Assembly (NCBI GenBank): GCA_016217765.1 | Contig: JACRGP010000181.1 | Span: 1 to 38,724 of the forward strand | Length of the DNA stretch: 38,724 bases | Source of the DNA: Nitrospinota bacterium | GTDB lineage: Bacteria; Nitrospinota; Nitrospinia; Nitrospinales; JACRGP01 | Reading direction: 5' to 3' | In this document: piece by piece, positions 1 to 38,724 of the stretch | Layout: every line of letters starts with the position of its first letter | How positions within the stretch are numbered: position 1 is the first letter of the stretch | Notes under the pieces: generated by a model | What the model saw: only the letters and a program-made list of their open reading frames with translations | What the model was told of the DNA's origin: nothing | The model's database searches: none | Position numbers and translations under genes: made by a program

Positions 1-78
1 CAAAGGGTTTATTTTGTTATGCGCTCTTACTTATTGATTTTGTTGGCTTTTTCTTTTTTTGCCGTTAAAATAAGGCGT

Positions 79-1239
79 ATGCCCAACAAACTGAAATTGA
101 TCGTCCTCCTTTTGGCAGTCGCGGTGGCCGGAGTCTGGTTCTATCAGGGACGGAAAAACGGCGACCTCCTCCAGCCGGAAACGATCCGCGTTTCCGGCAA
201 CATCGAGGTCACCGACGCCGAATTGAGCTTTAAAATCCCCGGCCGAGTGGCGGAACGTCTGGTCACGGAAGGAGAGATCGTCAAGACCGGACAAGTTGTC
301 GCCCGGCTGGACAGTTCCGAACTCGAACGCGAGGCCGCCGTCCAGAAAGCCGGCGTCCGAAGGGCCGAGGCCGAACTCCAGGAATTGCTGAACGGTTCCC
401 GGCCCGAGGAGATCGAACAGGCCCGGGCCGCCGCCGACAAGGCCCGGTCTTACTTGGAACAGTTGTTGGCGGGGTCGCGCCCCCAGGAAATCGCCTCAGC
501 CGAGGCCGAAGTCGAACGGCTTAAGTCGGAGACAAACAACTTCAAGGTCGAATACGAACGCCAGGGCAAACTGGTCGAGGAAGGGTTCTCCTCCCGCGAA
601 CGGCTCGACAACGCCCGGACGCGGTTCGAAACGACGGCGGCCCAGCTTAAAACGGCGGAAGAGAAGTCGAAGCTGGTGAAAGAGGGGCCGAGGAAAGAAG
701 AGATCGAACAAGCCCGGGCGGCCTCGAAGGAAGCCGACGAGCGGTTTGCCCTGGTCAAGGCGGGGCCGAGAAAGGAAACGATCGAGCAGGCGCGCGCCCG
801 CCTCCAGCAGTCCAAGGCCACGCTCGCCCTGGCGGAAACCCGGCTGGGTTACGCCACTTTGTATTCCCCCATATCCGGGGTGACGCTGTCCAAGAACATC
901 GAGCCCGGCGAATACGTCTCCGCCGGGACGCCGGTCGTCACGGCCGCCGACCTTCAAGATATCTGGTTGCGCGCCTACATCGCCGAAACCGATTTGGGCC
1001 GCGTCAAACTCGGCCAGAAAGCGCGGGTGACGACCGACACGTATCCGGGAAAGATCTACGATGGGCAGGTGACCTTCATCGCCTCGGAGGCGGAGTTCAC
1101 CCCCAAGAACGTGCAAACGGAAAAAGAGCGGGTCAAGCTGATGTACCGCGTCAAAATCACGCTGTCCAATCCCCGCCTGGAACTCAAGGCCGGCATGCCC
1201 GCGGACGCCGAGATCGTCGCGCCCATGGAGCGAAAATGA
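79..1239 (+). CDS. HlyD/YbhG-family membrane fusion protein (periplasmic adaptor of an ABC exporter)
   Basis: N-terminal TM, long coiled-coil hairpin with repeated G(S/P)R(P/K)EEIEQARAA units, beta-barrel C-terminus (YSPISGVTLSKNIEPGEYVSAGTPVVTAADL). Followed with 4-nt overlap by ABC genes. ORF opens at 19, but ATG at 79 (MPNKLKL) is the likelier start. Confidence 0.9.
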   Translation: MPNKLKLIVLLLAVAVAGVWFYQGRKNGDLLQPETIRVSGNIEVTDAELSFKIPGRVAERLVTEGEIVKTGQVVARLDSSELEREAAVQKAGVRRAEAELQELLNGSRPEEIEQARAAADKARSYLEQLLAGSRPQEIASAEAEVERLKSETNNFKVEYERQGKLVEEGFSSRERLDNARTRFETTAAQLKTAEEKSKLVKEGPRKEEIEQARAASKEADERFALVKAGPRKETIEQARARLQQSKATLALAETRLGYATLYSPISGVTLSKNIEPGEYVSAGTPVVTAADLQDIWLRAYIAETDLGRVKLGQKARVTTDTYPGKIYDGQVTFIASEAEFTPKNVQTEKERVKLMYRVKITLSNPRLELKAGMPADAEIVAPMERK

Positions 1240-2180
1240 CGGAAGCCATCCGCGCCGAGGGCTTGACGAAGCGTTTTGGCGGACTGACCGCCGTCGACGG
1301 TCTGACGCTGACGGTGACGGAGGGCGAGATCTTCGGCCTCGTGGGACCGGACGGCGCGGGGAAAACCACCTCCATGCGGCTTCTCTCCTCCATCATGGAG
1401 CCCTCGTCGGGAGAAGCCTGGGTGGCCGGCCGCCATATCGTCAAGGAGGCCGAGGGCGTAAAAGAGCATATCGGCTACATGAGCCAGAGGTTCGGCCTGT
1501 ACCAGGACCTCACCGTGCAGGAGAACATGGATTTCTACGCCGATATCCATGGCGTCCCCGCCAGGGGCCGGCGGGAAAAAATCGACCGTCTTCTGGCGGT
1601 CGGCAACCTGACGCCCTTCAAAAAGCGGCAGGCGCGCAACCTCTCCGGCGGGATGAAGCAAAAGCTCGGCCTGGCCTGCGCCTTGGTCCACACGCCGAAA
1701 GTCCTGTTCCTCGACGAGCCCACCAACGGCGTGGACCCCGTGTCGCGCCGGGATTTCTGGCGGATCCTCTACCAACTCCTCAAGGAAAAAGTCGCCATAT
1801 TCCTATCGACGGCCTATCTGGACGAGGCCGAGCGATGCAACCGGGTGGGGCTTTTACACGAGGGGAAACTCATCGCCTGCGGCGTCCCCAGGGAAATCAA
1901 AAACCTGATGCGCGGGACGATCCTGGAGATACGCATCGCGGAGACGCGCAAGGCCGCCGTCCTTCTGCGGAAAATGCCGGGAGCGGTTTCGGTAGGCTTG
2001 TTCGGCGACCGGATTCATCTGGTCGCGGAAGACCCGGATACAGCCGCCCGTCAGGCGGAGTCGATTCTTTCCGGCGCTGGACTCGCGGTCCGCGGGATAC
2101 GGACCATCGAGCCCACGCTGGAGGACGTCTTTGTCTCCGTCGTCGGCCGGGAGCGGAAAGGAGCCGTCGCGGATGCCTGA
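1236..2180 (+). CDS. ABC transporter ATP-binding protein (NBD 1)
   Basis: Walker A GPDGAGKTT, signature LSGGMKQKLGLA, Walker B VLFLDEPTNGVDP; H-loop position reads STAYLDEAE. Confidence 0.93.
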   Translation: MTEAIRAEGLTKRFGGLTAVDGLTLTVTEGEIFGLVGPDGAGKTTSMRLLSSIMEPSSGEAWVAGRHIVKEAEGVKEHIGYMSQRFGLYQDLTVQENMDFYADIHGVPARGRREKIDRLLAVGNLTPFKKRQARNLSGGMKQKLGLACALVHTPKVLFLDEPTNGVDPVSRRDFWRILYQLLKEKVAIFLSTAYLDEAERCNRVGLLHEGKLIACGVPREIKNLMRGTILEIRIAETRKAAVLLRKMPGAVSVGLFGDRIHLVAEDPDTAARQAESILSGAGLAVRGIRTIEPTLEDVFVSVVGRERKGAVADA

Positions 2181-3144
2181 CAACGGCGAATCTGCGGTGG
2201 TTGTCCGGGACCTGGAAAAGCGGTTCGACCATTTCGTCGCCGTGGACCGCGTCTCCTTTGAGGTCGCCAGGGGGGAGATCTTCGGTTTCCTCGGCCCCAA
2301 CGGCGCGGGCAAATCCACCACGATCCGGATCCTCTGCGGGATCCTCGCCCCCAGCGGCGGCGGCGGGACGGTCGCCGGGTTCGACATCGTTTCCCAGGCG
2401 GAGGAGATCAAATCGCACATCGGTTACATGAGCCAGAGGTTTTCCCTTTACGAGGACCTGAGCGTCGATGAGAACCTGGACTTTTACGCCGGCATCTACC
2501 GCATCCCGCCCGAAAAGAAAAAAGAGCGAAAGGAATGGGCGTTGGAGATGGCCGGGCTCGCGGAACGGCGTTCCGCGCTTACCGGCGTCCTCTCCGGAGG
2601 CTGGAAACAGCGGCTGGCGCTGGGATGCGCCATCCTGCACGAGCCGCCCATCGTCTTCCTCGACGAGCCCACGTCGGGGGTGGACCCGGTCAGCCGGCGG
2701 AAATTCTGGGACCTGATCTACGACCTTTCCGGAAGGGGGACGACCGTGTTCGTCACCACGCACTACATGGACGAAGCCGAATACTGCGACCGGCTGGGGT
2801 TGATCTACCGCGGCCGGCTGGTGGCCTGCCGGACGCCGGAACGCCTGAAGACCGAACTCATGCCGGAGGACGTCCTGGAAATTTATTGCGACCGGCCGCG
2901 CGAGGCCATGGAGGAAATCCAAGACCTCGCCGAGGTCAAGGAGACGGCGCTTTTCGGGACCAGCCTGCACGTCGTCGCCGGGGACGGCGACTCCGCCCTG
3001 GCGGCGGTCCGGGACCGTCTCTCGCGGGCCGGGTTCCACGTCCGGCAAGCGGGGAAAATCGCCCCCTCGCTGGAGGACGTCTTCGTCTCCCTCATCGAGG
3101 CCCACGAGCGGGAACTCCCGTTGCAATCCGAGGTCAAGGGATGA
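2173..3144 (+). CDS. ABC transporter ATP-binding protein (NBD 2)
   Basis: Walker A GPNGAGKST, LSGGWKQRLALG, VFLDEPTSGVDP, H-loop TTHYMDEAE. Start taken as MPDNGESAVV; the ORF opens at 2131. Confidence 0.92.
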   Translation: MPDNGESAVVVRDLEKRFDHFVAVDRVSFEVARGEIFGFLGPNGAGKSTTIRILCGILAPSGGGGTVAGFDIVSQAEEIKSHIGYMSQRFSLYEDLSVDENLDFYAGIYRIPPEKKKERKEWALEMAGLAERRSALTGVLSGGWKQRLALGCAILHEPPIVFLDEPTSGVDPVSRRKFWDLIYDLSGRGTTVFVTTHYMDEAEYCDRLGLIYRGRLVACRTPERLKTELMPEDVLEIYCDRPREAMEEIQDLAEVKETALFGTSLHVVAGDGDSALAAVRDRLSRAGFHVRQAGKIAPSLEDVFVSLIEAHERELPLQSEVKG

Positions 3145-4274
3145 ACCCGCGGCGCGTCTGGGCGGTGGTACGCAAGGAATTCATCCACATCCTGCGCGAC
3201 CGGCGAAGCTTGCAGGCGGCCATCGCCCTGCCCATGATGCTGTTGTTCCTATACGGCTACGCGGTGACGCTCGACGTGGACCGCGTCCCCATGGCCGTCT
3301 GGGACCAGAGCGAAACGCCTGCCAGCCGCGACCTGATCGCCCAGTTCCAGGGGACCCGTTACTTTTCCGTGAAGACGTTCGCGCGCGGCTACCGCGAGAT
3401 CGAACGCGCCATCGACAACGGGGACGCGCTGATGGCCTTGGTGGTCCCGGCGGATTTTGCCGGGGACATCGACGCCGGGCGCAAGGTCCCGGTCCAGTTG
3501 ATCGTGGACGGGAGCGATTCCAACACCGCCACCATCGCCATGGGTTACGCCGAACTGATCGCCCTCGACTACTCGCGCCGGATCGGAGTCCGGAAGAACC
3601 TCCGCGTCCAGGGGAAATTCCAGGAATTCCCCTTGGACGCGCGCCCGCGCGTGTGGTTCAACACCGACCTGGAGTCCAGGAACTACCTCATCCCCGGCCT
3701 GATCGCCGTCATCATGTCGGTCATCGCCGCGTTGCTGACTTCGCTGACCATTTCCGGCGAGTGGGAGAAAGGGACCATGGAGCAGTTGATCTCCACCCCC
3801 GTCAAGGGGCCGGAATTGATCCTGGGAAAACTGTTCCCGTACTTCTTCATCGGCCTGCTCGACGTCGCCATCGCCGCGGGCATGGGGGAATACCTGTTCC
3901 ACGTGCCTTTCCGCGGTAGCGTGGCCCTGCTGTTCGCGATGGCCTCCATTTTCCTCATCGGCGCGTTTTCCATGGGGATGCTGATCAGCATAGCGGCCCG
4001 GAACCAGATGATGGCCAGTCAAATCGCCATCGTGACCACTTTTCTGCCGTCGTTCCTGCTTTCCGGTTTTATTTTCGCCGTGGTCAACATGCCCGCGCCG
4101 ATACAGATTTTCACCTACGCGGTCCCGGCGACCTATTTCATCGCCTTGCTGAAGGGCATCTATCTCAAGGGCATCGGCCTGGAGGTCCTGGCATTGGACG
4201 CGTGGTTGCTGGCCGCTTTCGGGCTCGCGATGCTGGTCCTGGCCAACCTGAAATTCAAAAAGAAACTGGAGTGA
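3141..4274 (+). CDS. ABC-2 type transporter permease (YbhS/YbhR-like)
   Basis: MNPRRVWAVVRKEFIHILRDRRSLQAAIALPMMLLFLYGYA, then C-terminal TM block with GTMEQLISTPV. ABC-2 architecture. Confidence 0.9.
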   Translation: MNPRRVWAVVRKEFIHILRDRRSLQAAIALPMMLLFLYGYAVTLDVDRVPMAVWDQSETPASRDLIAQFQGTRYFSVKTFARGYREIERAIDNGDALMALVVPADFAGDIDAGRKVPVQLIVDGSDSNTATIAMGYAELIALDYSRRIGVRKNLRVQGKFQEFPLDARPRVWFNTDLESRNYLIPGLIAVIMSVIAALLTSLTISGEWEKGTMEQLISTPVKGPELILGKLFPYFFIGLLDVAIAAGMGEYLFHVPFRGSVALLFAMASIFLIGAFSMGMLISIAARNQMMASQIAIVTTFLPSFLLSGFIFAVVNMPAPIQIFTYAVPATYFIALLKGIYLKGIGLEVLALDAWLLAAFGLAMLVLANLKFKKKLE

Positions 4275-4279
4275 GGCGC

Positions 4280-5410
4280 ATGTTCGAGCGGCTGAAACAC
4301 ATGCTCATAAAGGAAATCATCCAGATTTTCCGCGACCCGAGAATGCGCCTCGTCGTTTTTTTTCCGCCCCTGATCCAGCTCGTGGTCTTCGGCTACGCCG
4401 CCACCACCGACGTCCGCCACATCGTCACGGCGGTCTACGACCTCGACAACACCGTTGCCAGCCGGGAACTGGTTTCCCGGTTTTCAAGCTCGGAATATTT
4501 CGCCGTGCGGGAGTTTGTCCGGGACGAACGGCGGGCGCGGGAACTGCTCGACCGGAGCCAGGTCCAGGTCCTGCTCCGCGTCAACAAGGGGTTCGCGGAA
4601 CGCCTGGAGGGGGGGAAAACCGCCGTATTGCAAATCGTCCTGGACGGCGCCGATTCCAACACCGCCCGGATCGCGGTCAACTATATCGTGAAAATAACGC
4701 GGAAGTTTTCCGACGACGTCCTGGCCCTGCGCAAGATCAAGTCCGCGGGCGCTGCGCCGCCGACGGCTTCCGTCGAGTTGCGGACCCGCGCGTGGTTCAA
4801 CGAAAACCTGGAAAGCCGGAACTTCTACGTCCCCGGCGTGATCGCCATGATCCTGATGCTGGTGACCATCATGCTTTCCAGCATGTCGGTCGTCCGCGAG
4901 AAGGAAATCGGGACCATGGAACAGATCATGGTCACGCCCATCACGCCGCTGGAGTTCATACTGGGGAAAACCCTGCCCTTCGCCTTCATCGGGTTCGTGG
5001 ACCTAATTCTCGTGCTGACGGTGGCGACGTTCTGGTTCGACGTCCCCGTCCGGGGAAACGTGCTTCTGCTGTTTCTGGGGGCCTCGCTCTTCCTGATGTC
5101 CACGCTGGGCGTGGGACTGCTCATCTCGACGATCAGTTCCACGCAACAACAGGCGCTGATGAGCGCGTTCTTCGTCTTTCAGCCCTCGATCATCCTGTCC
5201 GGGTTCATCTTCCCCATCGCCAACATGCCCGAAGTCGTGCAGTGGATCACGTATCTCAACCCCATGCGGTATTTCCTGGTAATCATCCGCGGGATTTTCC
5301 TGAAAGGCATCGGCATGAACGTCCTGTGGCCGGAGATGGGCGCGCTCGCCGTCCTGGGCGGGACGCTCCTGTGGTTCGCCTCGACGCGGTTGAAGAAGAC
5401 CCTGTCGTGA
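4280..5410 (+). CDS. ABC-2 type transporter permease (YbhR/YbhS-like)
   Basis: MFERLKHMLIKEIIQIFRDPRMRLVVFFPPLIQLVVFGYAATTDV and GTMEQIMVTPI. Second permease, paralogous to the previous gene. Confidence 0.9.
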   Translation: MFERLKHMLIKEIIQIFRDPRMRLVVFFPPLIQLVVFGYAATTDVRHIVTAVYDLDNTVASRELVSRFSSSEYFAVREFVRDERRARELLDRSQVQVLLRVNKGFAERLEGGKTAVLQIVLDGADSNTARIAVNYIVKITRKFSDDVLALRKIKSAGAAPPTASVELRTRAWFNENLESRNFYVPGVIAMILMLVTIMLSSMSVVREKEIGTMEQIMVTPITPLEFILGKTLPFAFIGFVDLILVLTVATFWFDVPVRGNVLLLFLGASLFLMSTLGVGLLISTISSTQQQALMSAFFVFQPSIILSGFIFPIANMPEVVQWITYLNPMRYFLVIIRGIFLKGIGMNVLWPEMGALAVLGGTLLWFASTRLKKTLS

Positions 5411-5422
5411 ACGCCGGACGCG

Positions 5423-7060
5423 TCAGATATAAGGTTTGAACTTCTGGGCCATGGGGAAACGCCTGCCCGTCCCGAAGGCTTTCTGGGTGATCTTCAGCCC
5501 CGGCGCCGCCTGCTTGCGCTTGTATTCGTTGTTGTCCACCAGCGACAGGACCCGCTTCACAATGTCCGCCGGAAAACCCTGCCGGACAATCTCGTCCGCC
5601 GACTGCCGCTTTTCGACGTAGCGCTCCACGATGGCGTCCAGAATATCGTAGGGCGGAAGGGAGTCCTGGTCCGTTTGGTTCGGCCGCAGTTCCGCGGTGG
5701 GGGCGCTGGTCAAGACCCTGCGGGGGATTATTTCGCGCTCTTTGTTCATTTTCCGGGCCAGGGCGTAAACCTTCGTCTTCGGGATGTCCGAGATGACCGC
5801 CAACCCGCCGGCCATGTCCCCGTACAACGTGCAATACCCCACCGCCATTTCGCTTTTGTTCCCCGTCGAGAGCACCATGTGCGCCAGCTTGTTCGAGATC
5901 GCCATGAGGATGTTGCCGCGGATGCGGGCCTGGATATTTTCCTCGGTCACGTCCTCGGCCAGGCCGGAGAAGACCGGCTTCAAGGTCGATTTGTAGGCTT
6001 CGAACAAGTCCGCGATGGGGACGACGTCGAACCGGATGCCCAGGTTTTGGGCAAGAATCCGGGCGTCCTCGACGCTTTCCGGAGCGGTGTAGGGGCTGGG
6101 CATACTGACGCCCATGACGTTCTCCGGCCCCAGGGCTTCGACGGCGAGGACGGCGACCACCGAGGAGTCGATCCCCCCGGAAAGGCCCACGACCGCTTTT
6201 TTATACCCGCACTTGGTCAGGTAATCGCGGACGCCCATGACCAGCGCGGCGGCGACCTCCGCCTCCTCGTTCTCCGGCAGGGAGCGAATTTCTCCCGAGC
6301 CGGAGGCGGTGTCGCACATGACGAGGTCCTCCTTGAAACCGGACGCCTGGGCGATGGTTTCCCCTCCGGCGGAAAGGGCGAAGCTGTGCCCGTCGAACAG
6401 CAGGTCGTCGTTGCCGCCCACCTGGTTAACCAGAACGAACGGACAGCCCTGTTGCCGGACGATGGTCCGGCCCAGGTCCAGGCGTAATTCTCTCCGTCCG
6501 ATCCTGTAGGGCGACGCGGACAAGTTGATTATGATTTCGGCCCCGGACTGGATCATTTCCTCCACCGGGTTCCGCGAATAGCCTTCGATTTCGCGGAAGC
6601 CTTTCAGGTTCCATATGTCCTCGCAGATGCCGATCCCCAGCTTGACGCCGCGGAACGGGCAAACGCAGACGGATTCGCCGGGTTGAAAATACCGGAGTTC
6701 GTCGAAGACGTCGTAGGTGGGGAGCAGGATCTTGCGGGTCCTGGCCAGAATTTTCCCGTTTTGGAACAGGGTCGCGGCGTTGGCCAAACCTGAGTTTCCA
6801 TCCGTCCGCTCGTAGTGGCCGCATAGAACGGCGGGGCCGCGAAGCCGCGAGATCAAGCCCTCCAGCGCCTTTTGCCCCTGCTCGACAAATTCCGGCTTGT
6901 TCAGGAGGTCCCGGGGCGGATAGCCGGACAGGACCAGTTCGGAAAAGACCGTCAGGTCGGCGCCCGCGTCCCTGGCCAACGCGCAGGACCGTTCGATCTT
7001 TTCCATGTTGCCCTTAAAGTCGCCGATCGTGGGATTGATTTGCGCCAGAGCGATTTTCAA
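5423..7060 (-). CDS. nadE: Glutamine-dependent NAD+ synthetase
   Basis: N-terminal nitrilase-type amidase (MKIALAQINPTIGDFKGN..FSELVLSGYPPRDLL..GICEDIW) fused to an NAD synthase domain (VGLSGGIDSSVVAVLAVEALG, STGNKSEMAVGYCTLYGDMAGG). Confidence 0.97.
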   Translation of the reverse strand: MKIALAQINPTIGDFKGNMEKIERSCALARDAGADLTVFSELVLSGYPPRDLLNKPEFVEQGQKALEGLISRLRGPAVLCGHYERTDGNSGLANAATLFQNGKILARTRKILLPTYDVFDELRYFQPGESVCVCPFRGVKLGIGICEDIWNLKGFREIEGYSRNPVEEMIQSGAEIIINLSASPYRIGRRELRLDLGRTIVRQQGCPFVLVNQVGGNDDLLFDGHSFALSAGGETIAQASGFKEDLVMCDTASGSGEIRSLPENEEAEVAAALVMGVRDYLTKCGYKKAVVGLSGGIDSSVVAVLAVEALGPENVMGVSMPSPYTAPESVEDARILAQNLGIRFDVVPIADLFEAYKSTLKPVFSGLAEDVTEENIQARIRGNILMAISNKLAHMVLSTGNKSEMAVGYCTLYGDMAGGLAVISDIPKTKVYALARKMNKEREIIPRRVLTSAPTAELRPNQTDQDSLPPYDILDAIVERYVEKRQSADEIVRQGFPADIVKRVLSLVDNNEYKRKQAAPGLKITQKAFGTGRRFPMAQKFKPYI

Positions 7061-7090
7061 GCTTTACCGCCTCCAGGAAATTACGTTTGA

Positions 7091-7206
7091 TTAGAAGTGG
7101 TTTCATAAGCATAAATAACCTTTTGGAGTGCAACGCGTCCCCGCGTTGCCGCAAAGCCGGGAGGCTTAGCGCTCCATAAAAAGACAACTTATGAAACTGC
7201 TCCTAG
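7091..7206. other. Highly structured intergenic element (19-nt imperfect inverted repeat enclosing nested hairpins); MITE-like or structured RNA
   Basis: Outer arms ttagaagtggtttcataag (7091-7109) and cttatgaaactgctcctag (7188-7206). Inner ggagtg/cgctcc (7125-7130/7170-7175), caacgcg-tccc-cgcgttg (7131-7148) and aagcc-ggga-ggctt (7154-7167). Confidence 0.7.
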
Positions 7207-7281
7207 AAAATCCGCGTCATTTTAGTATATTCTCTCCCATAATGACATAGGCGGCTTTCAACTCACGATGCGAGATTTCGA

Positions 7282-8481
7282 ATGAACGATTGCGATTTTC
7301 TGGTGATAGGCGGCGGCGTCATGGGCGTCAGCGTCGCCCGCGAATTGAAAAACCGGTCCGGCGGCGCCCGGGTCGTATTGATCGAAAAGGAGGGCGATTG
7401 CGGCCTGCACGCCAGCGGGCGCAACAGCGGCGTCCTGCACGCCGGATTTTATTACTCCGCCGACAGCCTCAAGGCCAGGTTTTCCCGCCAGGGAAACGTC
7501 CTGCTGACGGAGTACTGCGAATCCAAGGGACTTAAAATCAACAAATGCGGGAAACTCGTGGCGGCCAGGGACGAAAGCGAGTGGCCCTTTCTCGACGAGC
7601 TTCTCAAAAGGGGGAAAGCCAACGGGGTCCCCCTGCACGACATCACCGAGGCCGAGGCGAAAGGCATCGAGCCGCGCGTCAGGACCCGCGGGCGCGCCCT
7701 GCTTTCTCCCACGACCTCCTCCGTGGACCCCCGGGAAGTGATGCGGGCCATGAAAACCGACGCGGTCCGGGAAGGCGTCGACGTGCGCGTCGGCGTCCGC
7801 TACCTCCAGCGCGATGAAGACGGCGTTTCCACTTCCGCCGGGAAAATCCGGGCCGGGTACGTCGTCAACGTCGCCGGGCTGTACGCCGACAAAATCGGGA
7901 AGGATTTTGGTTTCTCAAAAGACTACCGCATCCTGCCGTTCAAGGGGCTCTATCTGTATTCGGAGGAGCCGCCGGGGGCCCTCCGCGCGCACGTGTACCC
8001 CGTCCCCGACCTGCGCAACCCATTCCTGGGCGTACATTTCACGCTGACCCCCGACGGGCGGTCGAAGATCGGGCCCACCGCCATCCCCGCTTTCTGGCGG
8101 GAACAATACTCGGCGCTGGGCAATTTCGACCTCGGCGAATTCGCGGAGATCGTCGCCCGTCAGTTGGGCCTGTTCGCCTTTTCGAATTTCGACTTCAAGC
8201 GGCTGGCCTTCGAGGAGATCGGAAAATACTCGCGCCCCAAACTGGTCTCGCTGGCCTCCGCGCTGATCGAAGGGGTCAGGCTGGAAAACTATAAAAAGTG
8301 GGGGAAACCGGGAATCCGGGCGCAGTTGCTGAACATCAAGGAGAGGAAACTGGAGATGGACTTTGTGCTGGAAGGGGACGGCGAGTCCATGCACGTGCTG
8401 AACGCCGTGTCCCCCGCGTTCACCTGCGCCATCCCGTTTGCCCGGCACATCTGCGGCGAAATCGCCCGCTTGCGGAAATGA
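7282..8481 (+). CDS. lhgO: FAD-dependent oxidoreductase, L-2-hydroxyglutarate oxidase-like
   Basis: MNDCDFLVIGGGVMGVSVARELKNR (GxGxxG), GLHASGRNSGVLHAGFYY, and GPTAIPAF typical of LhgO/L2HGDH. Confidence 0.88.
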   Translation: MNDCDFLVIGGGVMGVSVARELKNRSGGARVVLIEKEGDCGLHASGRNSGVLHAGFYYSADSLKARFSRQGNVLLTEYCESKGLKINKCGKLVAARDESEWPFLDELLKRGKANGVPLHDITEAEAKGIEPRVRTRGRALLSPTTSSVDPREVMRAMKTDAVREGVDVRVGVRYLQRDEDGVSTSAGKIRAGYVVNVAGLYADKIGKDFGFSKDYRILPFKGLYLYSEEPPGALRAHVYPVPDLRNPFLGVHFTLTPDGRSKIGPTAIPAFWREQYSALGNFDLGEFAEIVARQLGLFAFSNFDFKRLAFEEIGKYSRPKLVSLASALIEGVRLENYKKWGKPGIRAQLLNIKERKLEMDFVLEGDGESMHVLNAVSPAFTCAIPFARHICGEIARLRK

Positions 8482-8562
8482 TCGCGCCGGAAACCCCGCC
8501 GACCGCTTTCCCCCGACAAGGTTTTCTCCGCCCCTCGAAGCAAAATCCGCGTATAGGCGGGT

Positions 8563-9453
8563 CTATTCCATCTCCGTCTGGACGGCTCTCAAGAGGTTTT
8601 TCATCCCATCGTCCTTTTCGGGGGAATCCCGCAGTATTTCAAGAGAACGATGGTAAAGTCCGTAAGAGTAGGCGAGGGTCGCTTTAAGGAATTTTTTCGC
8701 GCCGTCGTCGATTTCGCGCAGACGGTCGATTTCGGCCATTTCATCAGCCACCTTTTGCTCGGCGTCGGGAGCGAGCAGGGCAAACCATGCCAGGCTTGAA
8801 GAAAGGACGTTGGCGTGGACGGGATCCCACCCTTCCACTTTCCAGTAATACTTTCGGCCAGGCTCCAGCGCGGGGGCGTCCTTGGGCAGAAGGACGGGGC
8901 CCGCGTCCGGCTTCGCCTTAAAGGAGTATCTGAACCGCGGTTTCCCCGAAATTATGGATATCTCCGGTTCCTCCGAACCGGCCAAACCCGTCCAATGGAA
9001 TTGCAGTTCGCGGGAGAAAACAAAGGAATTGCGGGGGTGGGACAAGACGATTTCGCTTCCGCCCCGGACCATTCCGCTGACGGAGGGGGAGCTTCCTTTT
9101 TGCGCGGTTTCCTTGACGGCGGCAAGGACCCGGGCGGCCAGGTTCTGTCTGGGCTGAGCGGCGCCCTCGTCCGCCGCGACGGTAAACGTCTCGCGATTTC
9201 CCACCGCGATTATCCGGCCGCTGGCGTAGAGGACGGTGGCGGAGCCGTCGAGGCTTTTAATCGTGTCGCCTAGCTCCAGGACGCTTCCGGATTTCGCCGC
9301 CAGCGTTTTCCCTTTGGAGACGATTTCGACTTTGCCCTTGACGGAGACGACGACGCCCGCCGAGGCAAAACAGGGAGCCGCCCAGAGCAGGAAAACCGGC
9401 AGGAACGCCGCCAAACAAACGCAGGGTCCTTTTCTCTTCAGGTAGGTTGTCAT
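8563..9453 (-). CDS. Secreted FecR-domain-like protein
   Basis: Signal peptide (MTTYLKRKGPCVCLAAFLPVFLLWAAPCFA), then GVVVSVKGKVEIVSKGKTLAAKSGSVLELGDTIKSLDGSATVLYASGRIIAVG, typical of a FecR/LysM-like beta domain. Confidence 0.75.
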   Translation of the reverse strand: MTTYLKRKGPCVCLAAFLPVFLLWAAPCFASAGVVVSVKGKVEIVSKGKTLAAKSGSVLELGDTIKSLDGSATVLYASGRIIAVGNRETFTVAADEGAAQPRQNLAARVLAAVKETAQKGSSPSVSGMVRGGSEIVLSHPRNSFVFSRELQFHWTGLAGSEEPEISIISGKPRFRYSFKAKPDAGPVLLPKDAPALEPGRKYYWKVEGWDPVHANVLSSSLAWFALLAPDAEQKVADEMAEIDRLREIDDGAKKFLKATLAYSYGLYHRSLEILRDSPEKDDGMKNLLRAVQTEME

Positions 9454-9480
9454 GGCTTGCCGCGAAGGGCGCCCGCGGTC

Positions 9481-11556
9481 CTATTTGGAGGTCAGCGTAT
9501 ACACTCCGTCCCAATCGTCGCCGGGCGGATTGCCGCGAAGCGCCCGGCAACGCTCCAGATAGATTTTCGAAGGGCCGTCGTCGTTCCTAACGAGGAGCGC
9601 GGACTCGAAAAACTGGACCGCCGCGTCCCATTCCCGGTTTTGATAGGCCCGCAAACCATTATGGAACAGGTCCATCGATTTTTCAAACTCTTCTCCATGG
9701 GTTTCGTCGATGCGCCCGAGCAATTGATAAACTTTTACCGGTTTCCGCTTGCCCTTGACGCGCAGACAATCCAGCGGCCGGGCGCGGAACGCGTCCTTGA
9801 TTTTCAGATAGGTGGATTCGCTCGCCATCAAATAAGTCCCATACTGCTTGTTCGCGCTCTCGAGCCTTGAGGCGAGGTTCGCCTCGTCTCCGATGACGGT
9901 GTAATTGAAGCGGGTTTTCGAGCCGATATTGCCCACCACGACCCGGCCGGTATTGATCCCGATCCTTGTTTTGATTTCGCGTTTTGTCCCTTGCGAAAAT
10001 CGGCGGTTGAAGTTTTCGGAGAATTTCAACATCTCCAAGGCGGCGGCCGCGGCTTTCAGCGCATGGTCTTCCTGTTTCACGGGGGCGTTCCAAAACGCGA
10101 CAATGGAGTCCCCCACGAATTTATCAAGAGTCCCGCCGTACCGCAGTACGATTTGCGTCATGCCCTCGAAATACTCGCCGAGCAGGCGCACCAGCTCCGC
10201 CGGGGAAGTCTGCTCGGACATTTCCGTAAACCCCTGCAAGTCGGTGAACAGGATGGTCAACTCCTGCTCCTCGCCGCCGAGAAAAAGCCGGTCCGGCTGG
10301 CCGACCAGAATTTCGACGAATTCGGGAGAGAGATACATCTGAAACGCTTTTTTAATCCACCGCTTTTGAGCGTCCTCCGTGAGGGAGCGGTAAATCGTGG
10401 CCGAGACAAAGGAAAAAACGGCCGCGGCCGCGAAAGGGACCGCGGGCAAAGCCAGGTCCGTTTTCTCGAAAACCGGGAAGGACGCCGCGAAATACGCGAA
10501 AAAGAGACCGAGCAATGCCGGAACGGCGGCAATGGCATGCCAGCGCAACGCCAGGAACAGGGCCAGGGCCGCGACGAATAAAAGGGACGCGAAAAAGATG
10601 GGCGCCGGCGGAAAACGGACCGTCTTTGCGCTGAGCAAAGTCGCCAGGGCGTTGGCGTGTATTTCCACGCCGGGCGTCAAGGCATGGCCGTATTGGGGCG
10701 AGTAAAAGGGAGTCCGATGAGTGTCCGCGCCGTCGGAGTATCCGGCGCCGATCAGGACGAATTTGCCCGCCAGCCATTCTTTCGGCAGGACGCCGGCGAG
10801 CGCCGCCGAGGCGGGGAATACCTTGATCGGGTTCTTGCCTGCCGCGGCGGTCGAGGGCGGACCCTGATAGTTTATCAATATCCGGTTGCCGCCGCCGGAC
10901 CCGATTCCCGGCAAAAGGTCTGGCGGCAAATTCGGGACGGCGGTTTTTGAAGGAGAAAATTTCGCGCGACGGTCGAGAAGGACCAGGGCCGCCGACAAAC
11001 TCGCGACGGTTTGCGGACCGGCGGAATACGAAAGCTGGATTTCCCTGACGCTTTGATCGACGGGATCGACGGGAAGGTCGGCGAGGGCCACGCCGACAGC
11101 GGCGTTCAGGAATTCCGGGTCGGGAAGATCGACCGTCTTTTTTCCGTCCCGGTTTCGCAGGGCCGAGACGACGACGGTCCTCCCGTTTTTGCGTAGCGAA
11201 TCGGCGAGCGCGCCGTCTTCTTTTTCCCAGCTTGGGTCTTTCAGAAACACGTCGAGCCCGACCCATCGGGCGTCCGCCTCGGTCAGGACGTCGACAATGC
11301 GGGCCAGCATGTCTCTTGGCACGGGACTGCGATAAGGGTATTGGTCCATCGCCGGATCGTCCAGCAGGACCACGGCCACGTCCTTGCCGAACGCGGGGTC
11401 CGGCTCCCGAAACCGCATGCGCCAGTCGAGCGTTTTCTTTTCGATGCCGGAGATCAAATGGGTCTGCCCCGCCAACGAGGCCAGGGCGCAAGAGCCGAGG
11501 ACGATCGCGCCGAAAAGGACGGTCTTGAAAAACGGGCCATGGAACGACGCGCGCAT
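9481..11556 (-). CDS. CHASE2-domain membrane class III adenylate/guanylate cyclase
   Basis: N-terminal TM plus CHASE2 (IEKKTLDWRMRFR..VAVVLLDDPAMDQY), three C-terminal TMs, cyclase domain with both metal aspartates (LFTDLQGFTEMSE, KFVGDSIVAFWNAP) and INTGRVVVGNIGS. Confidence 0.93.
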   Translation of the reverse strand: MRASFHGPFFKTVLFGAIVLGSCALASLAGQTHLISGIEKKTLDWRMRFREPDPAFGKDVAVVLLDDPAMDQYPYRSPVPRDMLARIVDVLTEADARWVGLDVFLKDPSWEKEDGALADSLRKNGRTVVVSALRNRDGKKTVDLPDPEFLNAAVGVALADLPVDPVDQSVREIQLSYSAGPQTVASLSAALVLLDRRAKFSPSKTAVPNLPPDLLPGIGSGGGNRILINYQGPPSTAAAGKNPIKVFPASAALAGVLPKEWLAGKFVLIGAGYSDGADTHRTPFYSPQYGHALTPGVEIHANALATLLSAKTVRFPPAPIFFASLLFVAALALFLALRWHAIAAVPALLGLFFAYFAASFPVFEKTDLALPAVPFAAAAVFSFVSATIYRSLTEDAQKRWIKKAFQMYLSPEFVEILVGQPDRLFLGGEEQELTILFTDLQGFTEMSEQTSPAELVRLLGEYFEGMTQIVLRYGGTLDKFVGDSIVAFWNAPVKQEDHALKAAAAALEMLKFSENFNRRFSQGTKREIKTRIGINTGRVVVGNIGSKTRFNYTVIGDEANLASRLESANKQYGTYLMASESTYLKIKDAFRARPLDCLRVKGKRKPVKVYQLLGRIDETHGEEFEKSMDLFHNGLRAYQNREWDAAVQFFESALLVRNDDGPSKIYLERCRALRGNPPGDDWDGVYTLTSK

Positions 11557-14500
11557 TTAGAGGTCCATTTTGCCTGTCAGGTAGAAGGGCGCCCAGAAGT
11601 AAGGCGAGGGATAATCCCGCATCAATTTCAGCTGGGCGTTTTTAAGGGCCAGGGCGGCTCCCTTGGGAAGGTCGTCGTAAAAATATTGCATGAGCTTGTA
11701 GGTCGATTCGTCGGACACTTTCCACAGGCTGGCGACCACTCCCCCCGCCCCGGCATACAGGAACGCGCGGTTCAGGCTCTGGACTTCGTCGCCTCCGCCG
11801 AGCTTGCCCAAGCCGGATTGACAGGCGCTCAAAACCACCAGCCGGGAATTCATGGTCAGAGAATAAATTTCGAACGTCTCCAGGTCGCCGTCTTCCCTCG
11901 GGTCGTTGGCGAGGAGGATGGCCGATTTGAGCGGGTCCCTGGCGTTATATCGCCCGTGGGCGGCAAAGTGGACGATCGCCGTGTCAAGCAGGTTTTTCTC
12001 TTTTATCCAGGACTCCGTCGCCTGGTCTCCGGTCAACACCGTTTTCCGGGGGAAGTTCCGGGAAATGGCCTTGATCTCCTGCTCGGCGAATTCCAGTTCC
12101 AGTCCCTTTTTCTCTCTTTTGGGGTTGCCGAGCGCCAGGATTCTGTCCTTGTTGGCGGTAATTTCCTTGTCCAGATAAAACAGGCTGGAAGCGTTCGGCA
12201 GAATGGAAATGGCGTAATCCTGGACCAGAAAACGGTTCCCCGCCAGGGGCAGGCTGGAAAAGGGCAGATAATGAATGGGGCCGGAGGGGACGACAAGCAG
12301 TTTGTCGGCGGAGACTAATTTGTCCTTTATCGGGTCCAGGAGGACCGCGGAGAGGTTTTTCCCCAGGTCCAGCCGGAGGGTCTCCTGACGCGAGGCGATG
12401 GCATCGCGGTAATCCTGGACCAGTTGCGCCAGTTCGGCCGACCCGGCGTCCGCGGCCACGGCGGTAATGGCGTCGCGCGTCGCGACCCAGACGAGGGTCC
12501 TTTTCTCTCCCGCGTAATACGAAATCAAAGCGGTCCCCTGTCGAAGAGAACCCATTATTTTTTTTACGGGGACCGCGGCGACGGAGGAAGTGGCGGCGTA
12601 TTCCAGGCTTTGGTCCTTGATTTTCTCCAGGACGTCGCGATTCTCCTTCAACAACCGCTTGAACTTTGTATTGGCCGCGTTCCGGTCATCGTCCTTGAGA
12701 GTTTTCAGGCTCCTGCCGACGACTTCGATCTGGCCCCGCAGGTCTTTTTCCTTTTGGACCAACGCGGGGTCCACGGTTTTTTTCGCCTTCGGGGAGCGTC
12801 CCGCCAGCATGTCCAGAAAAGCCCGGCCCTTGGACCGCTCGAGATAGTCGAAACCGTCGGCGTATTCGCCCATATCAAACAGAAGGTCGATCGCCCGCCC
12901 GTAAACGTCCTGTCCCGAGGAGGCGAACATTTGCCGGACGGTGTCCTCGCGCAATCTGGACCGGGTGAGTTCCAAGGCGTTTACGGCTCGTTCGAGATAT
13001 TTTCTGGCTTCGGGATAGTTGTTGTTTTTTATCAGGGCCCCGGCTATCTCGTAGCTCGCGCGCCAGATCACGTCGACGGCGCCGAGGTCCTCCGCTTCGC
13101 CGAGGAACGCGTCGTATTCCTCAAGATCGCGGCCGCTTATTTTTCTATCCGGCATGAGAAACTCCGTTTTATATCGAAGGGCCCGGTTTAAGAGGAGGCC
13201 AAAGGGGCGCCCGCTCGACAGGAAACTTTCCCTTCCCAGGTCGAAGTGGCGAAACGCCTCGTCGAATTTTCGCATCTCGCCCAATAGCGCTCCCCGGACG
13301 GTGTAGTAATGGCCAATGCCTTCGAGGAGGTCCCCGTCGGCGCGATAAAAAACGCCCCTCATGGGATCGTTGACTTGTTTCAAAACTTCCTGGATCAGCT
13401 TGTCGGCCTCGTCCAGCTCCCCCAGACCCTTCTGGTAGTTTTTCACGAAATAATGGGCGGAGGCGAGGTTGATGCGGGAATGAATGATGGCTTTGCTTTT
13501 CCTGACCCATTGGTATAACTGATCGCTGTCGGGAACCTTGACGGGTCCGGAGGGCGGGACAAATCCTTTGTGAATCGCCAGGGCTTCCAGATAGAGTTCG
13601 GAAGCTTTTTCGGGATTCCCGGAAAAGAGGTGGACGTCCCCCGCGCTGGCGTCGATTTCGGCGGCATCCCCGTTCGCCCGCGCGCCGATTTCCCTGGCTT
13701 CGCGCAGAATGTCGAGAGCGGAGGAGTATTCCCCCGTTTCCGTCAGGAGCCAACCGATCCTCTCCATACATAGCAGGACCTGTTTCCGCTTGTTCTCCGC
13801 CTTGAATTTTTCCAGAAGCTTGCGGTATTCCGCGACGCCTTTTTCATAGTCTCCGCGGGCCACGAGGTTTTCCGCGGCGCGCGTGTCGTTAAGCCAGACG
13901 AACTGGAAGGCCATGGCGTCGTCGAGCGCCAGGCCGACGCGGCTTTTCCCCTGGACGAAGCTCTCTTTTGCCGACGCCAAGTAACGCGTTGCCTCGTCAA
14001 CCTGGCCCGCCTCTTTATAATAGGCCCCCAGAAAAAGCCGGATGAATCCCATCCCTTCGTGATGGCTGGAGTCGGATTTTAGCGCCATGCCGTAGAGAGG
14101 ATGGTTTATCACTTTGAAAATGTCGCTCATGAGGGCCTCGGCTTTCTGGAGGTTCTCGCGCGCCGGGTCCATTTCCCGGTCGAACAAGCGCTTCGCGCCG
14201 AGGTTGACGCGCGCGTGAATTATGGCTTTGGATTTCCGAATGAGTTCGGAGAGTTCTTTCTGGCTGGGACGGGACTTGAACGAGGTGGGGAACACGAAGT
14301 TTTTGTGGGCGTTCAGGGTCCTGTAATAATATTCGGTAGCTCTTTTGCCGTCCCCCGAAAACAGATAAATGTCCCCGATATCGGCGTCGATTTCCGCGGC
14401 GTCGCCGTTCAAGCGAGCGCCGAGGGGATAGGCTTCGAGAAAAAACTTCAGGGCCTTGCCGTAGTCGCCGTTTTCCTTGAACAGCCACCCCATTCTCTCC

Positions 14501-14751
14501 AAACAAAAGAGTTCGCCCAATTCGTCTTTTTGCGCGCGGTACTTTTTAAGACCCTTTTCGTACTCGACAAGCCCCCTTTCGTAGTCTCCATCCGAGATGA
14601 ATTTTTCGGCTCGAAGCGTCTCCTCGGACAAATCTACGGCGTATTGAGTCGATTGCAGGGAAGCGCAGGAGGGGAGGAAAAAAGAACAACAAAACAGGAC
14701 AACAAATCCGCGGAAAACCGGAAAAGAAGGGCGTGAAAGCGGGTTTTTCAT
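11557..14751 (-). CDS. TPR-repeat CHAT-domain (caspase-like) lipoprotein
   Basis: Lipobox FFLPSCAS, many TPRs, C-terminal CHAT domain with HFAAHG (His) and VVLSACQSG (Cys), and YAGAGGVVASLWKVSDEST. Confidence 0.92.
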   Translation of the reverse strand: MKNPLSRPSFPVFRGFVVLFCCSFFLPSCASLQSTQYAVDLSEETLRAEKFISDGDYERGLVEYEKGLKKYRAQKDELGELFCLERMGWLFKENGDYGKALKFFLEAYPLGARLNGDAAEIDADIGDIYLFSGDGKRATEYYYRTLNAHKNFVFPTSFKSRPSQKELSELIRKSKAIIHARVNLGAKRLFDREMDPARENLQKAEALMSDIFKVINHPLYGMALKSDSSHHEGMGFIRLFLGAYYKEAGQVDEATRYLASAKESFVQGKSRVGLALDDAMAFQFVWLNDTRAAENLVARGDYEKGVAEYRKLLEKFKAENKRKQVLLCMERIGWLLTETGEYSSALDILREAREIGARANGDAAEIDASAGDVHLFSGNPEKASELYLEALAIHKGFVPPSGPVKVPDSDQLYQWVRKSKAIIHSRINLASAHYFVKNYQKGLGELDEADKLIQEVLKQVNDPMRGVFYRADGDLLEGIGHYYTVRGALLGEMRKFDEAFRHFDLGRESFLSSGRPFGLLLNRALRYKTEFLMPDRKISGRDLEEYDAFLGEAEDLGAVDVIWRASYEIAGALIKNNNYPEARKYLERAVNALELTRSRLREDTVRQMFASSGQDVYGRAIDLLFDMGEYADGFDYLERSKGRAFLDMLAGRSPKAKKTVDPALVQKEKDLRGQIEVVGRSLKTLKDDDRNAANTKFKRLLKENRDVLEKIKDQSLEYAATSSVAAVPVKKIMGSLRQGTALISYYAGEKRTLVWVATRDAITAVAADAGSAELAQLVQDYRDAIASRQETLRLDLGKNLSAVLLDPIKDKLVSADKLLVVPSGPIHYLPFSSLPLAGNRFLVQDYAISILPNASSLFYLDKEITANKDRILALGNPKREKKGLELEFAEQEIKAISRNFPRKTVLTGDQATESWIKEKNLLDTAIVHFAAHGRYNARDPLKSAILLANDPREDGDLETFEIYSLTMNSRLVVLSACQSGLGKLGGGDEVQSLNRAFLYAGAGGVVASLWKVSDESTYKLMQYFYDDLPKGAALALKNAQLKLMRDYPSPYFWAPFYLTGKMDL

Positions 14752-14817
14752 GGCTCGCCTCGAAACCGTCCGATGAAAACGATTTTAAACCGCGGCGAGG
14801 ATAAAACCAATAAAAAA

Positions 14818-15031
14818 CGCCGCCTCAGGCTGACGCCGAGGCGGGATGTAGCTCCCCCTTGCAAAGGGGGCCGGGGGGATTCGCATTTCGGCGACCGCGC
14901 CAGCGTCATCGCTGTGTTGCCTCCGGACGGTTGCCCGGCTTTTCACCCCCCACCTGCCCTCCCCCTTGACAAGCAACACAGTTGCTTCAGGGGGAGGGAA
15001 TTATGGGAAATTTCATTTTGTTATGCGCCTC
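14818..15031. repeat. Composite intergenic palindromic repeat (family copy R1)
   Basis: CCGCCTC..GAGGCGG hairpin, core ctcccccttgcaaagggggccggggggattcgc (14852-14884), then a long hairpin ccctcccccttgacaagcaac/gttgcttcagggggaggg (14957-14998), ending ttcattttgttatgcgcc. Confidence 0.8.
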
Positions 15032-15061
15032 GTAAGGGCCATGGCGGCGCCGTTTGAATAT

Positions 15062-15640
15062 TTAAATCTTGTTTTCCCTGGTCAGGTCCTGTTCCAGGAT
15101 CTCGCAGATGACGTGCCCGATGGCGATGTGCGCTTCCTGGATGCGCGCGGTGTCCCTGGAGGGGACGACGATGGCCACCTGGACGCAATCTTTCGCTTTC
15201 CCGCCCTCGTTGCCGAACAGGCCGATCGTCGCGGCCCCGAGTTCGTTGGCCCGTTTCAGGGCGCGGATAACGTTTTCGGAATTTCCGCTCGTGCTGATCC
15301 CCAGCGCCACGTCGCCTTTCCGGGCAAAGGCTTCGACCTGTCTTGAGAAGACGGCGGCGTATTCGTAATCGTTGCCGATGGCGGTCAGCGTGGAGGCGTT
15401 CGCCGTGAGGGCGATGGCCGGGAGGGCCTTCCGTTCCTTCTTGAAACGGCCGACGAGTTCCGCCGCGATGTGTTGCGCGTCGCTCGCGCTCCCGCCGTTG
15501 CCCATGAGCAGTAGCTTGCCGCCGTTGGCGAGGCTTTCCTTGATCAACTGGGCGGCCTTGTATATCTCTCCGGACAGGGTTTCGGCGACGACCTTCTTGA
15601 GTTCGGCGCTGGCCAGCAAATCTTTTTTTATGCGTTCCAT
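15062..15640 (-). CDS. gmhA: D-sedoheptulose 7-phosphate isomerase (phosphoheptose isomerase)
   Basis: SIS-domain protein: LLLMGNGGSASDAQHIAAELVGRFKKERKALPAIALTANASTLTAIGNDY..ISTSGNSENV. Confidence 0.95.
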   Translation of the reverse strand: MERIKKDLLASAELKKVVAETLSGEIYKAAQLIKESLANGGKLLLMGNGGSASDAQHIAAELVGRFKKERKALPAIALTANASTLTAIGNDYEYAAVFSRQVEAFARKGDVALGISTSGNSENVIRALKRANELGAATIGLFGNEGGKAKDCVQVAIVVPSRDTARIQEAHIAIGHVICEILEQDLTRENKI

Positions 15641-15685
15641 TTCGCTCCGAAAGAGTAGGGACTTATATACATGACTCCCTAGAAT

Positions 15686-17191
15686 TCAGCGGTGTGCTTC
15701 AGTACGTCCGCTGGAACGATTTAAAAAATCCATTTCAATTTGAGGCAACTGTTTCGGTTTTTTCCCTAGACGAGACCAATCAACGACATTCAAAATTCCT
15801 GTTTTTATTGGTCGCTTTTCATCCCAGAAAATTAACGAGGACAGTAGTCGCAAAGATGGTTCAGAAATGAGTAAGTCAAGAGCTTCTTGCGCCTCACTCT
15901 CCGTATTAAACGATAAATAGTAAACCGTATCATCGAACATAACCGGTTTATTCTCTATTGGCCCAACTAAACGAAACTTGAGCGATTTGTAAAGCCCACA
16001 AATAGCTATTCGCCAATGACGAAAAGCATAGTCACCTATGCCGAATATTGAAAACCTAGGATTTTTTTTGTATATCGTGCTACTTCTCGCATCAAGAATA
16101 GTCGCGTGAGCTTCGAGATACTCCCATGTTTTAGGACTATTTTCACGAATCCCTCCGGTTCTCTCTCCCACAAAATGCTGTGTCACTACAACGAATTTTT
16201 CGCGCCAAGGCTTCCCGCTACCAATATCCGAACCTTTAAGTAGCGGAAACAGATAATCCATCTCAATATCAACGAGTTCACCTAACCCATTTATCAGCCC
16301 TTGTGCTGTTCGAGTAAGTTCCATAACTGATGAGGCATCATGTTTTACTCCAGAACGCCATTTTTGCGGACATTCTCCAAGCAAAAACGATGATGATTCA
16401 AAGGCATCAAGGTCACCCACCGTTAAACCATCTCGATGACCGACTCTACGCCCATGGGTGTCTGACATGCTTTCAAATATAGAGTAGTCATATATAGCAT
16501 CAGTCGGATTTTCCGATATTCTTATCACTAACAGACATGCTTCAACAGAGGCATTGAAGTCTTTTTTCGCGTCAATGGAAAATATGCTCGCCTCACGAAT
16601 TGGCAGTTTTTGTCGTTCGGCGTGTGCCAACACTTTTCTTGCGACTGCTGTTTTTACCAACATGGCAATATCGCCAGAGCGTCCGCTGAACCACCGCAGA
16701 ACCTCAAGTAGCATCCATTCTGAAATATCAAAATTTGCTTTCCCGTTGATAGCATCAAAGCCATTCTGTTTCAAGAAGTTGGATTTTTCTGGAAGATTGC
16801 CACCTCCAATAACCCCCTGAGTGGCGTTTGTTACCCACGGAAAATTTCCTAAAACAAGGACGGAACCTGAAAGACTACGGAGCATCTTTTTCCAATCAGT
16901 AGCGAAGAAATCGGCTTGTGTAAGTTTTATTTTATCTGAATTCCTGGCGGCAGAAAGTCGTTCTCGCAATTTCGACAAGTGTGAGTCATTAACCTCGAAT
17001 CCATGAATTTCACGAACAGACGGAAATGTGGATACAGCAACCAACACAAATGTGCCAATGCCACAGGTTGGCTCAATTACCACATCCGGAGAAATGCCAA
17101 GAGCGGATAATTTAGTACAGACCGATTGCGCTAAATTATCCGGCGTTTGAAAATCCCCAAACTCAATTTTTTGTTTTCGCCGAGCATTCAA
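15686..17191 (-). CDS. N6-adenine-type DNA methyltransferase of a putative type II restriction-modification system
   Basis: Motif I VIEPTCGIGTFVL; motif IV-like VLGNFPWVTNA. Overlaps the upstream endonuclease-like gene by 4 nt; AT-rich relative to flanks. Confidence 0.85.
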   Translation of the reverse strand: MNARRKQKIEFGDFQTPDNLAQSVCTKLSALGISPDVVIEPTCGIGTFVLVAVSTFPSVREIHGFEVNDSHLSKLRERLSAARNSDKIKLTQADFFATDWKKMLRSLSGSVLVLGNFPWVTNATQGVIGGGNLPEKSNFLKQNGFDAINGKANFDISEWMLLEVLRWFSGRSGDIAMLVKTAVARKVLAHAERQKLPIREASIFSIDAKKDFNASVEACLLVIRISENPTDAIYDYSIFESMSDTHGRRVGHRDGLTVGDLDAFESSSFLLGECPQKWRSGVKHDASSVMELTRTAQGLINGLGELVDIEMDYLFPLLKGSDIGSGKPWREKFVVVTQHFVGERTGGIRENSPKTWEYLEAHATILDARSSTIYKKNPRFSIFGIGDYAFRHWRIAICGLYKSLKFRLVGPIENKPVMFDDTVYYLSFNTESEAQEALDLLISEPSLRLLSSLIFWDEKRPIKTGILNVVDWSRLGKKPKQLPQIEMDFLNRSSGRTEAHR

Positions 17192-17856
17192 GACTTATGT
17201 CCTCTATAAACCGCCAGAACTCCATCCACCATACCAGCTTTCTCAATAACTCTTGTGTATTGTAGTCGCCATTGTAGGGCGTTGGATATTGTCAAGTACC
17301 CCTGTGTTGGCGGATTTCTTTGAATTTCGACAGCAAGGTTGTTAAGTTCAATTTCATCTACCGGAAGGTTCTTCTCAGCCATGAAAGCTATCAAATCATC
17401 AACATTTCCTTCGTTGTCCAAGATGTCGCGCAACCCTTTTGTTATTTGAAAATCGGCGGTTTGCTTTGCCTTGACAAATATTGTGTCCGTTATTTTCAGT
17501 GTGGCCATGCGTAGTGCTTCATCATCATTTTTATCATAAACAAAAATGATTAACGAGTAGCCTAAACCATAGATTTTTTGACGTGCCGACTTAAAGGGGC
17601 ATGATGACTGCGGTTGTCGAATGCTTGTGACCTTCATGTCAACACAAAGATCAGGAAAATCTATTCCGCTTGCTGAACTCCCTTCTTCGAAGGAATAGCC
17701 CCTCTCTGTCAGGTATGTGCGAAACTTGTGCTCAAGATAAGTACCAACGGCTTTCCCATCGGTCACACCAAACAGCGATGGTTCAGGATGCTGGCTTTCC
17801 TCTGCTGAAAATGTGCTTGCTTCGGAACAGAGGGTTTGAATGATTAATTTTCTCAA
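17188..17856 (-). CDS. Putative type II restriction endonuclease (PD-(D/E)XK-like)
   Basis: SGIDFPDLCVDMKVTSIRQPQSSCPFKSARQKIYGLGYSLIIFVYDK contains a D..DxK arrangement; directly cotranscribed with a DNA methyltransferase. Confidence 0.72.
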   Translation of the reverse strand: MRKLIIQTLCSEASTFSAEESQHPEPSLFGVTDGKAVGTYLEHKFRTYLTERGYSFEEGSSASGIDFPDLCVDMKVTSIRQPQSSCPFKSARQKIYGLGYSLIIFVYDKNDDEALRMATLKITDTIFVKAKQTADFQITKGLRDILDNEGNVDDLIAFMAEKNLPVDEIELNNLAVEIQRNPPTQGYLTISNALQWRLQYTRVIEKAGMVDGVLAVYRGHKS

Positions 17857-17901
17857 GGATGACTCCAGATACCGCGAGAACAGTTATTTAGGGTTGAAAG
17901 A

Positions 17902-17919
17902 ATCGGGGTTGTCCCCGAT
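17902..17919 (-). terminator. Possible hairpin terminator between the carbamoyltransferase and R-M genes
   Basis: Perfect 7-bp stem ATCGGGG-TTGT-CCCCGAT just past the stop at 17930. No strong T-tract follows. Confidence 0.35.
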
Positions 17920-17929
17920 ACAACGTATT

Positions 17930-19744
17930 CTAATCCAGTTCGAACTGCTTTTTCCAGTCGCTATCCTCGGCGAGAGGCGGTTGGTCGAGTTTGTCGAGGA
18001 CGAAATTTTCCATGACGAGGCAGTCCATTTCCGTGCGCATGAAACATCGATAGGCGTCCTCGGGCGAGCAGACGATGGGTTCGCCGCGCACGTTGAACGA
18101 GGTGTTGATGAGGACCGGGCAACCCGTCTCCTCCTCGAACGCCTTGATCAGGTCATGGTACCGGGGATGGACTTCCCGGCCCACCGTCTGTATGCGGGCG
18201 GAATAATCGACATGCGTGACGGCCGGGACCCGCGACCGCGGGACGTTCAGCAGGTCGATGCCGAACAATTTTTTCTGCTCCTCGGTCATTTCCCGTTTCT
18301 TGTCCTCGCGGACGTCCGCCACCAGGAGCATATAGGGGCTTGGGGAATCCATATCGAACCATTCGTGGACCTTCTCCTCCAGCACGGAGGGGGCGAAGGG
18401 CCGGAACGATTCGCGGTGTTTTATTTTCAGGTTCATGACGGACTGCATTTTCGGGCTTCGCGCGTCGCCGATGATGCTTCGGGCTCCCAGGGCGCGCGGG
18501 CCGAATTCCATCCGCCCCTGGAACCAGCCGATCACTTTCTCGTCCTTCAACCGGCGCGCGGTTTCCCGGATCAGTTCCCGGTCGTCGAGCCGCCGGTAAG
18601 GGACCTTGTTCCGGTCGAGGAATTCCTTGATCCCGGCGTTGCCGTAACGCGGTCCCAGACAGGCTCCTTTCATGAAGTCTTTCCCGTTGACGCGTCTTTC
18701 CTTTCCGAGGACCTGGTGCCAGACGAACAGGGCGATGCCAAGCGCCCCGCCCGCGTCGCCGGCGGCGGGCTGGACCCAGATGCCGTCGAAGATTTTTTCC
18801 TTGAGGATTTTCCCGTTGCCCACGCAATTCAAGGCCACGCCGCCCGCCAGGCAGAGATTTTTCAGGCCGGTCAACTGGCGCGCGTGACGCGCCATCTTCA
18901 GCATGATCTCCTCGGTCACGGCCTGGAGCGACGCCGCGATGTCCATTTCCCGCTGGGTCAGCCGGGACTCCGGCCGGCGGGGCGGCCCCCCGAACAGAGC
19001 GTGAAATTTCTCGCCGGTCATGGTCAACCCCGAGACGTAGTTGAAATATTCCAGGTCCATGCGGAACGAACCGTCGTCGCGCAGGTCCAGCAGACGCTCC
19101 CGGATTAAATGCGCGTATTGGGGACGGCCGTAAGGGGCCAGGCCCATCACCTTGTACTCGCCGCTGTTGACCTTGAACCCCAGGTAATAAGTGAACGCGG
19201 AATAAAGCAGTCCCAGCGAGTGCGGGAACCGCAGTTCCTTGAGCATCTCCACGCGGTTGCCCCGTCCGGCGCAGATACTGGCGGTGGCCCATTCGCCGAC
19301 GCCGTCCATCGTCAACACGACCGCCTCCTCGAAAGGCGATGGGAAAAACGCGCTGGCCGCGTGCGATTCGTGATGCTCCGCGAACAGGACCGGGCCCCCG
19401 TAGCCCAGGTTCTCGCGGATGTTCCGGCGGGTCCATAATTTTTCCTTGAGCCACGGGGGAAGGGCCTTGAGATAAGACCGCAAGCCTTTCGGGGCCACGC
19501 TCAGGTAGGTCTCCAGGATCCGCTCGAACTTGATGAACGGCTTGTCGTAAAACCCGACGAAATTCAAGTCCTTCGCGGCGATGCCGCCTTCCTTGAGGCA
19601 GTATTCGACTGCCCGGAAAGGAAAATCTTGATCGTGTTTCTTGCGGGTGAAACGCTCTTCCTGCGCGGCGGCGACGATTTCGCCGTCAACGACCAGGCAA
19701 GCGGCGGAATCGTGGTAGAATGCGGAGATACCCAGAATATTCAT
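17930..19744 (-). CDS. Carbamoyltransferase, NodU/CmcH family
   Basis: MNILGISAFYHDSAACLVVDGEIVAAAQEERFTRKKHDQDFP, LAGGVALNCVGNGKI, and FGPRALGARSIIGDARS. Confidence 0.96.
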   Translation of the reverse strand: MNILGISAFYHDSAACLVVDGEIVAAAQEERFTRKKHDQDFPFRAVEYCLKEGGIAAKDLNFVGFYDKPFIKFERILETYLSVAPKGLRSYLKALPPWLKEKLWTRRNIRENLGYGGPVLFAEHHESHAASAFFPSPFEEAVVLTMDGVGEWATASICAGRGNRVEMLKELRFPHSLGLLYSAFTYYLGFKVNSGEYKVMGLAPYGRPQYAHLIRERLLDLRDDGSFRMDLEYFNYVSGLTMTGEKFHALFGGPPRRPESRLTQREMDIAASLQAVTEEIMLKMARHARQLTGLKNLCLAGGVALNCVGNGKILKEKIFDGIWVQPAAGDAGGALGIALFVWHQVLGKERRVNGKDFMKGACLGPRYGNAGIKEFLDRNKVPYRRLDDRELIRETARRLKDEKVIGWFQGRMEFGPRALGARSIIGDARSPKMQSVMNLKIKHRESFRPFAPSVLEEKVHEWFDMDSPSPYMLLVADVREDKKREMTEEQKKLFGIDLLNVPRSRVPAVTHVDYSARIQTVGREVHPRYHDLIKAFEEETGCPVLINTSFNVRGEPIVCSPEDAYRCFMRTEMDCLVMENFVLDKLDQPPLAEDSDWKKQFELD

Positions 19745-19807
19745 GCGGTTCGAGTCGTTATCCTCGGTTTGTTCCCATTCCCGCCATTGTAGTATTTCTG
19801 GCGGGGA

Positions 19808-21337
19808 TCAGGCAAGGAATTCCTTGATGACGCGGACCGTGTATTCCTGCCGTTCCGGGGTCAGTTCGGGATAGATGGGCAGGGCCAGCGTTTCCAGCGC
19901 CGCCTTCTCGGACTCCGGGAAATCGCCCTGCCGGTATCCCAGGGAGGCAAAACATTCTTGCAGATGCAACGGCAGGGGATAGTAAATCTCCGTCTGCACC
20001 TTTTTTTCCTGTAAAAACTTCTTCAGATCGTCCCGGCGATTTTTCACGCGCACCACGTATTGGTTGTAAACGTGGCGCGGAACCAACTCGCGCGGCGCCT
20101 GGACATGCTCCTGCAGTCCGGCTTCGGACAACAACCGGTCGTAGCGGAATGCGTTCTGCCTCCGTTTTTCGGTCCAGCTCTCGAGGTAGTTGAGCTTGGC
20201 GTAGATCGCCGCCGCCTGCAGGGTGTCCAGACGGAAATTTCCGCCCACCACTTTGTGATAATACTTGGGTTTGGCGCCGTGCGTCCGCAGTATGACCAGT
20301 TTTTGGTAGATCTCCTCGGACGACACCGTCACCATGCCCGCGTCGCCCAACCCGCCGAGGTTCTTCGTAGGGAAAAAGGAAAAACAGCCGTAGTCGCCCA
20401 ACGATCCAGCCCTGCGGCCCTGGTATGAGGCGCCGATGGCCTGCGCCGCGTCTTCGATCACGGCCAGCCCGTGTTTTCTCGCCGTCTCCAGGAGCGGGTC
20501 CATGTCCGCGCACTGTCCGTAGAGGTGGACGGGTATGACGGCCTTGGTTTTTTTCGAGACCTTGCTTTCGACCTGGTCCGGGTTCAAGTTGTAGGTCGCG
20601 GGGTCGATGTCCACGAACACGGGCCGCGCCCCAACCCGGACGATCGACCCCGCGGTGGCGTAAAAAGTGAACGGCGTGGCGATAACCTCGTCGCCGGGGC
20701 CGACATTGGCGGCCATCAGGGAAATCAGCAGGGCGTCCGTCCCCGAGGAGACGCCGACGGCGTAACGGCATTGGCAATATTGGGCGATTTTTTCCTCCAG
20801 GCGGGCGACGTGGGGGCCGAGGATGAAATGTCCCGACCGCAGGACCTCGGCCATTTCCCGCTCCATGTCGAACAGGATCTCGTGATAGGACGCCGGGATG
20901 TCCAGCAAGGGAACGCGGTCGTCCGATTTGTCCCCGGCTTGCAGAATTTCCAGGACCTCTCCGGCCGTGCGCGCCTTGATGTCGGCGCCCTTGAACGTCT
21001 CCGGAGCCGCGGTCGCCACGCCGTCCAGTCCCAAGGCGCGGACGGCCTTTACGGTCATGGCCGGGCCGAAATCCAGTCCGGAGGAATCCAGGGACTCCTG
21101 GATGTCCGCGGCCGTCTGAGACAGGATGGCGATCCCCTCCAGCAGGCGCTTCAATTCCGTTCTCGCGGCGCGGTCGCCCCCGTTTTGCCGGAGGTCCTCG
21201 TAGAGCGCCGGTATGGACGAGGAAAGGACCCAGCCTTTCAGTTCTTTTTTCCGGCACCGCTCCAGGACCTCGGCTTCCAGGCCGGATTTTTTTTGCAGGG
21301 CCCTCATTAGAAGATCGGTATTCAACAAATATTGCAT
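19808..21337 (-). CDS. DegT/DnrJ/EryC1/StrS-family sugar aminotransferase with N-terminal PIN-like domain
   Basis: C-terminal ~370 aa: PLP aminotransferase (AVIEDAAQAIGASYQGRRAGSLGDYGCFSFFPTKNLGGLGDAGMV). N-terminal ~135 aa resembles a PIN domain (YLLNTDLLMRAL..SSSIPALYEDLR..LDFGPAMTVKAVRALGLDGVATAAPETFKGADIKARTAGEVLEIL). Confidence 0.92.
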   Translation of the reverse strand: MQYLLNTDLLMRALQKKSGLEAEVLERCRKKELKGWVLSSSIPALYEDLRQNGGDRAARTELKRLLEGIAILSQTAADIQESLDSSGLDFGPAMTVKAVRALGLDGVATAAPETFKGADIKARTAGEVLEILQAGDKSDDRVPLLDIPASYHEILFDMEREMAEVLRSGHFILGPHVARLEEKIAQYCQCRYAVGVSSGTDALLISLMAANVGPGDEVIATPFTFYATAGSIVRVGARPVFVDIDPATYNLNPDQVESKVSKKTKAVIPVHLYGQCADMDPLLETARKHGLAVIEDAAQAIGASYQGRRAGSLGDYGCFSFFPTKNLGGLGDAGMVTVSSEEIYQKLVILRTHGAKPKYYHKVVGGNFRLDTLQAAAIYAKLNYLESWTEKRRQNAFRYDRLLSEAGLQEHVQAPRELVPRHVYNQYVVRVKNRRDDLKKFLQEKKVQTEIYYPLPLHLQECFASLGYRQGDFPESEKAALETLALPIYPELTPERQEYTVRVIKEFLA

Positions 21338-21387
21338 GGGATCGTATCGGGAATGAACGTTGGAGGAAACGGTCCGGGAACGGACCC

Positions 21388-22692
21388 TCAGGCTTTGACG
21401 ATTTTATCCGATTTGATTTTCGCGCAGGCGTTGCGCGTATCCACCACGATTTTGGACCGCTCGACGATGGCTGGATAATCGTACTCCGAATGGTCGGTCA
21501 AGATCACGGTTATATCAAACCTTTCCAGGTTTTTCAAAGACGCGCTGGCTTTGCCCACGAATTGCGGGTATTCCCGCTTGGGGCCGACCGCGGGGATGTA
21601 GGGATCGTTGTATTCCACCGCCGCGCCCAGCCGCTCGAGAACGTCCATGATCTTGAAGCTGACCGATTCGCGGTCGTCGTCCACGTCTTTTTTGTAAGCC
21701 AGGCCGAGGAGCAGGACTTGACTGCCCTTCACGCTTTTCCCGGCGGCGTTCAGCGCGTGAAAAATTTTCTGGACCACGTAATCGGGCATGGAAACGTTGA
21801 TCTCCCCCGCCAGTTCGATGAAACGCGTGGAGACGCCGTATTCCCGCGCCTTCCAAGTCAGGTAAAAGGGGTCGATGGGGATGCAGTGCCCGCCGAGGCC
21901 GGGACCGGGATAAAAAGGCATATACCCGAACGGCTTGGTTTTGGCGGCCTCGATCACCTCCCAGATGTCGATCCCCATCTTGTCGAATACGATCTTGAGT
22001 TCGTTGACCAGCGCGATGTTCACGGAGCGGAAGATGTTCTCCATCAGTTTGACGGCCTCGGCCACCATGGCGCTCGATACCGGGACCGTTCTGGAAACGA
22101 TGGCGGAATAGAGGGCGTTGGCGGCTTCCATGGCGTAAGCGGTATCCGCGCCGATCACCTTAGGGATATTGGCGGTGTGGTACTGCTTGTTGTTGGGGTC
22201 CTCGCGCTCGGGGGAAAAAGCGACGTAAAAATCCTCGTTGGCTTTAAGCCCGCTCCCCTCCTCCAGTTCCGGGCCCAGCGCTTCCCGCGTCGTGCCGGGA
22301 TAGGTCGTGGACTCCAACACGATCAGCTTGCCTTTGGCCAGATGGGGCGCGATCCGGCGGGCGGTGGAAACGATGAAGCTCATGTCCGGTTCCCGGTTGT
22401 GGTTGAGCGGGGTCGGGACGCAGATGAGGACGCAGTCCAAACCGGCGACGGCGGAAAAATCGCCGGTCGCGGCGAACCGTCCCGTGGCGTTCAAGCCGCG
22501 GATGGATTCCGCGGGGATATGGCGGATATAACTTTCGCCCCTGGCCAACCGGTCGATTTTGGACCGGTCGATATCGAGCCCGACGACATGAAAACCCGCC
22601 TTGCCGAACGCGATCGCCAGGGGAAGCCCCACGTAACCCAGACCGACCACTCCGACCCGGGCCGTTTTTCCTTTGATTTTTTCAAGCAACAT
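21388..22692 (-). CDS. Nucleotide-sugar dehydrogenase (UDP-N-acetylglucosamine/mannosamine 6-dehydrogenase, WbpA-like)
   Basis: ARVGVVGLGYVGLPLAIAFGKAGFHVVGLDID, PGPGLGGHCIPIDPFYL, VLLLGLAYKKDVDD. Likely start MLLEKIKG; the ORF opens at 22719. Confidence 0.93.
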   Translation of the reverse strand: MLLEKIKGKTARVGVVGLGYVGLPLAIAFGKAGFHVVGLDIDRSKIDRLARGESYIRHIPAESIRGLNATGRFAATGDFSAVAGLDCVLICVPTPLNHNREPDMSFIVSTARRIAPHLAKGKLIVLESTTYPGTTREALGPELEEGSGLKANEDFYVAFSPEREDPNNKQYHTANIPKVIGADTAYAMEAANALYSAIVSRTVPVSSAMVAEAVKLMENIFRSVNIALVNELKIVFDKMGIDIWEVIEAAKTKPFGYMPFYPGPGLGGHCIPIDPFYLTWKAREYGVSTRFIELAGEINVSMPDYVVQKIFHALNAAGKSVKGSQVLLLGLAYKKDVDDDRESVSFKIMDVLERLGAAVEYNDPYIPAVGPKREYPQFVGKASASLKNLERFDITVILTDHSEYDYPAIVERSKIVVDTRNACAKIKSDKIVKA

Positions 22693-22902
22693 CGATTGTC
22701 CTCGGTATTTTTTTTCCATCCGATAGCGCTATCCCGTCCCAGCCCCGATGGGCGCGACCGCTCCCGGGACGAACATTCGCGCGGGTCTGGAAAACCGCGC
22801 CGCTCCCGGAGGACGGCGGGAGCAGTTTGCCTGAATCTTTTGCCGCCGTCAAGGAAAGCGGGGCTGGCCATTTTTATTTCGGAGGCGCCGCCAAACTACG
22901 GC

Positions 22903-23313
22903 TCATGTAATAACATTACCAGGAAGAACGGAGCGCGCGGCATCTCTGACCTTTTTTGCAATAACAATGGCTTTTTCCGCTTCCGCGCGCGTAATAGGTT
23001 CCCAATCGCCAGGATACCTGGCCTCCATCGAGTACCTGTTTAAAACATGCAACTGGATGCCTTTCAAGCCGGGCGAAAATGCCATCGCAAGGTTTTCGAG
23101 TAATATGAGATCATGGGTTTTGGGGAAATCCACTTCATGAAAGACAAGGAGGGCCTTTAGATATTTTTCGGCGCATTGCTGGGCATGGAAGCAGGCCGTG
23201 TCGAATGGGCAATCGTTTTCCAGAGTCAGGGTATGTTCCGCATTGCGCAAGTCGTGCTCGGCCTTTTCAATCCATTGTCGAGTCAGTTTTGCCTTGTCAG
23301 GCGGCCCGTTCAT
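22903..23313 (-). CDS. HEPN-domain protein (partner of MNT nucleotidyltransferase)
   Basis: WIEKAEHDLRNAEHTL..CFHAQQCAEKYLKALLVFHEVDFPKTHDLILL; HEPN family; overlaps the MNT gene by 17 nt. Confidence 0.88.
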   Translation of the reverse strand: MNGPPDKAKLTRQWIEKAEHDLRNAEHTLTLENDCPFDTACFHAQQCAEKYLKALLVFHEVDFPKTHDLILLENLAMAFSPGLKGIQLHVLNRYSMEARYPGDWEPITRAEAEKAIVIAKKVRDAARSVLPGNVIT

Positions 23314-23629
23314 AAACCACTTTCCCCTCCTTCAATGCCGGATAAATGAGGGCGCCTTTGGCGTTGCGGTATTTCTCGATTTCGTCCGGCGTTACGACGA
23401 TGACATCCAAGGGCAAAGTGCGGTCGGCCAAGGCAAGGTCGATCTCCGCCGCCTTTTGGCGCTTTGAGCCTTCCACCCGCATCACCACCAGCAAATCCAC
23501 ATCGCTGTCCCTGGTGGGGGTTCCGCAAGCATATGAACCAAACAATATGATCTTATCCGGTTGAAACCGGTTGGCTATCGTTTCCACCATGCGGTTTATT
23601 ACTTCATGGTTCGTCATTTTCTTCTCCAA
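23297..23629 (-). CDS. Minimal nucleotidyltransferase (MNT)
   Basis: IILFGSYACGTPTRDSDVDLLVVM (GS..DxD pol-beta-like NTase motif). Confidence 0.9.
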   Translation of the reverse strand: MEKKMTNHEVINRMVETIANRFQPDKIILFGSYACGTPTRDSDVDLLVVMRVEGSKRQKAAEIDLALADRTLPLDVIVVTPDEIEKYRNAKGALIYPALKEGKVVYERAA

Positions 23630-23850
23630 AATATCTCAGGTCATGCCGTTGCACAAATCGTCTCTCGGCTCTCATCCAAGCCGACATACTTGACTTGTCC
23701 CAGACTAGCCGGAATTTTCTTATAGTTGCCGTTGGCGAAAGCTCGTCAGGGGTTCATTACCGAACTCTTTCTGGGTTTCGGCTTGCCGGAACCTGGCGCG
23801 TTATAGTGTACTGGAATTCCGGGTATCCATCAAGCAAGCTGGTTGAACCC

Positions 23851-23880
23851 GCCGCGAATTCCCCCTTGACAAGCCGGGGC
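23851..23880. repeat. Degenerate fragment of the CCCCCTTG repeat family (R8)
   Basis: gccgcgaattcccccttgacaagccggggc; shares cccccttgacaag with 14960-14973. Confidence 0.45.
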
Positions 23881-23960
23881 GCCGATGAAATAATCGCTCA
23901 TCGCCTCTGAAGCCCTTGAAACCTCGCTTCGCTAATAACGAATTGCAATTGAACGCGTTA

Positions 23961-23989
23961 TTGACAAAGATATTATCATATCAGGATAT
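23961..23989 (+). promoter_or_regulatory. Candidate sigma70-like promoter for rpmH
   Basis: TTGACA at 23961-23966 with GGATAT at 23984-23989 (17-nt spacer), about 20 nt before the rpmH ATG. The -10 is imperfect. Confidence 0.4.
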
Positions 23990-24011
23990 CTCGTAACGGA
24001 AAGGCCGGAAA

Positions 24012-24146
24012 ATGAAACGCACGTATCAGCCGAAAAACATTAGAAGAAAACGCACCCACGGGTTCCGGGCCAGGATGGCCACCGTCGGCGGAAGAAAAGT
24101 TTTGTCCAGCAGAAGACGAAAGGGAAGAAAACGGCTTACTGTCTGA
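24012..24146 (+). CDS. rpmH: 50S ribosomal protein L34
   Basis: Translated by eye: [44 protein letters not shown]. Not in the supplied ORF track (44 aa). Confidence 0.97.
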
Positions 24147-24148
24147 CG

Positions 24149-24499
24149 ATGGCCGGTCAATCGTTTGGGAAACGCGAAAGACTGCTCAAACGGTTCGAGT
24201 TCGAAAACGTGATGGACAAGGGACGGAAGACCCGTATCGGGGACATCTGCACGGTCTTTTGTCTGAAAAACGGCTTGGACCGCCATCGGCTGGGGATCAT
24301 CTCCTCCCGGAAAATAGGCAACGCGCCGCAACGCAACCGTTCCAAGCGCCGGATGCGCGAGGCGTTCCGCCGTATCAAGAACGCCATCCCAACGCCCATG
24401 GACATCGTGATCATCGTGGGAAAAGGCGCGGCCCCTCTGTCTTTTCCGGTCCTCCAGGAAAAAATCGGACAGACCCTTCGCTGTAAGAGGCAACCCTGA
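24149..24499 (+). CDS. rnpA: Ribonuclease P protein component
   Basis: GKRERLLKRFEFENVMDKGRK..RLGIISSRKIGNAPQRNRSKRRMREAFR (RNR signature); follows rpmH. Confidence 0.95.
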   Translation: MAGQSFGKRERLLKRFEFENVMDKGRKTRIGDICTVFCLKNGLDRHRLGIISSRKIGNAPQRNRSKRRMREAFRRIKNAIPTPMDIVIIVGKGAAPLSFPVLQEKIGQTLRCKRQP

Positions 24500-24532
24500 C
24501 GCGACCGTCGCCGCCCATCCAAGGTCAAATCG

Positions 24533-24745
24533 ATGCTGAACCGTCTCCTCAAATCCGTCATCAGATGTTATCAGAAGTTCATATCCCCTTTTCTCATCCC
24601 CTCCTGCCGCTTTTATCCAAGCTGTTCGGAGTACGCGGCGCAGGCTTTGGAACGGTTCGGTTTTTTCGGGGCTCTTCGCCGCATCGTCGCGCGGCTGTCC
24701 AAATGTCATCCGTACCATGACGGGGGATTCGATCCCGTAAAATAA
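24533..24745 (+). CDS. yidD: Membrane protein insertion efficiency factor YidD
   Basis: IRCYQKFISPFLIPSCRFYPSCSEYAAQALERFG..CHPYHDGGFDPV. Confidence 0.97.
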   Translation: MLNRLLKSVIRCYQKFISPFLIPSCRFYPSCSEYAAQALERFGFFGALRRIVARLSKCHPYHDGGFDPVK

Positions 24746-24762
24746 TTTTTTTGGAGGTTGCG

Positions 24763-26409
24763 TTGGAAAACAGGGCGTTGCTTGCCTTTATTTTGTCGTT
24801 GCTGATTTTTATCGGATGGGGGTATTTCCTGTCCGTCGTGCAACCTCCGCCCAAGGAGCGGATAAAACCTCCGGCGCGGGAGTCTCAAATTTCCGGAGAG
24901 ACCGCCCAGCCATCGGCGTCGCGGGAACCGCAGGCCGCTTTAACGGCCCCCGCCGAAGCCCCTGGCGCCGCTTCAACCATGGAGACGGCGAAGCCGACTC
25001 CGCGGTTTGCCGGCACGGAGAAAAAAATCAAGGTGACCACGGGCCTGGCCACGTTTATCGTCTCCAACCAGGGCGCCACGATCGAGGACATCCTCCTCAA
25101 AAAATACCCGGAGAAAAACGGCGAGGCCACCAACCTGGTCCACAAGGTCAAGGGAGCCAAGGCCCCCCTGACCCTCGAGGCCAGCGTTCCCGAAGTCTCC
25201 GAAATCCTGCGGGAGGCATACTACGAGGCTTCCGCCGACTCGCTGGACTTGTCGGAATCCAACCCGTCCGCGAAATTGACGCTCCGGCTGAAGCACGAGT
25301 CCGGCCTGGAAGCGTTCCGGGAATTCACTTTTCACTACAACCAGTATATCGTCGACGTGCGGACCGAGGTGAACGCTCCGGCCTTCGCCGGGCAGAACGT
25401 GCGGTACACGTCGCTTTGGGGGCCGGGTCTCGGCGGGGAAACCGACGGGAGCCAGATGTTCATCCATACCGGGCCGACCGTATTCGTCAACAACGACCGG
25501 TTGGAAATCAAGGAGGACGACGTTGCCGACGTCGTCCGTCATCAAGGGGACCTGGAGTGGGTCGCGTTCCAGAACAAATATTTCGCGGCGGCGCTCGTCC
25601 CCGGCCAGGGCGTCAAAGCGGGCGCCGTCAAAAAGGCGAACGGCTCCCTGTATGTCGGGATGGAATTCGAAAGCGTTCAGTCCTCCGCCTCGGCGTCCTT
25701 CAGCCTGTACGCCGGGACCAAGGAACTGTTGGTCCTGGAAAGCATGGGCCACAAGCTGGTGCGGCTGATCGACTATGGCTGGCTGGGCAACAAGTTCGCG
25801 TTCCTGGTCAAACCGCTCCTCAGGGTCCTTCAATACTTTTACGACAAGACGGCCAATTATGGCTGGTCGATCATCGTACTGACATTCATCATCAAGCTGG
25901 TCTTTTTCCCGCTGACGCACAAAAGTTTCAAGTCCATGAAGGGGATGCAGAAGATCCAGCCCTACGTCAAGGTCATCCAGGAGAGGAACAAGAACGACCG
26001 CCAGAAAATGAACGAGGAGTTGATCGAACTGTACAAGAAACACCGCGTCAACCCGCTGGGCGGCTGTCTGCCCATGTTGTTGCAGATCCCGGTATTCATC
26101 TCCCTGTACCACGCCCTGTTTTTCTCCATCGAGTTGCGCGGCGCCCCGTTCCTGTGGTGGATCAAGGACCTGTCGTCCAGCGACCCCTACTACATCACGC
26201 CCATACTGATGGGGGCCACCATGTTCCTCCAGCAGAAAATGACCCCGTCGGTCGGGGACCCGGTCCAGCAGAAAATCATGCTGTTCCTGCCCGTGATCTT
26301 CACCTTCATGTTCATCTCCTTCCCCGCCGGACTCGTCATTTACTGGACGGTGAACAATATCCTGACGATCGCCCAGCAGTATTATATTTATAAATTGACC
26401 AGGGATTGA
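24763..26409 (+). CDS. yidC: Membrane protein insertase YidC/Oxa1 family
   Basis: MENRALLAFILSLLIFIGWGYFL..WSIIVLTFIIKLVFFPLTHKSFKSMKGMQKIQP..NPLGGCLPMLLQIPVF. GGAGG at 24753-24757 is a good SD for a TTG start at 24763; the ORF track opens at TTG 24751. Confidence 0.96.
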   Translation: MENRALLAFILSLLIFIGWGYFLSVVQPPPKERIKPPARESQISGETAQPSASREPQAALTAPAEAPGAASTMETAKPTPRFAGTEKKIKVTTGLATFIVSNQGATIEDILLKKYPEKNGEATNLVHKVKGAKAPLTLEASVPEVSEILREAYYEASADSLDLSESNPSAKLTLRLKHESGLEAFREFTFHYNQYIVDVRTEVNAPAFAGQNVRYTSLWGPGLGGETDGSQMFIHTGPTVFVNNDRLEIKEDDVADVVRHQGDLEWVAFQNKYFAAALVPGQGVKAGAVKKANGSLYVGMEFESVQSSASASFSLYAGTKELLVLESMGHKLVRLIDYGWLGNKFAFLVKPLLRVLQYFYDKTANYGWSIIVLTFIIKLVFFPLTHKSFKSMKGMQKIQPYVKVIQERNKNDRQKMNEELIELYKKHRVNPLGGCLPMLLQIPVFISLYHALFFSIELRGAPFLWWIKDLSSSDPYYITPILMGATMFLQQKMTPSVGDPVQQKIMLFLPVIFTFMFISFPAGLVIYWTVNNILTIAQQYYIYKLTRD

Positions 26410-26429
26410 CCGGCGTGCCGCCGGCCCCA

Positions 26430-26500
26430 ATGCCGCCTCCCGCTTGCGCGGAGACGGAGGATCGCTCCCCCTTGCAAAGGGGGCTGGGGGGATTCCCAGC
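26430..26500. repeat. Intergenic palindromic repeat (family copy R2)
   Basis: ccgcctcccgcttgcgcggagacggagg then ctcccccttgcaaagggggctggggggattc (26465-26495). Confidence 0.75.
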
Positions 26501-26537
26501 CCTTACGGCGAATAGCCGCCTTACAATGCAGGTCCCC

Positions 26538-27914
26538 ATGAACGACACCATCGCCGCCATCGCCACGCCCCCCGGCGAGGGGGGGATCGGCGTGATCCGC
26601 CTCAGCGGAAACCTGTCGCCGACCATCCTCGCGCGCCTGTTTAAATCCGCCTCCGGGAAACCGCCCAGACGGTTCCTGCCGCAACGCGTCTACTTCGGCG
26701 AAATCCGCGACCCCGGCACGGACCTGTGCGTGGACGAGGTCCTGGCCGTCTATTTCAAGGCCCCGCGCAGTTACACTTGCGAGGACGTCGTCGAGATCAG
26801 CAGTCACGGCGGGCCCTTTGTCGTTTCCAAAATTTTACGCCTGGTCCTGGACGCGGGAGCCCGGCTGGCCGAACCGGGCGAGTTCACGCGGCGGGCTTTC
26901 TTGAACGGAAGGATCGACCTCTCCCAGGCGGAAGCCGTGGCGGACCTGATCGCCGCCGCCTCCGACGCCGCCCTGCGCTCGGCCGTCGCCCAGCTCCAGG
27001 GGCAACTCTCGGCCCGGTTGACCGCCGTCTATGACGGACTGCTGGGCGTCCTGACGCAATTGGAGGCGGCCATCGATTTCCCCGAGGAAGGACTCAAGCT
27101 TCAGGGACCGGACGCGCTTTTACGGCAAGTCCGCGGGGCGCGGGAGGAGTTGGACGGCCTGATTTGCTCCTACCGGCAGGGGAAGATCGACCGCGAGGGG
27201 GCGCGCGTCGCGCTGGCGGGCAAACCCAACGTGGGCAAATCGAGCCTGCTCAACGCCCTGCTGAAGGAAGACCGGGCCATCGTCACCCCGCATCCCGGCA
27301 CCACGCGGGACCTGATCGAGGAAAGGGTCCGCGTCAAGGACATCCATATCAACATCGTCGATTCCGCGGGCTTGCGCCACGACCCCGAGGCCATCGAGGC
27401 GGAAGGCATTTCCCGGACCCGCGCGGCGCTGGCCCGCGCCGATCTGACTTTGCTCATCTTCGACGGCTCGCAACCCCTGGGGCCGGACGACGACCTGCTC
27501 GTCCAGGAGGCGGAAGGGAAATCTTGCCTGATGGTCGTCAACAAAAGCGACTTGCCGGAAAAACTGGAAACCCGCCTGTTGCGCGCGCGGTTCCAGGACC
27601 GCGAACTTATCCGCATCTCCGCCAGGACCGGCGCCGGGATGGACCGTTTGATCGACGCCATCCACCAATCCGTCACGCAAGGCCGGCGGGCGGAAGAACC
27701 CGCCCCGGTCACTCGCGAGCGGCACCGGGAACAGTTGCGGAAAGCCAACGACGCGCTGGACAAAGCGGGCGATTCGTTGGAGAAAAAACTATCGGAAGAG
27801 TTGATCGCCGTGGACATCCAGATGGCCTTGGACAGCATCGGCGCCATCCTGGGCAAAACCTTCGCCGAGGACCTGCTGGACCAGATCTTCGGCCAATTCT
27901 GCATCGGGAAATGA
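26538..27914 (+). CDS. mnmE: tRNA uridine-5-carboxymethylaminomethyl modification GTPase MnmE
   Basis: MNDTIAAIATPPGEGGIGVIRLSG, GKPNVGKSSLLNALL, C-terminal FCIGK. ORF opens at 26406 through the repeat; the true start is 26538 (or 26526). Confidence 0.97.
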   Translation: MNDTIAAIATPPGEGGIGVIRLSGNLSPTILARLFKSASGKPPRRFLPQRVYFGEIRDPGTDLCVDEVLAVYFKAPRSYTCEDVVEISSHGGPFVVSKILRLVLDAGARLAEPGEFTRRAFLNGRIDLSQAEAVADLIAAASDAALRSAVAQLQGQLSARLTAVYDGLLGVLTQLEAAIDFPEEGLKLQGPDALLRQVRGAREELDGLICSYRQGKIDREGARVALAGKPNVGKSSLLNALLKEDRAIVTPHPGTTRDLIEERVRVKDIHINIVDSAGLRHDPEAIEAEGISRTRAALARADLTLLIFDGSQPLGPDDDLLVQEAEGKSCLMVVNKSDLPEKLETRLLRARFQDRELIRISARTGAGMDRLIDAIHQSVTQGRRAEEPAPVTRERHREQLRKANDALDKAGDSLEKKLSEELIAVDIQMALDSIGAILGKTFAEDLLDQIFGQFCIGK

Positions 27915-27983
27915 AATGAGGAGAACTTTTGGCCGGGGTTCCGCTTCAACCCATAACTAATTGTAAATATTGCCTGTTTTATT

Positions 27984-28011
27984 TTGACAAACCCCCGGAT
28001 CGCGTTATAAT
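27984..28011 (+). promoter_or_regulatory. Strong sigma70-type promoter of the sigma-54 activator gene
   Basis: TTGACA (27984-27989), 16-nt spacer, TATAAT (28006-28011); both boxes match consensus exactly. Confidence 0.8.
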
Positions 28012-28022
28012 ACCGTCAATTT

Positions 28023-29081
28023 ATGGAAATCAGTTGTCGTTCCGATTCATTGAACATCATCGGCAAGAGCCCGGCGATCCAGGAGGTTTTTGAAATCGTC
28101 AAAAAAGCCGCCGCCTCGGACAGCACGGTCATCGTCTTCGGCGAAAGCGGCACCGGGAAGGAACTGATCGCCCGCGCCCTCCACTTCAACAGCCAACGGA
28201 ACGACAATCCTTTCGTCACCGTCAACTGCGGGGCCATCCCGCACGATCTCCTCGAAAGCGAACTGTTCGGATACGAAAAGGGGGCGTTCACGGGGGCGAT
28301 GCATACCCGCGTCGGACGACTGGAGCTGGCGGACCGGGGGACGCTGTTCCTGGACGAGATCGGCGACATGCCGCTCGCGCTCCAGGTCAAGCTACTGCGC
28401 GTCCTCGCGGAACAGGAGATCGACCGGATCGGCGGCTCCAAATCGATCAAGATCGACGTGCGCATCGTCGCCGCCACCCACCGCAACCTGGAACAGGAAA
28501 TCCAAAACGGCAAGTTCCGCGAAGACTTGTTTTACCGCTTGAACGTCATCCCCATCCACATGCCCCCGCTCCGGGAAAGGAAGACGGACATCCCATTGCT
28601 GGCGAATTACTTCCTCGAAACGTTCAACAAAAAGAGGAACAAGTCCGTCAAGGGCATCAACGGCCAGGCCATGGACATCCTGGTCAACTACCCGTGGCCG
28701 GGAAACATCCGCGAACTGGCGAATTACATCGAACGCATGGTGGTGTTGAGCGCCAATTCCGTCCTCACCCCGCGCGACCTTCCCGAAAAAGCCATCGGCT
28801 CGGCGCCGAAGGAAATCCAGGACGCCCTCCAGGAACCCGAACCCTCGGGAGACCCCAGCGAAATGTTGCGTCAATCCATGACCCGATCGTTCTTCATCGG
28901 CCTGCCGGAAGAAGGCATCAACCTCAAACAGGCGGTCGAGGATTTCGAGCGGGAACTCATCATGGAAGCCCTGGAGCGGACCGACTGGGTGAAAAACAAG
29001 GCCGCCATCCTCCTCGGGCTGAACCGCACCACCCTCGTCGAAAAACTCAAAAAGCTGAATATCGTACGCCAGGAACAATAA
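28023..29081 (+). CDS. Sigma-54-dependent transcriptional activator lacking an N-terminal receiver domain
   Basis: AAA+ domain from near residue 1 ([45 protein letters not shown]) and C-terminal Fis-type HTH ([21 protein letters not shown]). Confidence 0.95.
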
Positions 29082-29133
29082 TCCCGCGTTGCCCCGCGGG
29101 CCAGTCGAACCCTCCCCTGGGGACAGATAGGCG

Positions 29134-30039
29134 CTATTTATTCCGGTTGTTCCTGGCCAGGGCGCCTTGTTCCTTGTTGGCGTTCAGCCAGTCCTGCTCG
29201 GTCTGGGTCAGCGCCTCGAAAATCTCCTTGAGGCGGCGGTGCACGGCGGGGTTGTCGTCCTTGATGGAGATGGCGGTCCAGTAGCGGACCGCGGCTTCCT
29301 TGTAAAAATTCTTTTTCTTGTATAAATCCCCAAGCCGGGCGAAGAGTTCGGCGCGGTCGGGTTGCAGGACGGAGACTTGTTCGAGCGCATGGATGGCTTC
29401 CAAAGTTTTGTCCCGCCGTTCGTACTCGTCGCCCAGGGCCTCCAGGTATTCGGGGACGTCCGGGGCCAACTCCGTTGCGTCGAGCAAGCGCTCGACGCCC
29501 TGGTCCGTCTTCCCCTGCTTGAGATACAGCCGTCCCAGGCGGAAATGCGTGACGGCGTGCTTGTCGTCGATTTTCAGCGCCTCCAGATAACGCCGCTCCG
29601 CTTCCGGCAGGCGGTTTTTCCGTTCCAAGTAATCGCCGAGGACGCTCGCGGGGTGGGGGTTGTCGCGATGGGTTTCGGCGGCTTTCTCCAGTTCCAGGAG
29701 CGCCTGATCTTCCTCTCCCCTGGCCTGATAGATGGCGGCCAGGTTGATCCGGCTACGCGCGTCCTCGAACGCTTGCAGGATTTCCTTGTACAGTCCGGCG
29801 GCCTCGTCGAGCCGTCCCTGGTCCTGGTAGACGACGGCCAGGTTGTATTTCGCGAAGCTGTCCTTCGGGTTTTGCCGCAGGGCCAATTGATATGAGTCGA
29901 TGGCGTCGGCGAGCTTCCCCTCGTCGTAGTAGGCCACGCCGCGATTGTAATGGCTGTCCGCCGGCGGCGGGGCGGAGACGCAGGCGCTCAACCCGGCGAG
30001 CGCGGCGATCCAGAGGGCGACGGTTACCAAGAAGGTCAT
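29134..30039 (-). CDS. TPR-repeat lipoprotein
   Basis: Signal with lipobox LAGLSACVS, then TPRs (HYNRGVAYYDEGKLADAIDSYQLALRQNPKDSFAKYNLAVVYQDQGRLDEA). Confidence 0.88.
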   Translation of the reverse strand: MTFLVTVALWIAALAGLSACVSAPPPADSHYNRGVAYYDEGKLADAIDSYQLALRQNPKDSFAKYNLAVVYQDQGRLDEAAGLYKEILQAFEDARSRINLAAIYQARGEEDQALLELEKAAETHRDNPHPASVLGDYLERKNRLPEAERRYLEALKIDDKHAVTHFRLGRLYLKQGKTDQGVERLLDATELAPDVPEYLEALGDEYERRDKTLEAIHALEQVSVLQPDRAELFARLGDLYKKKNFYKEAAVRYWTAISIKDDNPAVHRRLKEIFEALTQTEQDWLNANKEQGALARNNRNK

Positions 30040-30094
30040 AAGTAAATATACATTTTAGAGCATTTAACGAAATGAATCCAATCACTCAAGCGCG

Positions 30095-30255
30095 CCCGGC
30101 AAAATGAAGTCCACAAATCTCCTCCCCCTTCCAGGGGGAGGTTGGGTGGGGGTAAACGCGCCGGACTTACACCCCCATACTGGCCTTCCCCCTCAAGGGG
30201 GAAGGGAATTCGCCATCCTCAGACTTTCTCCGAGAGGATGGCTACTTATGAACTC
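30095..30255. repeat. Intergenic palindromic repeat (family copy R3)
   Basis: Begins cccggcaaaatgaa, contains ctcccccttccagggggagg and ccttccccctcaagggggaagggaattcgcc, hairpin ccatcctc/gaggatgg (30213-30220/30234-30241), ends ggctacttatgaactc; same termini as 33079-33250. Confidence 0.85.
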
Positions 30256-30297
30256 CATGGTAAATAGTTTCTCGATAAGTTGGACGCCGTTCTCATG

Positions 30298-31425
30298 TCA
30301 TTTCGCCGAAATCTTGTCCAGGCGCTTCATCCGCTGGGAATCCGGTTGCAGGGCGGCCCCAGCCTTGTCCGGCTCTTTTGGGGTTTTCTCGTCCGTTTTG
30401 CGGACCAGTTTCCACGGGTTGCGCTTGATCTCGTCCGAGAACTCCTTGAGGGCGGAGGAGGTTTCCTTCAGGTTCTTGACCAGTTCCATGACGTTGCGGC
30501 GGTTCTCCGTCAACACGCCGTTGGTTTGCCCGACGGCCTGGTCCAGGTTGGCCGCCACCGCCTCGATCTTGCCGGACAGCCTGTGCGCGTCGGCCTCGAT
30601 GGCGCGGACCATGCTGGTTATGCCGGGGCGGTTGTCCACGAGCAGGAGCTCGAGTTCGCGGGTCATGTGCCGGGTCTGGTCGATGATCTCGTAAATGCCT
30701 TGCTCCTTCTCCGTCAGGAGACGGTCGGTCTTCGAGGCGACCGAGGAGACGTGGGCGAGCGTTTCGCGGAGCTGGCCGTCGTCGCGGTCCATCAGCCCGG
30801 CCAATTCGGAGGTGATTTTTTCCATGTTCCGCAGATTGGAATGGATACTGCCGCGGTTTTCGGAGACGACCTGGTGGATCGTGCCGAGGGATTCCTCGAG
30901 CTTGGAAATCGCGCCCTTGGAGTCGGAGACCAGGACGTCGGCGATGTTGGTGAAGCGTTCCACCTGCCGCACGAACTCGGTCATGATATCGCCTATTTTG
31001 GCAAACTCGAACGACTCCGTCCCCTCCAGCAGTTCGTTCTCCGCGAGGGAGGGCGCCTTGGAGCTTCCCGGGCGGATGTCGATGTACAGCGAGCCCATCA
31101 GCCCCGAGGTCTTGATCATGGCCGCGGCGTTCTTCTTGATGTCGATGGCGGGGTCGACGGCCGCCTCCACCAGGACCCGCTCGGCCCCCGGTTTCCCCTT
31201 CGCGTCCAGCAGGCCGATGGCGGACACTCTGCCCACGGACAGTCCCGCGTAGCGGACCTGCGCCCCGAGCTCGAGGCCGCCGGTGAAGGCGAACGCGATC
31301 CTGAGCTTCTTCTGGGGCTTGAAGTACTGCTTGATGTTGCCCAGCGAGAAGATCATCGCGCACAGGACGAGGAAACTGACGAAGATGAACAAGCCCGCTT
31401 TGATTTCCGAAGACCGGTATTCCAT
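30298..31425 (-). CDS. mlaD: MCE-family protein, MlaD-like
   Basis: Single N-terminal TM, then LRIAFAFTGGLELGAQVRYAGLSVGRVSAIGLLD (MCE domain) and a long helical C-terminus; next to MlaF/MlaE homologs. Confidence 0.92.
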   Translation of the reverse strand: MEYRSSEIKAGLFIFVSFLVLCAMIFSLGNIKQYFKPQKKLRIAFAFTGGLELGAQVRYAGLSVGRVSAIGLLDAKGKPGAERVLVEAAVDPAIDIKKNAAAMIKTSGLMGSLYIDIRPGSSKAPSLAENELLEGTESFEFAKIGDIMTEFVRQVERFTNIADVLVSDSKGAISKLEESLGTIHQVVSENRGSIHSNLRNMEKITSELAGLMDRDDGQLRETLAHVSSVASKTDRLLTEKEQGIYEIIDQTRHMTRELELLLVDNRPGITSMVRAIEADAHRLSGKIEAVAANLDQAVGQTNGVLTENRRNVMELVKNLKETSSALKEFSDEIKRNPWKLVRKTDEKTPKEPDKAGAALQPDSQRMKRLDKISAK

Positions 31426-31434
31426 GGCGATCCG

Positions 31435-32241
31435 TTAGTTAAAGGTCATTTCCTTGAGTTCTTCCCCGTAATCGGTCTGCGATTTGCTGAACGGGATGGG
31501 CCCGTCGGGCAGGCCGTTGATGAACTGGACCACGCGCGGGTCGTCGCTGTGGCGGATCTCCTCCGGCGTCCCCGAGGCGATGATCCTGCCCTTGAACAGC
31601 ATGATGATCTTGTCCGAGATGCGCAGGGCGCTGGACAGTTCGTGCGTCACCACCACCGAGGTGATCCCCATCTTCCGGCTCAGGTCCAGCATGAGCTTGT
31701 CGACGACGCCGATGGAGATGGGGTCGAGCCCCGCCGACGGCTCGTCGTAGAACACGATCTTGGGGTCGAGGGCGATGGCGCGGGCCAGGGCGATGCGCTT
31801 GAGCATCCCGCCGCTCAACTGGGCGGGCTTCAGGTCCTCGCACCCGCGCAGGCCGACCATCTCCAGCTTCATCTTGACCATGATGCGGACCGTGCTCTCG
31901 TTGAGTTGCGTGTGTTCCCGCATGGGCAGGGCGACGTTGTCCTCGACGGTCATGGAGTTGAACAGGGCGCCGCTCTGGAACAGGATGCCGAACTTCTTGC
32001 GCACCTGGTCCATCTCCTCCGTGTCCATGCGCGTGATCTCCTCCCCGTCGATGTAGATCTCGCCGGAGTCGGGCTTGTACGCCCCGATGAGGTGGCGCAG
32101 GACCGTGCTTTTGCCGCTCCCGCTCCCGCCCATGATGGCGGTGATCCTGCCCCTCTCGAAATGCGCGTTCAGGTTGTCGAGGACGGCGATCCTCTGGTCC
32201 CCTTCGCCGAACGTCTTGGTCAGGTTGACGATGCGTATCAT
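31435..32241 (-). CDS. mlaF: ABC transporter ATP-binding protein, MlaF-like
   Basis: MIRIVNLTKTFGEGDQRIAVLDNLN..MGGSGSGKSTVLRHLIG..LSGGMLKRIALARAIALDPKIVFYDEPSAGLDP. The ORF-track call extends to 32943, but this start overlaps the mlaE stop. Confidence 0.94.
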   Translation of the reverse strand: MIRIVNLTKTFGEGDQRIAVLDNLNAHFERGRITAIMGGSGSGKSTVLRHLIGAYKPDSGEIYIDGEEITRMDTEEMDQVRKKFGILFQSGALFNSMTVEDNVALPMREHTQLNESTVRIMVKMKLEMVGLRGCEDLKPAQLSGGMLKRIALARAIALDPKIVFYDEPSAGLDPISIGVVDKLMLDLSRKMGITSVVVTHELSSALRISDKIIMLFKGRIIASGTPEEIRHSDDPRVVQFINGLPDGPIPFSKSQTDYGEELKEMTFN

Positions 32242-33059
32242 CAGGTCACGAAATAAAACAAGGTGGTGAACATCAAGTCGGCCACGATGATCAGGATCAT
32301 CGAAACCACCACGGCGGTGCGGGTGTTTTGCCCGACCTTCTCCGACCCGCCTTCGATGATGAAGGCCATGTAACTGCCGACCATCACGATGATGACGGCG
32401 AACACGCCGCTTTTGATCAACCCCGTGATCACGTCCTTGAGCTTCATCTGGTCGAGAGAGTTGTCGATATACGGGGTCGGATCGATGCCCAGGGTGGTGA
32501 CCCCCACGAGAAACCCTCCCAGCAAGCCCATCGCGTCGGCCATGACCGTGAGACAGGGCAACATGACGATTATGGCCAGAAACCGCGGCGCGATGAGGAA
32601 CTTGACCGGGTTGAGGGCCATGACCTCCAAGGCGAGGATCTCGTCCGCCACCTTCATGGCGCCCATTTCCGCGGTGAAGGAGGCTCCCACGCGCCCGGCC
32701 ATGACCAGCGCCGTCATCAGCGGCCCCAGTTCCCGCGTGACCGCCACCCCGACCAGCGCGCCGACGTATTCCAGCGCTCCCATCTGGGCCAGTTGATAGG
32801 CCGTCTGGAACGCCAGGATCACGCCGATGAGAAACGAGACGAGAAACACGATCAGCGTGGACTTGACGCCGATCTCCTCCATCTGGATCCACACCGGGCC
32901 CAGTTTGACGGGTTTGCCCCGGAGCGGCTCGACGAAGGCGCAACGGAAGGTTTCGCGGGTCAGGTAATAGAGGCCGCTGATCTCCTTGAAGAAACCCTCG
33001 GACGATTCCTTGAACCGGAACCCCTTTCGCCCAATATATCCGAAAAAGCGCGCGGTCAT
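32241..33059 (-). CDS. mlaE: MlaE-family lipid transport permease
   Basis: PVWIQMEEIGVKSTLIVFLVSFLIGVILAFQTAYQLAQMGALEYVGALVGVAVTRELGPLMTALVMAGRVGASFTAEMGAMKVADEI. Start MTARFFGYIG preferred over 33107. Confidence 0.94.
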   Translation of the reverse strand: MTARFFGYIGRKGFRFKESSEGFFKEISGLYYLTRETFRCAFVEPLRGKPVKLGPVWIQMEEIGVKSTLIVFLVSFLIGVILAFQTAYQLAQMGALEYVGALVGVAVTRELGPLMTALVMAGRVGASFTAEMGAMKVADEILALEVMALNPVKFLIAPRFLAIIVMLPCLTVMADAMGLLGGFLVGVTTLGIDPTPYIDNSLDQMKLKDVITGLIKSGVFAVIIVMVGSYMAFIIEGGSEKVGQNTRTAVVVSMILIIVADLMFTTLFYFVT

Positions 33060-33078
33060 TTGGCGTTTACCTGGAGCC

Positions 33079-33250
33079 CCCGGCAAAATGAACCGATAAC
33101 TTGACACTCAAATCATTCCCCTCCCTTGAGGGAGGGGGCTGGGGGAGGGTGAGATCGGCTTTTCACCCCCATCCTGGCCTTCCCCCTACAAGGGGGAAGG
33201 GAATTCGCCGTCCCCAATTTCAACCGTGAGGCATGGCTACTTATGAACTC
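33079..33250. repeat. Intergenic palindromic repeat (family copy R4)
   Basis: Begins cccggcaaaatgaa, contains cccctcccttgagggaggggg and ccttccccctacaagggggaagggaattcgcc, ends ggctacttatgaactc. Confidence 0.85.
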
Positions 33251-33354
33251 TTTAGTAACGATGAAAAGCGGAAAACAAAAAGTTAAAAGCGTGAACGGCC
33301 CTTTTAACGTTTTGTTTTTAACTTTTCGTCTTCCGCCCAGCCAATGTACCGCTG

Positions 33355-33450
33355 GACCCGACGCCGCCTAAGGCTGACGCCGAGGCGGAAATTCCTCCCC
33401 CTTGCACAGGGGGCCGGGGGGATTCGCCTCGCCAGCCAGCGTTCACGCTG
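33355..33450. repeat. Intergenic palindromic repeat (family copy R5)
   Basis: acgccgcctaaggctgacgccgaggcgg + ctcccccttgcacagggggccggggggattcgc (33395-33427), then hairpin gccagcg-ttca-cgctggc; nearly identical to the first half of R1. Confidence 0.82.
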
Positions 33451-33455
33451 GCCGC

Positions 33456-33797
33456 TCAGACCCCTTCCATCGCCTCCTCTTTTGACGCGAACGTTTCGAA
33501 GATCGACAGGAGACGCGCGATTTCGAAAACGTCCCGGACCGCCGGGGAAAGTCCGGCCAGCCGGAACTTGTTCTTGCTGGCGTGGCTCCACTGCAAGCCC
33601 TCCACCAACGTGGCGATCCCGGAGCTGTCGATGTAGGCCACCTTCGAAAGGTCCACGATGATGGCCCTCCGGTTGGTCTTGAACAGGGAGGTCAAGCGGT
33701 CCCGCACCTCGGGAGACGAACTCATGTCCATTTCCCCATGGATGGCGAGAGTGGTCACGCCGTTGTCGCTTTCGTCGAAATGAAACTTTACGCCCAT
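33456..33797 (-). CDS. STAS-domain anti-anti-sigma factor (RsbV/SpoIIAA-like)
   Basis: GEMDMSSSPEVRDRLTSLFKTNRRAIIVDLSKVAYIDSSGIATLVEGLQ. Confidence 0.93.
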   Translation of the reverse strand: MGVKFHFDESDNGVTTLAIHGEMDMSSSPEVRDRLTSLFKTNRRAIIVDLSKVAYIDSSGIATLVEGLQWSHASKNKFRLAGLSPAVRDVFEIARLLSIFETFASKEEAMEGV

Positions 33798-33798
33798 G

Positions 33799-34236
33799 CT
33801 AGTTTTTGATCCCCGAGGCCGCGGCCCCTTGTCTCAGTTTCTTGGTCATGGTGAGCAGGGTCCCTTTTTCCCGCTTGGTGCAATAGTGCACCGTATCCAT
33901 GATCTCGTTGATGAAAAAGGTCCCCAGACCGCCGGGCTTGACCTCGTCCAGCTTCCGGGGCTTGATCTTCCCGGCGTCGCATTGTTTCCCGTAATCGCGG
34001 ATTTTGACCGTGAACGTGTCGTTTTCGATCTCGAACGAAATCTCGATGGGGTCCTCGCAACGGCCGCCGTAACCGTACTTAATGATGTTGGAGCACGCCT
34101 CGTCCACGCACAGCACGATCTTGCGGGCCATGTCCTCCGGCGCCTCGTGAAGGGACAGGAGCTGTTGCAGTACGGAGCGCGTGAGGCACAGGTATTTCGG
34201 GTCGCTGGGGATGGCAATCTTCACGGGCTGTCTCAT
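33799..34236 (-). CDS. RsbW-type serine kinase/anti-sigma factor (HATPase)
   Basis: VLCVDEACSNIIKYGYGG (N box), IRDYGKQCD, GGLGTFFINEIMDTVHY (G box). Start MRQPVKIAIPSD. Confidence 0.92.
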   Translation of the reverse strand: MRQPVKIAIPSDPKYLCLTRSVLQQLLSLHEAPEDMARKIVLCVDEACSNIIKYGYGGRCEDPIEISFEIENDTFTVKIRDYGKQCDAGKIKPRKLDEVKPGGLGTFFINEIMDTVHYCTKREKGTLLTMTKKLRQGAAASGIKN

Positions 34237-35546
34237 GGAATCTGCAGAGCCAGAAAAGTCCAATCGTCGTTTTGTTTCGCGCCGCCGAGATGTTTCTGGA
34301 TCGCCTGTTCGACGGTCCTGGCGGAGGTTTCAGGGTTTCGGGGATCGCCCTCAAGAATATCACACAATTTTTTCAAACCGAAGGGAATGTGTTGTTTGTT
34401 CCGGGCCTGGACGACGCCGTCGGTGTACAGGAACAGCCGGTCGCCGGGTTCCAGGTCGAGCTGGTCCTCCCGGTATTGGGCGTTGGGCATGATCCCCAGG
34501 GGGACGCCGCCGGCCTTGAAATCGCCCGCGAAGCGTTTTCCCCTCCTCAGCAGGACAAGGTTTGGATGCCCGGCGTTGGCGACGGCCATCTTTCTTTTCT
34601 TCAAGTCGATCGTCGCGTACAGGGCCGTGGCGTAACATTTGCCCTCCGACCAGTCGCACATCAGGTTGTTGATCTTGTGGAGCGCCGCTCCGGGGTCGTC
34701 GTCGGTCCGCGAGACAATGCGGAAATCGCCGGTCATCCGCGCCATGCTCAAGGCGGCGGCGACTCCTTTTCCAGAGACGTCGGCGATCACAACGGCCATC
34801 CGCCTGGAGTCCAAAGGGACGAAATCGTAGAAATCCCCTCCCACGATGTCGCCGGGGACGGTCTTGGCGGCGCACAACAGGTCGTCGCGGAGGGGCGGGG
34901 ACTTGGGCAGAAACCCTTCCTGGACCGCGCGGGCAAAGCGGATGTCCTTTTCCAGCTCCTGGTTTTTCAGGGCCGTCTTCACCGCCAGGGCGTTGCGGAT
35001 GGCGAGCGCCGAACTGTCGCACACCATGCGGAACAGGGGCAGGTCGTCCTTGGAGAAGGTCTTGCCTTTGGTCCGCGAATGGATGACCTGGCAGACGCCG
35101 ACGATCTTGTTGTCGCGCTTCAGCGGGGCGCATAGGATGGAACCCGTTTTGAACCCGGTCCGCCGGTCGTATTCGGGATTGAATTTCGGGCGCTCGTAGG
35201 CGTCCCGCGCGAGAATGGGCTTGCCCGTCCTGGCCACGGAACCCACGATCCCCTCGCCGAGCTTGACCCTGGCCAGGCTTTTGATCTGGGCCCCGACGTC
35301 GCTCAGGGCCACCTGAAACACCAGCTCGTCCGCCGCTTCGTCTATCAACGCCAGGCTACAGGCGTCCGCGCCCATCGCCTTTTTGGCGGTTTTCATGATG
35401 ACGTCCAGCAACGTGTCCAGGTCCAACTCGGAGGCCAGGAGCGAGGCGATCTTGATGCACGTCTCCAGGTTTTGGATGCGCTCCTCGTACTCGACGAGTT
35501 TCTGCCGCGCCTCTTCAATGTTTTTGACTTGGCTCGATTCAGACAT
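34233..35546 (-). CDS. GAF-domain PP2C-type (SpoIIE/RsbU) serine phosphatase
   Basis: GAF region (DTLLDVIMKTAKKAMGADACSLALID) and SpoIIE domain (GDIVGGDFYDFVPLDSRRMAVVIADVSGKGVAAALSMARM). Confidence 0.94.
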   Translation of the reverse strand: MSESSQVKNIEEARQKLVEYEERIQNLETCIKIASLLASELDLDTLLDVIMKTAKKAMGADACSLALIDEAADELVFQVALSDVGAQIKSLARVKLGEGIVGSVARTGKPILARDAYERPKFNPEYDRRTGFKTGSILCAPLKRDNKIVGVCQVIHSRTKGKTFSKDDLPLFRMVCDSSALAIRNALAVKTALKNQELEKDIRFARAVQEGFLPKSPPLRDDLLCAAKTVPGDIVGGDFYDFVPLDSRRMAVVIADVSGKGVAAALSMARMTGDFRIVSRTDDDPGAALHKINNLMCDWSEGKCYATALYATIDLKKRKMAVANAGHPNLVLLRRGKRFAGDFKAGGVPLGIMPNAQYREDQLDLEPGDRLFLYTDGVVQARNKQHIPFGLKKLCDILEGDPRNPETSARTVEQAIQKHLGGAKQNDDWTFLALQIP

Positions 35547-35692
35547 CCCCGTACCCTTGGCCAAAACCGGGTCAATGGATATAACATTGCGCCAACGCCA
35601 ACCTATTGAAAAGAAAACTGTTGGAGGCGATACTAGATTAATATATTATCTTCGGAAAGTCCAATGAACTCTTACAAAGCGCCTTTGTTTTA

Positions 35693-35868
35693 TCCCCCCT
35701 TGCAAAGGGGGTTAGGGGGATTTGAAGTTCCCGCTGGCGCCAGTGTGCCGCTGGTAGCGGAGGGGCCAATCCCAGTTGACGCGCAACAATCACGGATCGC
35801 AGTCAAGGCTCGACATGTCTCCCCCGGCGAGTAGCGCGAATCCCCCCCGCCCCCTTTACAAGGGGGAG
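35693..35868. repeat. Two oppositely oriented repeat units (family copy R6)
   Basis: tccccccttgcaaagggggttagggggatt (from 35693) and the inverted unit gcgaatcccccccgccccctttacaagggggag (35836-35868), about 110 nt apart. Confidence 0.78.
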
Positions 35869-35973
35869 CAATTCCATTCTTTCGCTCAGGCAATATTCGC
35901 GTCGATCCGAAAGAGTTGACTCCCCTTTTCCCACCCGGCTAGACACCGGCAAGGTTCTTAATATTCCAGAGAG

Positions 35974-36001
35974 TTGACAGCGTAATTAATCGCTTGATAA
36001 A
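35974..36001 (+). promoter_or_regulatory. Candidate promoter for the orphan ORF
   Basis: TTGACA (35974-35979), 16-nt spacer, GATAAA (35996-36001). Confidence 0.35.
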
Positions 36002-36074
36002 AAATGGCTAGACCAATAAACTTCCTGGAGAGATTCCTCAGTATAAAACTCGGACTAAATACGAGGCCAGATCC

Positions 36075-37079
36075 ATGCAATACAGTATGTTTCTTGTCGA
36101 TGATGATCCCCATTGTGTCTGGGAATGGGACATTAAAGAGAAGAACCTTGAGTTTTTAGAGCAAATCGACCCTGACTATTTCGTATATCTTGCTTGTGCC
36201 CATTTTGAGAATTTGAAAGGCGAGAACGGCAAAAGAGCCGCGTTAGCGCTCCGAACTGGATATCTTCACGGTTTGGAAACGCTCTTTGCGTTACTTTGCG
36301 CAACTCTTCAGGCCCCGGATTGCGTTGTCGGTTGGATGCAAAAATATAGACCACATCAAGTAAGAAGTATGATCAAAAAAATTGTGTCTGGGCCTGGAAC
36401 CATCTTCAACAAACTTGGCATGACAAAAGTTTCCTTGGAAAAACTGTCAGAACAAATCCACATTTATTCAAATGTAGACAAAGAACGGGCAAAGGAAACT
36501 ACCTGCCTATTTGCAAATTTATGGGTACTTTTTAGCTCGGAGTTTTTAGAAGATACTGGCGTTAATGAATATAACAGCATTCAACATGGACTGCGTGTAC
36601 GGTCAGGTGGTTTCTGGTTAAGTTATGACATGGAAAAAGAATACGGAGTTTCACCGCCACCAGAAAATATGCGTTCAATGGGAGGCAGTGATTATGGTTC
36701 GACTTTTTTTGCTACCGAAAAAATCAAAGGAAATCCAAATCCTAATGATAGGGTTCATTTTAGGGTTAGACGAAATTCGGTTAATTGGGACCCGGAAAGC
36801 CTTGCCCATGCTTTAAACTTGATTTCAGCATCTATTGGGAACATAATTTCTTTTTTAAAAATAATAAATGGGATAGAGCCGGGAAAAGTCAAGTTTACGC
36901 GGCCTCAAGAAAGCGCGTATTTCAATAAACCTTGGGATAACGACATCGGAGTTTTGAGTACCAGCATGAACATGGAAATTCCCTCGGAAAAAGTTAAATT
37001 TTTTAACAAGAAGGATATCGTTGAGAAATTGGGGAAATCTAACCTTAAGACAAATTTACCCAATACGAGGAATGATTGA
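36075..37079 (+). CDS. Hypothetical protein, no family recognised
   Basis: 334-aa ORF in a visibly AT-richer stretch; consistent coding composition, no motif recognised. Confidence 0.7.
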   Translation: MQYSMFLVDDDPHCVWEWDIKEKNLEFLEQIDPDYFVYLACAHFENLKGENGKRAALALRTGYLHGLETLFALLCATLQAPDCVVGWMQKYRPHQVRSMIKKIVSGPGTIFNKLGMTKVSLEKLSEQIHIYSNVDKERAKETTCLFANLWVLFSSEFLEDTGVNEYNSIQHGLRVRSGGFWLSYDMEKEYGVSPPPENMRSMGGSDYGSTFFATEKIKGNPNPNDRVHFRVRRNSVNWDPESLAHALNLISASIGNIISFLKIINGIEPGKVKFTRPQESAYFNKPWDNDIGVLSTSMNMEIPSEKVKFFNKKDIVEKLGKSNLKTNLPNTRND

Positions 37080-37174
37080 ACATAGTTCTAGATAGTTAGA
37101 CATTCGGATGGAATTTAACGGCTCGAAAAAGTAGCTTTAAAAAATATAATCCAAAATTTTCCGAGTAACGCGAC

Positions 37175-37504
37175 ATGAACCTGAGCGCCAAGGAAAAACG
37201 CATTGTCCGGGAGTTCAAGAAGAGAATCGACGAGACGTTCCCGGACGAACTGATCAGCCTGACCCTCTTCGGTTCGCGGGCGCGAGGGGAGGCCGCAAGC
37301 GAATCGGACATGGACCTTCTGGCCGTCATACGGACCGAGGACTGGCGGCTCGGCGACCGCATCCGCGAGTTGGGATACGCCCTCGAACTGCAACACGGAC
37401 TGGTCTTATCGATTCAGGTCATGAGCCTCCAGCATATGGAACGGATCAAAAAAATGCGGACGCAATTCTTCGAGGCCGTGGAGGAAGAGGGAATTGTAAT
37501 GTGA
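37175..37504 (+). CDS. Minimal nucleotidyltransferase (MNT)
   Basis: LTLFGSRARGEAASESDMDLLAVI (GS..DxD motif). Confidence 0.92.
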   Translation: MNLSAKEKRIVREFKKRIDETFPDELISLTLFGSRARGEAASESDMDLLAVIRTEDWRLGDRIRELGYALELQHGLVLSIQVMSLQHMERIKKMRTQFFEAVEEEGIVM

Positions 37505-37908
37505 AGCCCTCTGCTCCCGGCGAAGAGATTGAGGCGGAGTTGCGGCGGGCGGAGAAATCGCTTCGCGCCGCCCGGCTTTTGTTTCAGGAAGGGCTTCTGG
37601 AAGATGCATTGTCCCGAACGTACTATGCCGTCCTCCATGCCGCGCGGGCGGCCCTGCTGACGGAAGGAATCCGGGTCAAATCTCATAAATCGGTACGGCG
37701 GCTTTTTGGGCAACACCTCATCAAAACGGGACGCCTCGACTCCCAATACGCCGCCATTCTGGCGGAAGAGCAGGATGACCGCTATCTGGCCGATTATGAC
37801 GCGATCTTTTCCCCGGAAAAAGAACAAGTGAATACCCGCGTCAAAGACGCAACCCGTTTTTTGAAAGCAATCAAACGTTACCTCAGCGAGCGGCAAAAAA
37901 GAAGTTAG
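37501..37908 (+). CDS. HEPN-domain protein
   Basis: AEKSLRAARLLFQEGLLEDALSRTYYAVLHAARAALLTEGIRVKSHKSVRRLFGQHLIKTG; HEPN family; 4-nt overlap with MNT. Confidence 0.9.
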   Translation: MKPSAPGEEIEAELRRAEKSLRAARLLFQEGLLEDALSRTYYAVLHAARAALLTEGIRVKSHKSVRRLFGQHLIKTGRLDSQYAAILAEEQDDRYLADYDAIFSPEKEQVNTRVKDATRFLKAIKRYLSERQKRS

Positions 37909-37953
37909 TCGATTGACGCCCATTCCTTCCTCAAACCTCCCAAATCAGGGTTT

Positions 37954-38682
37954 ATGAGATTACATTATTTACAGCATGTCCCGTTCGAGGACCTGGCAAA
38001 TATCGAGGCGTGGGCCAGGGACAAGGGACATCGGATTTCCCAGACGCGGTTTTTCGCAAACGAACCCCTGCCGCCGATGGAGGCGTTCGACTGGCTGGTC
38101 GTCCTCGGCGGCCCGATGAACATTTACGAGGAGGACCGGTATCCCTGGCTCGCCGCGGAGAAACGCTTCATCGCCCAGGCCGCGGAACGGAAAAAGATCG
38201 TGTTGGGGATCTGTCTCGGGGCCCAGCTTCTGGCCGACGTCCTCGGCGGGAAGGCGTTCAGGAACGCGCACAAGGAGATCGGCTGGTTCCCCGTCTCGTT
38301 GGCCGGGGAGGGGCGGCGGTCGGCTGTGACCCGCAACCTGCCGGAACGGTTTCCGGCCTTTCATTGGCATGGGGACACGTTCCACCTGCCGCCGGGATGC
38401 GAACTGCTGGCCGAAAGCGAGGCCTGCGCCAATCAGGCGTTCGCTTACGAAGGCCGGGCGGTCGGCCTCCAGTTCCACCTCGAATCCTCGGAGGCAAGCG
38501 TTGGCCGGCTGATTGCCCATGGCGCGGACGAATTGGCCGCAGGCAGATATATTCAAACCGGGGAGGAGATGTTGTCCGCGAAAGAACGCTTTTCGCAATT
38601 ACGAAAGTTGATGCGCGTCCTGTTGGACGATATGGAGCGCGAGTTCGGGCCGGGCAAGCGCCCGGAGGCAACGCGGCGATGA
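37954..38682 (+). CDS. Class I glutamine amidotransferase (GMP synthase-like)
   Basis: WLVVLGGPMNIYEEDRYPWL, nucleophile motif LGICLGAQLLADVLGG, FHWHGDTFHLPPG, GLQFHLES. Confidence 0.92.
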   Translation: MRLHYLQHVPFEDLANIEAWARDKGHRISQTRFFANEPLPPMEAFDWLVVLGGPMNIYEEDRYPWLAAEKRFIAQAAERKKIVLGICLGAQLLADVLGGKAFRNAHKEIGWFPVSLAGEGRRSAVTRNLPERFPAFHWHGDTFHLPPGCELLAESEACANQAFAYEGRAVGLQFHLESSEASVGRLIAHGADELAAGRYIQTGEEMLSAKERFSQLRKLMRVLLDDMEREFGPGKRPEATRR

Positions 38683-38724
38683 CGCTGACGCGATCGCCGG
38701 AACGCTCCCTCCCCCTTGCAAAGG
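38650..38724. repeat. Repeat family copy R7, truncated by window end and overlapping the 3' end of the amidotransferase gene
   Basis: 38650-38703 matches the reverse complement of 14886-14939 with few mismatches, followed by ctcccccttgcaaagg. Confidence 0.75.

Follow-up and report, generated by a model that had tools for sequence, protein, structure and literature searches.

Gene layout of the locus

The window analyzed here (38,724 nucleotides, contig JACRGP010000181.1) comes from a groundwater Nitrospinota bacterium, and it contains a trio of genes encoding an exported TPR-CHAT protease, a CHASE2-cyclase, and a secreted MtxA-like protein (Table 1). The original prediction had placed three minus-strand open reading frames end to end at this locus, and all of them were found at these positions. 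There is no gap between the CHAT and cyclase genes (TAA is directly followed by ATG), and 27 nt separate the cyclase gene from the third gene. In addition, a terminator-like hairpin lies just upstream of the CHAT gene, and the neighbor downstream of the trio is convergent. This layout suggests that the trio forms a single, complete transcription unit.

Table 1. Positions of the genes and predicted features of the trio in the window
Feature	Position	Strand	Basis
TPR-CHAT protease, likely lipoprotein, 1064 aa	11557..14751	-	Pfam PF12770 E 1.6e-62, TPR_12 E 2.4e-22
Candidate lipidated Cys29 (FFLPSC/ASL)	14665..14667	-	most homologues have a lipobox-like Cys here
Tandem duplication of ~240-aa TPR unit, residues 51-291 and about 295-535	13147..14601	-	38.6% self-identity
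CHAT domain, residues 795-1060	11572..12369	-	Pfam
Catalytic H932	11956-11958	-	invariant in alignment A5
Catalytic C977	11821-11823	-	invariant in alignment A5
CHASE2-adenylyl cyclase, 691 aa	9481..11556	-	Pfam; hydropathy
CHASE2 extracytoplasmic sensor domain, residues 29-332	10561..11472	-	PF05226 E 3.5e-37
Class IIIb cyclase domain	9718..10266	-	PF00211 (Guanylate_cyc) E 2e-29
Secreted MtxA-like protein, 296 aa	8563..9453	-	AlphaFold2 and Foldseek
N-terminal beta domain, residues 33-91	9181..9357	-	FecR-like by distant relatives only
Conserved Met-Val-Arg (128-130), candidate cleavage site	9064..9072	-	invariant in alignment A4
Ig/Fn3-like domain (143-226) and TPR-like helices (229-295)	8569..9027	-	AlphaFold2, Foldseek
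Terminator-like hairpin upstream of CHAT gene	14820..14844	-	

Domains and predicted functions of the three proteins

The CHAT domain of the first protein scored 212 bits against a Pfam cut-off of 24 (PF12770), and several TPR models also matched. Both the His (HFAAHG) and the Cys (LSACQSG) that had been pointed out before are there, and they are conserved across all cassette homologues examined. H932 and C977 are invariant in six homologues (alignment A5), and protease activity is predicted from the sequence. CHAT homologues (46-53%) were found in L007 and L010-L013; those of L012 and L013 have a single TPR unit in the same alignment.

The lipobox LPSC named in the original prediction is present, but its Pro at position -2 is non-canonical. 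Most homologues carry a better one (ILGC, TMSC, or TMGC), and thus lipidation of the CHAT protein is likely. A lipobox-like Cys occurs at the equivalent N-terminal spot in G001, G007, L010, L011, and L012, and comparison of the N-termini revealed no lipobox in the L013 CHAT. Furthermore, a hydrophobic, export-like start was seen in every cassette CHAT homologue whose N-terminus is complete. The cassette proteins have export-like N-termini, as proposed. However, the idea that a periplasm-facing CHAT is in itself unusual does not hold, because exported CHATs also occur elsewhere in Nitrospinota. For instance, in another cluster of this phylum an exported CHAT occurs together with a CHASE2-sigma54 activator, a trypsin-like protease, and lipoproteins. 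A second CHAT in the genome of the window bacterium (L008) has neither a lipobox-like start nor an adjoining cyclase.

In the second protein, the CHASE2 domain scored 128.8 bits (Pfam cut-off 26.3), and hydropathy predicted an N-terminal transmembrane segment (12-30) and later ones at 319-337, 342-360, and 368-386. The metal aspartates D439 and D483 are intact, as had been claimed, and invariant among nine aligned CHASE2-cyclases; together with K479, T553 (ATP selection), N560, and R564 they are also invariant in alignment A6. Lys479 and Thr553 correspond to the specificity pair of class IIIb adenylyl cyclases. Based on this signature, the product is predicted to be cAMP, which narrows the cyclic nucleotide output suggested earlier. 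The nearest solved cyclase domains are CyaB 3r5g, 2w01, and 1wc0. The Lys and Thr pair is common to the window cyclase and the class IIIb enzymes (Pseudomonas aeruginosa CyaB 3r5g; 2w01; 1wc0; sAC), whereas the window cyclase is membrane-bound with CHASE2 as its input. The Thr of class IIIb cyclases is held to predict a response to bicarbonate (PMC3383692). Both Lys and Thr were lost in the L180 cyclase. In addition, a gene for a cNMP-binding protein adjoins the L116 cyclase, and there are seven cNMP-binding matches in the genome of the window bacterium itself.

The third protein had been called FecR-like, and profile searches do not bear out this name: the window protein has no FecR match in Pfam or NCBIfam, no PF04773 match at E <= 0.01 was found in the genome of the window bacterium, and the L116 third protein stayed under the PF04773 cut-off of 24 (E 0.0083, 17 bits). 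Instead, the predicted structures indicate that it is MtxA-like in fold. The AlphaFold2 models of the window protein and its L012 homologue both include a beta N-region, an Ig-like domain, and a C-terminal TPR. Foldseek matched the window model to MtxA (PDB 4Z29) with E 1.9e-3 and probability 1.00, and 4Z29 ranked first for the L012 model, the best model (E 2.2e-7). The match covers the Ig-TPR part. The link is by fold only, as profile A4 gave no direct sequence link to 4Z29; in Pfam MtxA_C only L012 matched, at 16.9 bits against a cut-off of 27. Residues 120-143, the linker between the N-domain and the Ig domain, have pLDDT < 50. In the L116 protein this linker reads VPGIRKK, so that MVR is not exactly kept, and no similarity in sequence to the window protein could be detected for the L013 third protein. 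A link to cyanobacterial DUF928-CHASE2 clusters was also considered and rejected: the DUF928 matches were weak (E 0.07-0.14), and a cyanobacterial cluster that includes CHAT could not be demonstrated.

Conservation of the trio and related systems

The trio is also present in a sister species (95-97% identity), in another Nitrospinota family, and in Candidatus Desulfacyla (Desulfobacterota). The cyclases of the G001, G007, and Ca. Desulfacyla trios formed one clade (support 100/100), and the catalytic residues of both enzymes are all conserved within this cassette clade. Meanwhile, trios with the last two genes swapped (CHAT, third protein, cyclase) were found in Omnitrophota (L013) and another Desulfobacterota genome (L116, where CHAT runs off the contig), and their cyclases fall outside the clade. 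In L166, L169, and L180, CHAT adjoins the CHASE2-cyclase without a recognized MtxA-like protein. The neighborhood search suggested with the original prediction therefore recovered the trio in at least three phyla and two gene orders, which supports a conserved envelope signaling cassette. Since the trio and the CHAT-CHASE2 pairs recur across genomes, their linkage is not accidental, and the presence of the trio in bacterial phyla that are not related to each other makes a real envelope-sensing unit probable.

Furthermore, 53 of the 104 CHASE2 genes in Nitrospinota lie less than 7 kb from a FecR-domain gene, compared with about 1.4 expected. FecR-CHASE2 is the common underlying pair, and the window cassette adds a CHAT protease, likely a lipoprotein, to it. 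A similar pair is found on Paracoccus aminophilus pAMI5, where the gene of a FecR-type protein is directly upstream of that of a CHASE2-cyclase; there, in contrast, CHAT is missing and the FecR domain is recognizable, which it is not in the window protein.

The Desulfobacterales CHAT proteins of L010 and L011, which belong to the same family as the window CHAT, have no adjoining partners, although the upstream side of L011 ends at the contig end. Searches across Desulfobacterota and Omnitrophota using a cassette-CHAT profile gave full-length relatives only in already known genomes, and no CHASE2 is annotated alongside plasmid CHAT relatives in Nostoc, Azospirillum, and Caballeronia. Our literature search found no description of the trio and no paper with both "CHASE2" and "CHAT domain".

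Two further known systems are close to the cassette. The mtxA gene of magnetotactic bacteria (MGR_0208; PDB 4Z29) lies beside a CHASE2-adenylate cyclase (PMC4439547), and MtxA has in common with the third protein of the window an N-terminal beta region, Ig/Fn3 and TPR parts, secretion, and the adjoining cyclase. However, the window protein is only ~20% identical to MtxA, falls under the Pfam MtxA_C cut-off, and has a Tyr corner (LEPGRKYY) in place of the His corner (LxPGxH; PMC4439547), which is absent. Moreover, the cyclase gene comes first in the window cassette, and PMC4439547 does not describe a CHAT protease along with mtxA. The other system is Csx29/CRASPase (type III-E), which shares with the window CHAT the TPR and CHAT architecture with His and Cys. 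The active site of Csx29 becomes ordered when its TPR domain changes, and the enzyme cuts one partner protein (PMC10028731). Csx29 is activated by RNA and works with Cas7-11, whereas the window CHAT is exported and has no Cas7-11.

Proposed mechanism and alternatives

We propose a model that starts from what was established here: the domains, the intact catalytic residues, the export-like N-termini, the operon layout, the recurrent linkage, and the MtxA-like fold. Its core would be an inner-membrane CHASE2-class IIIb adenylyl cyclase whose CHASE2 domain faces outward and whose cyclase domain faces inward. The secreted MtxA-like protein may sit on or near CHASE2 and set the activity of the enzyme. 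The added part would be a lipid-anchored, periplasm-facing TPR-CHAT cysteine endopeptidase, whose TPR repeats may sense an envelope cue and whose active site might then be activated allosterically as in Csx29. The protease would cut the MtxA-like protein between its N-terminal and Ig domains, within the flexible, conserved linker; the cut protein would change CHASE2 and, in one direction or the other, the cAMP level, and cytoplasmic cNMP-binding proteins would respond.

The idea of cleavage by CHAT, raised before, becomes concrete because the MtxA-like protein has this conserved flexible linker. MtxA itself was crystallized only after a trypsin cut near residue 141, which is the corresponding domain boundary (PMC4439547). 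This cut, the recurrence of the trio and of the CHAT-CHASE2 pairs, the FecR-CHASE2 linkage, the MtxA fold match, the position of mtxA beside a CHASE2-adenylate cyclase, the conserved catalytic residues, and the cNMP-binding proteins count for the model. However, the orphan CHATs of L010 and L011, the L013 CHAT without lipobox, the dissimilar third protein of L013, the altered linker and incomplete CHAT of L116, the residue loss in L180, and the mtxA deletion in Magnetospirillum, which had no visible phenotype, count against it. For a cAMP-producing envelope-sensing unit in which CHAT would cut the MtxA-like protein and so switch CHASE2, we give a probability of about 0.45. Its full form, in which a lipid-anchored caspase-like protease cuts an MtxA-like adaptor at the MVR linker and thereby turns the CHASE2-class IIIb cyclase on or off in a three-part periplasmic switch, is more doubtful.

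CHAT might instead be an effector that degrades or matures envelope proteins, while the cyclase pair would sense the same stress separately, under shared regulation. The orphan relatives (L010, and L011 with one side beyond the contig end) and the cluster with the trypsin-like protease fit this reading; however, CHAT and CHASE2-cyclases have been paired repeatedly and independently, in many cases with abutting or overlapping genes, which suggests that more than co-regulation links them. We regard the effector reading as a minor possibility. It is somewhat less probable that CHAT cleaves the CHASE2 ectodomain or its anchor and that the MtxA-like protein is a ligand-binding adaptor. CHASE2 is indeed the more constant neighbor of CHAT, as at the three loci without a recognized MtxA-like protein, but in CHASE2 we saw no unstructured loop that is conserved (the AlphaFold2 models are of MtxA-like proteins), and the clearest conserved flexible segment seen is the MtxA-like linker.

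A non-proteolytic TPR scaffold, or a cytoplasmic CHAT, could be argued from the non-canonical lipobox and from the many TPR proteins that are scaffolds. We consider this improbable: His and Cys are kept in every cassette homologue examined, and the export-like start is found wherever the N-terminus is complete, mostly with a lipobox-like Cys. Most improbable of all is a defense or programmed-death module like CRASPase (Csx29) or Pycsar. The CHAT protein is distantly similar to Csx29 (NF041237 E 4e-10; PDB 7y9x E 2.2e-5), but it scored 39.2 bits against a model cut-off of 300. Meanwhile, the cyclase matches PycC models, but only through the generic cyclase domain, and the cassette has no Pycsar effector. 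Upstream in G007 there is a NACHT-pentapeptide gene, and restriction-modification genes lie nearby in the window, but the syntenic region of G001 lacks the latter. An exported topology is also ill-suited to sensing phage nucleic acid. PADLOC matches for the cassette were generic only, and apart from weak BovA similarity of CHAT, the members other than the cyclase had no defense-effector match.

The crystal structure of MtxA is solved but its function is not known, and its homologues have been reported from few organisms only. Through the cassette, the MtxA fold is connected with CHASE2-cyclase pairs that are widely found, and an MtxA-type protein gains a candidate protease. If the proposed cleavage model is true, a caspase-fold protease would turn an event outside the inner membrane into cAMP across the bacterial inner membrane, and a role would be suggested for the MtxA family. 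Our literature search found no described partners for CHASE2, a widespread sensor domain. Even without the model, the linkage of FecR/MtxA and CHASE2 points to a candidate CHASE2 partner for experiments.

Organization and conservation of the cassette

The window spans an entire contig of 38.7 kb from a Nitrospinota metagenome genome, and the ORFs found in it agreed exactly with the three minus-strand genes of the original prediction. The ATG of the CHASE2-cyclase gene comes straight after the TAA of the TPR-CHAT gene, and 27 nt separate it from the third gene. In addition, a strong terminator-like hairpin immediately precedes the CHAT gene, and a convergent gene comes after the third one. Thus, the three genes form one compact unit. 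The type II restriction-modification pair and the phosphoheptose isomerase gene adjoining the cassette are absent from the syntenic place in the sister species (G001).

Features of the cassette and its surroundings in the window
Feature	Position	Strand	Remark
TPR-CHAT	14751-11557	minus	ORF, 1064 aa
Tandem duplication of ~240-aa TPR unit	13147-14601		in TPR-CHAT
CHASE2-cyclase	11556-9481	minus	ORF, 691 aa
Third protein, secreted	9453-8563	minus	ORF, 296 aa
L-2-hydroxyglutarate oxidase homologue	7282-8481	convergent with cassette	after third gene
Phosphoheptose isomerase	15062-15640		adjoins cassette
Methyltransferase and restriction enzyme	15686-17856		type II pair

A conserved neighbourhood, the check proposed in the original prediction, was found. 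A genome scan with a CHAT profile gave six loci, and three of them kept the window gene order: G001 (95-97% identity), G007 from another Nitrospinota family (the three proteins 50, 50 and 34-36% identical), and Ca. Desulfacyla of Desulfobacterota (52, 52 and 38%). The fourth, Omnitrophota locus L013, is reordered (CHAT, secreted protein, CHASE2-cyclase); its cyclase is just 27% identical, and its secreted protein, similar in size to the third protein, had no Pfam match. The two Desulfobacterales CHATs (L010 and L011) had no adjoining partners, the upstream side of L011 ending at the contig end. Furthermore, scanning Desulfobacterota with the third protein gave another trio (L116; CHAT, MtxA-like, cyclase), which a cNMP-binding protein adjoins. 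A further 17 TPR-CHAT loci had at least 8 kb of sequence; CHASE2 lay within ~10 kb in seven of them, and the two genes were direct neighbours in three (L166, L169 and L180). In the CHASE2-cyclase tree, the window, G001, G007 and Desulfacyla formed one 100/100 clade. The cyclases of L013, L116, L166/L169 and L180 fell outside it, several on long branches, so the combination probably arose more than once.

Other arrangements were also seen. NACHT-pentapeptide proteins lie just upstream of or near the G007 cassette (L007:304-3456; L082:2722-5466, G007:C40). A different Nitrospinota envelope cluster (L074, L075 and L076; G026:C11, G014:C15 and G007:C15) contains CHASE2, LPP20/FlgO/DUF4384 lipoproteins and a trypsin-like protease (domain scan of L074 only). 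In L074, CHASE2 is part of a fusion with a sigma-54 activator; an exported TPR-CHAT is present in L074 and L075. Meanwhile, a CHAT protein adjoins a caspase (C14)-FGE-sulfatase fusion protein at L081:106-4171 (G001:C105). A repeated Desulfobacterota arrangement (L174, L175, L178 and L179), with proteins named by sequence inspection only, places CHASE2 close to an exported TPR-CHAT and to glycosidase-like and channel-like proteins.

The two enzymes

The catalytic residues named in the original prediction were retained, and both enzymes look active from their sequences. The CHAT domain matched Pfam at E 1.6e-62, His932 and Cys977 were unchanged across six homologues, and Csx29 structures were the closest solved CHATs. 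The cyclase alignment kept both metal aspartates (D439 and D483), together with Asn560 and Arg564. It also has Lys479 and Thr553, which form the class IIIb pattern among class III cyclases, and its closest solved relatives are CyaB, 2w01 and 1wc0; on these grounds its predicted product is cAMP. The CHAT-linked cyclase L180:6072-8147 has lost the equivalents of Lys479 and Thr553 (EHFLGD, YGVVGD) and may therefore differ in substrate or activity. In sAC-like cyclases, Thr at the position equivalent to Thr553 was described as predicting a bicarbonate response (PMC3383692). The CHASE2-cyclase is predicted to have one N-terminal TM segment and three later ones.

The CHAT protein starts with a hydrophobic stretch that ends in FFLPSC, followed by A; this lipobox-like site has an unusual proline at -2. 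Homologues carry ILGC, TMSC, TMGC, FWSC and AQGC at roughly that position, and among close homologues the Cys is missing only in L013. Export-like N-termini also occur on CHATs elsewhere in Nitrospinota (L074 and L075), and exported CHATs are thus not unusual there. The Desulfacyla and Omnitrophota homologues have just one copy of the duplicated TPR unit.

The MtxA-like third protein

The third protein had been called FecR-like, and profile searches rejected this assignment. Its L012 (Ca. Desulfacyla) relative weakly matched Pfam MtxA_C (E 0.0076). Magnetospirillum MtxA is a secreted protein in which an N-terminal beta region is combined with an Ig-like and a TPR domain, and a CHASE2-adenylate cyclase gene comes after mtxA (PMC4439547). 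AlphaFold2 models of the window protein (pLDDT 64) and the L012 homologue (pLDDT 77) share this layout. In Foldseek searches against PDB, the MtxA C-terminal domain (4Z29) ranked 3-4 for the window model (E 1.9e-3, prob 1.00) and first for the L012 model (E 2.2e-7, 179 columns, 20% identity). However, the histidine corner of MtxA is not conserved, and thus we named the protein MtxA-like rather than MtxA. A low-confidence linker (residues 120-143) contains an invariant Met-Val-Arg. The crystallised C-terminal MtxA fragment was released by trypsin (PMC4439547), at about the same domain boundary as this linker.

A possible circuit

In Nitrospinota, FecR itself commonly accompanies CHASE2. Across 77 genomes of the phylum, 53 of 104 CHASE2 matches (34 genomes) had a FecR match (PF04773) within 7 kb, versus about 1.4 expected by chance. 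This expected value was computed with the numbers of matches and a presumed genome size of 2.8 Mb, and related genomes do not count as independent. On Paracoccus aminophilus pAMI5, FecR is followed by a CHASE2-cyclase 12 bp away. The pairing beneath the cassette is known, and the form seen here is new. An MtxA/FecR-type protein and a CHASE2-cyclase would likely make up the sensor core, and the exported CHAT would most simply be placed upstream of it. In Csx29, the CHAT active site becomes ordered when the TPR domain changes its structure, and one partner protein is then cut (PMC10028731). We infer a possible cut in the 120-143 linker, which would detach the N-terminal domain from the Ig and TPR portion. 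Deletion of mtxA gave no phenotype, so the effect may be small or may stay hidden under standard conditions.

Overall, the observation in the original prediction is confirmed, and its interpretation is supported in part and sharpened. The finding is of moderate to good interest, because the cassette connects a protease and a second messenger with a protein whose structure is solved but which has no known function.
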